From NCBI RefSeq assembly GCF_005473905.2, contig NZ_CP061336.1, positions 496,001 to 560,000 of the forward strand: a stretch of DNA of 64,000 bases, given 5' to 3'. The notes beneath the pieces were generated by a model. It was not told the origin of the DNA and ran no database searches. It was given only the letters and a program-made list of their open reading frames with translations. A program made the translations under genes and the position numbers. Source of the DNA: Ruminiclostridium herbifermentans (GTDB lineage Bacteria > Bacillota > Clostridia > Acetivibrionales > DSM-1351). This document shows positions 1 to 64,000 of the stretch, piece by piece. Position 1 is the first letter of the stretch; every line of letters starts with the position of its first letter.

Positions 1-531
1 GAGGAAGTTAAAAATCTTGCAGCACGTTCTGCAAATGCTGCTAAAGAGACTACAGATATGATTGAGAGCTCCATCAAAAAGTCTGAAGAAGGAACAAAAA
101 TTGCGAAAGAGACTGCGGAAGCTCTTGATAAAATTGTTAATGAAATTGAAAAAGTGGCCAATATAGTAAATGACATTAATATTGCTTCAAATGAGCAGGC
201 TCTTGGTATAGAACAGATTAATCAGGGAATTATGCAGGTATCACAAGTTGTACAGACTAACTCAGCGACTTCTGAGGAAAGTGCGGCAGCTAGTGAAGAA
301 CTTTCAAGTCAAGCTTCAGCTATGCAAAGCATGGTTGCCAAATTCAAACTAAAGAATAACACAAAAAATTATGCAAAGTTTGATGACTTGAGTCCTGAAG
401 TATTAAAAATGTTAGATGATATGTCAGGGAAACGAAAAGCAAGTATAGGTGAATCAAACGATAATATTGAAGAGAAAGTAACTAAAAATACAAAAATTGT
501 ATTAAGTGATAATGAGTTTGGAAAATATTAA
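1..531 (+). CDS. Methyl-accepting chemotaxis protein, C-terminal end (5' partial)
   Basis: The frame is open from base 1, so the gene starts outside the window. The visible 176 residues begin just after the conserved hairpin tip of the cytoplasmic signalling domain (EEVKNLAARSANAAKE) and run down the returning helix of the four-helix bundle. A late stretch rich in Ser, Ala and Glu (SATSEESAAASEELSSQA) is the usual C-terminal methylation helix. The last 60 residues form a charged tail without a CheR-tethering pentapeptide. Chemoreceptors signal through CheW/CheA and are adapted by CheR and CheB, which are encoded directly downstream. The ligand domain is not visible. Confidence 0.93.
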   Translation, partial: EEVKNLAARSANAAKETTDMIESSIKKSEEGTKIAKETAEALDKIVNEIEKVANIVNDINIASNEQALGIEQINQGIMQVSQVVQTNSATSEESAAASEELSSQASAMQSMVAKFKLKNNTKNYAKFDDLSPEVLKMLDDMSGKRKASIGESNDNIEEKVTKNTKIVLSDNEFGKY

Positions 532-567
532 AAAGGTTTGTATATAGGAACTGTTATAATATTATTT

Positions 568-600
568 TGCTTTAGAATATTGAACCAATATTTTAAAGCA
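568..600. other. Hairpin between the chemoreceptor and cheR
   Basis: A 15-bp arm at 568-582 pairs with 586-600 with one G:U pair and a 3-nt loop. It sits inside a second, looser pair of arms (about 547-560 and 628-641). There is no clear U-tract, so it may be an mRNA-processing or stability structure rather than a terminator. Function is unknown. Confidence 0.45.
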
Positions 601-667
601 ATCATACCATAATCTTTGGTAAATACTATTATAATAGTTCCTCCCTTTTGAAGGGGGTGTGTGGTAA

Positions 668-1483
668 TTGCTAACAATTACAGATAAGGAATTTAAGCAG
701 TTAGCAGCTTATATTAAGGAAAACTATGGTATAAATTTAAGAGAAGAGAAAAAAGCTTTAGTGTCAGGAAGACTTCAAAATGTGCTTACTAATAATAATT
801 TTAGCAATTACTCTGATTATGTTAAGTACATACTTGAAGATAAAACTGGGACTGCAGCAGCTACATTGGTTAATAAAATAACTACTAATCTTACTTTTTT
901 TATGAGAGAAGCTGATCATTTTTCATATTTTAAGGCTAAGGTTCTTCCCTACATTAAAACTACAGGAAAAGATAAGGATATTAGGATATGGAGTGCAGGT
1001 TGTTCCTCGGGTGAAGAACCTTATACACTGGCGATGCTTATAGATGAGTTTTTTGGAAAAGAAAAAGCCCTCTGGGATTCTAAAATATTGGCTACTGATA
1101 TTTCGGATAAAGTGCTTGATATTGCAAAAAAAGGAATATACAGCAATGAAGGGATTGAAAGGCTCCCTTCTTCATGGAAGTTTAATTACTTTTATAAAAT
1201 TGACAATGAAAGGTTTGCCCTTTTAGATAGAATAAAAAAAGAAGTAATATTTAGAAAATTTAATCTTATGGATGAAATTTTTCCTTTCAAGCGAAAGTTT
1301 CAAGTGATATTCTGTAGGAATGTAATGATCTATTTTGATGAACAAACAAAGCGTAGGTTAGTTGATAAATTTTATGATTCAATGGAATATGGAGGTTTTT
1401 TATTCATAGGACATTCAGAATCTCTTAATCGACAAGAGACAAGGTTCAAATATGTAATGCCTGCAATTTATAGAAAGGAATAA
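668..1483 (+). CDS. cheR: Chemotaxis protein methyltransferase CheR
   Basis: Transfers methyl groups from S-adenosylmethionine to glutamates of chemoreceptors during adaptation. The 271-residue length is normal. An all-alpha N-terminal domain covers about residues 1-80 and ends in the family motif TTNLTFFMRE. The Rossmann SAM domain follows, with the SAM loop GCSSGEEPYT at 111-120 and the later FCRNVMIYFD motif. The start is TTG at 668, placed 8 nt after a strong AAGGGGGTG ribosome site at 650-658. It lies between a chemoreceptor and cheB, the classic adaptation pair, and is probably co-transcribed with cheB 39 nt downstream. Confidence 0.95.
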   Translation: MLTITDKEFKQLAAYIKENYGINLREEKKALVSGRLQNVLTNNNFSNYSDYVKYILEDKTGTAAATLVNKITTNLTFFMREADHFSYFKAKVLPYIKTTGKDKDIRIWSAGCSSGEEPYTLAMLIDEFFGKEKALWDSKILATDISDKVLDIAKKGIYSNEGIERLPSSWKFNYFYKIDNERFALLDRIKKEVIFRKFNLMDEIFPFKRKFQVIFCRNVMIYFDEQTKRRLVDKFYDSMEYGGFLFIGHSESLNRQETRFKYVMPAIYRKE

Positions 1484-1522
1484 TGAAAATAAAATATCTA
1501 AATTGGTTACGGAGGTAATCAA

Positions 1523-2545
1523 ATGCAAGTTGCAAAGAAAGTCCGCGTCTTAGTTGTAGATGATAGCTATTTGTTTAGGGAAGTGCTGTCTAGAGGGATT
1601 TCTACTGATCCTTATATTGAAGTTGTAGCAGTAGCTGTTGACCCATTTGATGCCAGAGATAAAATTCTAAAATATAAGCCAGATGTAATGACTTGTGATA
1701 TTGAACTGCCAAAAATGAATGGTATAGAGTTTATTAGAAGACTTATTCCTCAGTATCCTATACCTGTCATTGTGGTAAGCAGTGTAAGTGATATTGTTTT
1801 TGAAGCTATGAGTGCAGGGGCAATTGATTTTGTTGCTAAACCTGACGTTCAGTCAGTAATAAGTGTTAAAGAATTTTTAAGTGATTTAATATTCAAAATT
1901 AAGATTGCTGCCAAGGCAAAAATTGGGGAACTGCAGTGTTCAAATATGGAGAATTTTGTACAAGAAAAAAACACTAATGCAGATAAAATTATAGCAATTG
2001 GAGCTTCCACTGGAGGTACAGAAGCTCTTTATCATATTTTAAAGGTTATGCCTCCTACTACACCGGGTATAGTTATTGTACAGCATATACCTCCTGTTTT
2101 CTCAAGCATGTTTGCAGAAAGGTTGGACAAACAGACACAATTGTATGTTAAGGAAGCAGAGGATGGTGATTGTATTGAGCAGGGTAAAGTAATTATCGCT
2201 CCTGGGAATCAACATATAAAGATTGTTATGATTGGTAAGAGATATGCCATAAGGTATTGCGGTGCTGACAAAGTAAATGGACATTGTCCTTCGGTAGATG
2301 TCCTTTTTGAGTCTGTAGCAAAAACTGCAGGTAAAAATGCTATTGGAGTAATATTAACAGGGATGGGCTATGACGGAGCAAAGGGTATGCTTGCAATGAG
2401 AAGAAAGGGTGCAAGGACAATAGGGCAGGATGAAAAATCTTCAGTAGTTTACGGAATGCCGAAGGTAGCATTTGATATTGGAGCTGTAGAGAAACAGACT
2501 TCTTTGGAAAACATTCCTAATGTCATTTTTTCAATGCTAAAATAG
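1523..2545 (+). CDS. cheB: Chemotaxis response regulator / protein-glutamate methylesterase CheB
   Basis: Removes methyl groups from, and deamidates, chemoreceptors when phosphorylated by CheA. The receiver domain (1-125) has the acidic pair Asp13-Asp14, the phosphoacceptor Asp59 and the KPD lysine near 107. A linker leads to the methylesterase domain (155-340) with the catalytic triad Ser162 (GASTGG), His188 (VQHIP) and Asp284 (GMGYDGAKGM), matching the enterobacterial enzyme almost position for position. The start ATG follows a GGAGG site. At 340 residues it is full length. It completes a receptor-cheR-cheB adaptation block and is convergent with the AraC gene downstream. Confidence 0.96.
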   Translation: MQVAKKVRVLVVDDSYLFREVLSRGISTDPYIEVVAVAVDPFDARDKILKYKPDVMTCDIELPKMNGIEFIRRLIPQYPIPVIVVSSVSDIVFEAMSAGAIDFVAKPDVQSVISVKEFLSDLIFKIKIAAKAKIGELQCSNMENFVQEKNTNADKIIAIGASTGGTEALYHILKVMPPTTPGIVIVQHIPPVFSSMFAERLDKQTQLYVKEAEDGDCIEQGKVIIAPGNQHIKIVMIGKRYAIRYCGADKVNGHCPSVDVLFESVAKTAGKNAIGVILTGMGYDGAKGMLAMRRKGARTIGQDEKSSVVYGMPKVAFDIGAVEKQTSLENIPNVIFSMLK

Positions 2546-2613
2546 GCTTAATATTGTAACATAGCCTTCAAAGTTAATTAATTATAAACTGCGAAAGCTT
2601 TGTGCAAAATATT

Positions 2614-3483
2614 CTAAGAGATGCTTTTACTCATTAATTCAAAATATTGCTTAGGAGTCATTCCATATTGAGCTTTGAAGGCCCTGAAAAAATTTGAATA
2701 ATCCCCAAAGCCGCATTGTTCATATACAGAAATAATGGGTAATCCATTTAAAATAAGATATTTGGCTTGAATCAATTTCTTTTGAACAATATATTTATGT
2801 AATGTTGTACCTGAGTACTTTTTGAATTCTCGTAAAAGATGATACTTGCTTAAATAAAATTGCTCCGAAAGCTTATCAATTGTAATTTCCTCATCTAAAT
2901 GGCTATTAATATAATGAATAATTTGGTCAATCAAATTATTTTTTTTTATGTCTATGTCAAGCTTATTGTTGTTATTATAAATAAGCATATTTATATTTAC
3001 TAAAAGTTCAATAATATAGGCTTTATTTAGCAGGTCACTGCCAAACCCCTTATAGTGTTCAAAAGCAATAATTTTTTGTAAAATTGATTTTATATTTTGC
3101 TGCATTTCAAAGCTTACTCTTACAACTGCTTCTTTATTAGGATCTTCAAAGCATTTAGCAAGATTAGTTTCAGCTGTAGATAAGCTCCCTAAAAATGATT
3201 TATTTATCCAAAGTACAATTCGTTCATAGGGAACCTTATGGTCATTAATAATTGCCTGATGCAGTTCCGTGGAATTGATTAGTATAATGTCACCGGGCTT
3301 TAATGAATATGTTTTTCCTTCTGTCAAATAGGTTACATTGCCAGATATGAAGAAATAAAATTCAATAAAATCGTGGTGGTGCAGGTTCACATGTTCAATA
3401 AATGTATCTGAATAATGAAATATCTCGTAGTCCTTAGAAAGCATATACTGTCGAGTTTGATAGCTATGATGCTTTTTTTTCAT
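2614..3483 (-). CDS. AraC-family transcriptional regulator (cupin sensor)
   Basis: This 289-residue one-component regulator has an N-terminal cupin-like half (about 15-160; HHHDFIEFYFFISG and LKPGDIILINSTELHQ are typical of the sugar-binding barrel). A C-terminal pair of helix-turn-helix motifs (about 185-285) includes FGDYSNFFRAFKAQYGMTP, the AraC signature. No membrane segment or signal peptide is present. It is divergent from uxaC across about 470 bases containing a strong inverted repeat, so control of the hexuronate genes is the natural inference. The effector is not readable from sequence. The GAAGG-like ribosome site is weak and 11 nt from the ATG. Confidence 0.88.
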   Translation of the reverse strand: MKKKHHSYQTRQYMLSKDYEIFHYSDTFIEHVNLHHHDFIEFYFFISGNVTYLTEGKTYSLKPGDIILINSTELHQAIINDHKVPYERIVLWINKSFLGSLSTAETNLAKCFEDPNKEAVVRVSFEMQQNIKSILQKIIAFEHYKGFGSDLLNKAYIIELLVNINMLIYNNNNKLDIDIKKNNLIDQIIHYINSHLDEEITIDKLSEQFYLSKYHLLREFKKYSGTTLHKYIVQKKLIQAKYLILNGLPIISVYEQCGFGDYSNFFRAFKAQYGMTPKQYFELMSKSIS

Positions 3484-3574
3484 GTATAGGCTACCTTCTT
3501 TCTGTATTTTATGTTATAAATAGAATTAAAATACAAATATTACTAAGTTATTTGGTTTGAATCATCTGTCTAAA

Positions 3575-3608
3575 AGGATAGCTATAAAATAATTTTATAT
3601 GCTATCCT
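3575..3608. repeat. Inverted repeat, candidate operator
   Basis: AGGATAGC at 3575-3582 is mirrored by GCTATCCT at 3601-3608, and the AT-rich inner arms also pair, with one bulged base. This gives about 16 bp of dyad in only 34 bases. It lies about 90 bases upstream of the AraC start in the divergent gap, so a regulator site or transcript hairpin is plausible. There is no U-tract for a terminator. Confidence 0.5.
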
Positions 3609-3727
3609 GGAAATTTTATCACAGCAATTTTTGCAAGTCAAATAGCAATAAGAACAATATAAGATTATCTAATTTATTAGTATACTTTATATGTGTAGTT
3701 TATTGTTATAATCAACTTTCGCAAATA

Positions 3728-3780
3728 AAAATCTATAGGTGGGGAGAATTATCAGAAGTATCATTGGTTTGTTGCCAAAA
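3728..3780. repeat. Upstream copy of the uxaC-flanking repeat unit
   Basis: AAAATCTATAGG at 3728-3739 is followed by TATCATTGGTTTGTTGCCAAAA ending at 3780 (first bases at 3759). The same 12-mer and motif recur after uxaC at 5379-5620. Orientation is the same. It precedes the uxaC start by about 175 bases. Confidence 0.5.
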
Positions 3781-3955
3781 TAAATGAAATGGAATTAATA
3801 ATACATATCTATGATCAAGATTTTAAATAGTTTGATTTTTTAGTAAACTAATTAATTTTAAGGGATTATAAACTTTTCATTTAATAAGGTTCGCCATACC
3901 TATAATCTTAAATGAAAGCAGATGCAAAATTATTTGTTTGGTTGGAGGTATTATA

Positions 3956-5353
3956 TTGCTGGATGATTATTTTATACTAAGTGGCAATAATTCCAGGTTA
4001 TTATATGACAAATTTGCAAAAAATGCTCCTATTTATGACTTCCATTGCCATCTTTCTGCAAAGGATATTTATGAAGATAAGCAATTTGAGGATATAGCTT
4101 CTATTTGGCTTGGATATGATCATTATAAATGGAGAGCCATGAGATATGCAGGAGTTCCAGAAAAATTTATTACAGGTAATCAGGACGGATTAGTAAAGTT
4201 TAAAAAGTGGGCAAAGACTTGTGAGAGGTTAATTGGAAGTCCCCTTTACCACTGGGCAAATATGGAGTTAAAAGCTTATTTCGGAGTTGATGAGTTTTTA
4301 AAAGAGAGTAATGCAGAAAGCGTATTTGATTTTTGTAATAATAAAATTAAGTTAGAAAAATTATCTCCTGTAAAAATGATAGAAAATTCAAAGGTTAAAT
4401 TAATATGCACGACAGATGATCCAATTGATAGTCTTGAATATCATAGATTAATAAAAACAGAAGGTAAATATTCCTTCAAGGTCCTTCCTACATTTAGGCC
4501 TGATAAGGCGTTGGATATTCTAAAGGAAGGTTTTAGTGAGTATGTAGGAAAACTCTCTGAAAGCAGCAAGCTGAAGATTGAGACATATGAAGATATGATT
4601 AATGCTTTAAAGAATAGAATTCAATATTTTAAGCAGATTGGTTGTCTATTGTCTGACCATTCCTTGGAAAGCATGTCTTATAATTGTACAAATGCTGCAG
4701 AGGTAGAAAATATCTTCACTAACAGACTCAAAGGTAAAAAGATATCAATTGAAGAGGCAGAGAAATATAGAGTATTTACTCTTAAGCTTTTAGCAAATGA
4801 ATATAAAAAGGCTGGGCTAGTAATGCAGCTTCATATAGGAGCTCTTAGAAATACAAATGAAGCAATGTTTAGCAAGATTGGAGCAGATACTGGCTTTGAT
4901 ATAATGAATGATTTTTCTATAGCAGAACCATTAGCAAGAATTCTCAACGATATGGATAGTTCAAAAGGATTGCCAAAGACAATACTGTATTCACTTAATG
5001 CAAAGGACAACCTTGTACTTTCTACGCTATGTCACTGCTACACAGAGGATGGAATACCTGGTAAGGTTCAATTTGGTGCGGCATGGTGGTTTAATGACCA
5101 TAAGGAAGGAATTAGTTCACATTTGAGGTCTATTGCAAATCAAGGTATGCTGGCATATTTTGTTGGTATGCTGACGGATTCTAGGAGTTTTCTCTCATAT
5201 GTAAGACATGATTATTTCAGGAGAATTCTTTGCAGCTTTATTGGTGAACTTGTAGATAATGGTGAATTTGATAATGATGAGAGGATACTAAAGGAATTGA
5301 TTGAAGGCATATGCTATGAAAATATAAAATGCTATTTGGACTTGGTGGAGTAA
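3956..5353 (+). CDS. uxaC: Glucuronate isomerase UxaC
   Basis: Isomerises D-glucuronate to D-fructuronate (and galacturonate to tagaturonate), the first cytoplasmic step after alpha-glucuronidase. About 465 residues, close to the 470 usual for the family. The N-terminal YDFHCHLSAKDIYED carries the amidohydrolase-type metal histidines, and TTDDPIDSLEYH and LHIGALRNTNEAMF are family motifs. I chose TTG at 3956 because GGAGG at 3944-3948 sits 7 nt upstream; an earlier TTG at 3938 would overlap that site. It heads the hexuronate genes and is flanked on both sides by copies of a 65-bp repeat. Confidence 0.95.
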   Translation: MLDDYFILSGNNSRLLYDKFAKNAPIYDFHCHLSAKDIYEDKQFEDIASIWLGYDHYKWRAMRYAGVPEKFITGNQDGLVKFKKWAKTCERLIGSPLYHWANMELKAYFGVDEFLKESNAESVFDFCNNKIKLEKLSPVKMIENSKVKLICTTDDPIDSLEYHRLIKTEGKYSFKVLPTFRPDKALDILKEGFSEYVGKLSESSKLKIETYEDMINALKNRIQYFKQIGCLLSDHSLESMSYNCTNAAEVENIFTNRLKGKKISIEEAEKYRVFTLKLLANEYKKAGLVMQLHIGALRNTNEAMFSKIGADTGFDIMNDFSIAEPLARILNDMDSSKGLPKTILYSLNAKDNLVLSTLCHCYTEDGIPGKVQFGAAWWFNDHKEGISSHLRSIANQGMLAYFVGMLTDSRSFLSYVRHDYFRRILCSFIGELVDNGEFDNDERILKELIEGICYENIKCYLDLVE

Positions 5354-5378
5354 GAATGAAACTCAGCCTTTCCTGCTC

Positions 5379-5620
5379 AAAATCTATAGGCACTCAAACA
5401 TATTAATGGTTTTTTGCGAAAGTGTATAAATACCTTTTAAGAAGCCTTTTAAATATTGCTCAAACTTATCAATGGTTAGTTGACAAAGGTAAAGTTTATG
5501 TGGTTTGGTATAGTGTTACAGAGAGCAAACTTATCAATGGTTAGTTGAGAAAGATAAAGTTTATGTGGCTTGGTATAGTGTTATAGAGTTTAAACTTGTC
5601 ATTGGTTTATTGCTAAAAAA
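5379..5620. repeat. Four degenerate tandem copies of a ~65-bp unit after uxaC
   Basis: The core TATCAATGGTTnnTTGnnAAA starts at 5401, 5467, 5532 and 5597 (spacing 66, 65, 65). The middle two units are nearly identical over their full length, while the outer two are diverged. The first is preceded by AAAATCTATAGG (5379-5390), also found upstream of uxaC at 3728. The array fills the 412-base gap before the aldolase gene. Confidence 0.8.
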
Positions 5621-5765
5621 CATAAAAGTATAGTTGGCGCTTACTTTGTGAACTTTATATTTAGTTGAATAATGAATTTTATAATGTGAGATAAATAATG
5701 GATAGTAGATTTTGTATAATAGTAGATTTTGCATATAGGATTGACAATTATAGGAGGACATATAA

Positions 5766-6740
5766 ATGAATGAAATACTAAAGAAAATTTCTTTAATTGG
5801 CATAGTGCCAGTTATTAAGATTAATGATGCAGAAAAGGCGGTACCGCTTGCAAAAGCATTAAGTGATGGTGGCATTCCTACAGCAGAAATTACCTTCAGA
5901 ACAGAGCAAGCGGAAGAAGCAATAAATCGAATTACAAAGAATGTGCCTGATATGCTTGTGGGTGCTGGTACAGTTTTGACTACTGAACAGGCTGACCGTG
6001 CTATTAATGCAGGAGCTAAGTTTATTGTCAGTCCAGGTTTTAATCCTAAGGTAGTGGAACACTGTGTAAGAAAAGGAGTTCCCATTACTCCGGGATGTTC
6101 AAATCCTAGTGATATTGAACAGGCTATAGAGTTTGGATTAGACGTAGTAAAGTTTTTCCCAGCAGAGGCATTAGGTGGAGTTAAAATGCTAAAAGCACTT
6201 TCAGGGCCATATGGCAATATTAGCTTTATACCAACAGGAGGGATTGATGCAACTAATATTAAGGAATACCTTTCCTTTTCAAAGGTTATTGCCTGTGGTG
6301 GAAGCTGGATGGTACCAGAAAATTTAATTAAACAAGGAAACTTTGAAAAAATAACAATTCTTGCACGAGAGGCAATAGAGAGTATACTTGGCTTTAAAAT
6401 TTCACATGTTGGTATAAACTGTGAAAATGAGGAACAGGCAGGTGGAGTTGCAGTAAGCTTTTCAAAATTGCTGAACCTTGACCTCTACAATGGAAGCACA
6501 TCAATATTTGCAGGTAATTCTGCAGGAAATATTATTGAAGTTATGAAAACACCAAATAGAGGTAAGCACGGACACATTGCAATTAAAACAAATTATATAG
6601 ATAGAGCGGTTAATTATATGACTAGCAGGGGTTATAAATTTGACCAATCAACTGCTAAGTATGATTCAAATAATAAATTGCGTGACATTTATATAGAAAA
6701 CGAGATAGGTGGTTTTGCAATACATTTAGTACAGCAATAG
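5766..6740 (+). CDS. KDPG/KHG aldolase fused to a VOC (glyoxalase-like) domain
   Basis: Splits 2-keto-3-deoxy-6-phosphogluconate into pyruvate and glyceraldehyde-3-phosphate, the last step of hexuronate breakdown. Residues 1-205 form the class I aldolase barrel, with the Schiff-base Lys129 (VVKFFPAEALGG), Glu41 and Arg45 (EITFRT), close to Glu45/Arg49/Lys133 of E. coli Eda. Residues 213-324 are a VOC-fold module (ISHVGINCENEEQA ... HIAIKTNYIDRAVNYM ... FAIHLVQQ). Plain Eda is about 210 residues, so this is a true two-domain fusion with no internal start needed. Its extra domain may act on a related ketose or serve structure. The ATG follows an AGGAGGA site. Confidence 0.92.
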   Translation: MNEILKKISLIGIVPVIKINDAEKAVPLAKALSDGGIPTAEITFRTEQAEEAINRITKNVPDMLVGAGTVLTTEQADRAINAGAKFIVSPGFNPKVVEHCVRKGVPITPGCSNPSDIEQAIEFGLDVVKFFPAEALGGVKMLKALSGPYGNISFIPTGGIDATNIKEYLSFSKVIACGGSWMVPENLIKQGNFEKITILAREAIESILGFKISHVGINCENEEQAGGVAVSFSKLLNLDLYNGSTSIFAGNSAGNIIEVMKTPNRGKHGHIAIKTNYIDRAVNYMTSRGYKFDQSTAKYDSNNKLRDIYIENEIGGFAIHLVQQ

Positions 6741-6904
6741 TAACTAAATTGCATACAAAACATATAATCAAGCTTTGCACATGAATTCTACTGGTGTATT
6801 GATCTAGTTAGTATAATACATTGTGATGATATAGTGCATCTTGGATTATATAAACTGATATTGTTGCTATATGCATACTAGTATAAAAAGGATGGTAGAA
6901 TACT

Positions 6905-7927
6905 ATGAAGAAAGTGGTAACTTTTGGGGAATTAATGTTAAGGTTGGCGCCAAACGGCTATTTACGTTTTGTACAGGCTGACTCTTTTGAGGCAACTTAT
7001 GGAGGTGGAGAGGCCAATGTAGCAGTCTCTCTTTCCAATTTCGGAGTGGATGTAAAATTTATCACAAAGCTGCCAGCACATGAGATTGGACAAGCAGCGG
7101 TAAATTCATTAAGAAAATATGGAGTTGATACATCTGGTATAGCTAGAGGAGGAGCAAGAGTAGGTATATATTATCTAGAAAAGGGTGCATCACAAAGACC
7201 TTCAAAAGTTATATATGATAGAGCATTTTCCGCAATATCATTGGCTGAACCTAAGGATTTTAACTGGGATGAAATATTTGAGGATGTAGAGTGGTTTCAC
7301 TTTACAGGAATAACACCGGCACTTAGTAGTGGTGTAGCAGATATTTGTCTTGAGGCATGTAAAAAAGCCAAAGAAAAGGGAATAAGGGTAAGCCTTGATC
7401 TCAATTACAGAAAAAACCTTTGGTCGCCAGAGAAGGCGCAAGAGGTTATAACAAAATTAACTCCATATATAGATGTTTGTATTGCTAATGAAGAGGATGC
7501 AGAAAAGGTATTTGGAATAAAGGCAGACAATACAGACATTACAGGTGGAAAAATAAATTATGAAGGCTACAAGCAGGTTGCAGAAAAATTGGTTCAGAAA
7601 TATGGTTTTAAGATGGTGGCAACTACCTTAAGAGAAAGCATTTCAGCAAGTGACAACAATTGGTCAGCAATGCTTTATGATGGAAAGGAATTTTATTTTT
7701 CAAAGAAATACAGTGTTCATATTGTAGATAGAGTAGGTGGGGGAGATTCCTTTGGAGCAGGTTTAATTTATTCTCAGTTAAATAATTTTACTCCACAGGA
7801 ATCAATAGAGTTTGCAGTTGCAGCTAGCTGTTTAAAGCATACCATTGAAGGGGATTTCAACCTTATGTCGGTGGCTGAGGTTAAAGCTCTTGCAAGTGGA
7901 GATGCTTCTGGCAGAGTGCAAAGATAA
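6905..7927 (+). CDS. kdgK: 2-keto-3-deoxygluconate kinase (PfkB family)
   Basis: Phosphorylates KDG with ATP to KDPG, linking mannonate dehydratase to the aldolase encoded upstream. At 340 residues it is a typical ribokinase-like sugar kinase. The N-terminal PfkB motif includes YGGGEANVAVSLSNFG, and the C-terminal signature DRVGGGDSFGAG carries catalytic Asp281. YLRFVQADSF near residue 18 and the YYLEKGASQRPSKVIYDR segment are typical of KDG kinases rather than fructokinases. It is in line with the eda-like and uxu genes, so substrate assignment rests on both motifs and context. The ribosome site upstream (AAGGATGG) is moderate. Confidence 0.92.
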   Translation: MKKVVTFGELMLRLAPNGYLRFVQADSFEATYGGGEANVAVSLSNFGVDVKFITKLPAHEIGQAAVNSLRKYGVDTSGIARGGARVGIYYLEKGASQRPSKVIYDRAFSAISLAEPKDFNWDEIFEDVEWFHFTGITPALSSGVADICLEACKKAKEKGIRVSLDLNYRKNLWSPEKAQEVITKLTPYIDVCIANEEDAEKVFGIKADNTDITGGKINYEGYKQVAEKLVQKYGFKMVATTLRESISASDNNWSAMLYDGKEFYFSKKYSVHIVDRVGGGDSFGAGLIYSQLNNFTPQESIEFAVAASCLKHTIEGDFNLMSVAEVKALASGDASGRVQR

Positions 7928-8134
7928 TAGAAATATTATGAAAAGGTGAAGTTTGAGACTTAGAACATGGTTACTTAAGGTTTAAAAGATAGATAGCCAA
8001 TGGAACATACCAATATTTAAATGTTGTCTATTTAGCTTCTAAATTTAATCGTACAGCACATGATGATTCTTTCGCACTAAACTATATGTGAAAGATAACT
8101 ATTTAGTTTTAATTATTAAAAAGGACATGGTGAA

Positions 8135-9226
8135 ATGGGAAAATACTCTTTATGTAGTACATACTTTAGAACTTTACCTGAAGGTTGGGTAAATAATGGA
8201 TTTATTATTAATAAAGGCTTACAAAGTCCAGCTTGCGGAGGAACAAATATAACTGCATACTGGGATATATATTCAACCTTGGATGCTCATATTTTAAGAG
8301 CAAGAGTAAGGATTGCAGATAAAAAATCCTCCTTTGCTTTATTTAAAAAATATCATACCCAGGGTGGAATAGGAATTATAGACTGTGAAAAGAAGCAGCT
8401 GAACTTATACAAGCCGTGGCTAGGAGAAGAAATACCTGAAATGGTGACAAGTGCTCCTATTACATTTGAAATAGTAGAAAACAGAGAATACATAGTCAGC
8501 TACGAAAAAGAAAACGGAAGCTTTCATAGACTGAAGATAACAGATACGGTTACAGGTCAAAGCAGTGAAGTTACCTATCTTAATAGCAATTATCCTTTCG
8601 GAGATTATGCTGGAAAGCAATGGGGAGCACCTGGAATAATGTTTTTAAGCGGAAATATACTTGTAAAAAAGTTTGAATTTATTTCTGAGGCAGCGCAAGA
8701 TAGCAAAATTATGATATTTGGTGACAGCATTACAGAAGGACATGGAATGGACAATAACAGAGCTACTTACCACGAGAGATGCTGTGCTAAGGTACGTGAT
8801 TGCGTAAATGGCAGCTGCGTTATTAGTGGAAGAGGAAGCGGAGATAGCGCAGATTTACTTGCTAGAATGGATTTTGACTTAGAAAAATTTAATCCCCAAT
8901 ATGTGGTTGTGATTATTGGAACAAATGACACTGACATAAATATATGGAAGGAAAACATAGAAAAAGCAGTTTTGAAAATCAGAAATAAGGGTGCTGAGCC
9001 AATTATATGTGTACCTCCAGTTGGGGGAGAATTAATTCCACAAATAGCAGAATACTTAACCGACAAGGATTTTACTGTTGTAAGAATGGATTATGCTACG
9101 AGCGTTAACCATGATGGGATAACTCAGGACACAACATTGTTTTTAGACTCCTTGCATCCTAATACTTTCGGAAATCAAAGAATGTATAACCAGCTTTTGA
9201 TAGATGCACCTGAAATTTTTGAATAG
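8135..9226 (+). CDS. SGNH/GDSL-type esterase, probable sugar-ester deacetylase
   Basis: A 363-residue two-domain protein without a signal peptide, so it acts in the cytoplasm. The N-terminal half (1-185) is beta-rich, of the jelly-roll kind that precedes SGNH domains in some carbohydrate esterases. The C-terminal SGNH domain has nucleophile Ser198 in IFGDSITEGHG, the block III GTND motif, and the DxxH pair Asp338/His341 in DSLHPNTFG. Placed between kdgK and uxuB, it most likely removes acetyl groups from imported acetylated (methyl)glucurono-xylo-oligosaccharides. The fold and active site are well supported; the exact ester is inference. Confidence 0.82.
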   Translation: MGKYSLCSTYFRTLPEGWVNNGFIINKGLQSPACGGTNITAYWDIYSTLDAHILRARVRIADKKSSFALFKKYHTQGGIGIIDCEKKQLNLYKPWLGEEIPEMVTSAPITFEIVENREYIVSYEKENGSFHRLKITDTVTGQSSEVTYLNSNYPFGDYAGKQWGAPGIMFLSGNILVKKFEFISEAAQDSKIMIFGDSITEGHGMDNNRATYHERCCAKVRDCVNGSCVISGRGSGDSADLLARMDFDLEKFNPQYVVVIIGTNDTDINIWKENIEKAVLKIRNKGAEPIICVPPVGGELIPQIAEYLTDKDFTVVRMDYATSVNHDGITQDTTLFLDSLHPNTFGNQRMYNQLLIDAPEIFE

Positions 9227-9241
9227 TGAGGATTTTAAATT

Positions 9242-10855
9242 ATGAAGTTAAACAAAAATGATATACGCAGCTTAGAGCTGTGGGGAAATACTGGTATTAA
9301 AATGCCAAAATTTGATTATCAGCAGATGGTTTCAAAGACAATTGAAAGCCCTACTTGGGTGCATTTTGGAGCGGGAAATATTTTTAGAGGCTTTATTGCT
9401 GCTTTGCAGCACAAGTTACTAGACTTTGGTAAAGCAGAGACTGGGATAATTGCTGTAGAAACATTTGATTTTGAGATTATAGACAGAATTTATAAACCCC
9501 ATGATAATCTAAGTATATTAGTACATATGAATTCAGATGGAAGTCTTGAAAATAAAGTTGTTGCAAGTATATCAGAGAGTTTGGTGGGAGATGCATCAAG
9601 AGAACAGGATTGGAAAAGATTAAAGGAAATATTCTGTAAGCCATCATTGCAAATGGTTAGCTTTACTATTACAGAAAAGGGATATTCACTTACAGGAACG
9701 TCAGGTGAGTATCTGCCTGATGTAAAGCACGATATTGAAAATGGCTTTACAGCGTCTAAAAATTTAATATCAAAAATATGTTCATTGCTGTATGAAAGGT
9801 TTTTATGCGGTGAACTTCCTATTGCAATGGTTAGCATGGATAATTGTTCCCACAATGGAGAGATTCTTCAAAATGCAATACTGAATATAGCGAAATGCTG
9901 GGTTGAAAAAGGATTCGTTGACAATAAATTTTTAGATTATCTCAATAATACATCAAAGGTATCATTTCCGTGGTCAATGATTGATAAAATTACACCTAGA
10001 CCATCTGATGCGGTTCGTAATAAATTATTAGAACTTGGTCTTGAGGAAATTGAGATAGTTAAAACAAGTAAAAACACATTTATTTCACAATTTGTTAATG
10101 CTGAAAAGCCACAATATTTAGTAATTGAAGATAATTTCCCAAATGGTCGCATGAAGTTGGAAGAAGCAGGAGTAATGTTTACAGACAGGAATACTGTTGA
10201 GAGGGTAGAAAGAATGAAAGTAACTACCTGTTTAAATCCATTACATACTGCGTTGGCTATTTTTGGTAATCTTCTTGGCTACAAGCTTATTGCAGATGAG
10301 ATGAAGAATCCGTTGCTTAAAAAACTTATTGAAAAAATAGGTTATGATGAGGGAATGCCAGTAGTTGTTAATCCGGGGATATTAGAACCAGTTACTTTTA
10401 TTAAAGAGGTTATTGAAGAAAGGCTTCCTAATCCTTATATACCTGATACACCACAGAGAATTGCATGTGATACTTCTCAGAAAATTCCTGTCAGGTTTGG
10501 AGAAACATTAAAAACATATATCAGTCATCCAACCTTAGATGTAAAAAGCTTGACATATATTCCTTTAACAATAGCGGCTTGGTGCAGATATTTAATGGGA
10601 ATAGATGATAATGGCGATTTAATGGAACTGAGCCCAGATCCCATGCTAGATGAGTTAAAGGAACATGTAAAGGGAATAGAATTGGGAAATGCAGAATCTG
10701 TTGGCAATAAGCTAAGACCAATATTATCAAATGACAGAATATTTGGCTGTAATCTTTATGATATTGGAATTGGAGTTAAGGTTGAGAACTACTTTAGAGA
10801 AATGATTGCAGAGAAAAATGCAGTAAAAGCAGTTTTGGAAAAATATTTAGGATAA
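9242..10855 (+). CDS. uxuB: Fructuronate reductase / D-mannonate oxidoreductase
   Basis: Reduces D-fructuronate to D-mannonate with NADH. At 537 residues it is typical of the long-chain polyol dehydrogenase (mannitol dehydrogenase) family. The N-terminal nucleotide-binding segment reads WVHFGAGNIFRGFIAAL (about residues 38-54). The central VSFPWSMIDKITPRPSD and TCLNPLHTALAIFG motifs belong to the catalytic domain. Mannitol and tagaturonate dehydrogenases share the fold, but sitting 26 nt before uxuA favours UxuB. The start ATG lies 15 nt after the SGNH gene's stop, so the two are probably co-translated within one operon. Confidence 0.92.
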   Translation: MKLNKNDIRSLELWGNTGIKMPKFDYQQMVSKTIESPTWVHFGAGNIFRGFIAALQHKLLDFGKAETGIIAVETFDFEIIDRIYKPHDNLSILVHMNSDGSLENKVVASISESLVGDASREQDWKRLKEIFCKPSLQMVSFTITEKGYSLTGTSGEYLPDVKHDIENGFTASKNLISKICSLLYERFLCGELPIAMVSMDNCSHNGEILQNAILNIAKCWVEKGFVDNKFLDYLNNTSKVSFPWSMIDKITPRPSDAVRNKLLELGLEEIEIVKTSKNTFISQFVNAEKPQYLVIEDNFPNGRMKLEEAGVMFTDRNTVERVERMKVTTCLNPLHTALAIFGNLLGYKLIADEMKNPLLKKLIEKIGYDEGMPVVVNPGILEPVTFIKEVIEERLPNPYIPDTPQRIACDTSQKIPVRFGETLKTYISHPTLDVKSLTYIPLTIAAWCRYLMGIDDNGDLMELSPDPMLDELKEHVKGIELGNAESVGNKLRPILSNDRIFGCNLYDIGIGVKVENYFREMIAEKNAVKAVLEKYLG

Positions 10856-10881
10856 GAATACTGATGGGGAGATGATATCTG

Positions 10882-11958
10882 TTGAAGATGACATTTAGAT
10901 GGTTTGGTGAAAAGGATGATAGTGTAACACTGGAGCAAATTAGACAAATTCCAGGTTCTCCTAGTATAGTAGGTGCTTTGTATGATGTTCCTGTGGGAGA
11001 TGCTTGGAGTTTAGAAAAGGTGCAAGAACTGAAAAATACTGTTGAAAAGGCAGGATTGAAGCTTGAGGTTATTGAAAGTGTTAATGTTCATGAAGACATT
11101 AAGCTAGGACTTCCCTCTAGAGATAAATATATTGAAAACTACAAGGAATCCATTAGGAACTTAGGTAAGATTGGGGTAAAAGTAATATGCTATAACTTCA
11201 TGCCAGTATTTGATTGGCTCAGAACTGAACTTGCAATGAAATTGGAGGATGGTTCTGAAGCAATGGCTTATGATGACAGCATAGTACAAAAGCTAGACCC
11301 TGTAAAAATGGTGGAAGATATGGCCACTAACTCAAACGGCTATGTCCTTCCAGGTTGGGAACCATATAGACTTAAGGAACTAAAGGATACACTTGAAAAA
11401 TACAAGGATATTGATGAAGAAAAGCTGTTTGAAAACCTAAAATACTTTCTTGAGAATATTATTCCAGTATGTGAAGAGGTTGATGTAAAAATGGCAATTC
11501 ATCCTGATGATCCACCATGGTCTCTTTTTGGTTTGCCAAGAATAGTAACAAATAAAGAAAATCTTAATAGGCTTGTAAAGCTTGTTGATAGTCCATATAA
11601 TGGGTTGACTCTGTGCAGCGGTTCCTTGGGTTCAAACCCTAAGAATAACATACCAGAGTTAATTAGACATTTTGGTTCAATGGGCAGGATTCATTTTGGG
11701 CATGTAAGAAACCTGAAATTTGTATCAGATAAGAAATTTCATGAGTCATCACATCTATCATCTGATGGTTCTTTTGATATGTTTGAAATTATGAAAGCAT
11801 ATCATGACATAGGCTTTGAGGGATATATTCGTCCTGACCATGGAAGAATGATTTGGGGAGAGAAAGCGAGACCTGGTTATGGATTATATGATAGAGCATT
11901 AGGTGTTGCTTATTTAAATGGTTTGTGGGAAGCAATAGATAATATGAAGAAGCAATAA
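10882..11958 (+). CDS. uxuA: Mannonate dehydratase
   Basis: Dehydrates D-mannonate to 2-keto-3-deoxygluconate using a divalent metal. At 358 residues it is full length. The N-terminus MKMTFRWFG, the [17 protein letters not shown] segment, [18 protein letters not shown] and the C-terminal [17 protein letters not shown] are UxuA family motifs, with His and Asp residues as metal ligands. The start is TTG at 10882, spaced 10 nt from GGGGAG; ATG at 10888 is the alternative. It follows uxuB directly, as in most bacteria, and feeds the kdgK product. Confidence 0.95.
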
Positions 11959-12064
11959 GTGATAGTTAAGTATTAGCAGTTTACTTAAGAATTAATGGGA
12001 TTATTTTGGGAGAAGTTTATTTGAAGCAGTATTTATAAAGCAGTACATATAAGTTGGAGGACTA

Positions 12065-14155
12065 ATGAGAAGATTAAGAGAAAAGAAAAAAGAATTAGCT
12101 GCAGTTGGATATAATTGTTGGCTTGAGTACCAAAAACAAGAAAACAATATGTTGATACATGAATACGCTGAGTTATGCCGAAATATCGTGATATGTGAAG
12201 ACTCTGATATTATCAAAAATGCACTTGACGAGCTGAGAAAAGGTATAAGAATGTTACTGAATATAAAACCTTTAGTATCAGCTGAACCTAAAATAAAATC
12301 ATACCTATTAATAGGAACTTTTGCTGAAAATAATAGGGTGGGTTCTTTTTTAGAAGCAGACGAGAAGGAGAAAATAGGTGATGAGGGCTTCATCATAAAA
12401 CTGATTAATACCAATGAAGATAGGATATTGGTTATTGCAGGCAAGTCTCCTAAAGGAGTACTTTATGGAGTATTTGATTTTATAAGGGCTATACAGACAC
12501 AGAGGGAGCAAAGCAGTATATTGAGAATTGAAAATCCTGTAAATCAGCTTCGTATCCTCAATCATTGGGACAATATAGACGGAAGCATTGAGAGAGGCTA
12601 TGCTGGTGAATCCATTTTCTTTAAGAATAATAAAATTATAAAAAGACTAGATAGGATAAGGGATTATGCTAGAATTTTAGCTTCTATCGGTATAAATGGA
12701 GTAGTAATTAATAATGTAAATGTACATAAGTATGAGACAAATTTAATAACTAGTACCTATTTGCCCGATGTTTCAAGACTAGCTGATTTGTTTAGAGAGT
12801 ATGGAATTAAGCTGTATCTTAGTATCAATTATGCTAGTCCCATGCAGATTGGAAAACTTACTACCGCCGACCCATTAGATGACAACGTTAGAGAGTGGTG
12901 GGATAAAAAGATTGAAGAAATTTATAAATATATTCCTGATTTTGGAGGCTTTCTGGTAAAGGCCGATTCTGAACATAGACCTGGTCCTTTTACCTATGGA
13001 CGTAACCATGCAGATGGTGCAAATATGTTGGCAAGGCCGTTAAATAAACATGGTGGTATTGTAATTTGGAGATGTTTTGTTTATAATTGTATGCAAGACT
13101 GGAGAGATTACAGCATTGATAGAGCAAAGGCAGCTTATGATAATTTTATGCCTCTTGACGGTGATTTTGACAGCAATGTATTACTTCAAATCAAAAACGG
13201 CCCAATGGACTTTCAGGTACGTGAGCCAGTGTCACCGCTTTTTGGTGGTTTACAAAAGACAAATCAAGCAATGGAGTTCCAAATAACTCAGGAATATACT
13301 GGACAGCAAAAGCATTTGTGTTATCTTGTTCCTATGTGGAAGGAGATACTTGAATTTGATACATATGCAAAAGGAAAAAACACACTTGTAAAGAATATTA
13401 TAAGTGGCTCTGCTTTTAATAATAAATATGGTGGAATTGCAGGTGTTGCCAATATTGGTGATAATCCAAACTGGACAGGCTTACAGCTGGCACAGTCCAA
13501 CCTTTATGGCTTTGGGCGGCTTGCTTGGAATCCAGATTTGACAGTGGAGCAAATAACTGATGAATGGATAAGAATGACTTATTCAAACAATGAGATTGTT
13601 GTTGATGTTATTTCTGAAATGCTGCTTAGTTCATGGAGAATTTATGAAAACTATACTTCACCTTTAGGGATTGGCTGGATGGTAAATCCAAATCATCACT
13701 ATGGACCTAATGTGGATGGCTATGAATATGACAAGTGGGGAACTTATCATAGGGCAGACCTTAAGGGAATTGGTGTTGATAGAACGGTAAAGACAGGTAC
13801 TGGCTACATTGGACAGTATCATAAGGAAGTAGCAGAAATGTATGAAAAAGTAGAAACCTGTCCTGAGGAATTATTATTGTTTTTCCATCACATTCCATAT
13901 ACCTATAGATTACAATCAGGAGAAACTTTAATTCAATATATTTATAATACTCACTTTAAAGGAGTAGAACAAGTAATTGAACTAAAAAACAAATGGCTTG
14001 GACTTAAGGGAATGATTGGTGAAGAACTGTTCAAGCATGTGTCTGAGAGATTAGATGGGCAGATTGAACATTCAAAGGAGTGGAGAGATGTGATTAATAC
14101 CTACTTCTTTAGAAAAACAGGCATTAAGGACCAGCTAGGCAGAACAATTTATTAA
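12065..14155 (+). CDS. aguA: GH67 alpha-glucuronidase (intracellular)
   Basis: Removes (4-O-methyl)glucuronic acid from the non-reducing end of aldouronic acids derived from glucuronoxylan. At 696 residues, with no signal peptide, it matches the cytoplasmic bacterial GH67 enzymes. The N-terminal beta domain is followed by the barrel. [20 protein letters not shown] carries the acid, by family analogy Glu303. LDGDF (Asp365) and DFQVREP (Glu387) are the activated-water pair. The ATG has a perfect GGAGG site 7 nt upstream. It ends the sugar operon before a bidirectional terminator, and its product glucuronate is the substrate of UxaC. Confidence 0.96.
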
Positions 14156-14231
14156 CTATGGTTATATAACCAAGACGGAAATCCATCTTCTGTTCTTGAT
14201 TATCATAATATATTACTTTTCTATAATTTTT

Positions 14232-14293
14232 CAAAAAACACAAACTAACAAGGCGATTAGGCGCATCTAAACCTTGAGGGTTTGTGTTTTTTG
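14232..14293. terminator. Bidirectional terminator between aguA and the AraC sensor gene
   Basis: CAAAAAACACAAAC at 14232-14245 pairs with GTTTGTGTTTTTTG at 14280-14293, with a second inner stem (CAAGG/CCTTG). It has A-rich and T-rich flanks on the two arms, so it can stop transcription from both convergent genes. Confidence 0.85.
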
Positions 14294-14318
14294 TTTCATA
14301 TATTTTAATATAGGCGTC

Positions 14319-16622
14319 TTATAAACCTGACTTAAGATTACGATACTCACCTGGGTTTATACTAACATATTTTTTGAAAAATCTATTAAAACTTTGTTTG
14401 TTGTTATATCCAAGACTTAGTGCAATATCATTAATGCTCATATTTGTCTGGCGGAGTAGGCGCTGAGCTTCTTCTATTCGCATATTATTAATATAATTAA
14501 CGATATTTTCTCCTGTTGCATCATTAAATATCTTTCTTACATGAGAATAGCTTAATCCTACATAATCTGCCAAAGTATTAATAGCAATATCCTGTTTATA
14601 GTTTTTATGGATATAGTCCATTATTTTTGCAATATGGGAAGTGTCATCAACCTTTACTTTCTCACAGTATTCTATTATCTGAAGAAAAATATTAGCTAGG
14701 AACAAACCTGTCTCATCAAGAGTTTCTATTTCAGCAAGCTTGCTATAAATATTAAAATCATTTCCGAAAATCTTACTTACGCTTATGTTCAAATTTAGCA
14801 GATACTTAATTATGCTTCCTAATAGCTGATTTAAAATGAGCATTGTATTATCATAGGTAAGTTCCTTGTTGTTCTTTATTTCATTAATAAAATCATTTAC
14901 AGAGGCAAGCACAGCTTCTTTTGAGCCTACGTCAACATTGTTCAATATTTGCTTTTCTAAAGTAAAAGGATAGTAATATTTACTATTAGAACAAATGAAG
15001 TCTTTAGCATAAAATAAAACCTTCTCATATCCTAATATAAATTTGTGATTTAATAGAGCCTGTGCTTCATTGTAAGAGGTTCTGACCTTGTCAAGGCTGT
15101 CGTATATATTTCCAATACATACAGTAATAGTGGTTTCTATAACCTTTGCTGCTTCTTTTTGAATGGTTTGGAAATACTCATTTAATAATGTATATTCTTG
15201 GGCTATATCCATATCATTAGAATTTACGATAATAACTATTTTGTTTCCATCCATAACAATACCTTCACAAGCAAAGGGAACACTTAATATTTCTAATGAT
15301 AAATTTAAAATAGCAGTTTTTAAATAATATTGGTCTTCATAAGAGAAATTTTCAATAAAATCTTTATATCTATCAATAGTGATTATGCAGCATGTAAAGT
15401 TTTTGTAGGGGAATAATTCTGATTGCTCGTCGTATTCATTATCAGACAGATGTAGTCCTCTTAGTATACTTAGTATATAATTTTCTTTAAGATTTTTTTT
15501 GCTTTTTTCAAGGGTTCTGAATAGTTTATCCTCTTCTTTAATCATTGCGTCAAAGGTTTTAGACAAAATAGTAAATTCGTTTTCGTTCTCAAAGTCTATA
15601 CCTTTTACACTCTTTATTTGTTGAGCCAGTTTTTTTATTGGATTATAGATTTTGCGTGAAATTATATAAGACAAAAAGATGCCTAAAATTAATAACCCAA
15701 TTGAAATATAAATAAAATTTAATCTTAATGTGTTTACTTTATTGTAAAGGGTATCAAGAGAAAATACACCTACATAAATCCAACTATTCCTGCTTGACTT
15801 ATAATATGTAACTAAACAATTTTTATTGTCTACATCCTGTATAAAATACCCTTCATTATTATCAGTTTTTAATATTTTCGAGATGTATGGCTTACTAGAT
15901 ATGTTTGAGGATATCAATGACTTATCAACATGTGATATTACATCTCCATCCATATTAATGATACTGATATTATCATTTGAATTTGAATTGTTGCTGTTTA
16001 AATGCTCACATAAAGAGTTTTCGTATATGTTAATTGCGATAGAACCTCTAAGCTTTGTTGTATAGGGGGTTAGAGGAAAAATATATGACATGATATATGT
16101 ATTTCTTATACCGTTACTATCAATAGACCTTGGACTAATCCAAGAAATTGGCTCTTTTAAATTTTTGTACTTCAAATATTGCTCAATCCAACTTTTATCC
16201 TGAAAGTCATCTTTTTGATATATACCATTGCTAGTAATAATATAGTCAAAATTATCAAGATTAATATATATTGAGGAATAAAGGCTATTGGTTTCAACAA
16301 TATGAGATAGTGTTCCTAATAGCCTAATAAGCATTAGGTTGTCATCGCTTTTGCTTAATATAGAATTTATATCATTAACACCGTATAGATTATTTAACTG
16401 TTCATTAAGTGAAAGATTTATAATGTCATTGCTAATAGTTTGAGATATTAAGTCTGTAATATTTTCTGCTACTTTTAATTCTCCGATACCGGATTTACTT
16501 ATTTCGGCCTCAGAGTATTTCATAATAGAATAATTAAATATAGATGTTATAAGGATTACTGGTATTATTATAAAAAGAGAAAATACAATAAATTGTTTTA
16601 CAATTAATGAACGATTTTTCAT
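14319..16622 (-). CDS. Membrane-anchored AraC-family regulator with extracellular sensor (YesN/AbfR-like fusion)
   Basis: A one-protein sensor-regulator. There is a transmembrane helix near residues 10-30, a roughly 270-residue extracellular Cache-like region rich in Ser and Asn, and a second helix near 300-320. A short HAMP-like linker (RKIYNPIKKLAQQI), a 340-residue intracellular middle part and a C-terminal AraC DNA-binding domain (last 100 residues, LGYNNKQSFNRFFKKYVSINPGEYR) follow. Such proteins regulate adjacent CUT1 sugar importers, and the LplB/LplA genes lie divergently upstream. I prefer ATG at 16622 because AGGTGG lies 8 nt upstream; in-frame codons extend to 16634. The ligand is probably an aldouronate or xylo-oligosaccharide (inference). 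Confidence 0.9.
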   Translation of the reverse strand: MKNRSLIVKQFIVFSLFIIIPVILITSIFNYSIMKYSEAEISKSGIGELKVAENITDLISQTISNDIINLSLNEQLNNLYGVNDINSILSKSDDNLMLIRLLGTLSHIVETNSLYSSIYINLDNFDYIITSNGIYQKDDFQDKSWIEQYLKYKNLKEPISWISPRSIDSNGIRNTYIMSYIFPLTPYTTKLRGSIAINIYENSLCEHLNSNNSNSNDNISIINMDGDVISHVDKSLISSNISSKPYISKILKTDNNEGYFIQDVDNKNCLVTYYKSSRNSWIYVGVFSLDTLYNKVNTLRLNFIYISIGLLILGIFLSYIISRKIYNPIKKLAQQIKSVKGIDFENENEFTILSKTFDAMIKEEDKLFRTLEKSKKNLKENYILSILRGLHLSDNEYDEQSELFPYKNFTCCIITIDRYKDFIENFSYEDQYYLKTAILNLSLEILSVPFACEGIVMDGNKIVIIVNSNDMDIAQEYTLLNEYFQTIQKEAAKVIETTITVCIGNIYDSLDKVRTSYNEAQALLNHKFILGYEKVLFYAKDFICSNSKYYYPFTLEKQILNNVDVGSKEAVLASVNDFINEIKNNKELTYDNTMLILNQLLGSIIKYLLNLNISVSKIFGNDFNIYSKLAEIETLDETGLFLANIFLQIIEYCEKVKVDDTSHIAKIMDYIHKNYKQDIAINTLADYVGLSYSHVRKIFNDATGENIVNYINNMRIEEAQRLLRQTNMSINDIALSLGYNNKQSFNRFFKKYVSINPGEYRNLKSGL

Positions 16623-17375
16623 CATCAACCCCACCTTGTTTTATCCCTTAGATTATAGTATACGTGAATTGATAAAGTCAAATAATATCATATCAACCGA
16701 TAATTTGAAGCCAATGCTTCGCTAAAAATGAATAGCAGATTTAGACCAAAGCGCTTGTTCTAAGATTACTTAATTATTTTTAAAACCATAGAGTATCTTT
16801 TAATCTGCCTAAAATGTATTCATATCTGTGCAGATTATGTTTGCGAATTTCTATAATGCTTTGAAAAGGTCATTTACCAATGTGTAAATATCTCATGATA
16901 TCGGGCAATATTTTGAGTTTGGAAGCCTGCTTTTACCAATGAGAAACGCAAACCTGATTGCAAGGTTTTGCTGCACGAGAAAGCAGCATTGGCACAAAGG
17001 TATTTTTGCGCTTATCATAAAATAAATAAAAACCAAGCTTGTCCCCAATGATATAAAAATTAGTGGGTCTGAAAGAATGATAAATATTGCGACGACAGCT
17101 ATTAAATATGTTTGAATTTTATAAATTGATTTAGAAATATTTAATATTAATTATTAGTATCAAAATTAATTATTTATTTGCTATATAACTATTTTACCAG
17201 CTTTCATTTGAATAATAAAAGTAAATCATGAGTAAAAATGAATTATGTTATTAAATGTCATTCTTGAAGTATGTTTTACAAGTGGTAAAATGAATTCATA
17301 AAATTGAGTTGATACATATATGAATTATTCGTGCACTATGAATTTAGAATATAGACAGGAGGAGGTTCAATTTAT
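16623..17375. other. Divergent intergenic region before the sugar ABC transporter
   Basis: About 750 bases without a credible gene. It contains two adjacent small hairpins at 16950-16968 (AAACCT/AGGTTT) and 16969-16988 (TGCTGC/GCAGCA), the second half being very AT-rich. It should hold the promoters of both the sensor-regulator and the lplB operon. Confidence 0.5.
17264..17291 (+). promoter_or_regulatory. Candidate promoter of the sugar ABC transporter operon
   Basis: TTGAAG (17264-17269) and TAAAAT (17286-17291) are separated by 16 bases, about 85 bases upstream of the first permease start. Only a sequence match; other AT-rich boxes exist nearby. Confidence 0.35.
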
Positions 17376-18332
17376 ATGGATAAGGCTAATGTTGTTGTAT
17401 CAAAAGCTCAAACATTTATTCCTCAAAAGAAAGGGTTTATGTACTACTTAAAAAGGGATAAATATTTATATCTCCTTTTAATATTTCCTGTTGCATACTT
17501 TGTTATATTCAAGTATTTGCCAATGTATGGGGTAGTTATTGCTTTTAAAGAATACAATATATTTTTACCAGTATGGGAAAGCCCTTGGATTGGTTTTGAT
17601 GCTTTCAAAGAAGTTTTTAGAACCAATGATTTTTGGAGAGCATTGAGAAATACTTTTATGCTCAATGGTCTAGACCTGCTTTTGGGATTCCCTGCACCTA
17701 TAATTCTTGCAATAATTATTAATGAATTAAGGTCAAAGTGGTTTAAGAGAGTTTCTCAAACAATGCTGTACCTTCCCCATTTCTTATCATGGGTAATAAT
17801 AGGAGGAATGGTACTTCAAATATTCGCACCCAACTTTGGTTTGATAGATAATATAGTTAAGTCATTAGGATTTGAATCAATTCCTTTCTTAACAGAGAAG
17901 TGGCCTTGGGTAGCTACCTATACAGCAGTTGGAATATGGCAAAATGCTGGATGGGGAATGATAATATATCTTGCAGCTATTGCTGGTATAAACTCAGAAT
18001 TATATGAGGCTGCTGAAGTGGATGGGGCTGGTAGGTTGCGAAGAATTTGGAATATTACTCTTCCTTGTATAAGAGGTACTATAATTATCTTATTCATATT
18101 AAACATAGGCAGAATATCCATGATAGGCTTTGATCGTCCGTTTATTCTTGGAAATGCTTCAGTTAAGGATTTTTCTGATGTAATTAGTACATATGTTTAT
18201 AGAGTTGGTCTGCAATCATCAAGATATAATATAGCTACTGCTGTTGGACTATTCCAGTCGCTTGTTGGGTTAGTATTTTTGACAGTTTCAAACTATATAA
18301 CCAATAAAAGCGGTGAAGAAGGTATCTGGTAA
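17376..18332 (+). CDS. lplB: CUT1 sugar ABC transporter permease (LplB type)
   Basis: One of two inner-membrane subunits of an oligosaccharide importer. The 318-residue protein has six predicted helices and the cytoplasmic EAA loop AAEVDGAGRLRRIWNITLP (about residues 218-236), which contacts the ATPase. The N-terminal YLKRDKYLYLLLIFPVAYFVIFKYLPMYG segment is typical of the LplB subgroup. The start has an AGGAGGAGG site. It is followed by the second permease and the binding lipoprotein, and no ATPase gene is nearby; such systems normally share an MsmX-type ATPase. Substrate is inferred from the GH67 context as aldouronates or related xylo-oligosaccharides. Confidence 0.94.
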   Translation: MDKANVVVSKAQTFIPQKKGFMYYLKRDKYLYLLLIFPVAYFVIFKYLPMYGVVIAFKEYNIFLPVWESPWIGFDAFKEVFRTNDFWRALRNTFMLNGLDLLLGFPAPIILAIIINELRSKWFKRVSQTMLYLPHFLSWVIIGGMVLQIFAPNFGLIDNIVKSLGFESIPFLTEKWPWVATYTAVGIWQNAGWGMIIYLAAIAGINSELYEAAEVDGAGRLRRIWNITLPCIRGTIIILFILNIGRISMIGFDRPFILGNASVKDFSDVISTYVYRVGLQSSRYNIATAVGLFQSLVGLVFLTVSNYITNKSGEEGIW

Positions 18333-18349
18333 AAGAAAGGGGGATCTTT

Positions 18350-19222
18350 ATGGGGGCCAAAGTTAGTAACAAAATTTTTGATTTCTTTATTATTTTAATA
18401 ACTAGTATTTCTGCTCTTTTATGTTTGCTGCCTTTAGTAAACGTATTAGCTACATCATTGAGTTCTACTTCGGCGATTCTGGCTTCTAAGGTTTATTTTC
18501 TGCCAGTAGAAACTACATTTGAGTCGTATAAAGCTCTGTTAAGAGATAATTCTATGATATGGTCACTTGTATTTACAACTTTATTAACAGTGGGATACAC
18601 TGCACTTGCTATGCTACTAACTATATGTGCTGCATATCCGCTTACTAAAAAGAGATTAAAGGGAAGAAATGCCATTTTGTTAATGATTATCTTTACAATG
18701 TATTTTAGTGGTGGAATAATTCCTGAGTATATCCTTGCAAAAAATTTAAACATAATAAACACAGTATGGAGTTTAGTTCTGCCTGGAGCAATAAGTGCTT
18801 ATAACTTAATTGTTTTAAAATCTTTCTTTACTTCATTACCAGATAGCCTTGAAGAGTCTGCTATTCTTGATGGCTGTAATGATATAGGTGTTCTTTTTAG
18901 GATTGTATTGCCTTTGTCTAAGCCAGTACTTGCAACATTAAGCCTTTTCTATGCAGTAGGTAAATGGAATAGCTTTATGGATGCGTTGTTTTACATAACA
19001 GATTCTAAATTATATCCTTTACAATTGAAGCTATATCAGATTATTGTAAATAGCCAAGGAATTGATGCTTCAATAGGTGAAAATAATATGTCTCAAAATG
19101 TACTGCCTGAAAGTCTCGAAGCTGCTTGTGTTATTTTTGCTACAGTGCCCATTATTCTAGTGTATCCATGGCTTCAGAAGTACTTTGTTACCGGTATAAT
19201 GGTGGGTTCTGTAAAGGGATAA
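18350..19222 (+). CDS. CUT1 sugar ABC transporter permease (YtcP/LplC type)
   Basis: Second membrane subunit of the importer, 290 residues with six helices. The family's EAA-like loop is EESAILDGCNDIGVLFRIVLP. The C-terminus ending in FVTGIMVGSVKG is a hallmark of the YtcP/LplC group. It starts 17 nt after lplB with an AAAGGGGG ribosome site and is followed by the binding protein. The order permease-permease-binding protein is the same as in the aldouronate-utilisation loci known from Paenibacillus. Confidence 0.94.
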   Translation: MGAKVSNKIFDFFIILITSISALLCLLPLVNVLATSLSSTSAILASKVYFLPVETTFESYKALLRDNSMIWSLVFTTLLTVGYTALAMLLTICAAYPLTKKRLKGRNAILLMIIFTMYFSGGIIPEYILAKNLNIINTVWSLVLPGAISAYNLIVLKSFFTSLPDSLEESAILDGCNDIGVLFRIVLPLSKPVLATLSLFYAVGKWNSFMDALFYITDSKLYPLQLKLYQIIVNSQGIDASIGENNMSQNVLPESLEAACVIFATVPIILVYPWLQKYFVTGIMVGSVKG

Positions 19223-19292
19223 TGATGTGGTATAAAATTTTTGGCTATATGCCAATTATTTATAAAAAATAGAATTTTTGGAGGAGATTTTG

Positions 19293-20882
19293 ATGAAAAA
19301 TGCAAAAATTAGAATTGCTAGTTGTGCACTTTTACTTTCCATTGGATTGTCAACATTAGTTGGCTGTGGTGGCGGTTCATCAGAACAAGCTAGTACAAGT
19401 GGAAGTTCTCCAGATTCTGCTAAGAAAGCAGATCCTGTAGAACTCACAGTCGAAGTTTTTGACAGAGCAACACCTGGATATCAAGCAGATAATAATTTCC
19501 AAACAAAATGGATCCAGGATAATTTTGGTACACCAAACAACATTAATATGAAATTCATTCCTATTCTTAGGACACAGGAAGTTGAAAAGCTGAACGTACT
19601 TATGGCTGCAAACCAGGCTCCTGACATCTGTTTTACTTACAATGACGGTGTAATATACAACTATGTTAAGAGTGGTGGTCTTACAGATTTAGGACCAATA
19701 TTAGATGAGTATGGTACAAACCTGAAAAAATACCTTGGTGATGAATTACTTAGCTATGGTAAGTTTGATGGAAAACAATTAGCAGTTCCTGCTAAAAGAG
19801 TTATTGAGGGTTGTTTCGCAGCATACATACGTAAAGACTGGCTAGATAAAGTAGGTTTGCCTGTACCTAAGACTACTGAAGAGTGGTACACTGCTATGAA
19901 AGCTTTTGCAGATAAAGATCCAGGCGGATTGGGTGACAAGAATATACCTTTTGCTATTTGGGCTGACCCTAACAATATTAACTGGACATCATCAATGCTA
20001 TTAGAGTCATTTAAAGAGAAAATCACTGAAGAACAGAGAATGACATTGCCAAACTGGGTAGTTCCTGGCTTTAAAGAGGGAATGAGATTCATGAACAAGC
20101 TTTATAGCGAAGGTATCATAAGCCCTCAGTTTACTTTAGATAAAGATGGAAAGCAGATGGAAAAAGATATTGCACAAGGAAGAGTAGGATTTATCATTAA
20201 CTCATATGATTTCCCATTAAGACCTGTTCCTGGTGTATTAACAGAGTTACAGAAGAACATTCCAGGTGCAGATTTCATAGAATGTGATCCATTTACAAAC
20301 TATGAAGGAAAACATCCAAAAATGAAGTATAATCCAAATGGATTATATATAGTAGTTCCAAAGTCAAGCAAACGTGCTGTAGAAGCTATTAAGTACCTTG
20401 AGTGGATGTCTGATCCTGAAGTTCTAAAATTCTTACAGAATGGTATTAAGGGTGAACAGTATACTGATGAACAAGATGGTATTCCACTAAACTTCTTTAC
20501 AAACGATCAGCTACCTGATGATAAGAAAGCTAACTTTACAGATTTATCAATCATTGTTAACGGTAAAGAATTTGGTGACCAAGAAAGGAATATTAAATCA
20601 GCTTCTTATGGATACCCTGGATTTGAGGACCGTTTCCAGAAGGCTTATGAGATTTCTTTGACAGATGCAAACTATATGCCACACTTTGATTCAGTTATTG
20701 AATCTCAAGCTAAGTATTCAAAAACATTAGCTGACAAGGATGTAGAAATATTCGTTAAATCTATTACTTGTAAGCCAGCAGACTTTGATAAGACATACGA
20801 TTCACTTGTTGCTGATTATATGAAAGCAGGCGGACAGGAAATAGTTGATGAGAAGTTAAATATACTTAAATCAGCTAAATAA
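19293..20882 (+). CDS. Extracellular sugar-binding lipoprotein of the CUT1 transporter (LplA type)
   Basis: Captures the oligosaccharide outside the cell and delivers it to the two permeases upstream. About 529 residues. The start ATG at 19293 is chosen because GGAGGAG lies 7 nt upstream; the in-frame TTG at 19278 precedes that site. A signal peptide of about 24 residues ends in lipobox LVGC (Cys25), followed by a flexible Gly/Ser linker. Segments such as YVKSGGLTDLGPILDEYG and NPNGLYIVVPKSSK belong to the large extracellular solute-binding protein fold. A strong terminator follows, closing the three-gene operon. Confidence 0.93.
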   Translation: MKNAKIRIASCALLLSIGLSTLVGCGGGSSEQASTSGSSPDSAKKADPVELTVEVFDRATPGYQADNNFQTKWIQDNFGTPNNINMKFIPILRTQEVEKLNVLMAANQAPDICFTYNDGVIYNYVKSGGLTDLGPILDEYGTNLKKYLGDELLSYGKFDGKQLAVPAKRVIEGCFAAYIRKDWLDKVGLPVPKTTEEWYTAMKAFADKDPGGLGDKNIPFAIWADPNNINWTSSMLLESFKEKITEEQRMTLPNWVVPGFKEGMRFMNKLYSEGIISPQFTLDKDGKQMEKDIAQGRVGFIINSYDFPLRPVPGVLTELQKNIPGADFIECDPFTNYEGKHPKMKYNPNGLYIVVPKSSKRAVEAIKYLEWMSDPEVLKFLQNGIKGEQYTDEQDGIPLNFFTNDQLPDDKKANFTDLSIIVNGKEFGDQERNIKSASYGYPGFEDRFQKAYEISLTDANYMPHFDSVIESQAKYSKTLADKDVEIFVKSITCKPADFDKTYDSLVADYMKAGGQEIVDEKLNILKSAK

Positions 20883-20917
20883 TTAAGTGATATTATAAAA
20901 TAGGGCACCTATAATTT

Positions 20918-20963
20918 GCTGTTGCAGGGCTAATAATCAGTTAGTCTGCAACAGCTTCTTTTT
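20918..20963 (+). terminator. Rho-independent terminator after the sugar-binding lipoprotein
   Basis: GCTGTTGCAG (20918-20927) pairs perfectly with CTGCAACAGC (20946-20955), with an inner CTAA/TTAG stem, followed by TTCTTTTT. The rest of the gap to 21238 (about 275 bases) shows nothing recognisable. Confidence 0.92.
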
Positions 20964-21238
20964 ACTACAATATAAGTTGCTGCCAACAATTATAAGAATT
21001 CTGAAAAGCTGTTTAAAGCTATGAACTGTAGCATGTACAGCATATAAGCGGAAATAAAATTCGGTTATTATTATTGCATGAGGGCATATCTGATTCAATC
21101 TCTTGTAAATGGATATACCTGCAACTATAATTAAATTTATAGAATAATGAAAAGTAATCCTATAGCATTAATGCAGTATTTAAATATCAATCAAAGTAAT
21201 ACTGTTATATTCAAATATAATTTTGGAGATTAATAAGT

Positions 21239-23212
21239 ATGGAACTTATTCTAACAGCAAGAAGTAAATCTCAAGAAACTACGGATTATCTCTCATTGGA
21301 CAAACAGGGCTTAAAAGCATCTATAAAAATTGCAGAAGGAAATGGGAGTCCGGAAAAACCCTTTGAAGCACAAATAAAAATTTCAAACTCAAATATATCA
21401 AAATGGTGCGGTGTTATACATATAGAACTTTCATTTAATAAAATTAACCCACGCTTTTTCTTACCGGCATTTATGTATGGCAGAAACCGCGGTGAGGCAC
21501 CACAGAATGTTCCTAGAGAATTTCCGAGGTTGAGAGATGGCAATCCATCCCGCCCTTCTTCACCATGGTGGATGATGAGAAGTGACCGTTTGTCTCATCC
21601 AGTGGCATTGGTATATGATTCTGGTAAAGTTTTCGGACTTAGTGCAAGCCCTTATTTTACATGTAAAGATGGGATAAAGCGGCAATGGGTTCCTGAAAAT
21701 GAAGAAACATTCTATCAATATGGGGGGTACTCTTGTTCGCTGGCAAAGGGTACTGTAGGGTATACACTTGGTTATGAAAATGCACCTCTTATGTTTGTAA
21801 CTTCTAGTAATGTAAAAGAAAGAGAGCCCCTTCTAGACAATTGCTTTGAATTAGAACCGGGGGAAACAGTAGAGTTTTCAATGGACTTATACCAATACAA
21901 TGCTAAATCAGAACTAGATATAAATGCAGCAATAGAGCATGTATATTATAAATATCATCAAAAGCCAAGAAAGGTTAGCGATAGCAAGACAGCGGTGGCA
22001 GATTTAGCAAAGGCTGTCTATGAGGATGCTTGGCTGCCAGAAGAACTAAGCTATGTTGGTCAGGTTTTTGAGGATAATTGTTGTGAAGGCTACAGACACA
22101 ACAAAATAATTTCCTTAAGCTGGACAAATGGCATGTCTGTGGCAACACCAATGCTTATGTCTGCATTGCGGCTTGAGGATGAGTCCATGCGTCAACAGGC
22201 ACTTTCCTGTATAACAAATATAATTGAGAATTCATTAAACCCTGCCTCGGGCTTGCCATATGATGCATGTGAAGACGGGAAATGGAGTATTAACGGCTGG
22301 TGGTTTGATATGGTGACTACATCAGGGCACAGTTCTTACATTTGCGGGCAGGCTCTTTTTTATATATTGAAAGCATATGAATATGAAAAGAAGATAAAAA
22401 ACTGCATACATGATGATTGGATACTATATGTAAATAAGGTGCTTGAGAAGCTTGAAGCTTCAATAAATCCAGATGGTGAGTATCCATATATATTATCTGC
22501 AAAAAATGGTATTGGCATTGAATATGATTCCTTTAGCGGTGCATGGTGCATGGCTGCTCTTGCGTACTATAGCTGGCTTACCAAGGACAGAACGCATTTG
22601 GACAGCTTAAAGAAGAGCGAAAAGCATTATTACGAAGAATACATCTGTCATATGGAATGCTACGGTGCGCCGCTAGATACTAATAAGGCAGTGGATTCTG
22701 AAGGAATACTTGCATATATAAAAGCTGTTAGGTTTATTCATGCTTTGACAGGGGACAAGATTTATCTAGAACATATGAGGGATGCAATATGCTACGAATT
22801 CACATTTAAGTTCTGTTATAATTCTCCGATAAAAGTACCTCCACTCAGCAAGCTTAACTGGTCAAGCAGTGGCGGTAGTGTGACTTCAGTCTGCAATCCT
22901 CATATTCATCCTATGTCGAGCAATATTATAGACGAACTGCTGTATTATGTTCAGAACAGTGATGATGCTTATGTAAAGGACCGTTTAGAAGATACTGTTG
23001 ATTGGAGTTGTCAGACTTACAATACGTTTGACAGAGAGTATGATTATGGGAAAAAAGGATGGATGTCAGAACGATTCTGCTATTCAGAAGGACTTCTAAC
23101 GGAAAAATACAGGGATGGTTCTCTATCTAGTACCTGGTTTTGTCTTATGCCTTGGGCAATTGGTTCTATTTTAGACGGTCTTGCTGGTGATTATTGGGAG
23201 ATTAAAGAATAG
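21239..23212 (+). CDS. Unassigned (alpha/alpha)-toroid protein, putative glycoside hydrolase
   Basis: A 657-residue protein that I cannot assign to a named family. The first 230 residues look beta-rich (PRFFLPAFMYGRNRGE, PWWMMRSDRLSHPVALVYDSG). The remaining 400 are helical with regularly spaced aromatic motifs (SLSWTNGMSV, GWWFDMVTTSGHSSY, EYDSFSGAWCMAALAYYSW), the pattern of six-hairpin glycosidases. Candidate acids occur in ACEDGKWS, EYDSF and MECYG. No signal peptide, so cytoplasmic. It lies 356 bases after the importer's terminator in the same direction, with GGAG 10 nt before the ATG. A role in trimming imported oligosaccharides is inference; a lyase or phosphorylase is possible. Confidence 0.6.
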   Translation: MELILTARSKSQETTDYLSLDKQGLKASIKIAEGNGSPEKPFEAQIKISNSNISKWCGVIHIELSFNKINPRFFLPAFMYGRNRGEAPQNVPREFPRLRDGNPSRPSSPWWMMRSDRLSHPVALVYDSGKVFGLSASPYFTCKDGIKRQWVPENEETFYQYGGYSCSLAKGTVGYTLGYENAPLMFVTSSNVKEREPLLDNCFELEPGETVEFSMDLYQYNAKSELDINAAIEHVYYKYHQKPRKVSDSKTAVADLAKAVYEDAWLPEELSYVGQVFEDNCCEGYRHNKIISLSWTNGMSVATPMLMSALRLEDESMRQQALSCITNIIENSLNPASGLPYDACEDGKWSINGWWFDMVTTSGHSSYICGQALFYILKAYEYEKKIKNCIHDDWILYVNKVLEKLEASINPDGEYPYILSAKNGIGIEYDSFSGAWCMAALAYYSWLTKDRTHLDSLKKSEKHYYEEYICHMECYGAPLDTNKAVDSEGILAYIKAVRFIHALTGDKIYLEHMRDAICYEFTFKFCYNSPIKVPPLSKLNWSSSGGSVTSVCNPHIHPMSSNIIDELLYYVQNSDDAYVKDRLEDTVDWSCQTYNTFDREYDYGKKGWMSERFCYSEGLLTEKYRDGSLSSTWFCLMPWAIGSILDGLAGDYWEIKE

Positions 23213-23220
23213 ATTATTAG

Positions 23221-23394
23221 CTATGTACGTACCGTGGTCCAACTTGCTTTCAATTAACATGGAGCCATGATGGAGCTGGTAAGTATCACTTAGCAGCTGG
23301 TAGCTATAGCTATGCCGCTAGTGATACAGGTTATACCACTCAGTCTGATCAGACACTAAGCTTTTCCTCTAGTGACGTTACTACCGGTGATTAG
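23221..23394 (+). pseudogene. Remnant of an Ig-like surface/carbohydrate-binding domain
   Basis: Directly after the stop at 23218-23220 there is a 57-codon open stretch with no start codon. It reads WSHDGAGKYHLAAGSYSYAA, then SDTGYTTQSDQTLSF and stops after SSDVTTGD. The GKYxLxAGxYxYxxSxxGYTTQS pattern is that of short Ig-like modules in large secreted bacterial proteins. Base composition is less AT-rich than the surroundings. It is probably the last piece of a lost extracellular protein; the match is by pattern only. Confidence 0.5.
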
Positions 23395-23427
23395 TAGCTA
23401 TAATACGTTTTTATAATAATAGATCAT

Positions 23428-23462
23428 GTGCGGGCCTCGGTTAAAAGATAGAAGCCCGCGTA
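23428..23462. terminator. GC-rich hairpin near the 3' end of yyaL
   Basis: GCGGGC (23430-23435) pairs with GCCCGC (23454-23459), extendable to about 10 bp with G:U pairs. A T-run (23471-23478) follows on the plus strand, inside the end of the opposing gene. It may terminate the plus-strand genes, the yyaL transcript, or both. Confidence 0.5.
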
Positions 23463-23467
23463 TGAGA

Positions 23468-25519
23468 CTATATTTTTTTCGGTTGTAAAAATATTTCTGA
23501 TAAGCTTTCTGTATCGGTAACAGGGGACATACATGAAAAGTTCTGACAAACATATGCTGCAGCTTTTCCGGTGTATCCTCTGTATTCAGAGGCATATGGA
23601 GCAATTTTAATTAGTTCTGGGGTTATTTGCGATAGGGATACTGAAAATGGGTGGTATAAGCTATTATAGGTCTTAACCATGTTATCACATTCAGAACCTG
23701 CAAATACAACCTCTGAAGCTTTCTCTGTTGTTGCATAGAGATATCCGCATAACATGTAGGTATGTCCTATTGGCACTGCTTCAATGTCTGAACTAAAATA
23801 CTCTATTATTGACTTTGCTTCCTTTTCAAATGAAGGTTGTCCCGTAAGTCTTGCTATACGCAACAGATTCATTACCGCTACTGAATTACCCGAAGGAATG
23901 GCACCATCATAACACTCCTTTGGACGTGAAATGAGTTTTTCGGAATCATGCCCATATTGGAATAAACCATATGCTGTGTTATCTTTAAATAGTTCTAGCA
24001 TCCTCTTATTAAATTCTAATGCTTTTTCTAAATAAAAAGGCTTATATGTTGCTTCGTACAGTTCTAACAATCCCCAAACCAAGAATGCGTAATCCTCTAA
24101 ATAGGCTAAAATAGCGGATTCACCATCTCTGAAGCGTGCTAATAATCTGCCATCACTTCGTACAAGTTTTTGAAGTATAAATTGAGCACATTTTTCGGCA
24201 GAAATAGTATATTTTTCTTCACCTAGAGCTTTTCCGCAGAAGGACATGGCGGCAAGCATCAGACCGTTCCAGGAAGTAAGGATTTTGTCATCTTTATGTG
24301 GATGTATACGTTTTTCCCTGTATTCAAAAAGCCTTTTTCGGCATAATTCTGAAAATGTTTTGTTAGCTTCAGATAAGGTTCCTGTTGCAATTAGATTGGG
24401 AATATTCTTGCCTTCAAAATTGCCTTTAGAAGTAATATCATATAGGCTGCAATATTCTATACCATCTTTTTCACCAAGTACATCTATAATTTCTTGCATA
24501 GTCCATACATAGAATTTACCTTCTACGCCTTCTGAATCAGCATCTTCAGCTGAGTAGAAACCACCCTCGCCAGATGTCATATCCCTTAAAATATATTCTA
24601 AAATTTGATGTGCTGTTTCAGAGTAACTGCTATTACCAGTGGCAAGGTATGCTTCGGCATATACTATAGCCAGTAAGGAATTGTCATACAGCATTTTTTC
24701 AAAATGGGGAACAAGCCACTTTCTATCAGTTGAGTATCTGCTGAAGCCAAATCCTACATGATCAAAAATACCGCCATTTTTCATGGATTCTAATGTTTTT
24801 TCTACCATTTCAAGAGCAAGAGTCTCTTTTTGAGAATACCAGTAGCGCAGCAGAAAAAGCAAATTGTGTGGTGTTGGGAATTTAGGTGCGTTGCTGAAGC
24901 CTCCATAATAGCTGTCATAGCTGCGCTTTAGCTGTGAAAAGGCGTGGTGAATTGTATTCATTGTAAGCTTTGCAGCTTCAGGTCTTCTATCAGCCTTTTG
25001 AACGGCCATTATTTCCTTAGTAGCATCTATAATTGTCTTCTTTTCATTTTGCCAAATATTATTAATAGTTTTTAGCAAGCTAATTAATCCCATCATGTTC
25101 ATGCTGTCATCCTTGGGAAAGTATGTTCCAGCATAAAAGGGATGTTTCTCTGGAGTAAGAAACACGGTTAATGGCCATCCTCCTTGACCTGTTAATAGCT
25201 GGCATACAGACATATATATGCTGTCTATATCAGGGCGCTCTTCCCGGTCTACCTTTATGCATATAAAATCCCTATTTAGTACTCTAGCAACTTCCTCGTC
25301 CTCAAAGGATTCACGCTCCATTACATGACACCAGTGACAAGTAGACATTATACACCGCTAAGAATACCCAATAGATAGGAAAATAGGCTTATCTTCTGTA
25401 ATTGCTCTTGAAAAAGCCTCAGCACCCCAAGGATACCAATCAACAGGATTATACGCATGTTGTAATAGGTAAGGGGACTTTTCATTAACCAATTTATTGG
25501 GTATTTTATTAGTTGTCAT
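23468..25519 (-). pseudogene. yyaL: YyaL-like thioredoxin-domain protein (DUF255), interrupted by an in-frame TAG
   Basis: Homologue of the YyaL/spermatogenesis-associated protein 20 family, about 684 codons: an N-terminal thioredoxin-like domain joined to an (alpha/alpha) toroid. The first part, [19 protein letters not shown] to FLSIGYS, is followed by 18 extra bases (25343-25360) that begin with TAG. The frame then resumes with STCHWCHVMERESFEDEEVA and is open for 600 more residues. Without those 18 bases the text would read the family's usual GYSTCHWCHVM. An ATG inside the insert lacks a ribosome site. I place the start at 25519, 8 nt after GGAGG. The split separates the N-terminal 54 residues from the CxxC site, so the gene is probably dead unless stop readthrough occurs. 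Confidence 0.88.
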
Positions 25520-25693
25520 GGGCATCACCTCCTTGTTTATCAAAAAATTTATAACAGGACTAGTATCTTCATTTTTTAATAAACATATTCTTGTAATATT
25601 ACATTTAAGGTATGCTCATAAGGATTAAAACGCATGATTTCCAGAGTTAAGCTTTATAAGAATATCTTTCGTTATTTAAACCTTTTACATATG

Positions 25694-26563
25694 CTATTTA
25701 TCAAAATCATATAGAGTGTTTAATAATTTTTTTTGCTCTTCAAATACGTCATATTGTTCTGGTATATGTTTTTCGATAGTACCTATAGATTCAAGAACTA
25801 TTCTTTTAACAGTATAGATGTCATTTCCATCTAATATAGCATTTCTTATAAATGTACTTGAAAAGTCTGTGGGAGTATACTTTCTTCCTACTATTTTTTT
25901 TGATAAATCAGATACTTTGGTACTAATATAATTTCTACTATAGTTGCTAAAAATTCTATCATATCTTTTCATAACTTTCGTTTGTGATTGAATATACTCA
26001 TTAATTAAATCTACAAGGCTTTGCTTTAAAGGAATAAATACCTCCCCATCTTCTCCTGTATCAAAGTGAAGTGTAAATTGTGAATTGCATGTATTTATTT
26101 GGTGATTCGTAAGATTTTCTATGTATTGGCGACTTAGACCCGTATATATGAAAAAGCCTATTAAAAGCCTTTCAATTATTGGTTGACTTTTGTCTTTGGT
26201 ATATTTAACAAACTTCAATATATCTTTATTATCTATATATACTATCCCATCTTTTTCCCTATTTGCTGGTATTTCAACACCTTTCATTACTTCTTTGGTA
26301 ATGTCAGAATTATAAGTATATGTAAAAAAACCTTTACATGCACGATAATAGTTTAGATTATCACTTTTTAAGTTTTTTATAAAACTATCAATTTCAGAAA
26401 AAGTAATAGCTTTAAGAGGTTTATTTTGGTTACCTTCCAAATTCATATAGTCATTGAAAAATTTCATTATACGTGTTTTATAAAATGTTTTGCTATCTTT
26501 ATTAGAAACTGTATCCAAATACTGATTAATAACTTTTGTCGCATCTTCCATATATTTATACAA
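25694..26563 (-). CDS. Tyrosine-recombinase-fold protein lacking recognisable catalytic residues
   Basis: The 289-residue protein follows the layout of tyrosine recombinases: an N-terminal SAM-like DNA-binding domain (10-95), then a catalytic-type domain with LLIGFFIYTGLSRQYIENL and a C-terminal DFSSTFIRNAILDGNDIYTV. Where active enzymes have TGLRxxEL, this has TGLSRQYIENL. The HxLRH box reads TDFSSTF and the later H/W box reads LESIGTIEKH, so the first Arg, the second Arg and the His appear lost; a Tyr remains in PEQYDVF. The TTG start at 26563 is set by GGAGG exactly 8 nt upstream. No att repeat was found. It could be a domesticated DNA-binding protein or a decayed integrase. Confidence 0.72.
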   Translation of the reverse strand: MYKYMEDATKVINQYLDTVSNKDSKTFYKTRIMKFFNDYMNLEGNQNKPLKAITFSEIDSFIKNLKSDNLNYYRACKGFFTYTYNSDITKEVMKGVEIPANREKDGIVYIDNKDILKFVKYTKDKSQPIIERLLIGFFIYTGLSRQYIENLTNHQINTCNSQFTLHFDTGEDGEVFIPLKQSLVDLINEYIQSQTKVMKRYDRIFSNYSRNYISTKVSDLSKKIVGRKYTPTDFSSTFIRNAILDGNDIYTVKRIVLESIGTIEKHIPEQYDVFEEQKKLLNTLYDFDK

Positions 26564-26576
26564 TTTTCATTCCTCC

Positions 26577-26877
26577 ATTCAAAATTTTCCACACAAAGTA
26601 ATTATATACTATAATTTCCTATAAGTATACATTGTGTCTGATAAACTAGTATAAAAAGCTAGGCATAGCAATATATACAATTACTTTATTTCAAATTTTG
26701 AATATTTATCACATCTAAAGGAATATCAATGTTATTAAGCGAACAAATGTTCTAAAAATACACAAACTGAAAGCATTGGTATTCCTACGTTGTAGAGGGT
26801 TCTAAAACAGTATGATTGTATTGTATGTATTAAATTGTTGATATTGCTGTATTGTATCGAAAGGATATACGATATAA
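26577..26877. other. AT-rich gap upstream of the recombinase-like gene
   Basis: About 300 bases between divergent or broken genes. No open frame with a ribosome site, no clear hairpin and no promoter pair stood out. Confidence 0.4.
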
Positions 26878-27087
26878 GAATACAGTAACTCGACTGAATA
26901 TTTAGAATTCTATTATCTATACAATGATATTTTAAAACAATTGGAAAAATTATTGCCTCCTGAATCTTCCGATTTAATTAATCAACTTGACGATATACAA
27001 GGGAATTACTTAGTTGGTTATCAAAAATATTTTTATAAACAGGGATTCTCAGATTGTAAGATGATGTTTAATTTATTGCATAAATAA
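26878..27087 (+). pseudogene. 5'-truncated small protein remnant (DUF6809-like, tentative)
   Basis: A 69-codon open stretch without a plausible start. It reads TEYLEFYYLYNDILKQLEKL, then LPPESSDLINQLDD and ends GFSDCKMMFNLLHK. The pattern of helix, short linker, aromatic-rich helix and GFxxGxxLM-like tail resembles small accessory proteins of Firmicutes mobile regions. Upstream is a stop at 26875 with no ribosome site, so the 5' end is missing. The family name is tentative. Confidence 0.4.
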
Positions 27088-27122
27088 TCTTGGTACATTT
27101 TTATTTTTTTAGCTAAACATGA

Positions 27123-27350
27123 AATACACTGTTTGATTCATTAATGTTAGCTACTGCTGAGGTTATAGAAAAAATTGATGAAATCAATCCACAAGAAATA
27201 GCTATGAAAATAAAAGAGTTAAAAAAAGATGAAAGATTTACAAGATATGTTGGGTCAGCTAGTAGTAATCCAACCAGTATCACCAATAAAGTTAAAATTG
27301 CTAAAGAAGTACTTTACAATATCGGACAGGACAGGGTTAATGAAGAATGA
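27123..27350 (+). pseudogene. C-terminal fragment of a DUF262 (GmrSD-N-like) protein
   Basis: Open from 27123 after a stop, with an ATG at 27144 lacking a ribosome site. The 75 residues read NTLFDSLMLATAEVIEKI, then IKELKKDERFTRYVGSAS and ITNKVKIAKEVLYNIG, which has the look of the extreme C-terminus of DUF262 proteins. It overlaps the next gene by ATGA (27347-27350), the coupling expected for a two-gene DUF262-HEPN unit. The N-terminal ParB-like catalytic part is absent, so this is a deletion remnant. Confidence 0.55.
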
Positions 27351-27907
27351 ATAGAGTTGTTGAGGAAATAATAGCCTGTAGAAACTGGAGAGTCAGAGAA
27401 CTAGAATTACTAAAAAAACTAAAAGTTACTACTCTTTATTCTTTGGATGAAAGAACTAATGAGCAGTATCTGAAAATGTGTATACCTTATATATATGCAC
27501 ATTGGGAAGGTTTTATAGTTGAAAGTTTCCGATTAGTAATAGATTATATTAATGCAAAAGAAATAAAAGAAAATGAAATTATTAATGAACTATATGTCTT
27601 TTCTAACCAAACAGTATTTAAAAAATTATCTGGTAAACAGAGTTTTGAACAATGCTGTGAATTTTCAGAAAAAGTTATTAATAACTTAAATAAACCTGTT
27701 TACATAGATATAAATTTGTTATCGACAAAATCTAATTTAAAGTTTGAACAATTATGCGATATATTCTCTTGGTTTAAATTAGATATTACTGAATGTAAAC
27801 AATTACAAAATTGAAATAAACAAATTAGTCAACTTACGTAACAGGATTGCTCATGGAGAAAATGGTATTATTTGAAAGAAAGTGAAGTTGTATTCAATAT
27901 AATATAA
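27347..27907 (+). pseudogene. MAE_28990/MAE_18760-type HEPN nuclease, frameshifted
   Basis: The first 155 codons have the family's helical layout with LKMCIPYIYAHWEGFIVESF. The frame stops at 27812-27814, but the next frame continues NKLVNLRNRIAHGENG, holding the HEPN motif RNxxxH (RNRIAH). The original frame then returns at 27863 as YYLKESEVVFNII and stops at 27905. Two compensating indels therefore enclose the active site. HEPN proteins of this type are predicted RNases paired with DUF262 partners, and the remnant upstream fits. The product as written lacks the catalytic motif. Confidence 0.72.
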
Positions 27908-28095
27908 ATAGCCTATTGAGTATAAAATAATTCATTAAGGGTAGTACTAATTAAGATATTTAGTATTTTAGAAATAATTTATTAATTATACATTTTATAA
28001 AAAAGAAATTATTATTTTGTTTGTAAACATTATATAATGGCGGAATTAAAGAATATGATAGAAAAAATAGAGCACCGCCGCAGCGCTGCCCTTAC

Positions 28096-28115
28096 AAAAA
28101 CATCTGCATGTTTTT
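28096..28115. terminator. Small bidirectional terminator downstream of the Abi gene
   Basis: AAAAACAT (28096-28103), loop CTGC, ATGTTTTT (28108-28115), with A and T runs forming the outer stem. It lies 70 bases beyond the end of the minus-strand Abi gene. Otherwise the gap 27908-28186 shows only a 45-codon frame at 28037 without a ribosome site. Confidence 0.6.
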
Positions 28116-28186
28116 TGATTCTAATAATATTATATGACTGCACTATAAAAATGTCAATCTATTTCACAAATTAATAATTCCCAATA

Positions 28187-29173
28187 TTACTTGAAAAAAT
28201 GATCAATTACCTTCTCGACGAAGTCAAAAGAGCTAGTTATTAATTCGTTATTTTTAAAAAAGCCACCTTTTTCTTTCATTCTAATATGAAATAGTTTCTT
28301 TAATTCTTCTATTCTATGATGTTTTACCTTATCTGATACAATTATATTATACACATATAACATACATGTAAATTCTAGAATAGGCCTACACGATAATTTT
28401 TTCTTCCTTATGCTTTTATTTATACTTGGAATTTTACTAATAGCCTGACTTATTTCCATAGGAGGTCTTGAAGTCCGGGTGGATAAGTTTGCTATTATAC
28501 AATTATTATGTGCACAGCCATTTCTGAGACTTTTTACTATATTAATAATATTAGAAGGAATACACTGTTGCCCACTGGTACTATAATTATTATAATAAAA
28601 CTCATAAAACTTGATAAATTCACCAAACGTTATTAGCTCCACCAATACCCATGATGGGCAGTCTACAGATATAATCTTGTTTTCCGTTTTACCATTTGCA
28701 TTAGTCTGTTGCTGAAGAGTAAAATATTTTCTCATTAAGTCATATGTATACGGGGATGAACTTTTAGATTCGAGTATTGTTTTAATATATGTATTTTGAG
28801 CAACAAACTGCTCAACAATATCATAGCCATCTATTAAGTTATTATTCTCAATATCATTTATTAATTTTACTTTTAAATCGTGTTCGATATCTAAGCACAT
28901 CTTTGATATTAGAAACCGCAAATGCATGTCTATCGTGGATAATTCTTGCAAATAAGCGAAATCCAAATTAATATATTTTCCTTTATTCATACCTGATTCA
29001 TGTTTTTTGTAGTTTTTACGATAGGCGGCTGTTCTCATATAATTATTTCTTTTCTGAAGGTATAATTCTGCTTCTTTCTCAGAAGTATATTTGAACGTTA
29101 TTCCTTTATCATTCTTTAATTTACTTATCAACTGCTGTGAAGACATTTTGGGTTTATTTATTTTATTGCTCAT
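28187..29173 (-). CDS. Abi_2 (AbiD/AbiF-like) abortive-infection protein
   Basis: The 328-residue protein matches the Abi_2 family of phage-resistance proteins, which carry a HEPN RNase fold. An N-terminal segment (KPKMSSQQLISKLKNDKGI) leads to YLQKRNNYMRTAAYRKNY and DFAYLQELSTIDMHLRFLIS, the family's first conserved block. The later NIVKSLRNGCAHNNCI holds the HEPN Rx4H motif, Arg217-His222, and appears intact. No signal or membrane segment. It stands alone on the minus strand next to a broken HEPN pair and an HNH-like gene, suggesting a small defence cluster. Exact trigger and target are unknown. Confidence 0.88.
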   Translation of the reverse strand: MSNKINKPKMSSQQLISKLKNDKGITFKYTSEKEAELYLQKRNNYMRTAAYRKNYKKHESGMNKGKYINLDFAYLQELSTIDMHLRFLISKMCLDIEHDLKVKLINDIENNNLIDGYDIVEQFVAQNTYIKTILESKSSSPYTYDLMRKYFTLQQQTNANGKTENKIISVDCPSWVLVELITFGEFIKFYEFYYNNYSTSGQQCIPSNIINIVKSLRNGCAHNNCIIANLSTRTSRPPMEISQAISKIPSINKSIRKKKLSCRPILEFTCMLYVYNIIVSDKVKHHRIEELKKLFHIRMKEKGGFFKNNELITSSFDFVEKVIDHFFK

Positions 29174-29567
29174 TTTTTACCTCTATAATGTAAGTAGTAA
29201 GTAAAAATTATTATTTTTAATATTTAACGGATAAAAGAAATTTATATACTTTTTAGATTATTTTGATATAAGTGTAATCTAATGATGTAATTTATTGTAA
29301 CATAAAGAGTTATTTTATTCTACTCTTTACAGAGAAAATAAGAGTAAGGTTTTTTAAAATTTAGGCAAAAACCACTTAGAATATTAATCAATCTGGCATA
29401 ACAAAATTAAGTCTTGAGGATGGAAAAAAAATAATACCATTGATTTTTTAGAGAGAGTAAAGGAATCATTAAAATACATAAGAGATAATCTTACGAATAG
29501 TTATCATGCTTGATAAAGTTAGTCTTGAATAGCTACGTATCACTAAGTACTATCTATCTATTTATTA
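29174..29567. other. Gene-free AT-rich gap
   Basis: About 390 bases upstream of the Abi gene. It holds a 33-codon frame ending in FLERVKESLKYIRDNLTNSY with no start or ribosome site, possibly a relic, and otherwise nothing recognisable. Confidence 0.4.
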
Positions 29568-30440
29568 TTATAAGTTAAAATCTTTCTTTAAATCCTCGAA
29601 AGCCTTTGATTTCCTAAAGTCTTCCACTTTTGTTTTTACCCTATTATTTATAATTTCTCTTTGTTTGTCACTAATATTAGCTGCCAATTCCTTTGCATTA
29701 TTCAACATTTCAATTAGTTTACTACCACAGACACCCTCAATTATCTGATTCTCTGCTTTTATTACACCAGTTCCATTTATGATTTCTGTATTTACCAATT
29801 TTTCCTGCTTACTCTTGTTATAAAGAGTAAATACAACTATACCCATCATATTAGTTACTGTTGCAAGTGTTTTTAGCGTCTTATTAAAGAAAGTGTAGCT
29901 ACCAATGCTTCGATGCATAGTTATGTGAGGTCTTGTTTCTATTAGTTCTTGACTAATACTTTTGATATCTTCAAAGAAAAACATATGGTTCTCTATTCTA
30001 GGTACTGTTGATTGTTTTTTCAATAGGTAGCTTCTCATTACTTTTTCTCTTTCTATAAAACAAGTCAATGTTTCCATATCAATACCTACTTCCTCGGAAT
30101 GTTCTACAAAGTCTAGTATATCTAAATAAAGACTTCTCCAACTTACGGAAGTTAGAAAATAGTACGCATCACTATCAAATTGAAATATTTTCTTATTACC
30201 CGTCATATATGGGTGAAAGAAAGTATTAGCAAATTTTGTTTCATATACATTGAACAAACTCTCACAATCACTACATAATAGATAATGTTTTTCACTATCT
30301 TGAACTACCTTGTCTGGATTTTGTAAGTTACGGATTGCTCCAATTGATGTCTTTTTTAGGTACCGTACAACAAACTTAGGAACAATATGGCTTAACTCTA
30401 ATTGCTCGACTTCTTGCCTACACAAGGCGCATTGCTTCAT
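29568..30440 (-). CDS. HNH-like (treble-clef) zinc protein, uncharacterised
   Basis: Start ATG at 30440 is preceded by AAGGGGTG at 8-9 nt; an open frame extends further upstream to 30665 but crosses a repeat element and is not convincing. The 290-residue protein opens with MKQCALCRQEVEQLELSHIV, then LLCSDCES near residue 60. This is a CxxC...SHxxPK...CxxC arrangement found in HNH-type nucleases and their non-catalytic relatives. The rest is helical with no recognised domain. No signal peptide. Its neighbours (Abi, HEPN remnants, toxin-antitoxin) suggest a defence or stress role, which is inference. Confidence 0.6.
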   Translation of the reverse strand: MKQCALCRQEVEQLELSHIVPKFVVRYLKKTSIGAIRNLQNPDKVVQDSEKHYLLCSDCESLFNVYETKFANTFFHPYMTGNKKIFQFDSDAYYFLTSVSWRSLYLDILDFVEHSEEVGIDMETLTCFIEREKVMRSYLLKKQSTVPRIENHMFFFEDIKSISQELIETRPHITMHRSIGSYTFFNKTLKTLATVTNMMGIVVFTLYNKSKQEKLVNTEIINGTGVIKAENQIIEGVCGSKLIEMLNNAKELAANISDKQREIINNRVKTKVEDFRKSKAFEDLKKDFNL

Positions 30441-30550
30441 ATAATACACCCCTTTTATCATATTTAGAAAACAAATAATGATAAAATAAAGTATACAGTG
30501 GTAAACATTGGAATGCAATATATACACGAAAATTGCTTGAACAAAGAATA

Positions 30551-30651
30551 ATATGTATAGTGCATAACTAGGAGTTTTAGCAGGATAATATGCTTTTAAT
30601 TTGCTATTTTTATCCGTATATTTAATAAACATGACACCAGTGACAAGTAGA
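30551..30651. repeat. Copy A of a ~100-bp intergenic element
   Basis: Shares its length with copy B at 33753-33855: GTATAGTgCATAACTAGG, TTTAGCAGG, ATTTAATAAACATGAC and a closing GTGxCAAxTA, with scattered changes and short indels. Lies just beyond the 3' end of the 30704 operon. Its last 23 bases (30629-30651) are also identical to yyaL at 25323-25345. Confidence 0.7.
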
Positions 30652-30703
30652 ATTGGTTGTATCATTGCCAGAAAGGAGCTGTTTTATTAGTATATTTGAT
30701 ACT

Positions 30704-31399
30704 TTACTTATTTTCAGCCTTTTGTTGTTCGTTTTTTACTTTGTTTTTTTCTACCTTTTCTTTAACAGCTGTTACTAAGGCATCTTCAGGTATGTTGTCG
30801 TTTATAAACTGAAAATTATTTGTTTTCTTTGTTTTACCGTTCAAGATTTTCATGTTTCCTTGAAGTGGATTGATTGGTGAACATGGACTCTTATATTTAC
30901 CATCTTTATAACTTTTTAAGAATAAAATGTGTCTTTCACCAAGCTTGTAATAATCTATTCCACCTTCAACACGTTCTATAACTTTATATTCTCCACCAAT
31001 CTGCTTTACCTTAACTATATCACCGACAGATGCATCTCCTTTAATTACTTTATCAACTTTGAATTCGGAAACAGTGTAAATATCAGTTGTATAAGCACCT
31101 ACTCTAATTTCTTCAGGTTCATTAACCTTGACAACCTCACCTACTATAATCAAGTTTGCTCTTCTGTCAGCTTCATCAAAATTATCATAATAGCTATATG
31201 AGCCTGAAGAAACCAATTGAGGTAAACCAGTATTTGGGCTGCTAAGTGTACTATTATTCGAATTACTTATTGATGTATTATCTGAAACATTTATAAATAC
31301 GTCTTTGGGCTGCATTTTATTTCCTACTAAAGCAATTATAACTATTGCAATTAAAGCTAAAGCTGGTATGAGCAAATTTGTTTTTTTATTCATTGACAT
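30704..31399 (-). CDS. Membrane-anchored extracytoplasmic protein, partner of the matrixin
   Basis: No family recognised. The 231-residue protein has one N-terminal membrane helix (about 9-26, LLIPALALIAIVIIALVG) and a Ser/Asn-rich linker. A small globular domain follows (about 75-180) with ANLIIVGEVVKVNE, VDKVIKGDASVGDIVKVKQIG and ERHILFLKSY, and a highly charged Lys/Glu tail ends it. The VIVGxVxxV...VxxVxKG pattern suggests an OB-like beta barrel. It lies 19 nt downstream of the matrixin protease with its own AAAGGAG site, so the two are co-transcribed and likely act together outside the membrane. Confidence 0.6.
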   Translation of the reverse strand: MSMNKKTNLLIPALALIAIVIIALVGNKMQPKDVFINVSDNTSISNSNNSTLSSPNTGLPQLVSSGSYSYYDNFDEADRRANLIIVGEVVKVNEPEEIRVGAYTTDIYTVSEFKVDKVIKGDASVGDIVKVKQIGGEYKVIERVEGGIDYYKLGERHILFLKSYKDGKYKSPCSPINPLQGNMKILNGKTKKTNNFQFINDNIPEDALVTAVKEKVEKNKVKNEQQKAENK

Positions 31400-31418
31400 T
31401 AAATTCTCCTTTATTAAT

Positions 31419-32018
31419 TTAGTTTATTTCAGTATATCCATAACATGGCCATCCTGCATTTACAGCGTTTACGTCATAAGTCTTAGGAGTATAATTTGTT
31501 ATACAATTTATATCGCTAGTTCTCATTAATGTATAAGGAGCTTCAACCTCATCATCATTATGAGCTAAGCCAAGTGCATGCCCGAGCTCATGTGCAATGA
31601 TTCCTTGAATTTGATATGTAGGATAGTTGTACTCTTCCATTAAATTTGTATTAAGTGTTATTTTAAACTTAGTTGTAAAATAACTTCTAGTCTGGGCATA
31701 AGATGTATCGTATATCAGTTGCAAATATTGTCCTGACCATGCTTCTTCTAAGTCTTGGTCTGCATATATTTTATTAGAACTACTAGAATTAGTGGAGATG
31801 CTTCTGTCTGTTAAATTACAGTTATTCCATGAGGCTATTGCTGCATTGGAAAGACTCGTGTATGGAGAAAATAAATAATTAGAATTGTCTACAACAACAG
31901 TTGCATAATGATAACCATATGGATTGTATATATACCGAACGGCATTAGCATGTGGAGCTAAAACTAAGGTAAATGATAAACAAGCTAGAAACGCTACTAA
32001 TAATTTAGTTTTTTTCAT
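31419..32018 (-). CDS. Secreted matrixin-type zinc metalloprotease
   Basis: The 199-residue protein has a clean signal peptide (1-26, ending ANA) and a small metzincin domain. The zinc site HELGHALGLAH has His143, Glu144, His147 and His153, and the Met-turn Met165 lies in YTLMRTSD. IQGIIAHELGHALGL is typical of the matrixin family, which cleaves extracellular proteins. There is no propeptide cysteine switch and no cell-wall anchor; two Cys lie near the ends of the domain. It is the first gene of a two-gene operon with the membrane-anchored protein. Confidence 0.92.
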   Translation of the reverse strand: MKKTKLLVAFLACLSFTLVLAPHANAVRYIYNPYGYHYATVVVDNSNYLFSPYTSLSNAAIASWNNCNLTDRSISTNSSSSNKIYADQDLEEAWSGQYLQLIYDTSYAQTRSYFTTKFKITLNTNLMEEYNYPTYQIQGIIAHELGHALGLAHNDDEVEAPYTLMRTSDINCITNYTPKTYDVNAVNAGWPCYGYTEIN

Positions 32019-32216
32019 TAATAAAATCTCCTTATAAAATATGTTTTGTGAGGTTTATAGTGACTAATAAGTAATTTATAAGGCCTTAAAATTGTATGAT
32101 TATTACCACATACCCTATAATGTTTATAACATATTACAAAAAAATATGTCAATTAATAATATTAATGTAATAAATAGTAAGTAAATGCAATGATTCTTTA
32201 AGTATAAGAGCAATAA

Positions 32217-32936
32217 AGTTGTAAACTTACAGAGGCAACTATCGATATTTCAACTAATGGAATGCTGCTATCTAATGAAATGATAGATTTCCTTTATAGA
32301 AATAAAGTTATTGTTACGGTTTCTTTTGACGGGGCTGAAAAAACAACTTTTGAGCATATTCGTAGGGGAGCAAATTTTGAACGCATCTATGGCAACGTAA
32401 AAAAGTTAACAGAGGTATATGAGGGGGTTTCTATTGACTTATCACCAGGAATATATACATCAATCCAGAAAGACAATAGTACTCAGTTGAAGGCGATTGC
32501 CCAACTTGCATATTCACTTGGAATTAGACGTATGGGATATGGTTTAGTAACAGTGCCTGAGAAATATGCTCCTGTCTTGAACGATAGTTTGCGATATGAG
32601 ATTTTGCAAACCTCTATATTTTTGGATTCACATAAAATGCTTAATGACTTATATCCAACAAGAGTAGGTGATTATTTTTGGAGTGGAGAAGAATATGTTT
32701 CAATGGATAAATTCATTTTAAATAAAAACTATAATGCACCAATGAAAAGTGCGTCAATTGCCTATAATGGGGATGTTTTTCTGTGCTGTAACGTTGGCAA
32801 ATATGTTGATAATATTACTAACAAAGGCTTTTTAAATGTTTGGCAGGGAAAGAGATATGTCGAACTTCGTTGTGCAGTAAATTCTAGTCGCAATATGCCA
32901 GAAAGATGTAAGAAATGCACATGGGTTAATAGATAA
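32217..32936 (+). pseudogene. Radical SAM/SPASM protein lacking its N-terminus
   Basis: Open after a stop at 32214-32216, without a ribosome site; the first ATG at 32262 is internal. It begins KLTEATIDISTNGMLLSNEM, a mid-barrel radical SAM strand. It continues through VTVSFDGAEKTTFEHIRRG and ends with a SPASM-like cluster domain (VFLCCNVGKY ... RCKKCTW). The CxxxCxxC motif that binds the catalytic 4Fe-4S cluster would be upstream and is missing. Intact relatives mature peptides or enzymes. A hairpin at 32966-32986 follows. Confidence 0.8.
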
Positions 32937-32965
32937 TAATGTATATATATTTTTGATAATTTTGT

Positions 32966-32986
32966 GAGGCGGTTATTGACCGCCTC
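32966..32986 (+). terminator. GC-rich hairpin after the radical SAM remnant
   Basis: GAGGCGGT (32966-32973) pairs perfectly with ACCGCCTC (32979-32986), loop TATTG, followed by a weak T-rich stretch. Probably a terminator. Confidence 0.65.
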
Positions 32987-33159
32987 TCTACATATTTTAT
33001 AAAATTATTAGGGACATGAAGCCGTAGAGGTCATTTGTGAATCTAAAACACCTGATTATATTTTTATATAAAATATATTATAAAATTTTGTATATTATAT
33101 TGTGTAGAATTTAATAACAGCATATAATAGGAGTATAAGAATACATAAGGAGAATGATT

Positions 33160-33489
33160 ATGCTTATACAGGATAGATTTATTTCAACATCAGAGTTGCA
33201 GCAAAATGTTGCTAAAACAATTGATAAGGCAAAGAAAGAAGACATTATTATAATAAGGAATAATAAACTTGAAGCTGCGATAATTAGTATAGAAAAGTAT
33301 AACCAGCTTTTAGAATATATTGAATGGAAAAAAATTAGTGATGCTTTGGATAACATGCCTGTCGAATGTGTTTCAGACGAAGATGTCAAACACCATATGA
33401 GTATTCTATCACAAGCAAAAGCAGAAAAACGATTTACTGCTGAGGATATTGAAAAGATTGCAGAAAGTGATAATGACTATAATGTATAA
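33160..33489 (+). CDS. Phd/YefM-type antitoxin
   Basis: The 109-residue protein opens with ISTSELQQNVAKTIDKAKKE and IIIIRNNKLEAAIISIEKYN, the Phd/YefM DNA-binding fold that represses its own operon. The acidic C-terminal tail (FTAEDIEKIAESDNDYN) is where such antitoxins wrap their toxin. I chose ATG at 33160 because AAGGAG lies 7 nt upstream; ATG at 33154 is too close. It overlaps the toxin gene by 17 bases. It looks intact, unlike the second pair nearby. Confidence 0.9.
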   Translation: MLIQDRFISTSELQQNVAKTIDKAKKEDIIIIRNNKLEAAIISIEKYNQLLEYIEWKKISDALDNMPVECVSDEDVKHHMSILSQAKAEKRFTAEDIEKIAESDNDYNV

Positions 33490-33769
33490 AGTAACATTTT
33501 CAAAAGAAGTTGCTAAAACAATTATTAAATACGATAAGGTTACAAGAGATAGAATATATAGTGCATTAAACAGCCTTCCTAAAGGTGATGTTAAACGTAT
33601 GCAAGGCTATGATAACCCTCCATATTTTAGGATTCGAATTGGAGATATAAGAGCGTTATTTATTAAGGATAATGCTAGGATGGAAATATTTGTTTTTGAT
33701 ATTAAAACTAGAGGGGATATTTATAAAAAAAACTGCTTGCATGAAGAGAAAAATACGTATAGTACATAA
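33473..33769 (+). CDS. RelE/ParE-superfamily toxin
   Basis: About 98 residues of the RelE/ParE fold: YKVTFSKEVAKTIIKYDKVT, RDRIYSALNSLPKGDVKRMQ, and PYFRIRIGDIRALFIKDNAR, where the central FRxRxGDxR strand is the RelE-type signature. It is probably an mRNA interferase neutralised by the upstream antitoxin. Start ATG at 33473 (after GAAAG) overlaps the antitoxin; ATG at 33482 is an alternative. The last five codons fall inside a ~100-bp repeat, so the C-terminal tail was probably replaced by that element. Confidence 0.88.
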   Translation: MTIMYKVTFSKEVAKTIIKYDKVTRDRIYSALNSLPKGDVKRMQGYDNPPYFRIRIGDIRALFIKDNARMEIFVFDIKTRGDIYKKNCLHEEKNTYST

Positions 33770-33855
33770 CTAGGGAGTTTAGCAGGGTAATTAACCTTGC
33801 TTTTATTTTACTTTTTTTACAGGCATACTTAATAAACATGACCTAGTGGCAAATA
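33753..33855. repeat. Copy B of the ~100-bp element, including a terminator
   Basis: Homologous to 30551-30651. Contains AGCAGGGT (33781-33788) pairing with ACCTTGCT (33794-33801), followed by a long T-rich run, so it serves as the toxin operon's terminator. The toxin stop codon (33767-33769) lies inside it. Confidence 0.7.
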
Positions 33856-34034
33856 CTATAACCGATACTGAGGAGTAAGGATAGGAAAAAGGACATTTAT
33901 TAAAATGAAAGATAGTGTTGAAAATTAAGATGCAATTATACAGTGTTTTTATAGATTAAGGTATAATGAAGAAGAAATTCAATTAGTACGGAAATATTTT
34001 ATAGTGTGAACTAATGACATGGAGGATAGGATTA

Positions 34035-34139
34035 ATGCAAGAATGGCTTTTAATATTATTATATTTTATTGGTATGATAGTATTATTACTTTTTATTGGA
34101 TGGGCTGACTGGAAATTTAAATGCTGCTGGTGGATTTGA
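34035..34139 (+). CDS. Short membrane-helix ORF at a deletion junction
   Basis: A GGAGG site at 34021-34025 lies 9 nt before ATG 34035. The 34-residue product is mostly one hydrophobic helix (WLLILLYFIGMIVLLLFIGW), then stops inside the RidA fragment's sequence in another frame. It is best read as the start of a lost membrane protein joined to RidA by a deletion. It may be translated, but function is doubtful. Confidence 0.4.
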   Translation: MQEWLLILLYFIGMIVLLLFIGWADWKFKCCWWI

Positions 34140-34398
34140 TAAAGATGATATTGTATATCAAATGGAAGCAAGCTTCAATAGCTTAAAAAGCACTTTGGAG
34201 TCAGCTGGTGCAACTTTAGATGATATGGTTCAGATTAATTTGTATCTGAAGAACATTGAGGATTTCAGGAAGGCAAGAGATGTTTTTTATAAATATTTTA
34301 AGAATGGTTTTTCTGCAAGAATGTCAACAACTACAGATTTTGTGAACTCTGCCTGCTTATGTATGTTAGATGGAATAGCATATAAAAAGCGAAGTTAA
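34096..34398 (+). pseudogene. RidA/YjgF-family protein, N-terminally truncated
   Basis: The 100 codons from a TTG at 34096 cover most of a RidA-type enamine/imine deaminase: MEASFNSLKSTLESAGATLD, DMVQINLYLKNIEDF and FSARMSTTTDFVN. Complete members are about 125 residues and start with a strand containing SGQ or similar, which is missing here. The break at about 34098 abuts the membrane-helix ORF in another frame. The active-site region at the C-terminus is also shortened. Confidence 0.75.
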
Positions 34399-34602
34399 AA
34401 AACCTCCAATCAAGTGCGTGGAGGACATAACATGCTTATATATGGTTTCGTGTAACATTTGCTTTTAAAATAGAAGTTTATTTACAGAAGTACTTTACAC
34501 ACTTATTATTCAATCAATCTAAATATATAAAAAAGTAGGGGATGGGTGCACCATCTAATACACCTGTGCTTAGCTTATCAGTTACTTTTTGGACAGGTAC
34601 AA
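34399..34602. other. Gap between RidA remnant and dead toxin-antitoxin pair
   Basis: About 200 bases. A weak hairpin CCTCCA/TGGAGG at 34403-34424 may end the RidA transcript. Nothing else recognised. Confidence 0.4.
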
Positions 34603-34911
34603 TTATGCTTTGTTTAAATACTGCTTTAAATCTAAATCCCTTGAACTATGTAAAATTCGATATATTCTTATTATTCCTTCTGCTTCGTCTACAGTGTAAA
34701 AAACAAGATAATTTTTAACCACAGATCTTCTGAAAAATGTGTCATCTTGAAAAATTTCGTACATCAATGGAGTTTATTTTATTTGATTAACTTTGTCTGT
34801 TAAATTACGTATAAACTTGTCAACTGTACTTTCGTAATATGGAGACAGATACTTATTTATTTCCAGAACGTCACTTAATGCTATAGGAAGAAACTCTACA
34901 GTATAAATCAT
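34603..34911 (-). pseudogene. RelE/ParE-type toxin with an in-frame TAA
   Basis: Read on the minus strand from ATG 34911, the frame gives YTVEFLPIALSDVLEINKYL and continues to NQIK. A TAA (34774-34776) follows, then the frame resumes as TPLMYEIFQDDTFFRRSVV, NYLVFYTVDEAEGIIRIYRI and stops normally at 34603. This is a complete ParE/RelE sequence with a single nonsense codon at about position 46. The ATG overlaps the antitoxin's ancestral TGA, as in intact pairs. Confidence 0.85.
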
Positions 34912-35183
34912 AAGTCTTTACTCACAGTTTTCCAAAATTCATTTTCAGAAAGCCATTTAGTTTCTGGTGATTCGGCTTATTCTTTTGCTTTCTTTAATTC
35001 TGATAGAACATATTTTTTATGGACATATTCTTCGTAATCAGCAAATTCTTCGATGCCTATTAAAAAAGCTTCTCCACGACCGTTATTTATAATAATTACG
35101 TGATTGTGCTCTTTGACGATCTTAGCAATTTCATAATAATTATTTCTTAAATCTCTTGATGGTCTAACATAGGTATTTAACAT
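34908..35183 (-). pseudogene. Phd/YefM-type antitoxin with an in-frame TAA
   Basis: From ATG 35183 the frame reads YVRPSRDLRNNYYEIAKIVK, HVIIINNGRGEAFLIGIEE, and reaches KKAKE before TAA at 34977-34979. It continues AESPETKWLSENEFWKTVSK to a TGA overlapping the toxin start. The continuation is exactly the expected antitoxin tail, so the stop is a point change, probably from GAA. The 68-residue product would bind DNA but lack the toxin-neutralising tail. Confidence 0.85.
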
Positions 35184-35539
35184 AATAATTAACTCCCATT
35201 TTTACTTCTGATTAAGCGCATCATAATATGACTACGCTGTCAATGCGGGTTTTCTGCCATTGCTCAAAATATTTTTGAAATGAATACCTTTATGTACTTC
35301 AACATCAAATTTCAATGATTTTTTGTAGAAAAAAATATGAACTTATATATTTTGTCATATATAATAAATTAACATATATTACAACAAGAGAAAAGAATTT
35401 CTAAGTATGACTAAAACATTCAAAACTACAAAATAGTACACTCATACAGCAAAAATACCGACTGTATATTATTTTCCATATATGGTATTATATATTAATG
35501 AATTTAATTGTATATTTTGCGGGGTGGGGGAATTAGTTT
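35184..35539. other. Intergenic region before the export operon
   Basis: About 355 bases, AT-rich, between divergent transcripts. It must hold the export operon's promoter, but no convincing -35/-10 pair or dyad was picked out by eye. Confidence 0.35.
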
Positions 35540-36754
35540 ATGATGATAAGAGTTTTTATTTCAAGAAGAAATTTTACATATAATAGAAAAAAGCTTTATA
35601 TTAGAAAAAATCTTAATAAAGTAGTTGTATTTTCATTAATATTCTCTATGATTTTTTTGGCAGGATGTTCTCTAGTACCAAAAGAAGAAGAGGTACTTGC
35701 GCCTATATTAAAGGAACCACCAAAGGTAGTCTATAACACTATAGAAATTAAACCCTCTACTTTTGAAAAAAAATTTGAGACAACAGGAATTATGATTTCT
35801 GCTAATCAGGTAGAATTAAGTTTTTCAAATTCAAGTGGTAGACTCAAGGCTATAAATGTTAATGTGGGTGACCATGTTAAAAAAGGCCAAATTCTAGCAG
35901 AACTTATAACAGAAGATTTAGATACACAGATAAAGGAACAGGAACTTCTTTTAAATCAATCTAAACTAGAATTGGAAACTATAAAGTTAAATAATCAGAA
36001 GGATAACAACATATTAAAAAAGCAGATAGATAGTTTAAAACTTAAACTAGAAAAAATGAAAACTATTCCTGATGCATATTCTGAAGAAGAAATTAACGAT
36101 TTACAAAATCAAATTGAGGAAAAGGAAATAACATATAAGGATTCAGTACATATTCAAGAAAACAATATTAAAGTTAAAGAAAATTCAATTAATCTATGTC
36201 AGCTGAAGATTGATACTCTTAGACAGAATTTGGAAGATAGCAGGATTATAGCTCCCATTGATGGTGTTGTTAATTATAAAACAAACATACTAGTAGGAAG
36301 CAATATTGACGCATTTACGACAGTGGTTTCTCTTGCTGATCCTAAAGCTCTTCAAGTAACAAGTACAGTTGGTGCGGTAAGTCCATTTCTCCTTGGGATG
36401 AAAGTGAATGTAAGAATTAAAGATTTTGAGACAGAAGGAGAAGTTGTTATGACTCCAGCAGATGCGCCTGAAGATGCTAGTGAATTCACGAAATCTACAA
36501 TTCGTGTTAAATTGGACAAGCTCACCCCTGATATTGAACTTGGAGATTTCGCTCTAATTACTTACTATCAAATGAAAAAGGAGAATGCAATTGTTGTAGA
36601 TACTAATTTGATTCGTATTGCGGGCGATAGAAAGTTCGTGAATGTTTTAGAAGATGGTGTAAAAAAAGAAAGAGACATTGAAGTTGGAGATCAAAACCAA
36701 ACTCAATCATTAATTGTAAAAGGCCTCTCAGTCGGTGACCTATTAATTAAATAG
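35540..36754 (+). CDS. HlyD/MacA-like adaptor lipoprotein of an ABC exporter
   Basis: A 404-residue membrane-fusion-type protein. A signal peptide ends in lipobox LAGC (Cys43). The biotinyl-lipoyl-like halves flank a coiled coil: LKAINVNVGDHVKKGQILAE before and IIAPIDGVVNYKTNILVGS after a helical hairpin of about 100 residues (140-245). A beta-barrel and membrane-proximal domain follow. In monoderms such proteins partner MacB-type transporters, and the three genes downstream encode a permease and two ATPases. Substrate could be a peptide, antibiotic or lipid; unknown. Two adjacent ATGs are possible starts. Confidence 0.88.
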   Translation: MMIRVFISRRNFTYNRKKLYIRKNLNKVVVFSLIFSMIFLAGCSLVPKEEEVLAPILKEPPKVVYNTIEIKPSTFEKKFETTGIMISANQVELSFSNSSGRLKAINVNVGDHVKKGQILAELITEDLDTQIKEQELLLNQSKLELETIKLNNQKDNNILKKQIDSLKLKLEKMKTIPDAYSEEEINDLQNQIEEKEITYKDSVHIQENNIKVKENSINLCQLKIDTLRQNLEDSRIIAPIDGVVNYKTNILVGSNIDAFTTVVSLADPKALQVTSTVGAVSPFLLGMKVNVRIKDFETEGEVVMTPADAPEDASEFTKSTIRVKLDKLTPDIELGDFALITYYQMKKENAIVVDTNLIRIAGDRKFVNVLEDGVKKERDIEVGDQNQTQSLIVKGLSVGDLLIK

Positions 36755-36768
36755 TAAGGGGTGTAACA

Positions 36769-39597
36769 ATGTTTTTAATAGCTATACGAAAGATGTTCAG
36801 TAACAAATGGATGCTTATTTGCACTCTTTTAGGGTCAATCATTACAGTTGCACTCTTAAGCAGTATTCCAACATATACACAAGCTATAATTCAAAGGATG
36901 TTAGTAAAGGAACTTGAAAATTCTCAGCAATTGACTGGTAAATTCCCAGGAGGATATCAGCTAAACTATGAAGGATATTATGTAACTTCAAATAAGAATT
37001 CCTTTAAAACCTTCAAGTCCTATGATAATGAAATTAAAAACGTTATTGCAAAGAGTTCTGGTGTTCCAATTCTGACACAAGCAGTATATGAAAATGCTGG
37101 TACATTTACTATAGATAAAACTGAATCAACTAAAAAAGCAGTTTCAGCAAATCTTTGTTCACTATCGGAACTTGAAGAGCATATAACAATTTTAAATGGT
37201 AAATTGCCTTCAAAAACTGCTGAGGATGGCATCTATGAAGCTATATTATCTGAGCAGGCCATACAAAAGCTTGACCTAACTCTCGGTAACACCTATGTAT
37301 TTAAGGATACAACATTTGATGCTAAGATCAAAGAATATAAAATAAAAGTTGTTGGAATTTTTACATATAAGACTTTGGATGATCCATATTGGTGCATGGA
37401 TATTAAGGAATTTGAGAGTACTATATTTATAAATCAGGATTTAATGAATAATTCAGTTTTTGGAAGTGGAGTGAAAAGGTTAAACTCTGCTTCATGGTAT
37501 TTTGCATATGATTATCATCAAATCAAAGTGAAAAATATTGACCATATACTATCAGCCTTTAGAAATAGTGATACATGGGCAATAAAACATAACCTTAGCT
37601 TCAAGAGAACTCTCGATGACATATTAAAAATTAATCAACAAAAAATAAGTCGGCTTGAAGTTACTCTTGTAGTACTTGAAATACCGATCCTAGTTATACT
37701 TGCATTTTATTCTTTTATGATATCAATGTTAAAAGTAGATTTTGAAAGTAATGAAATTGCAATTATTAAGAGCCGAGGAGGAAGTAGTCTTTTTGTTTTT
37801 TGTACTTATCTAATAGAAAGTTCTATAATTGGTATTATATCTATAATTATAGGTCCTATTATTGGACTGTATTTTTGCAGAATATTAGGGTCATCTAACG
37901 GTTTTCTTGAATTTGTTCAACGTGGAGCATTGCCTTTACAACTAAGTGTGAGTACATATATTTATTCTATTGCGGCCGTGCTCTTTATATCTTGTACAAT
38001 GCTGATACCAGCTTTTATGGCTTCACGAACAAGCATTGTATTATATAAGCAAAAGAATGCGCGTCATAAGAATATTCCTTTTTGGAAAAAGTACTTTGTG
38101 GATGTTGCTCTTGTAGCATTGGCGGTTTACGGACTATATGGCTATAAAAGACAACAGAGTACTCTTTTTAAGTCTGGTATGGACGCAGCAGATATGGTTA
38201 TAGACCCACTGTTATTTTTTATTTCAGTGCTTTTTATAGTTGGTTTCGGTTTGTTGTTTCTAAGAGTTTTTCCTTATATAGTACAATTTGCTTTTTGGTT
38301 AGGTAGAAAGCTGTGGAATCCCGTTTTTTATGCGTCCTTTATTCAGGTTGGAAGAACTTCTGGTTGGGAGCAATTCACCATGATTTTTATAATTATGGCA
38401 TTGTCAATAGGGATATTTAGTTCAAACTCAGCACGAACTATTAATAAAAATATGGAAGATAAAGTCTACTACGAAGTAGGAGCGGATACTGTCATTGAAG
38501 GTCATTGGACAGACAATCAGCCACCACCAATACCAGGTATGATTGGTCCGGATCTTCGAAAAAGGGATCAAATGTATTATTATGAACCTCCTTATGAATT
38601 ATATGAAGGCTTAGAAGCTGCAGAATCAGTAACAAAAGTCTTTATTAATAACCAAGGTTATGCCTATATGGGAGGACAATTGTTAAAGCAAGTTTCAATT
38701 ATGGGTATTATTCCTAATGAATTTGGTAAAACTGCTTGGTTCAGAAATGATCTTTTACCCTATCATTGGTATCAATATCTAAATCTTATGACTGATACAA
38801 ATTATGCCGTATTAGTTTCTAAAGCTTTTAAGGAAGAGTTTGGTGCTAAAGAAGGAGATCAAATTGACCTTAAATGGGGTGAAGCTGGGAGTTCTATATC
38901 TGCAACTATATTTGCTTTTATAGATTATTGGCCTACACTAAATCCTAATAGGAAAGTGGAAAATGTACAGACTCCATATTTTGTTGTTGCAAATCTTGAC
39001 TATATACAAAAAATGAATTTAGTGGAACCATATCAGGTATGGTTAAAAAAGAAACCCGGAGTAACATTCAATAATTTATATAAAGAAATAAATGATAAGA
39101 AAATTGAAATAGATTCAATTAATGATGCTTCGCAAAAAGTGATTATAAATAAAAACGACCCTATGCTTCAGGGCACAAATGGAGCGTTAACTCTTAGCTT
39201 TATTGCTACAATTATTATAACAATTTTAGGGTTCCTAATTTATTGGATATTATCAATAAAAAAGAGAATTCTTCAATTTGGTATTTTCAGAGCAATTGGT
39301 CTAACCTATAGAGAAGTAATTGGAATGATTGTTTGTGAACAACTCTTAATTACAGGCAGCTCAATATTTGCTGGTATTGGATTAGGAAACATAACAAGTG
39401 TGATTTTTGTTCCTCTATTTCAAATGGTATATAGCTCTGAACAGCAAGTTCCGCCATTTAAAGTTATTTCTGATGCCAATGACTATTTACGTTTGTATGC
39501 TATTGTAGCAATTATGCTTGTTTTATGCTTCCTAATAATAGGCAGGCTGATATACAAAATCAATATAAGTCAGGCATTGAAATTAGGAGAGGATTAA
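36769..39597 (+). CDS. Large FtsX-like ABC transporter permease
   Basis: The 942-residue membrane protein has an N-terminal helix (about 12-32), an extracytoplasmic domain (about 35-300), three helices around 300-425, a second block of helices (445-560), another large outside domain (560-790) and three C-terminal helices. The LEIPILVILAFYSFMIS, NEIAIIKSRGGS and LQFGIFRAIGLTYREVIG segments are the cytoplasmic coupling motifs of FtsX/MacB permeases. This is a doubled arrangement as in bacteriocin or lipoprotein exporters. It starts 14 nt after the adaptor and ends 3 nt before the first ATPase. Confidence 0.9.
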   Translation: MFLIAIRKMFSNKWMLICTLLGSIITVALLSSIPTYTQAIIQRMLVKELENSQQLTGKFPGGYQLNYEGYYVTSNKNSFKTFKSYDNEIKNVIAKSSGVPILTQAVYENAGTFTIDKTESTKKAVSANLCSLSELEEHITILNGKLPSKTAEDGIYEAILSEQAIQKLDLTLGNTYVFKDTTFDAKIKEYKIKVVGIFTYKTLDDPYWCMDIKEFESTIFINQDLMNNSVFGSGVKRLNSASWYFAYDYHQIKVKNIDHILSAFRNSDTWAIKHNLSFKRTLDDILKINQQKISRLEVTLVVLEIPILVILAFYSFMISMLKVDFESNEIAIIKSRGGSSLFVFCTYLIESSIIGIISIIIGPIIGLYFCRILGSSNGFLEFVQRGALPLQLSVSTYIYSIAAVLFISCTMLIPAFMASRTSIVLYKQKNARHKNIPFWKKYFVDVALVALAVYGLYGYKRQQSTLFKSGMDAADMVIDPLLFFISVLFIVGFGLLFLRVFPYIVQFAFWLGRKLWNPVFYASFIQVGRTSGWEQFTMIFIIMALSIGIFSSNSARTINKNMEDKVYYEVGADTVIEGHWTDNQPPPIPGMIGPDLRKRDQMYYYEPPYELYEGLEAAESVTKVFINNQGYAYMGGQLLKQVSIMGIIPNEFGKTAWFRNDLLPYHWYQYLNLMTDTNYAVLVSKAFKEEFGAKEGDQIDLKWGEAGSSISATIFAFIDYWPTLNPNRKVENVQTPYFVVANLDYIQKMNLVEPYQVWLKKKPGVTFNNLYKEINDKKIEIDSINDASQKVIINKNDPMLQGTNGALTLSFIATIIITILGFLIYWILSIKKRILQFGIFRAIGLTYREVIGMIVCEQLLITGSSIFAGIGLGNITSVIFVPLFQMVYSSEQQVPPFKVISDANDYLRLYAIVAIMLVLCFLIIGRLIYKINISQALKLGED

Positions 39598-39600
39598 ACT

Positions 39601-40281
39601 ATGAGCGCTATTATTACAGCACATAATGTCAGCAGACAATTTTTATCTGGGAAGGATACAATATATGCCCTAAAGGGAATCAATATGGAAGTTGAAAAAG
39701 GCAAGCTAACTATATTAAAGGGCCGCTCTGGTTCTGGGAAAACAACTCTTATGAATTTATTTGGGGCACTAGATAAGCCAACTTCTGGAGATATATTTTT
39801 TGATGATATAAATATAACGAAACTATCTGAAAGGCAATGTGATAAGCTAAGGAGACAAAATATTGGATTTGTATTTCAATCAGTAGCCCTTATTTCCATG
39901 ATGTCTGCATATGAAAATATTGAATTTGGCTTACGTGTTGCAGGCTATGATGCAAGAAAAAGAAAAGAGAGAAGTGAAGAATGTCTCAAATTAGTGGGCT
40001 TAGGGAAGCGTATGCATCATAGACCAAGTGAAATGTCAGGTGGGGAACAGCAAAGGGTAGCTGTTGCAAGGGCTATGGCTCATAAGCCACAAATTGTTTT
40101 CGCAGATGAACCAACAGCTGAACTTGATACACATATGGGGCTTCAAATTGTTAAGCTTTTTAAGGATTTGGTTATTTCGGAAGGGATAACTGTTATAATG
40201 ACCACCCACGATGCTGGAATGATGGAAGTTGCAGACAAAATCTTTACACTTGAGGATGGTGAAATTGTAGATGAGCGTTGA
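39601..40281 (+). CDS. ABC transporter ATPase (MacB/LolD type)
   Basis: A 226-residue ATPase for the upstream permease. Walker A GRSGSGKTT at 41-49, signature MSGGEQQRVAVARA and Walker B IVFADEPTAELD are complete, and HDAGMMEVAD carries the switch histidine. Size and motifs fit the LolD/MacB branch that couples to FtsX-like permeases. Its last 11 bases overlap the start of the second ATPase, implying translational coupling. Confidence 0.93.
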   Translation: MSAIITAHNVSRQFLSGKDTIYALKGINMEVEKGKLTILKGRSGSGKTTLMNLFGALDKPTSGDIFFDDINITKLSERQCDKLRRQNIGFVFQSVALISMMSAYENIEFGLRVAGYDARKRKERSEECLKLVGLGKRMHHRPSEMSGGEQQRVAVARAMAHKPQIVFADEPTAELDTHMGLQIVKLFKDLVISEGITVIMTTHDAGMMEVADKIFTLEDGEIVDER

Positions 40282-41173
40282 AGCTGCTAATAATATGGTT
40301 TTTTGTGAGAATCTCGTTAAGATATATAAAACTAAGGACATTGAGGTTGTAGCATTACAGGGTCTGGACTTGACTATAGAAAAAGGGGAAATGATGGCTA
40401 TAATCGGCAATAGTGGAAGTGGTAAATCTACTTTGCTAAATATGCTAGGTGGACTTGATCGCCCATCCGCTGGCAAGCTTATTATTGATGGAAAGGATCT
40501 TTTGAAATTTACTGAAAAGCAAATGGTTGACTACAAGCTGAAAACTGTTGGCTTTGTATGGCAAAATAATGCCAGAAACCTTATTCCTTATTTAACTGCG
40601 TTAGAAAATGTTGAAATTCCTCTTATATTAGCAAGGAAACGAAATGTAAGAAGAAGGGCCTTGGAAATTTTAGAAATGGTAGGACTTTCTCACAGAAAAA
40701 ATAATAAGCTGCATCAACTATCTGGAGGTGAACAGCAACGTATTGCCATAGCTATTGGTGTTGTAAACCATCCTAAGATACTTCTTGCGGATGAACCAAC
40801 TGGTTCTGTAGATGCCAAGTCCTCTGGTATGATTCTGGACATTTTCAGAGAACTCAATAAAACTCTAGGTATTACAATAATTATTGTAACTCATGATAGA
40901 CAGTTTTCAAAAAAGGTAGATAGAGTAGTCTCAATACGAGATGGGAGGACAAGCAGCGAATTTATACGTGCAAAATCCTACGCTGAAGAATTGGAGGAAA
41001 GTTTAAATTCTCAAATTAATGAGACTCACGTAGAACTTGCTGTTTTAGACAGGGCTGGAAGGCTGCAGATTCCAAAGGAATATATAGAATTGTTAGGGAT
41101 GACTGGAAAAAATAAAATTAGAGTAGAAACTGAAGGCAATAGAATTATTCTTCTAAATCCTGATAATGTTTGA
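40271..41173 (+). CDS. ABC transporter ATPase with C-terminal AbrB-like domain
   Basis: The first 235 residues are a complete LolD/MacB-type ATPase: Walker A GNSGSGKST at 46-54, signature LSGGEQQRIAIAIG, Walker B ILLADEPTGSVD, and switch His in VTHDRQFS. The final 42 residues (259-300) read LDRAGRLQIPKEYIELLGM and IRVETEGNRIILLNP, which is the swapped-hairpin pattern of SpoVT/AbrB DNA-binding domains. Most relatives end near 230. The extra piece could dimerise the ATPase or bind DNA for autoregulation. It is the last gene of a four-gene operon. Confidence 0.9.
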   Translation: MSVEAANNMVFCENLVKIYKTKDIEVVALQGLDLTIEKGEMMAIIGNSGSGKSTLLNMLGGLDRPSAGKLIIDGKDLLKFTEKQMVDYKLKTVGFVWQNNARNLIPYLTALENVEIPLILARKRNVRRRALEILEMVGLSHRKNNKLHQLSGGEQQRIAIAIGVVNHPKILLADEPTGSVDAKSSGMILDIFRELNKTLGITIIIVTHDRQFSKKVDRVVSIRDGRTSSEFIRAKSYAEELEESLNSQINETHVELAVLDRAGRLQIPKEYIELLGMTGKNKIRVETEGNRIILLNPDNV

Positions 41174-41189
41174 TTAGCACATGTTTCTT

Positions 41190-41501
41190 TTAATTATTTT
41201 TTATGTTCGATTCAGAAGTACTACCTGAGTCAATAGCAGCCTGTAAATCTTTTATGTCTATTTTTTTATCCCATATATTAAAATAGCACTTATATACAGA
41301 GCCGCATGTGTTGCATTCCAGATACTGCTTGGTTTCTTTCTGTTCACGATTATCAAACATGTATGGAAGAAATTCTTCTGTATTGCTAAGGCCTGGAGCA
41401 TCAGAATCGATAAAATAAGAATATACGTAAGTAGCTTCATATTTCATAAGGAAATTACTGTTTTTACATATTGGACAAACTAATAATTTTGTATTACTCA
41501 T
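41190..41501 (-). CDS. Small zinc-ribbon protein
   Basis: A 103-residue cytoplasmic protein with CPICKNSNF near the start and CNTCGSVYKC near residue 65, a split zinc ribbon (CxxC ... CxxC) separated by an aromatic-rich insert. The ATG has AAGGGGTG 9 nt upstream. Convergent with the ABC operon. A related but longer layout occurs at 45474. Function not known. Confidence 0.65.
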   Translation of the reverse strand: MSNTKLLVCPICKNSNFLMKYEATYVYSYFIDSDAPGLSNTEEFLPYMFDNREQKETKQYLECNTCGSVYKCYFNIWDKKIDIKDLQAAIDSGSTSESNIKNN

Positions 41502-41747
41502 GGTTATTTACACCCCTTCTATATATTTTGATATGTATTCAATAACTCTGAGTGGGTAAAAAGGCTTATCGTGTTTATCTTAGCCTAAAAAAGAAAAGTT
41601 ATTCTAGGAAAATATAAATTGAGACTAGATATTGAAGTGTCAATAAGTTTTCTTAGTTATTGTAAATTTATGGGTTAAAATACTTTAATAAAGAATTGCT
41701 TATTATGAAAATGAAAGTAATTTAAATAATAAAGAAGGAGGTTGCAG

Positions 41748-42139
41748 ATGAAACTGGGAGCAACGCTATACATTAAAAACACAGTTGAAGCTGTAGAGTT
41801 TTACAAGGAGGCTTTTGGAATGACCCTAGGATATAATGAAAAATATCCAGATGGCACATTCATGCATGCAGTATTACTTAAAGACGGGAATGAAGTTTTT
41901 GCCGTAAGTGAATCACAAAATGATGCCTTTGTTAATGTCATGTTAACATCCTCATTAAAAGAGTCACGTCCGACTATGAGTTATGGTATTAAATTTAATA
42001 ACGAAGATGAAGTAAAAAAGCATATTCCTTATTATCAGAAGGAGGAAATGTGCTTCTTCCTTTAGGGTCGCTTCCTTGGAGTTCTTGCTGTGCTGATGTG
42101 ATAGATAAATATGGTGTATATTGGTATATAACTGTGTGA
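41748..42139 (+). pseudogene. VOC-family (PhnB-like) protein with a frameshift in an A6 run
   Basis: The ATG at 41748 follows AAGGAGG by 6 nt. The frame gives LGATLYIKNTVEAVEFYKEA, FAVSESQNDAFVNVMLT and MSYGIKFNNEDEVKK. It then goes out of frame in the A6 run at 42014-42019 and stops at 42065. The alternative frame continues AYSLLSEGGNVLLPLGSLPW and DKYGVYWYITV to 42139, the standard end of such 130-residue proteins. A one-base loss explains it: recent mutation, slippage polymorphism or sequencing error. Confidence 0.85.
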
Positions 42140-42780
42140 ATATATAATCTAATATTTGAATTGTATATTTGGTTCAATACCACTGATTTTTGTACTTTTT
42201 TACTCAACTATTATTTAGTAAAAATTATGTTAATAGGTATTAACTTATAATGTGGAAGGTATTTTCCTTATCTACATTTGAGTTTATCATAATTGCTTGA
42301 TTATTTCATTTATTTAATAAAATATGTTTTTTTGGCAGAATACAATTTTAATAATAATTAGTAAATCTAACAACAAGTCAAATGAATTAATAATCACATG
42401 TGCTACAATAATTATTAACATAATCAAAAATTACATAATGTGAATTCAGACTTTAATTTCTTATGAATATATTTTTGTTACTATCTATTTTTATATATTT
42501 AGTTATAAAATTTTATGATTTACTAAAAAGTAATTGACATTTTATGTACAAAAAGTAAAATATTATTGTAATATGACATTACATAGTATAATAAAGTGCA
42601 ATTTTTATAATTTTTTGAAACAATTACCACATTATAACAATAGATAGCTCTATAGAAAAGTAAATTATAATTTAAATTTAATTATGAGTTTAAAAAGGGC
42701 TATTTACGTTATGAAAATAAAACTTCTGTAGAGTGGCAATAAGCTAGACTCTGGAAATACTATTGATAGGAGATATGATT
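42140..42780. other. Long AT-rich upstream region of the chemoreceptor
   Basis: About 640 bases with no gene seen. A promoter-like pair lies at 42534-42561, which would give a leader of over 200 bases before the receptor; no known riboswitch consensus was recognised in it. Confidence 0.45.
42534..42561 (+). promoter_or_regulatory. Candidate sigma-A promoter for the chemoreceptor
   Basis: TTGACA (42534-42539) and TAAAAT (42556-42561) with a 16-base spacer, in the right orientation. Confidence 0.5.
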
Positions 42781-44235
42781 ATGCTAGAAAACTCATTAAT
42801 AAAGCATGTAAAGAATGTAAATAAGATTTTAAATTGGGTATTTTTCGCAATGTCATCTGTTATGATAATTGTAGGAATAGCTACACGTTCAATTTCTACA
42901 ACTATTATTCCTTTTACTGTAACAATTGTTTCAGCTTTTTTGGCTTTGTTTTTAAGGTATAAGAATAAGGAAACTGCTGCTTCCTATATTTTAGTTGCAT
43001 CAGCTTTGTTTCTAGTACTTCCTCTGCTAATAGAAGCTGAAAATAGTGCTTTTCTTTTAGCTATGCTACCAATCAGTATTGCTGCTTTATATTTTAATAA
43101 ATGGATTATCTGTGTTGTTGGAACTATAATGAATACAATATTAATTATAATCCAGTTGGTAAAACCAAGCACTAACATAGGGGCTACTATATTTGCTGAT
43201 GTTTTACAAATCCTTATAACGATAATGATTTTCATATTAGCGAAAGATGGAGGAAAGCTAATAAAGAATGCAAATCAAAAAGAAGCACAAGCAAATCAGT
43301 TATTAGATGAGTTGGGAAAAACTATGAATTTAATTAGTATAAATACATCAGCTTTAAATGCTGATATCTCTAAAGGCTATGAAAATCTTTCAGCTGTTCG
43401 TGAAATTACTAGTTCAATAACAATAGCTAATCAGGAAATTACCACTGGTATTGTAGATCAGAGTAAAAGTGTTACTCAGATTAGCCAAATGATGAAAGAT
43501 GCAGATAAGGAAATACATAAGCTAACAGAGTTTTCTCATCAATTGAAGGATGTTTCATCTAACGCAAGTAATGTTGTAACAGAAGGAACAGAAAAAATAA
43601 ATATGATGGAAAATCAAATGGATATAGTCAACCAGTCTGTTACAAAATCCTTAGAGACTGTTCGTGAATTGAATAAAAATATGGACGAAATTAATAATTT
43701 TCTTTCAGGAATCACACAAATTGCAGAGCAAACAAATATGCTTGCATTAAATGCGGCTATTGAAGCTGCAAGGGCTGGAGAATCGGGTAAAGGCTTTGCT
43801 GTTGTAGCAGATGAAGTTAGAAAGTTGGCTGAACAAAGTGCATTTACTGTAAAGCAGATTTATGAAATAATACATCAGATAAAGGATAAAACAAAAAATG
43901 TTCTTGATGAAGTTAGTAGAGGACAAGTAGCCACTCAAGAGGGTGAGAAGGTTGTTAATGCTGTTAATAAAAGCTTTGAAATGATACTAGTATCTTTTAA
44001 GGAGATTGATAGGTGCATTGCTGATGAAATTAATAGAATAGGAAATATTGCTGATTTATTTTCAAATATAGATGAGGAAGTAGAAAGCATTGCTAGTATT
44101 TCTGAAGAGCAAGCTTCTTCAGCAGAGGAGGTACTGGCGACATTAGAAGAACACAGTTCAAACATTGAAGATATTTATAATTTAATGCATGGCATTAAGA
44201 CTTCCAGCGATAATTTGCAGGGGATCATTAAATAG
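42781..44235 (+). CDS. Methyl-accepting chemotaxis protein with six-helix membrane sensor
   Basis: A 484-residue receptor. Six closely packed membrane helices (about 16-36, 38-60, 66-86, 90-108, 109-128, 134-155) replace the usual extracellular ligand domain. This is followed without an evident HAMP by the cytoplasmic coiled coil, whose tip [20 protein letters not shown] and [11 protein letters not shown] are complete. It probably senses something in or at the membrane. The start is ATG 42781, 8 nt after AGGAG; ATG 42775 is too close. No che genes are adjacent. Confidence 0.92.
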
Positions 44236-44428
44236 TAGAATAGCGTAAAAATATTGTAGGAAAAGAATAGATAAGAGACCACACCTTTTGATAAAATGTT
44301 TTTGAGGAAGGATTTAAATATAAAATCTTATTGATGATATAATTACTGAAAGCAATGAGGCTTAAAAGAAGTTGCCTAATTAATGAGATTTTTATATACT
44401 GATTGACCATATTATAATATGATATATT

Positions 44429-44460
44429 AGCAGGGTAAATATACCTTGCTTTTTGTTTAT
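44429..44460 (+). terminator. Terminator-like hairpin related to the ~100-bp element
   Basis: AGCAGGGTA (44429-44437) pairs with TACCTTGCT (44442-44450), loop AATA, followed by TTTTGTTTA. The stem is nearly the same as the hairpin in the repeat at 33781-33801. It ends the chemoreceptor transcript. Confidence 0.75.
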
Positions 44461-44535
44461 GTATTTTTGAATAAAGAAAGTTTGAAAAAAGAAACTTAGA
44501 ATAAAGAAAGTTTAAATAAAGAAAGGATGTACAGT

Positions 44536-45117
44536 ATGATATTAGACTTACTTAAAAAACGGAAAAGCGTAAGAAATTTCGCAGAAAAAGATGTACCGGA
44601 TGAAGTTATTAATTATATTCTTGAAGCTGGTAGGCTATCGCCTTCTGGTGGAAACGGGCAACCTTGGAAATTTGGAGTAATAACAGACAAGGAATTAATC
44701 CTCAAAACTGCTCAGATAGCCTATAACCAAAAGTGGATAGAGAAGGCGAGTTTTCTTATTGTTCTATGTACGAAAAATTTTGATAAAGAACGTGGCGGTA
44801 GATATATTCAAAAGTCACGTTTCCCAAATTATGTAGAAGAAATTGAAAACATGGATGATGAATTATATAGAAGGATACATATGGAGGAGCATCAAACTAA
44901 AATTGCTGGAACACATATGATGATGGCTGCTTTAGAACATGGTGTTGGCTCAACTTGGATTTCCTTGTTTAAGGTAGATGAACTATCAGAACTTTTAAAT
45001 TTGAAAAAGCCTCTTATTGCTTCAGAAGTTATAGCTTTTGGTTATCCAGCCTATGATGAAGAGGTTACACCTAAAAAGAGTCTTGATGAGATTGTATTTT
45101 ACAATAAATTTGAATAA
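44536..45117 (+). CDS. Nitroreductase-family flavoprotein
   Basis: A 193-residue NAD(P)H:FMN oxidoreductase-type protein. LLKKRKSVRNFAEKDVPDE and GRLSPSGGNGQPWKF form the N-terminal FMN-binding block, and HMMMAALEHGVGSTWI and IAFGYPAYDEE complete the fold. The in vivo substrate cannot be told. ATG 44536 is preferred because AAAGGA lies 8 nt upstream; ATG 44527 abuts it. Short direct repeats of AATAAAGAAAG precede the gene. Confidence 0.88.
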   Translation: MILDLLKKRKSVRNFAEKDVPDEVINYILEAGRLSPSGGNGQPWKFGVITDKELILKTAQIAYNQKWIEKASFLIVLCTKNFDKERGGRYIQKSRFPNYVEEIENMDDELYRRIHMEEHQTKIAGTHMMMAALEHGVGSTWISLFKVDELSELLNLKKPLIASEVIAFGYPAYDEEVTPKKSLDEIVFYNKFE

Positions 45118-45225
45118 AAAATTACTAATTACTTGATAAAAGGTTCAATTGCTGAAAGGTATACTTATTTAGGGATAAAGAGTAATTAGGAATTTAATTT
45201 GAGTTAACATACAGGAGGGATGAAG

Positions 45226-45399
45226 GTGATATTTGAGAATGGACTTGAAGAGTGTCCCTGCAAGAAAAAAGGCTGTGAAAGGCATGGCAAATGCTTTGAA
45301 TGCTTGGAATATCACAAACTAAGGAAGCGCCCAGCATATTGCAAAAGAAAAAATTCTATAGCGAGCTTCTTAAGAAAGAAATTATCACAGAATAGATAA
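45226..45399 (+). CDS. Small Cys-rich protein
   Basis: A 57-residue protein starting with GTG, 7 nt after a perfect GGAGG (45214-45218). It reads ENGLEECPCKKKGCERHGKC, FECLEYHKLRKRPAYCK and a basic tail. Six cysteines and two histidines (CPCxKKxCxRHGxCxxCxxYH ... YC) suggest a metal or Fe-S binding knuckle. I recognise this as a recurrent uncharacterised clostridial pattern but know no function. It is too well provided with translation signals to be chance. Confidence 0.75.
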   Translation: MIFENGLEECPCKKKGCERHGKCFECLEYHKLRKRPAYCKRKNSIASFLRKKLSQNR

Positions 45400-45473
45400 T
45401 TAAAATAGTAAACTAGAATATTCTATAACCATATTTATTCACATAAGGATACATTTGGAATGGGTATAAGCAG

Positions 45474-45827
45474 ATGATTAAAGTTAACGGATATGAATTG
45501 ATATGCCCTGTTTGTAAAGGAAAAGATTTTGATAAAAGAAATAGTATGCTTTATTCAAGAGGTATGACATTTTTAGGATTAGATAATCAAGCTACAATTA
45601 ATTATATATGTAGGTCATGTGGCTATATATTTTGGTTTGTTGATGATGGCAGAGAATACATGGAGAATAAAACTACAAGAGTGCAAAATGAAATAGCAGA
45701 TATAATTATTGATTACGAAACTTCACAAGCTAAAGATGATGAATGTCCCATTTGCTTCTGTAAACGCGATAATACTCAAAGCCAATGTCTTAATTGTGGA
45801 TATACTTTTAAACGAAAAGCTGAATAG
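45474..45827 (+). CDS. Zinc-ribbon protein with two CxxC pairs at each end
   Basis: A 117-residue protein: LICPVCKGKDF and YICRSCGYIFW form one ribbon around an insert (15-50), and CPICFCKRDNTQSQCLNCGY forms a second near the C-terminus. No enzyme motif. The N-terminal ribbon resembles that of the 41190 protein. Probably cytoplasmic. The ribosome site is weak. Function not known. Confidence 0.75.
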   Translation: MIKVNGYELICPVCKGKDFDKRNSMLYSRGMTFLGLDNQATINYICRSCGYIFWFVDDGREYMENKTTRVQNEIADIIIDYETSQAKDDECPICFCKRDNTQSQCLNCGYTFKRKAE

Positions 45828-45946
45828 ACAAAGCAGACCTTTAAAAGGCTGTAAGTATCAAGCTAAGTAGATTATATAACTTAAATTCATATAGTTACGC
45901 AATATTAAAAAAATCTAAAAAAACATCAAAAAACGTAAAACATATG

Positions 45947-45976
45947 TTGACCAAAATGTACTTTTTATCATACAAT
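45947..45976 (+). promoter_or_regulatory. Candidate promoter of the symporter accessory gene
   Basis: TTGACC (45947-45952) and TACAAT (45971-45976), spacer 18 bases, located 217 bases upstream of the accessory gene and just before a terminator-like hairpin. Confidence 0.5.
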
Positions 45977-46034
45977 GTTTGTGTAGAATGGTATTATGGT
46001 AGAATTAAAACATAATGGGTCAATTTGTTAAATT

Positions 46035-46091
46035 GCCGATGTGGAGTTCTGCTTATTTATGCAAATTCTACATGGGCTTATTTATTTTATT
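46035..46091 (+). promoter_or_regulatory. Terminator-like leader hairpin before the symporter accessory gene
   Basis: GCC-G-ATGTGGAGTT-C-TGC (46035-46052) pairs with GCA-A-ATTCTACAT-G-GGC (46061-46077) allowing G:U pairs and single mismatches. A T-rich tract (46078-46091) follows. It lies between a candidate promoter and the small gene at 46193, the position of a transcription attenuator. No known riboswitch consensus recognised. Confidence 0.5.
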
Positions 46092-46192
46092 CATATTTTA
46101 TAAGCGGCTGTTTCTCAAAGGCTCGTAATGATTGCGAATTTGCGTGAAAAGTTGCTGGAATTTATTGAATTAGTACCAAAGGGGGGATAAAG

Positions 46193-46339
46193 ATGTTTCT
46201 TGGCATATCTGATTTTAGCATTTTGGCTGTATATTTTTTATGCATTTTGAGTACTCTTGCCTGTGTAGTTTATGGGTTGTACAACTGGAACAGAGGAGGG
46301 GAAGAAGATATTCAAGAGCTGAAGGAAGAGACGAAATAA
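46193..46339 (+). CDS. Symporter small accessory protein
   Basis: A 48-residue single-helix protein with AAAGGGGGG upstream and a good ATG: MFLGISDFSILAVYFLCI, then LACVVYGLYNWNRGGEED. This is the pattern of small membrane proteins found beside SSS-family sodium:solute symporters, here encoded 282 bases downstream. It likely forms a subunit of the transporter. Confidence 0.85.
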   Translation: MFLGISDFSILAVYFLCILSTLACVVYGLYNWNRGGEEDIQELKEETK

Positions 46340-46501
46340 GGATTTAATAAGTTCAGCATTTTTTGTAAAATACTATTTGGCATATTAAATATGAATGTCG
46401 GTTATCGCTTATTTACATGTATAATTATTACTTGTGGTTAATTAGAAGCAAACGCGGCAATAAAGCGGATAGTATATTTTAATACAAATTAGTATAGATT
46501 T

Positions 46502-46581
46502 CAATTCGTATAGCAAGAGTATGTGGTTAAGGATATAAGCGTCGGTCGAGTATTCTGGTGATAGCTTACTCTTTAGAATTG
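46502..46581 (+). promoter_or_regulatory. Structured leader just upstream of the symporter gene
   Basis: Nested complementary arms: CAATTC (46502-46507) with GAATTG (46576-46581), and AAGAGTA (46515-46521) with TACTCTT (46567-46573), enclosing 45 bases. It ends 30 bases before the ribosome site of the symporter. It could be a processing stem, riboswitch or translational control element; no known class recognised. Confidence 0.45.
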
Positions 46582-46621
46582 TATTAATTTTTGTCAACAA
46601 TTTCTAAGGAGGATAACAGTA

Positions 46622-48250
46622 ATGTCTGGTTATACAATTATCGTTTTTATTATTTTTCTATTAATTACAATGTATCTTGGTTATCTTGGGTACAAGAATA
46701 CAAAATCTTCTCAAGATTATCTTTTAGCAGGCAGAAAAACCCATCCGTTAATTATGGCATTATCATATGGAGCTACTTTTATAAGCACTTCCGCAATTGT
46801 TGGTTTTGGGGGATTAGCAGCCAACATGGGGATGGGACTCTTATGGTTAACATTCTTTAATGTTTTTATTGGTATATTTATTGCGTTTGTCTTTTTCGGG
46901 AAAAGAACAAGAAGAATGGGAAAGGCTTTAGATGCTCATACCTTTTCTGAATTATTAGGAAAAAGGTTTGAATCTAAATTTATACAAGGCTTTGCTGCTG
47001 TACTTATTTTTTTATTTATGCCAATATATGCTGCTAGTGTTATAAAGGGCGGTGCTAATTTTGTCCAGACTTATTTTGGTATACCATATAGCGTTTCATT
47101 ATTAGCATTTGTAGCAGTAGTTGCAATTTATGTTTGGATGGGCGGCATGAAGGGAGTAATGTATACTGATGCATTTCAAGCCGGCATTATGTTTATTGCA
47201 ATGGTAGTACTACTTGTAACGGCATATGCCAACTTAGGAGGAGTAACTTCTGCACATATACAGCTTTCAGAACTTTTTAGCAATCCTGTAATTCAAGAAG
47301 ATATAGCAAAGTCAGTAGCGGGAGGATTTCAAGGTTGGACTTCTATGCCAAAGAGCGGGTCTCCAATGTGGTGGAGTCTTATTTCAACAATAGTTCTTGG
47401 TGTAGGAATTGGTGTATTAGCACAGCCTCAGTTAGCGGTTAGGTTTATGACTGTAAAAAGTGATAAAGAGTTAAATAGAGCAGTTCTATCTGGAGGAATT
47501 TTTATATTTTCAATGACTGGTGTAGCTTTTATCGTTGGAGCTCTTGCTAATGTACTTCTTTTCCAAAAGACAGGGCAAATAGCAATAGTTGCTGCTAATG
47601 GTGTAAATGATAATATCATCCCTCTTTTTATTAAGAATTTCTTACCTGAATGGTTTTCTTCAATATTCCTCGTTGCAATGCTTGCTGCAGCAATGTCTAC
47701 ATTGAGTGCTCAGTTCCATACAATGGGCTCAGCAGCAGGTAGAGACTTATATGAAAAAACTCTTGAAAGAAAGGGTAATTCTTTAGTGATAACAAAATCT
47801 GCAACTCTTGTGGTTATATTAATAAGCACAGCAATTGCATGGGCAGCCAGCGGACTTCCAATTGCAGATGGTATTATTGCTAAATTTACTACTATATTTT
47901 TTGAATTGACAACAGCTGCATTTTTACCTGTATATGTAGCAGCCCTATTCTTTAAGAGCATTCCTAAGGCTGCCGTGAAAGGTGCAATGATATCAGGCTC
48001 AGCAACATGGTTTTTCTGGACCTTCTTTGTGCATTCAAATGCTTCATATATGCAGATATGCAAGCTGCTGACAGGCAAAGCTTCTATTGTAATGGAAACA
48101 TCTTTAGAAAAGCTATCAATGGTAGGAACAACCTTTATTGCACTTCCAGTGTCAACCATTGTAATGCTGCTTGTTTGGCTTGCTTATGCAAAGACAGGGA
48201 AAAGCGATTTAGATTCAAAGCATATTAATAAGTGTTTTGGAAGTATGTAA
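46622..48250 (+). CDS. Sodium:solute symporter (SSS family)
   Basis: A 542-residue membrane protein with about 13 helices. YLLAGRKTHPLIMALSYGAT near residue 30, VAIYVWMGGMKGVMYTDAFQ near 175 and AAAMSTLSAQFHTMGSAAGR near 370 are SSS signatures; the last region supplies the Na2-site serines and threonines. It imports a small solute with Na+. The substrate (carboxylate, proline, pantothenate or sugar-like) is not readable. GGAGG lies 9 nt before the ATG. It works with the small accessory protein upstream. Confidence 0.92.
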   Translation: MSGYTIIVFIIFLLITMYLGYLGYKNTKSSQDYLLAGRKTHPLIMALSYGATFISTSAIVGFGGLAANMGMGLLWLTFFNVFIGIFIAFVFFGKRTRRMGKALDAHTFSELLGKRFESKFIQGFAAVLIFLFMPIYAASVIKGGANFVQTYFGIPYSVSLLAFVAVVAIYVWMGGMKGVMYTDAFQAGIMFIAMVVLLVTAYANLGGVTSAHIQLSELFSNPVIQEDIAKSVAGGFQGWTSMPKSGSPMWWSLISTIVLGVGIGVLAQPQLAVRFMTVKSDKELNRAVLSGGIFIFSMTGVAFIVGALANVLLFQKTGQIAIVAANGVNDNIIPLFIKNFLPEWFSSIFLVAMLAAAMSTLSAQFHTMGSAAGRDLYEKTLERKGNSLVITKSATLVVILISTAIAWAASGLPIADGIIAKFTTIFFELTTAAFLPVYVAALFFKSIPKAAVKGAMISGSATWFFWTFFVHSNASYMQICKLLTGKASIVMETSLEKLSMVGTTFIALPVSTIVMLLVWLAYAKTGKSDLDSKHINKCFGSM

Positions 48251-48354
48251 GCAGGGTGTATTTGAAGCATACTCTTATTTGAGACTATTATAGAATTATG
48301 AATGTTGCTTAGATTATTTATTTTTATTATCATAATGTAACTCTAAGTCTTTAT

Positions 48355-48410
48355 GAACCAAAACTATTAGTTAAATATCTGATGATATTTGCAAATAGTT
48401 TTGGTTCTTT
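48355..48410 (+). terminator. Strong terminator after the symporter
   Basis: GAACCAAAACTATT (48355-48368) pairs perfectly with AATAGTTTTGGTTC (48394-48407), with an inner AAATATC/GATATTT stem and loop TGAT, followed by TTTATTTA. Confidence 0.9.
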
Positions 48411-48476
48411 ATTTACTGCGCTAGAAATTGTAGAACTTTTAATTCCTATAGCACCTAAATGGGAAGTGTTGTAAAT

Positions 48477-48527
48477 CTATAAAACTATAAAAACTATAAA
48501 AACTATAAAACTATAAAAACTATAAAG
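48477..48527. repeat. Microsatellite of CTATAAAA(A) units
   Basis: Six successive 8-9 bp units of CTATAAAA(A) in the gap between the symporter terminator and the secreted-protein gene. Typical slippage-prone tract; the remaining gap (48251-48745) holds nothing else recognised. Confidence 0.85.
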
Positions 48528-48745
48528 ACATACATACCTCTACGATTAATTGTTAAAATACATATCCTACACAGCAAATATCTATGAATTGCTCTTGAGT
48601 TTGGTGATGAAATAGTTGTGACTTTATTAAAATGTTTTCAGTAATTAAAATAAAAAATAATGTATTTTATTTAAAAATATTGAAAAATATGTATAAATAT
48701 TGTAAAATAATTGGTAACAACAATAAATTAAAAAGGGGGAGAAAT

Positions 48746-49291
48746 ATGTTTAATGTAAGACGTATATTATTAATTGGTGTTGTTTTGTCATTGGTGTTCA
48801 CTGTTTCATTCTCATCTTTGGCTATTGCTGCTGAGCCAGTCTCAAAACAAGAAGTATCTAGTTCTGAAAAAGTTGATATCGGTGTGTCCAAATGTTATCA
48901 TTGGTATCATCAGATTATTTCAGAAAAGCCACTCTATTTAAATGATGGAGAAACAGATACTTGGTATGACACTGTTAAGGGTAAGGTTGTAATCAAATGG
49001 AATAACTTAATTCCAATCTATAACTCATTAAATGCGGAGTTACAGGCGAATAACAAAGTAAAGTACGAGTTTACATTAGTTAGTTGCGAAAGCTATTCTT
49101 CCGATTTCATTAAAGGTACTTTTGATATTAAGAAAAATGGGGTACTGGTTGCATCAAATATTAAGGGTCAGCTTTATGGATTAAACTTGAGTGAGGGCGA
49201 ATACTTCAAATTCTACTCAGATGACATGAAGTGGCATTTTAGTGCTTACATAACAGATAGAATTGATGGTTCAATTGGTATTTGCAAATAA
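48746..49291 (+). CDS. Secreted protein of unknown function
   Basis: Start ATG 48746 is set by AAGGGGGAG just upstream; the open frame reaches further back but without a ribosome site. The 181-residue product has a signal peptide (about 1-26, FTVSFSSLAIA) and a single beta-rich domain with VDIGVSKCYHWYHQIISEK, DTWYDTVKGKVVIKW, VSCESYSSDFIKGTFDI and YSDDMKWHFSAYITD. Three cysteines remain in the mature protein. No family recognised; cell-wall anchors are absent. Confidence 0.7.
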   Translation: MFNVRRILLIGVVLSLVFTVSFSSLAIAAEPVSKQEVSSSEKVDIGVSKCYHWYHQIISEKPLYLNDGETDTWYDTVKGKVVIKWNNLIPIYNSLNAELQANNKVKYEFTLVSCESYSSDFIKGTFDIKKNGVLVASNIKGQLYGLNLSEGEYFKFYSDDMKWHFSAYITDRIDGSIGICK

Positions 49292-49385
49292 AAGTATCAA
49301 GAACTATTATTAACTAGTACCAAAGCTGAAAATTGGTTTGGTATTGCTGCACAGATTCTATATCATTTATACATAGAAAATTAAC

Positions 49386-49419
49386 GAAGGCTTTTAAGGG
49401 ATATACCTTAAAAGCCTTC
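49386..49419. terminator. Perfect 14-bp hairpin after the secreted-protein gene
   Basis: GAAGGCTTTTAAGG (49386-49399) and CCTTAAAAGCCTTC (49406-49419), loop GATATA. The T-tract is weak on the plus strand. Probably a terminator. Confidence 0.7.
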
Positions 49420-49562
49420 AACTTTATCAAAAGTAATAACAGTTTAAAGAACTATTTTATGCATGCTTATACATGTAATTAATAAATTTACAGATATACT
49501 ATTACAAATGGTCATTAGGATGTTAAAATAATAGTTGTGATTAATTTTAGGATGGTATTGTC

Positions 49563-50261
49563 GTGAAAATAACAATAGTTTATGGTACTGAACGTAAAGG
49601 CGCTACATACAATATTGCTCAGGAAGTGGTTAAAAATATTGAAAATTCAGTGGTAACAGAAGTTTTTCTACCAAGGGATTTACCTGAGTACTGTATTTCA
49701 TGCTTCAGATGTTTTACAGAAGAACAAGGAACCTGTGCACATAGCAGATATACAAATCAGATACGTGAAAAGCTATTATGGGCAGATTTAATTATATTAA
49801 CTTCGCCTGTATATTCATTTCATGTTTCTGGTCAAATGAAGGTTTTTTTGGACCATTTTGCAAACATGTATATTGTCCATCGGCCTAATAAAGAAATGTT
49901 TCATAAACAAGGTTTGGTTATAGCAACAGCATCAGGACCTGTTTATTCAAAAACACTTAATGAAATGAAAGATAGTCTAGATTTATGGGGAGTTGCTAAG
50001 ACGTATAAACTAGGCTTTGCACTAATGGAAGTAAATTGGGATAAGATTTCTGAAAAAATTAAAAAGAAAATTACTAAAAAGGCAAAAGCAACAGCTGTTA
50101 AAATTAAAACCAATAACGGGAATATAAAACCCTGCTTTAGAGTGCGTAAATGGTTTTATGTAAGTCGTTTTATGCATAAAAAACTGAAATTAAATCCTCC
50201 TGATGTATTATACTGGGAAGAGAAGGGCTGGACAGGGAAGGTGCGTCCGTGGCATAAATAG
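49563..50261 (+). CDS. NAD(P)H-dependent flavodoxin-like oxidoreductase
   Basis: A 232-residue protein of the NADPH-dependent FMN reductase/flavodoxin-like family. KITIVYGTERKGATYNIAQE is the FMN phosphate loop, CISCFRCFTEEQGTCAH is a cysteine-rich stretch common in iron-sulfur flavoprotein relatives, and LTSPVYSFHVSGQMKVFLDH binds flavin. The C-terminus is a basic helix of about 60 residues. The start is GTG with a weak AGGATGG site. Confidence 0.82.
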   Translation: MKITIVYGTERKGATYNIAQEVVKNIENSVVTEVFLPRDLPEYCISCFRCFTEEQGTCAHSRYTNQIREKLLWADLIILTSPVYSFHVSGQMKVFLDHFANMYIVHRPNKEMFHKQGLVIATASGPVYSKTLNEMKDSLDLWGVAKTYKLGFALMEVNWDKISEKIKKKITKKAKATAVKIKTNNGNIKPCFRVRKWFYVSRFMHKKLKLNPPDVLYWEEKGWTGKVRPWHK

Positions 50262-50357
50262 CTTGAAACTTTATAGTAAATAATGTAATAGTGCTCAAGG
50301 TCAATGTTCAAGTGTATATAATTTTCCTAAATAGAGTGGTACCCTTATGGATTAAAA

Positions 50358-50392
50358 AATAAAGCCGCAGCATTTCAGCTAACGGCTTTATT
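50358..50392. terminator. Bidirectional terminator between the flavoprotein and the beta-lactamase-fold gene
   Basis: AATAAAGCCG (50358-50367) pairs with CGGCTTTATT (50383-50392), with T-rich sequence after it and A-rich before it, between convergent genes. Confidence 0.85.
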
Positions 50393-50396
50393 TTTA

Positions 50397-51620
50397 TTAT
50401 TCTTTTTCTAAGGCATCCATTAAATGATACCCCATGTCCATAACACGTTGTTCATACTCTGTATTGCTTAATATGATAACTACATAAGGAGTAGTATTAT
50501 TTCTGATTATAAATGAACTGTAACCCGGCAAATAACCTCCATGATGTACAATCTCCGCTTCTTTACTGTTGTCATCATTTGCTATACTACTTGATGCACT
50601 ATTTGAACTTTCACTTTGATCTCCAGAGGTATCTGATTCATGGCTATCTTCTGCGTGTTTTTCATCAATAAACCAGCCATAACCATAATTTTCTACGTGA
50701 GGAGTAAACATTTCCTTTAAAGATTCATTTGTAATAAGTTTATTGGTATTCAAAGCTTTATTCCATTTATATAAGTCCTCAACAGTGGAATATATCCCTC
50801 CTGCTGCATATGTAAGTGTAGGCTCTGCTTCAAATGATTTTTCATATGGATTTGAAGACTCTGCCGCGTTTTCTTCTTCAAATATAGCAGCATTTGCTAC
50901 AAGTTTTTTATATCCAATTGCCCTGTCAGCTATTCCAGATTTGTCATCAGTACTCTTTGAACTGCTTAAGAATCCTGAATTATTCATATTTAATGGTTTA
51001 AATATATTTTGCTCAATAAAGTCCTCATATTTCATACCTGAAACCTTTTCTATAATGAATCCAAGCAATGCATAATTTGAGTTGCTGAATTCATATTTTG
51101 CTCCAATATCAAAATTGAGAGGCTTATTTTTGAATAAATCTATAACTTCTGAAGACGTATATGCATGCTTTCCAATTTCTATTGATTCAACAAGTGAGTA
51201 AAGTTCAGGTATTCCAGAGGTGTGTGTTAGCAGATGATAAATTTTTATTTTTTCACCATTAGGGTAATCTGAAATATACTTATTGATTGTGTCCTGAATG
51301 TTTAGTTGATTCTTTTCTTGGAGCATCATAATTGCCGTAGCAGTAAACTGTGATGTAATAGAAGCGATTCCAAAAACAGTTTGTGGGCTATTGTCGATTT
51401 TTTTATCATAATCTGCCTTGCCATAACCGTTGTTTAATAGAATCTCATCACCATTTGCAACTAGAATAGAGCCGTTAAATCCAGTATATAAACTTATTAT
51501 ATCATCTAATTGAGTTTTAGTATCCTTATTGGAAGAGGATTCACTTGTACAACCAGCAAATAGTATTGAAAAAGTAAACAAAAAAGTGAGCACACCGAGT
51601 GAAAATTTCTTTAGCATCAT
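50397..51620 (-). CDS. Beta-lactamase-fold (class C/PBP4*-like) lipoprotein with altered active-site motifs
   Basis: A 407-residue lipoprotein (signal peptide, FAGC, Cys24) of the serine hydrolase/beta-lactamase-related family. Motif 1 should be SxxK but reads ASITSQFT (Ser87, Ser90 in place of Lys). Motif 2 should be YxN but reads YEFSNSNYALLG (Phe178-Ser-Asn180). Motif 3 is kept as HHGGYLPGYSS. A Ser/Asp-rich insert of about 30 residues precedes it. The loss of the general-base Lys and the Tyr suggests a non-hydrolytic or altered role such as binding cell wall. It starts after GGAGG. Confidence 0.87.
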   Translation of the reverse strand: MMLKKFSLGVLTFLFTFSILFAGCTSESSSNKDTKTQLDDIISLYTGFNGSILVANGDEILLNNGYGKADYDKKIDNSPQTVFGIASITSQFTATAIMMLQEKNQLNIQDTINKYISDYPNGEKIKIYHLLTHTSGIPELYSLVESIEIGKHAYTSSEVIDLFKNKPLNFDIGAKYEFSNSNYALLGFIIEKVSGMKYEDFIEQNIFKPLNMNNSGFLSSSKSTDDKSGIADRAIGYKKLVANAAIFEEENAAESSNPYEKSFEAEPTLTYAAGGIYSTVEDLYKWNKALNTNKLITNESLKEMFTPHVENYGYGWFIDEKHAEDSHESDTSGDQSESSNSASSSIANDDNSKEAEIVHHGGYLPGYSSFIIRNNTTPYVVIILSNTEYEQRVMDMGYHLMDALEKE

Positions 51621-52070
51621 AAAAAACCTCCAAAACGACTAAATTCAATTAAAGTATACCAATTATGACTTTGCATGTCAAAAATTAGGGGTAAAATATT
51701 TTGATAAGTACTCCATTTAATTTCAACTAATAAAGTACTTTGCAAAGAACTACTTTTGATAATAAAAAATAAAAATGATAAAAGTCTAAATAAATTTATT
51801 TAAAAGTTGGATATTAATAATATACAATTATATCATCTATATTTATTAAGAGCGGGTAAATAAAGCAGAGGAACAAAAAAGAAAATCACATAAATATCAT
51901 GTTATGGGAAAATTATATATTTAGGTCTATGATTTTACATATAGTGTTATAGGTTTCTTGCTTTAGAACAGCACATATGCATGTTTATATTTAGTTAACA
52001 TTATTATATTAAACTAGGTTAATGTGAGTTAAAATCATGCAACAAAAGAAAATAGTGAGGAGAATAATTA
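51621..52070. other. Upstream region of the antiporter, with a shared element
   Basis: A 450-base AT-rich gap between divergent genes. Its end (51983-52023) carries a 41-base segment that recurs upstream of the alarmone synthetase at 54145. No other feature recognised. Confidence 0.4.
51983..52023. repeat. Copy 1 of a 41-base upstream element
   Basis: Shares about 34 of 41 bases with 54145-54185: GTTTATA, TTAGTTAA, ATTATTA, ATTAAA and GTTAAT in the same order. Ends about 48 bases before the antiporter start. Confidence 0.6.
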
Positions 52071-54098
52071 ATGGAAACATTTTATGCAGTACTTGCTTTG
52101 CTTATAATAATTTGTACTTCTAATATTATTAATCATTTTATTCCATGTATTCCTGTACCTTTGTATCAAGTGGCTTTAGGAAGTATTCTGGTTCTTTTAT
52201 TTCCTGAACTTGAAATGGGAATGAATCCTGAGTTGTTCTTTGTATTATTCGTAGCACCTATTCTTTTTAATGATGGTAAACGTGTTCCAAGAGGAGAACT
52301 ATGGAATTTAAGGGCACCTATTCTAATGCTTGCATTAGGGCTGGTGTTTGCTACTGTTTTTATAGTAGGGTATTTTATTAATTGGATGATTCCAACCATT
52401 CTGCTATCAGCCGCTTTCGCATTAGCAGCTATTCTTTCACCGACAGATGCAGTAGCTGTAAGTTCCCTTGCCAGCAGGATAAAGTTGCCGAAAAATGTAA
52501 TGCATTTGATTGAAGGAGAAGCCTTAATGAATGATGCATCTGGACTGGTGGCATTCAAATTTGCAATAGCGGCAACTATTACGGGTGTTTTTTCTTTAAA
52601 GGAAGCCTCTATTAGCTTTTTTATTATAGCAATAGGTGGTTTGTTGTGTGGCTCAATTTTAGCATTTTAAATTATACATGTGAGATTATTTTTGCGTTAT
52701 CTTGGTATGGAAGATGTAACTATGCATGTGTTGATTCAGATGCTTACTCCGTTTGCAATATACCTTGTGGCAGAACACATCGGAGTCTCTGGTATATTGG
52801 CAGTAGTAGCAGGAGGAATTGTACATGCTATTGAAAAAGAAAGAATGGAATTCAGCTTAAAAATGCAAATTGTTTCAGATAATACATGGTCTGTTCTTTT
52901 ATATATATTAAATGGATTGGTATTTGTAATTTTAGGTCTGCAAATTCCCAAGGTATTAAGTGCAATATTTAATGATCAATATCACAATAATTATCAAGTT
53001 GTTATGTACATCATACTTATTACAGCTTCTCTTATTATACTTCGTTTCCTTTGGATTGTAATATTTTCTGAGGGCAGTAAAATATTGGATAAATCCGAAA
53101 AAAAACAAAAGGTTTCACTAAAGTCATATGTATTGACATCTATTTCAGGTGCTAGAGGTGCAGTAACATTAGCGGGTGCTTTTTCTATTCCTATGGTATT
53201 GCAGGACGGCAGCCCTTTTCCAGAAAGAGATTTAATAATTTTTATTTCTGCAGGAGTAATATTATCTACATTGACAATTGCGAGCATTTTCTTGCCAATG
53301 TTTTCTGAGAAAAGTGAAATTCAATTAAGCAGCAACGAAGATAAAGAAAGAATTGCAAAATCGAAGCTGATAAGATATATAATTAATAATTTAAAATCTG
53401 AAATAAACGATTATAATAGATCAGCTGTAATGGCAGTTATAGCTGATTACCGTAAAATTCTTAAAAGTATGGATAGAGGTAAAGCATCAAAGCGTTCAAG
53501 AGAACTATCGCAAGAGGAAATTAATATTCATCTCATTGGACTGAATGCAGAGAAACAAAAGGTTCAGAATTTACTTATACAAGGAAAGGTAGATACTGAA
53601 AATGCTTATCAAATTCTAGATATTTTAAATCATAGAAGGATGCTATTAACAAACCGTTTCAAAATGAGAGCCATGACTGCTGGAATACTATTGGCTTCTA
53701 AATTTAAACATTTTATTAAAAAAATAGGCTCTAAAAAGTACTCTGAGGGTAAATTTAATAATTCCTATTCTGTTCGGGAAATAAAGATTGAAACTATAAA
53801 TACTGCTATTGAAGCTATTAAAGAGCAAATTAGTGATGAAAATAGAGAAGTTTCATTATCTGTTATCTCATATTATGAGGAAATAATGCATGTTTTTCAA
53901 TATTATACTCAAAAGAACAAACATGACGAGCAATTTGAAAAACTAAAAAGGGAAATAAGTTTGAATTCAATTCAGGATGGAAGGGACAAAATACAATTGT
54001 TGTATGAGGAAGGTGAAATTTCAAGAGAAATAGCTAGTAAACTTCGAAAGACAATAAACCAATTTGAAGCCCTTGTTATGGAACATGATACGGTATAG
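52071..54098 (+). pseudogene. CPA1-type Na+/H+ antiporter interrupted by an in-frame TAA
   Basis: The first 199 codons cover the N-terminal helices with [13 protein letters not shown] and [17 protein letters not shown], where Asn154-Asp155 is the ion-binding pair. The frame stops at TAA 52668-52670 and is open again in the same phase for 476 codons. These hold FLRYLGMEDVTMHVLIQML, the remaining helices (SGARGAVTLAGAFSIP) and a long cytoplasmic tail. A complete member is about 675 residues, so a single nonsense codon splits an otherwise intact gene. Neither half alone should transport. Confidence 0.88.
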
Positions 54099-54144
54099 TT
54101 TAATTAACTTTCAGATAAAAACAAATGTTAAAAATTAATCAATA

Positions 54145-54185
54145 GTTTATACTTAGTTAATATTATTACATTAAAATAAAGTTAA
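54145..54185. repeat. Copy 2 of the 41-base upstream element
   Basis: Counterpart of 51983-52023, here about 150 bases upstream of the alarmone synthetase. Nothing else stands out in the 54099-54334 gap. Confidence 0.6.
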
Positions 54186-54334
54186 TTAAAATGACAAATG
54201 TGATTGTATTTTAAGCATGTAAATGTACTTTATTGATGTAATTATGGTATAATAAAATAGGAAAAAAGTCTACGATTCTTGTTTTATATACTTGTAATAA
54301 CAACAAATAATTGTGGAAGGAAGAGTAAAGCACA

Positions 54335-55045
54335 ATGATTATGAAGAAGGTTGCGCATATAAAATCGTTACATGGTTTAGATGCATTATTATCAAGTGAT
54401 GAAATTGAAAGTATTAGAGTAAGCTTTTTTGAAATGCAGCATTTATATCATTCAGCAACACGTGAAATAAGCACAAAACTAGAAATACTAGATGACGAAT
54501 TTAGATTTATACATAGGCGAAATCCGATTCATAATATGCAAAGTCGCATAAAATCCATTGAGAGTATTTTTGAAAAGCTAAATAGAAAAGGACTTGAAAT
54601 CAGTATTGAAGCAGCTAAAGAACATCTGACAGATATAGCTGGAATTCGAGTAGTATGCTACTATATTGATGATATATATAATGTTGCTGAGATGCTAAAG
54701 AGTCAGGATGACATTACTCTTATCCGTGAAACAGATTATATTAAACAACCAAAGCCTAATGGATATCGCAGCTTGCATCTTGTTGTCAAAGTACCTGTAT
54801 TTTTCTCAGATAGGAAAGAACTTGTACCTGTTGAAATCCAGATTCGAACAATGGCTATGGATTTTTGGGCTAGTCTTGAACATCAATTAAGATATAAAAC
54901 TATGGAAGAAGTTCCACCTTCAGTTTCAAAGGAACTACTAGAATGTGCTGAAAAGATAGCATATACAGATTTGAAAATGCAAGAAATTTATAAAACTTTA
55001 ATGAAGTATAATTGTGATACAGAGTTTGACTTAGAATCAATTTGA
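54335..55045 (+). CDS. Small alarmone synthetase (RelA/SpoT synthetase domain, RelQ/YjbM-like)
   Basis: Makes (p)ppGpp from ATP and GDP or GTP; no hydrolase, TGS or ACT domains. The 236-residue protein has LTDIAGIRVVCYYIDDI, IKQPKPNGYRSLHLVV (the G-loop/nucleotide-binding Tyr) and VEIQIRTMAMDFWASLEHQL with the catalytic Glu. The C-terminal helices match tetrameric RelQ-type enzymes. The start is ATG 54335 or 54341; the GGAAGGAAGAG site is rather far. It stands alone between the antiporter and an amidase. Confidence 0.93.
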   Translation: MIMKKVAHIKSLHGLDALLSSDEIESIRVSFFEMQHLYHSATREISTKLEILDDEFRFIHRRNPIHNMQSRIKSIESIFEKLNRKGLEISIEAAKEHLTDIAGIRVVCYYIDDIYNVAEMLKSQDDITLIRETDYIKQPKPNGYRSLHLVVKVPVFFSDRKELVPVEIQIRTMAMDFWASLEHQLRYKTMEEVPPSVSKELLECAEKIAYTDLKMQEIYKTLMKYNCDTEFDLESI

Positions 55046-55560
55046 TTTTTACATTCTTTAGTATTTTAATAGTTACAAATATTATATAGTTTAGAATAAA
55101 GTCTTGAACTTAGAAAATTGCTTAGTTCGAGACTTTTTATATTGCAGCATATTCAACTATGAAATTTTAGTATGAAAGCTTGTCAGAATGTTATAATTTG
55201 TGCGAGAATTTAGGATAATAAGAGAAGTATATTTTATAATTAAAATAAATCACTGCTTTGTGTTATTATTTTATTACCTTACAGGAAAGTTTATTGTACT
55301 GGTTTAATGGTACTTCCGTACAAACTTATCTAAATGGAATTACCACCAAGTAAATTATTTATCTAAGTTGTACTCGCGTACCAGTATAAACTGCGGGTAA
55401 AATTATACTATTAGTTAACTGGTACTTCAGTGTAAATGTACCTAAATTGGATACTAAGATAATATATTGAGTGGCGTGTAAGTAATAAGCGATTAGCAGC
55501 TGTCAACTAAGTTAAAAATAAAATAGCATAACGACTTAAATAAGGAGATTTAATTAAAAT
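55046..55560. other. Upstream region of the amidase with repeated palindromes
   Basis: A 515-base gap. GTAC-N4-GTAC dyads occur at 55310-55321 and 55370-55381 (spaced exactly 60), with a degenerate third at 55422-55433. Each is accompanied by related flanking words such as CTAAATGGA/CTAAATTGGA. No gene recognised. Confidence 0.55.
55310..55433. repeat. Three GTAC-N4-GTAC boxes (60/52-base spacing)
   Basis: GTACTTCCGTAC, GTACTCGCGTAC and GTACTTCAGTGT upstream of the amidase gene, in a roughly 55-60 bp periodic pattern. Candidate regulator sites or decayed tandem repeat. Confidence 0.5.
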
Positions 55561-56532
55561 ATGAAAAATAGTGTTAAAGTTCTTTTATCAATTATAGTAG
55601 TATGCACAGGTATTAATTTTGCATGTATAGGCTGTACAATTAATGACCAAAAGCTAGATTACAATGAAGTTAACGGGTATATGTCAGAGTCTGTAACTAC
55701 GAAAACTGATAGAGAAAATAATAATTCTGCTGATAATTCTGGAATATACAATTCAGATATAACAAAGCAAAATTCATCAAAGCAGCCAAAGGGAGAAGAT
55801 ATGTCTACCCAATTGCCTTCTGATGAAGGGACTTCAAGATCAACTTCTATAAATAAAGCAGATGAGAAAATAAAATTGCCTCTTGAAGGATTAACTATAT
55901 GTATAGATGCAGGCCATGGAAAAACTGACAGAAAAGCTGATTTAAAGGAGCCTATAGCGCCTGGCTCGGATATTATGAAAGCAGCTATTGCAAGCGGAAC
56001 TTCTGGTGTCGCTACTAAAATCACAGAAGCAAGTTTAAACCTAGCTGTATCAAAAAAGCTTAAAAAAGCATTATCTGAAAAGGGTGCTAATATATTAATG
56101 ATAAGAGAAACTGAATATTGTGATTTGACTAATGTTGAAAGAACAGAACTTTGGAATTCGTCTGGTGCTGACTTGACAATTAGAATACATGCAAATGGTC
56201 TTAATGACAATACAGTATCAGGAGTGCTTATGATGGTACCCGGTAACAAATACATTAAAGATGATGAAATGCTTCAAAAAAGTACACTTATTGGGAAGTA
56301 CATTTTAGAAGGAGTACTGAAGCACACTAAGGCTAAATCAAGGGGAACTGTTGTAAGCAATGAACTTACAGGTTTTAATTGGTCAAAAATTCCAGTGGTA
56401 CTACTTGAGATGGGATTTATGACCAATCCAGAGGAGGATAAGCTGTTAAATACAGATTCCTACCAAAATAAAATAGTAATGGGCATAGTGGAAGGTATTG
56501 AAAAGTATCAAGCTGAAATGAATACTAAATGA
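55561..56532 (+). CDS. N-acetylmuramoyl-L-alanine amidase (Amidase_3), secreted/lipoprotein
   Basis: Cleaves the amide between muramic acid and the stem peptide. The 323-residue protein has a signal peptide ending near CIGC (Cys25, a somewhat atypical lipobox) and a 75-residue Ser/Asn/Lys linker. The zinc-dependent Amidase_3 domain (108-320) has His119 (DAGHGK), Glu156 (KITEASLNLAVS), His210 (RIHANG) and Glu283 (LLEMGFM). All catalytic positions are present. It resembles CwlD/LytC catalytic domains; role in growth, separation or sporulation is not decided by context. AAGGAG lies about 11 nt before the ATG. Confidence 0.9.
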   Translation: MKNSVKVLLSIIVVCTGINFACIGCTINDQKLDYNEVNGYMSESVTTKTDRENNNSADNSGIYNSDITKQNSSKQPKGEDMSTQLPSDEGTSRSTSINKADEKIKLPLEGLTICIDAGHGKTDRKADLKEPIAPGSDIMKAAIASGTSGVATKITEASLNLAVSKKLKKALSEKGANILMIRETEYCDLTNVERTELWNSSGADLTIRIHANGLNDNTVSGVLMMVPGNKYIKDDEMLQKSTLIGKYILEGVLKHTKAKSRGTVVSNELTGFNWSKIPVVLLEMGFMTNPEEDKLLNTDSYQNKIVMGIVEGIEKYQAEMNTK

Positions 56533-56741
56533 AAATTTGAGTTTTTTAATGTTCAGTTATATGCTATTACAGCTAAATATACTGTACTGCTGCGATAAAG
56601 GAAATAAGTAATTATAAATATTAAGCAAAAACTGTAAAAAAATATAATCTTACTTGACCTATGAGCTAAGATAAATTACAATCAGAATAATAGGTTTTTT
56701 TATAGAGTATTATCAAGAAAATTATTATAAGAGGTGCCGCA

Positions 56742-58040
56742 ATGGGTTTTAATAATGAGGTCGTAAATAATGTTTTAAAGTCATTTGAAATTGATAAAAA
56801 TAGTATGATTAATATAGCTATGTTGTTTAAAAATACTATGGAAGAGGGCTTAAAGGGTGAGAAGACGTGCCTTAAGATGATTCCGTCATATGTTGGAAAG
56901 CCTACCGGAAAAGAAAAGGGTACTTTCATGACAATGGATATGGGTGGAACAAATTTAAGGTGCACAAAGTTTAAAATAGATAATGGCAATTTTGAAACCT
57001 TAGTTGAAAAGAAAGAAAAGCTTATAAATAAAGAAAAGAACTATGATTTAACTAAGCCTGAAGTTACTGCGAAGCAACTTTTTGGATTTATTGCTGATTG
57101 TATGGCTAGCATAACAGAGCAAGGTGAAAGCATGTATTTAGGCAATACATTTTCATTTCCATGCAGACAGGAAGACATCAATGAGGCATATCTAATTAAC
57201 TGGACAAAGGAAATTGCCACATCTGGTGTAGTAGGGCAAAATATAAACCAGTTATTAGCTGAGGCTCTTAAGGAAAAGAATGTAGATATAGAACCTGTGG
57301 CGTTAATAAATGATACAGTTGGAACATTGTTGGTTGCAATGTATAGTTATCAGGATGCTGACATTGGTTCTATTATGGGAACAGGGCATAATACTTGCTA
57401 TCTTGAAAACAATCATCCTCTTAATGGAGGAAAGATGATAGTAAATCTTGAATCTGGAAATTACAATATTGGCTTACCAGTAACGAAATATGATGAGATA
57501 ATTGACAAGAATAGTCAGGTTCCTGGTTCTCAACTCTTAGAGAAAATGGTTTCAGGATATTATATGGGTAGCCTAGTTAAAGAAATATGTTTAGATTTGT
57601 ATAATAACAAAGCCCTTTTCACAAATAGTGATGTAGATACAAAGGATTTCTTTGATCAGAATTTCAGTGCACTTACAGTTGAAAACTTTATACTATACCC
57701 TTCAAAGTGTGAAGATCAGTTTAATTGTACTTCTGAGGATGCTCAGATAATAAAGGCCATATCAGAAGCAGTTTTAAAAAGAGCAGTTCGAATAGTAGCA
57801 AGCTCTTACCTAGGAGTTCTATTCCATCAAGAAAATAGGGGTTCAGAAGTTAAGAATAAGCATGTTATAGCAATTGATGGAACCATTTACGAAAAAATGC
57901 CAAAGGCTCCAAAGCTTATGGAAGAAGCTTTTATAGATGCATTAGGTGAAGATGCCGCGAATATTGATATTAAGCTTGTTAAAGACGGTTCTGGTTTAGG
58001 TGCGGCTATAGCGGCCGCTGTGGCAGTAACACAGAGGTAA
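56742..58040 (+). CDS. Eukaryotic-type hexokinase
   Basis: Phosphorylates glucose (and likely other hexoses) with ATP. The 432-residue protein follows the yeast/animal hexokinase fold rather than bacterial ROK or Glk. The phosphate-1 motif is TMDMGGTNLR (64-73), the sugar site FSFPCRQ and YLINWTKE, and catalytic Asp lies in VALINDTVGTLL. GTGHNTCYLE and a C-terminal DGSGLGAAIAAAV adenosine motif complete it. Such enzymes occur in some cellulolytic clostridia. It fits growth on cellulose- and xylan-derived sugars. A terminator follows. Confidence 0.9.
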   Translation: MGFNNEVVNNVLKSFEIDKNSMINIAMLFKNTMEEGLKGEKTCLKMIPSYVGKPTGKEKGTFMTMDMGGTNLRCTKFKIDNGNFETLVEKKEKLINKEKNYDLTKPEVTAKQLFGFIADCMASITEQGESMYLGNTFSFPCRQEDINEAYLINWTKEIATSGVVGQNINQLLAEALKEKNVDIEPVALINDTVGTLLVAMYSYQDADIGSIMGTGHNTCYLENNHPLNGGKMIVNLESGNYNIGLPVTKYDEIIDKNSQVPGSQLLEKMVSGYYMGSLVKEICLDLYNNKALFTNSDVDTKDFFDQNFSALTVENFILYPSKCEDQFNCTSEDAQIIKAISEAVLKRAVRIVASSYLGVLFHQENRGSEVKNKHVIAIDGTIYEKMPKAPKLMEEAFIDALGEDAANIDIKLVKDGSGLGAAIAAAVAVTQR

Positions 58041-58094
58041 TAGTTAATTATTGCTTAATGAAATTAATATAAAGATTTTATATAAATAAAACAA

Positions 58095-58128
58095 AAAGTG
58101 GTGCTCTATGACCACTTTCTGTTTTTAT
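58095..58128. terminator. Terminator after hexokinase
   Basis: AAAGTGGT (58095-58102) pairs with ACCACTTT (58111-58118), loop GCTCTATG, then CTGTTTTTATAG; flanking AAAAC/GTTTT extends the stem. The 190 bases before trpA's end hold nothing else. Confidence 0.82.
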
Positions 58129-58307
58129 AGGATTGAAATCTTCTTTTCAGCAATAACCTTTAAACTCTTTGAAAATTATAAACATGCATGAATACAGACA
58201 AAAAGTATATTACTGCTAAAGTTGAGTAAGACTAGTATAACCGCTGAATATAATATGTTAAAAGCTATTTCGTTTCTTTAGAACATGGATTGGCAGAAAA
58301 ATTAAAT

Positions 58308-59078
58308 TCAGCTAATAGCCCCTTTCATAGCTCGAACATATTCATACAAAGGTTTAGCGGCATTTTCGCCATGCTCTTCAATAATTTTTACAATTGCACT
58401 TCCTACAATAATTCCATCAGCATATGAACTTATTTGAGCGGCTTGTTCAGGTGTAGATATACCAAAGCCTACCGCTATAGGAACATCGGTGACATTTCTG
58501 ATATCAGATATAATAGAGGAAAGGTCTGTTTTAATTTCACTTCGCACTCCTGTTACACCCATTGAGGAGACACAATATACATAGCCCTGAGCTTTTTTTG
58601 CTATTTTGTCTATTCTTTCTTGTGACGTAGGTGCAATTAATGAAATGATATCAATGCTGTACTTTTCACCGAAAGGCGTAAGTTCCTCCTTTTCCTCAAA
58701 GGGAATATCGGGTATTATTACCCCGTCTATATCATTATTATTACATTCTCTAAAAAAGTGGTCATAACCATATGTGAATACTGGGTTTAAATAGGTTAAG
58801 AAAACTATTGGAATCTGAGTTTTTAAACGGACAGATTTAACCATATTAAATATTTTATTTAGTGTTGTATTAACAGATAGTGCTCGCTCATTGGCTCTTT
58901 GAATGACCTCACCTTCAGCAATTGGGTCAGAAAAAGGTATACCAATTTCTATTAAATCGGCTCCGGCTTCCACCATTGAAAGTATGAATTCTTCTGTTTT
59001 ATCAAGAGATGGGTCGCCTGCTGTTAAAAAGCCTATAAATGCCTTACCATTTGCAAATGCATTTTTTATTTTACTCAT
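58308..59078 (-). CDS. trpA: Tryptophan synthase alpha subunit
   Basis: Splits indole-3-glycerol phosphate to indole and glyceraldehyde-3-phosphate and channels indole to TrpB. A 256-residue barrel. The catalytic Glu is Glu44 in [17 protein letters not shown]. The second acid, Asp60 in E. coli (PLADGP), is Glu55 here (PIAEGE). [12 protein letters not shown] and [10 protein letters not shown] are the phosphate-binding segments. Its ATG overlaps the end of trpB by 8 bases. Confidence 0.95.
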
Positions 59079-60255
59079 TTATTTCCACCCCCATATATTT
59101 TGCTATAGCTGCAACATCCTTATCTCCACGGCCTGAAAGACAAATTACTATTATTTTGTCCGAGGACAATTTGGGAGCAAGTTCCATTGCATGTGCTACA
59201 GCATGTGAACTTTCTATTGCTGGAATAATGCCTTCAACCTTGGAGAGATATTCAAAGGCATTTATTGCTTGAGCATCTGTTATAGGAACATATTTAGCTC
59301 GTTTAATATCATTCAAATGTGCATGCTCTGGGCCTATTCCTGGATAATCTAATCCAGCGGATATTGAATAAACAGGTGCAATCTGACCATTCTCATCCTG
59401 ACAGAAATATGACTTCATACCGTGAAATATCCCTAATTGGCCCTTTGCAATTGTTGCAGCATGGTATTCAGTGTCTATGCCTTTTCCAGCGGCTTCACAC
59501 CCAATTAACTCAACAGAAGGGTCATTAATGAAATCATAAAACAGCCCCATAGCATTACTTCCGCCACCTACACATGCTATTGCTATGTCAGGGAGTCTTC
59601 CTTCTTTATCAATTATTTGTTCTCTTACCTCTTTGCCAATTATACTCTGAAAATCACGTACTATCATTGGAAAGGGATGAGGTCCCATTACTGAACCTAA
59701 AACATAGTGCGTGTCACCAACACGGGTTGCCCATTCGCGCATAGTTTCATTAACTGCATCCTTTAGTGTTTGAGTGCCGCTGGCAACAGCATGAACTTTT
59801 GCACCTAAAAGTTCCATTCTAAAAACATTAAGTGCTTGGCGTTTTGTATCTTCTAGCCCCATAAATATTTCACATTCCATACCCATCAATGCAGCAGCTG
59901 TAGCTGTAGCAACACCATGCTGACCAGCCCCAGTCTCTGCAATAACACGTTTTTTTCCCATCTTCTTTGCCAATAAAACTTGACCTAATACGTTGTTTAT
60001 TTTATGAGAGCCAGTATGGTTTAAATCTTCTCTTTTAAGATAAATTTTTGCACCACCCAAGTCCTCAGTCATTTTTTTAGCGTAATATAAAAGGGAGGGC
60101 CTTCCAGCATACTCTCTCAATAATGAATTAAGTTCATTGTTAAAGCTATAATCATTTTTGTAGTAGTTATAGCTTTCTTCGAGTTCAATTATTGCATTCA
60201 TAAGAATTTCAGGTATATATTGCCCTCCATGTTTGCCATATCTTCCATTTGTCAT
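59071..60255 (-). CDS. trpB: Tryptophan synthase beta subunit
   Basis: PLP enzyme that condenses indole and serine to tryptophan. At 394 residues it is full length: [18 protein letters not shown] start, Schiff-base Lys85 in HTGSHKINN, catalytic Glu in AETGAGQHG, and phosphate loop [10 protein letters not shown]. Belongs to the TrpB1 type that pairs with TrpA. It is 24 nt after trpF with its own AAGGAG site. Confidence 0.97.
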
Positions 60256-60279
60256 TTATCTCAACTCCTTAAATATTGT

Positions 60280-60900
60280 TTAATTGCTAAAATTGCTCCG
60301 CACTAGACTTACTATATCTATAATTTTATTTCTATCCTTAACACCATTTGTTTCAACACCGCTGCTTACATCTAGACAATAGGGCTTAGAACTGTCTATT
60401 GCTGCTTTTGCATTACAATAGTTTATGCCTCCTGCAAGAAAAAATGGTTTTTCTATATATTTTGCTAATTTCCAGTCAAAGGTTTTACCTGTGCCGCCAT
60501 ATTCTTTATCTGAAAATGTATCTAGGAGCAAAAAGTCGCCGGATAGCTGCTGTGCTGTCACTATTGAAGATAAATCCTTTACCCTCACAGCTTTTATAAT
60601 AGGTGTGTTAATTTGACAACTTAAATTTTTTATATATTCTTCATCTTCATCCCCATGTAGCTGGATATAATCTATAATGTTAGATTGGCATAACTGCTTT
60701 ATAACAGATATACTTTCATTAACAAAAACTCCGACTGCTTTGATTCGATAGTCTAGTGCGCTTTTAAGCTGGTAAGCCGTATCAGGATTTACTTGCCTGC
60801 GGCTTTTGGCAAAAACAAAACCAATAAAGTCGGGCAAAGCTTCATTTACATATTCTATATCCTGCATTCTGGTAAGACCGCAAATTTTTATTTTAGTCAT
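60280..60900 (-). CDS. trpF: Phosphoribosylanthranilate isomerase
   Basis: Amadori rearrangement of phosphoribosylanthranilate to CdRP. A 206-residue barrel with catalytic Cys in KICGLTRMQD and Asp in FLLLDTFSDKEYGGTGKTFD, and FLAGGINYCNA for phosphate binding. Starts 1 base after trpC's stop. Confidence 0.95.
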   Translation of the reverse strand: MTKIKICGLTRMQDIEYVNEALPDFIGFVFAKSRRQVNPDTAYQLKSALDYRIKAVGVFVNESISVIKQLCQSNIIDYIQLHGDEDEEYIKNLSCQINTPIIKAVRVKDLSSIVTAQQLSGDFLLLDTFSDKEYGGTGKTFDWKLAKYIEKPFFLAGGINYCNAKAAIDSSKPYCLDVSSGVETNGVKDRNKIIDIVSLVRSNFSN

Positions 60901-60901
60901 A

Positions 60902-61681
60902 TCAACTTGCCCTCATTCTTTGTAGTTCGGCTGTAATATTTTGGCTTCTCATTAGCGTTTCACCAATTAGAACTGCATTTGTACCATTATTACGTAAGGC
61001 AGCAACATCAGAAGGGGTTTTAATACCACTTTCAGAAACGAAAACTTTGTCATTAGGTACCAGCTTTCTAAGCCTTACACTGTTATTAATATCAACTTCA
61101 AATGTCTTTAAATTGCGGTTATTAACACCAATTATTCTTGCACCTGCTTCTAATGCACTGTAAAGTTCTGGTTCATCGTGTGCTTCCACAAGACAGGAAA
61201 GCCCCAAACTATCAGCAATTTTTATATATTCCTTCAATTCCTTAGTATCTAATAGGGTGCATATAAGAAGAACTGCATCGGCACCGAGCAGGTGAGCCTC
61301 ATATATTTGATAAGGATCAATGGTAAAATCTTTACGAAGTATAGGTATTTTAACTGATTTTTTTATTTCTTTTAAGTAATCATCGTTTCCTAAGAAAAAG
61401 TAAGGCTCTGTAAGAACAGAAATAGCATTTGCACCAGCTTTTTCGTATTCTTGGGCAATTTGTATATATGGAAAATGCTCTGCTATTATGCCCTTTGAGG
61501 GTGATGCTTTTTTAACTTCACAAATGAAGGATATATCTTTTGTTTTAAGAGCATTTTCAAAAGTAAAAGGCAAAAGAGTCTGATATTTTTTAGCATTTTC
61601 TTTTAAAGTTTCAATGGGATTAATAGCTTGTGCTGTCTTAATTCTAATTTTTGTATGTTCAACTATTTTATCAAGTATCAT
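60902..61681 (-). CDS. trpC: Indole-3-glycerol phosphate synthase
   Basis: Closes the indole ring from CdRP. About 259 residues: MILDKIVEHTKIRIKTAQ, SFICEVKKASPSKGIIAE (catalytic Lys), ISVLTEPYFFLGNDDYL, PILRKDFTIDPYQIYEA and GVNNRNLKTFEVD are all conserved. ATG 61681 follows GGGAGG closely; an earlier GTG at 61693 would precede that site. Separate from trpF here, unlike the fused enterobacterial enzyme. Confidence 0.95.
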   Translation of the reverse strand: MILDKIVEHTKIRIKTAQAINPIETLKENAKKYQTLLPFTFENALKTKDISFICEVKKASPSKGIIAEHFPYIQIAQEYEKAGANAISVLTEPYFFLGNDDYLKEIKKSVKIPILRKDFTIDPYQIYEAHLLGADAVLLICTLLDTKELKEYIKIADSLGLSCLVEAHDEPELYSALEAGARIIGVNNRNLKTFEVDINNSVRLRKLVPNDKVFVSESGIKTPSDVAALRNNGTNAVLIGETLMRSQNITAELQRMRAS

Positions 61682-61943
61682 AAAACCTCCCACGCCCCAT
61701 TTGGCATAAAATATAATGATTTTTATGTGGAGAACCTCTAATTCACAGAGGTACGTAATATTTTGTAAAGTTTCATCAGCATTTTCACACTAACTCTTAA
61801 TTATAATTGTTAATAACTCAATGCGGACGTATGCTTCGATAGCTTAATCAACATGCACATTGTGACCTAACTCTGTCAAAAATACTTGTGTTTTTTGAAG
61901 TTCGAAAATGCACCATGTATAAACAAACGTTGTTTCGAACTTT
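61682..61943. other. Unusual 262-base gap inside the trp operon
   Basis: Lies between trpD and trpC, whose neighbours otherwise overlap or nearly touch. It contains a perfect 10-bp dyad AAGTTCGAAA (61898-61907)/TTTCGAACTT (61933-61942) just after the trpD stop. On the coding strand the bases after it are A-rich, not U-rich, so it is not a classic terminator. No open frame of note. Confidence 0.55.
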
Positions 61944-62957
61944 TTAGCTAAATGAATTTGATAGTTGAATGAATTTATTTAACTGGGAGAGAGCAGAACC
62001 GTTGTCAATGAGGTTTTCAGCCATTTTTACGCACTCTCTGAGAGTTACTTTATTGTATGCCATATATAAGCACAATGCCGAGTTCAGGACAACAATATCT
62101 CTCTTAGGACCTTTTTTGCCGGATAATATATCAATAGCAATATTTGCATTTTCTTTAGGGTCTCCACCTATTAAATCTTCTGGGAGACATCTCGTAAACC
62201 CTAATTGTTCAGGAGATAAGAAGAAGCTGTTTAGTGTTCCGTCATTAACTTCGCAAATTGTAGTAGCATCGCAGAGAGTAACTTCATCAAGTCCATCGTG
62301 ACCATGTACAACCATAGCTCTCTTTATTCCAAGGTTTAAAAGTACTTGTGCTAGGGGTTCAACTAGATTTTCATCATATACACCTAATAGCTGCATGTTT
62401 GCTCCAGCTGGATTGGAAAGAGGCCCTAATATATTAAAAATAGTTCTTACTGACATTTCCTTACGGACTGGTGCAGCATACTTCATAGATGAATGATAAG
62501 TTGGAGCAAACATAAAGCACATGCCTATTTTTTCTAGTATTTGTGCGCTTTGCTCAGCCGTTAAGGCAATATTTATTCCAAGTGCCTCAAGGACATCTGC
62601 GCTTCCGCATTTACTTGAAACGGAGCGGTTTCCATGCTTTGCAACAGGTACTCCTCCTGCGGATATAATAAATGTTGAAACTGTTGAAATGTTAAAGGTG
62701 AACGCTTCATCTCCACCAGTACCTACAATGTCAAGGACATCTCTATTTGGATTTATTCGTAGACTTTTCTCTCTCATAACACTGGCGCAGCCAGTTATTT
62801 CGTCAATAGTTTCTCCCTTCATACGCATTGCAGTCAAAAAGGCTGCAATTTGTGCATTGCTAGCTCTACCTTCCATGATTTCTTCCATTACCGATTTAGT
62901 TTGCTCAAATGAAAGATTGTTTTTATTAATTACCTCATAAATAGCCTCTTGTATCAT
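61944..62957 (-). CDS. trpD: Anthranilate phosphoribosyltransferase
   Basis: Joins anthranilate and PRPP. At 337 residues: DIVGTGGDEAFTFNIST (PRPP loop), AKHGNRSVSSKCGSADVLEA, FAPTYHSSMKYAAPVRKE and RTIFNILGPLSNPA are the family motifs. It overlaps trpG by ATGA. Not fused to TrpG. Confidence 0.96.
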   Translation of the reverse strand: MIQEAIYEVINKNNLSFEQTKSVMEEIMEGRASNAQIAAFLTAMRMKGETIDEITGCASVMREKSLRINPNRDVLDIVGTGGDEAFTFNISTVSTFIISAGGVPVAKHGNRSVSSKCGSADVLEALGINIALTAEQSAQILEKIGMCFMFAPTYHSSMKYAAPVRKEMSVRTIFNILGPLSNPAGANMQLLGVYDENLVEPLAQVLLNLGIKRAMVVHGHDGLDEVTLCDATTICEVNDGTLNSFFLSPEQLGFTRCLPEDLIGGDPKENANIAIDILSGKKGPKRDIVVLNSALCLYMAYNKVTLRECVKMAENLIDNGSALSQLNKFIQLSNSFS

Positions 62958-63535
62958 TTTACATTACCTCCTATTTTAAGAAAGTTCTCTAAAATACTTT
63001 TTCCATTTGGAGTTAGTATTGATTCTGGATGGAACTGAACCCCATATAAATCATGGTCTCTGTGTTTAACTCCCATAACTTCACCATTGCTGTCTTCAGC
63101 AATGACAAGCAGTTCGTCGGGTAATGTATGACGGGCAACTGCTAAGGAGTGATATCTAGCACCATCAATAATTGGGGGGAGACCTTTGAAAAGAGCACTT
63201 CCATTTGCAATGTGAATTTTTGAAACTTTACCATGCATTAAAACCTTTGCATATGTAATTGTTCCTCCAAAAACTTCACAAATGGCTTGATGACCAAGAC
63301 ATACACCTAAAATAGGAAGCTTGTTGTAAAAATACGATATTACATCCTCGCAGATGCCGGCATCCTTTGGCCTTCCAGGTCCAGGTGATAAAATAATGTG
63401 TGATGGATTTAAATCCTCAATTTCATGCAATGTTAGCTGGTCATTTCTAATTACTTTAATGTTTCTGTTTATAACACCAACCATTTGAAAAAGGTTATAT
63501 GAAAAGCTGTCATAGTTATCGATTAGTAATATCAT
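62954..63535 (-). CDS. trpG: Anthranilate synthase glutamine amidotransferase subunit
   Basis: Supplies ammonia from glutamine to TrpE. The 193-residue class I amidotransferase has nucleophile Cys79 in LGVCLGHQAI, and His/Glu in GVQFHPESIL near the C-terminus. ILSPGPGRPKDAG marks the oxyanion strand. It may also serve PabA function. The start overlaps the trpE stop by one base (TAATG). Confidence 0.95.
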   Translation of the reverse strand: MILLIDNYDSFSYNLFQMVGVINRNIKVIRNDQLTLHEIEDLNPSHIILSPGPGRPKDAGICEDVISYFYNKLPILGVCLGHQAICEVFGGTITYAKVLMHGKVSKIHIANGSALFKGLPPIIDGARYHSLAVARHTLPDELLVIAEDSNGEVMGVKHRDHDLYGVQFHPESILTPNGKSILENFLKIGGNVK

Positions 63536-64000
63536 TATTTTATACCCCCTACAGACATTTCTATGGCATTAATGATTGCTTGTGCTTTGTTTGATGTCTC
63601 AATATATTCTGTTTCAGGAACACTGTCTGCTACAATACCACCACCAGATTGAACATATACTTTATTATCCTTTAAAACAGCCATTCTGATTGCAATACAG
63701 GTGTCCATGTTCCCAGTGAAATCGATATAGCCGATTGCTCCACCGTAGATACCTCTTTTATGTCCTTCTACTTCATTAATTATTTGGCAGGCACGGATTT
63801 TTGGAGCGCCTGAAAGAGTACCGGCTGGGAGAAGTGCTGCAATTGCATCAAGTTGGTCAAATTCTTTACGCAGCTTGCCTACAACCTTTGACTCAATATG
63901 AATAACATGGGAATATTTTCTTATACTTAAATAATCTTTTACTTCGACGGAACCAAATTCACTTATTTTACCTAAGTCATTTCTGCCTAAGTCAACTAGC
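63535..64000 (-). CDS. trpE: Anthranilate synthase component I, C-terminal part (partial)
   Basis: Open to the right edge; 154 residues visible in the window. LVDLGRNDLGKISEFGS, LPAGTLSGAPKIRACQII and YGGAIGYIDFTGNMDTCIAI are the chorismate-binding motifs, and VQSGGGIVADSVPETEYIE follows. Makes anthranilate from chorismate with TrpG. The feedback-binding N-terminus and the operon leader lie outside the window. Confidence 0.95.
   Translation of the reverse strand, partial: LVDLGRNDLGKISEFGSVEVKDYLSIRKYSHVIHIESKVVGKLRKEFDQLDAIAALLPAGTLSGAPKIRACQIINEVEGHKRGIYGGAIGYIDFTGNMDTCIAIRMAVLKDNKVYVQSGGGIVADSVPETEYIETSNKAQAIINAIEMSVGGIK

Follow-up and report, generated by a model that had tools for sequence, protein, structure and literature searches.

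The uxaC locus and its repeats

The stretch of DNA analysed here, called the window throughout, comprises 64,000 nucleotides of the genome of Ruminiclostridium herbifermentans, a species that was placed beside R. sufflavum in a comparative study (PMC10701907). A short repeated core lies on both sides of uxaC, the gene for glucuronate isomerase, a gene (PF02614) that was found in all 11 genomes of the genus. The features at the locus are as follows, where the strand of the two elements is that of the core.

2614..3483, minus strand: AraC-family regulator gene (PF12833, PF02311), as called in the original prediction
3711..3923, plus strand: upstream decayed element (R1 near arm, far-arm similarity, sister comparison)
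3728..3739, plus strand: AAAATCTATAGG, a portion of the arm consensus (aligned copies)
3759..3779, plus strand: core copy, 1 mismatch
3956..5353, plus strand: uxaC, glucuronate isomerase, likely TTG start after GGAGG (PF02614, E 1e-192)
5355..5360, no strand: AATGAA, possible left target duplication of the downstream element (by eye; suggestive only)
5361..5670, plus strand: downstream decayed element with internal tandem duplication, end points inferred (R1 matches, spacer length)
5401..5421, plus strand: core copy, 1 mismatch
5461..5590, plus strand: two 65-bp tandem units, 59/65 identical
5467..5487, plus strand: core copy, exact
5532..5552, plus strand: core copy, exact
5597..5617, plus strand: core copy, 2 mismatches
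5671..5676, no strand: AATGAA, possible right target duplication of the downstream element (by eye; suggestive only)
5766..6740, plus strand: KDPG/KHG aldolase gene, past the downstream element (PF01081, E 3.3e-74)

The original prediction had placed one core upstream and four downstream of uxaC, and these positions, 3759, 5401, 5467, 5532, and 5597, were borne out, though exact TATCAATGGTTnnTTGnnAAA occurs only at 5467 and 5532, with one mismatch at 3759 and 5401 and two at 5597. When the window was searched with a core one base shorter, allowing up to three mismatches, 8 matches were obtained compared to a shuffle mean of 2.8, none of 100 shuffles reached 8, and the reported cores make up five of these matches. 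The regular period of 65 to 66 bases that had been claimed holds for the spacings of the downstream cores, which are 66, 65, and 65, but true tandem identity is confined to 5461-5525 and 5526-5590, where 59 of 65 letters are identical, and the remaining pairings of the four downstream units have only 21 to 34 of 65 letters in common; the TRF call is 5461-5607 with 2.3 copies. Within the downstream element a segment seems to have been duplicated in tandem, giving the 65-bp units, and the earlier suggestion of a decaying tandem array is right in part, for the two units that are truly tandem and lie within this one element. The spacer portion of the unit had no match elsewhere in the genome at E ≤ 0.001, with 40 of 84 candidates scored. 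Immediately past the downstream element, at 5702-5735, there are two 17-bp tandem units (ATAGTAGATTTTGYATA) that are 94% alike. AAAATCTATAGG does accompany the upstream core and the first downstream core, at 3728 and 5379, as had been noted, but the pair alone is within chance, as two or more matches at up to one mismatch were found in 31 of 100 window shuffles; this 12-mer has three exact copies genome-wide and belongs to a longer arm.

Copies elsewhere in the genome and in related genomes

A sequence model of the core half, R1, was trained on 21 copies, of which 20 belong to this genome, 1 belongs to another genome of the genus, G005, and none comes from the window, and it recovers all five window cores with E values of 5e-15 to 4e-4. 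In the upstream element the near arm at 3711-3801 is matched at E 5.2e-15, and in the downstream element the matches are at 5368-5421 (7.4e-8), 5455-5487 (9.3e-6), 5525-5552 (3.7e-4), and 5581-5635 (3.5e-5). The upstream far arm, at about 3870-3923, has 71-76% identity over 42-56 bases to the far arms of other loci (E 0.001-0.004 in a 318-kb set), and a profile of the far arm did not recover it. The terminal inverted repeats have decayed in both window copies, and both copies are decayed.

The core is found at up to three mismatches 199 times in the 4.82-Mb genome compared to 54 times for the reversed pattern, and the aligned genomic copies have a longer arm in common. When 150 of 5565 first-pass candidates in this genome and 150 in each of the other genomes were scored, R1 gave at least 128 matches in this genome, a number that includes the training copies of the model and in which one element can match by both arms, 15 in the sister species G009, 2 in G005, 1 each in G001, G003, G004, and G010, and none in G002, G006, G007, and G008. 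Of 92 core clusters, taken from regions chosen for holding matches and with the two window sites included, 91 are intergenic, lying clear of ORFs of 110 codons or more, which take up 66% of the regions, and on this count a protein-coding reading of the core was set aside. The neighbours of the copies, as read from translations and without a family search, include genes for an ABC transporter, thiC, an indolepyruvate oxidoreductase-like protein, and peptidases. Thus, the repeat is real yet it is not specific to uxaC, and the proposed search of the genome for the core gave many copies beside unrelated genes, an outcome that the original prediction had named as refuting it.

A lack of conservation in close relatives, the other outcome that the original prediction had named as refuting it, was also seen: at up to three mismatches the core was missing from the uxaC flanks read at each of the 10 other loci of the genus, the upstream flanks being shortened by contig ends in G008 and G009, of which the 263 bp of G009 still include a block conserved with R. 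herbifermentans. This block, marked by TTTTATCACAG, lies at about 3614-3690, upstream of the element, and contains no core, and the upstream element sits between it and the ribosome-binding site of uxaC. Block and ribosome-binding site lie about 330 bp apart here but only about 111 bp apart in G009, a difference of about 219 bp, and the spacer between uxaC and the aldolase gene is 76 bp in G009 and 412 bp here, which is 336 bp less in the sister species; the spacers have diverged and the insertion junctions could not be read to the base. Both flanks of uxaC here carry extra sequence of element size compared to G009. In G009 uxaC is followed by the KDPG aldolase gene and the repeat is missing, and since the pair exists there free of the repeat, it was the repeat that arrived and not the gene, contrary to the earlier idea that a repeat had brought uxaC in. 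The thiC region behaves in the same way: in a 16-kb stretch five copies are present here and absent at the matching places of G009, three of these sites measuring 825, 541, and 295 bp here and 57, 207, and 90 bp, respectively, in G009, and the other two copies lying within a 3.3-kb segment that is wholly missing from G009, genes included. One weak R1 match (E 6e-4) was found elsewhere in the thiC stretch of G009.

Fuller copies, the TwoAYGGAY fold and target duplications

Eleven fuller copies chosen by eye, 10 from this genome and 1 from G005 (twelve were extracted, E9 being given no ends), are palindromes of 159-479 bp. Folded at minimum energy, 9 of the 11 have the core arm paired to the far arm and 2 do not, and the best fold is one of 382 nt with -119.8 kcal/mol. 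The inside of these copies varies from a short loop to nested hairpins or another module, and they have terminal inverted repeats, TTCAACTTTC..GAAAGTTGAA and related ends and also CTCAAACTTC... In an Rfam scan the nested module was TwoAYGGAY (RF01731), on the strand opposite to the core, in 4 of the 11 loci, with 55.3 bits in L052, which is above the cut-off of 43, and 42.8, 39.8, and 32 bits in L013, L070, and L027, respectively, which are below it; the other 7 gave no match. In print since 2010, TwoAYGGAY is described as a probable structured RNA with no assigned function (Weinberg 2010, PMC2864571), and it is labelled cis-regulatory in Rfam. At E ≤ 0.001 it was detected in 6 of 11 genomes of the genus, 29 of 58 genomes of the order, and none of 14 controls, and above the cut-off in 19 of the 58. 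There are 9 matches in this genome, two of which (2533023 and 3103917) lie within elements with R1 arms while the others have different arms. The two window copies themselves match no Rfam family: there was no RF01731 match at E ≤ 1 in 3000-7000, nothing reached the gathering cut-off (43 bits) in the whole window, and on the TwoAYGGAY strand the two copies fold no better than shuffles (z -1.27 and +1.09), nor does the downstream region on the other strand (z 1.10).

An alignment was made of 21 of the 30 TwoAYGGAY loci of the genus, leaving out L098 and L106, which are the same sites as others, L109, which is short, L115, which is of full length but divergent and without the core-like helix, and L120-L124. 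In the 21 aligned loci complementary arms extend outward from the Rfam match on both sides, and in them the place of the core is taken by ATCAATGG or the variants AAATGGG, AAATGCG, and AATTGCG; L115 also has complementary arms, without a word of this type. The 15 pairs predicted beyond the Rfam match are 90.9% paired. Changes on both sides were seen in 13 of the 15, the shuffle mean being 10.1 and 13 being reached by 8 of 500 shuffles, and the covariation of these outer pairs was 0.631 compared to 0.254 in shuffles, none of 500 reaching it, and 0.044-0.217 with slid partners, controls that leave some effects of relatedness, for a structure predicted from the same alignment. Internal loops that are not complementary recur, GNGA on one side in 15 of 21 loci and GRRA on the other side in 17 of 21 by hand count; the two members of the window subfamily, G000_E3 and G005c, are without this loop.

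With respect to flanking genes the core clusters have no preferred orientation: among the 62 of 92 clusters for which both neighbours are known, both genes read along the TwoAYGGAY strand in 22 and against it in 25, and 15 are mixed. A few other arrangements were seen. In the window, 55293-55452 has outer arms GGTACTTCCGTAC .. GTACTCGCGTACC like those of L117 and without the inner module, which looks like another TwoAYGGAY-type subfamily, and 61872-61928 is common to other loci and resembles the alternative inner module CTCGAAAGTATAG..ACTTTCGAGTCTCAAAAA of some copies. Pairs of TwoAYGGAY in opposite orientation about 70-100 bp apart are present in G057 (C231:3184-3336 minus and 3404-3558 plus) and in G040 (C136:5727-5867 minus and 5965-6123 plus). 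RF01731 matches stand at contig extremities in G055 (C3, C27, C87), G045 (C119, C144), and G049 (C112, C118), as expected if near-identical copies break draft assemblies.

TwoAYGGAY elements transpose. For the one full element of G005, which is of the window subfamily, the empty site is found in G006, where the flanks, at 93% identity along some 1.45 kb to either side, are joined; the eight bases TAAATAAA occur once in G006 and, by eye, the imperfect forms TAAATGCA and TAAGTAAC flank the element in G005. At the same site in the genome of the window there is, again by eye, an element of another TwoAYGGAY-like subfamily (L140, G000 C1:1713307-1713666), which can be read either as a repeatedly hit target or as a replacement. 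Six copies in G045, a genome from elsewhere in the order, have GGGTGTATT..AATACACCC ends, and all six exceed the RF01731 cut-off (four were re-scanned); they are flanked by 9-base direct repeats that agree in 8 or 9 of 9 letters each. Their sum is 50 of 54 letters, and of the 720 possible pairings only the true one reaches 50, the mean being 23.8 and the next best 46; duplication lengths of 5-8 and 10-12 gave no signal in G045. Here 12 of 19 matches were taken, 10 of the 12 were aligned (L237 and L244 were omitted), and 6 of the 10 passed a criterion of end motifs derived from the same alignment, the other 4 having other ends. In G049, a second such genome of the order, where 10 of 17 matches were taken and all 10 used, the copies are 84-97% identical over 204-236 aligned bases in unrelated flanks, and direct repeats of 6 and 7 bases were detected with p 0.0076 and 0.0041, respectively (20,000 permutations, seven lengths tried). 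In the genome of the window the duplication test on 32 candidates gave a best z of 2.0 and p 0.026 among 52 settings, with 2 of 32 having at least 7 of 8 duplication letters, and this test is weak, many candidates being old or having doubtful far ends. No clear duplication was seen by eye at the ends in G011, G054, and G055. The duplication length varies between genomes, being 9, 6-7, and perhaps 8. No transposase with these ends was found; the one stretch of 1.15 kb bounded by arms that was viewed, at 421-422 kb, had no ORF of at least 70 codons; at other loci the translations between neighbouring cores resemble ordinary genes.

Origin of the uxaC repeats and comparison with known systems

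The repeats around uxaC are very probably two decayed MITE-like insertions, one of them with an internal tandem duplication, and not AraC sites. The original prediction had offered regulator sites as one reading, under which uronate catabolism would be controlled through binding of the AraC-family protein encoded nearby, or of some other transcription factor, to the core, and in its favour there are five cores around uxaC and an AraC-type gene divergent upstream. But the core is found genome-wide, with at least 128 R1 matches beside unrelated genes, it is missing at uxaC in the 10 other genus loci read, and the block conserved with the sister species upstream of the element is without it, so that operators have become a very improbable reading. 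We rejected an AraC-family operator at uxaC as it is neither kept with uxaC in relatives nor limited to a regulon, and no evidence of regulation of uxaC through the core was seen. Chance similarity in AT-rich DNA would suffice for the AAAATCTATAGG pair by itself, but for the repeat as a whole its probability is negligible, and it is already refuted by the E value of 5e-15 for the upstream copy, the 4 of 11 genus genomes without an R1 match, and the 54 reversed-pattern sites against 199.

Two further explanations concern the fold. A role as a CsrA-binding sRNA has been proposed for TwoAYGGAY (PMC4333381), and a structured RNA may have been spread by host duplication and selected for such regulation, its mobility being incidental. 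The compensatory changes, the recurring non-complementary internal loops, GGA in the loop of hairpin 2 in 21 of 21 genus TwoAYGGAY loci, and csrA in 50 of the 58 genomes of the order are all in line with this, but GGA is in the loop of hairpin 1 in only 10 of the 21, TwoAYGGAY is present in 25 of 50 csrA-positive and in 4 of 8 csrA-negative genomes (three of those four being 83-87% complete), there is no strand preference, the target duplications in G045 and G049 are clear, and the decayed window copies are left unexplained; altogether we regard this explanation as improbable. Co-occurrence as a sign of CsrA was set aside, as there was no association with TwoAYGGAY in a test of little power because csrA is in 50 of the 58 genomes. 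The genome of the window has two csrA genes about 2.4 kb apart (G000 C1:162408-162563 and 164863-165021), and nearly all other csrA-matching genomes of the order have a single one. The other explanation is that template switching or gene conversion in palindromes, and not selection on the fold, keeps the arms complementary. Long palindromes are prone to such correction, and the arms here are complementary whichever strand is transcribed. Correction should erase mismatched loops, yet GNGA (15 of 21) and GRRA (17 of 21) recur on opposite sides, an argument that covers TwoAYGGAY loci generally, the window subfamily being without that loop, and we consider this explanation unlikely, though less so than the selected RNA.

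For the preferred reading, insertion of a small non-autonomous transposable element of the MITE type in the spacers before and after uxaC, the following course of events may be proposed. Fuller members are long imperfect palindromes whose two arms, one of them holding the core, fold back on each other and enclose an inner module; in some copies this module is the TwoAYGGAY fold on the opposite strand. A transposase acting in trans, which presumably exists, would act on the terminal inverted repeats so that copies enter AT-rich intergenic DNA, each insertion would duplicate a few target bases, and the copies would decay afterwards; in the downstream copy at uxaC a segment of core plus spacer would have been duplicated in tandem to give the 65-bp units. 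For the family, the best-supported mechanism is that a transposase supplied in trans mobilises the terminal inverted repeats, by likeness to MITEs in general (PMC10969869), and the window copies would have arrived by the same process as the TwoAYGGAY elements. Several observations count against this reading: the weak duplication test in the genome of the window, the failure to find a transposase with these ends, the window copies that neither match an Rfam family nor fold better than shuffles, the 2 of 11 fuller copies in which core arm and far arm stay unpaired, the RF01731 matches of this genome with arms other than those of R1, the weak R1 match in the thiC stretch of G009, and the unequal duplication lengths. 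Because the upstream insert sits between the conserved block and the ribosome-binding site, an effect on uxaC expression is possible: the inserts lengthen the uxaC leader and the spacer between uxaC and the aldolase gene, and expression may or may not change. For annotation, the warning is that an intergenic repeat next to a sugar gene in this genus need not be an operator and can be the debris of a mobile element.

Because some intact relatives of the uxaC repeats carry the TwoAYGGAY fold, these data suggest that TwoAYGGAY RNA travels through genomes inside small transposons. We go further only tentatively, and with some doubt, in proposing that TwoAYGGAY is the conserved structural core of a widespread class of clostridial mini-transposons and not mainly a host regulatory RNA. 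If this is true, these mini-transposons keep one fold and swap their ends, and hence the transposase and the duplication length. Selection would then act on the folded core, either in RNA form or as single-stranded DNA, and the uxaC repeats would be fossils of one lineage that was amplified in this species. The enclosed fold may matter to the element or to the host: it might control copying, capture a host protein such as CsrA, or soften the harm to neighbours. That TwoAYGGAY lies inside inverted ends and target duplications, with structure beyond the Rfam model, changes what needs testing, which shifts to the unit, its mobility, and why a fold that spans families rides on interchangeable ends. 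Mobility is not mentioned in the available portions of published accounts of TwoAYGGAY and RF01731, the words TwoAYGGAY, Rfam, and Clostridi have no occurrence in the accessible text of a review of MITEs (PMC10969869), and by title no such link appeared for MITEs in Clostridium or Ruminiclostridium or for structured or noncoding RNA with target duplications. No publication linking TwoAYGGAY to MITEs was found in a search that reached few subscription papers.

Among the closest known systems is TwoAYGGAY itself, which is enclosed by some fuller copies (1 of 11 loci above the cut-off and 3 below) and spread over the order; the window copies have no match to it, and the element extends past the Rfam model in palindromic arms. 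Prokaryotic MITEs (PMC10969869) are likewise short, AT-rich, and intergenic, with inverted ends, stable predicted hairpins, and target duplications, the last of which are clear here in the TwoAYGGAY elements of G045 and G049. The family of the window copies is short and dispersed and has terminal inverted repeats and no transposase gene inside, and empty sites exist in relatives, in G006 for the G005 element and in the sister species for both uxaC inserts. Compared to MITEs generally, one fold is found here order-wide across families with different ends and duplication lengths, and no parent transposase was found in the one arm-bounded 1.15-kb stretch that was viewed. The bcr1/BCR repeats of the Bacillus cereus group, of 100-400 bp and with up to 130 copies per genome, resemble this family in being limited to one bacterial group and in having features of mobile elements, but their mobility is tied to a TTTAT motif (PMC6542083), whereas TwoAYGGAY elements have inverted ends and duplications of 9 bp or 6-7 bp; this likeness is one of description. 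In the BrickBuilt MITE of Porphyromonas gingivalis (PMC4596501) a tandem repeat lies in an intergenic MITE, as do the 65-bp units, but its unit is of 23 nt and the uxaC unit is of 65 bp, with two good copies and a spacer matched only here. Finally, the palindromes of the REP/RAYT system (PMC3733652) are also intergenic and of high copy number, but REPs are of 20-40 bp compared to the 159-479 bp of the fuller copies described here.
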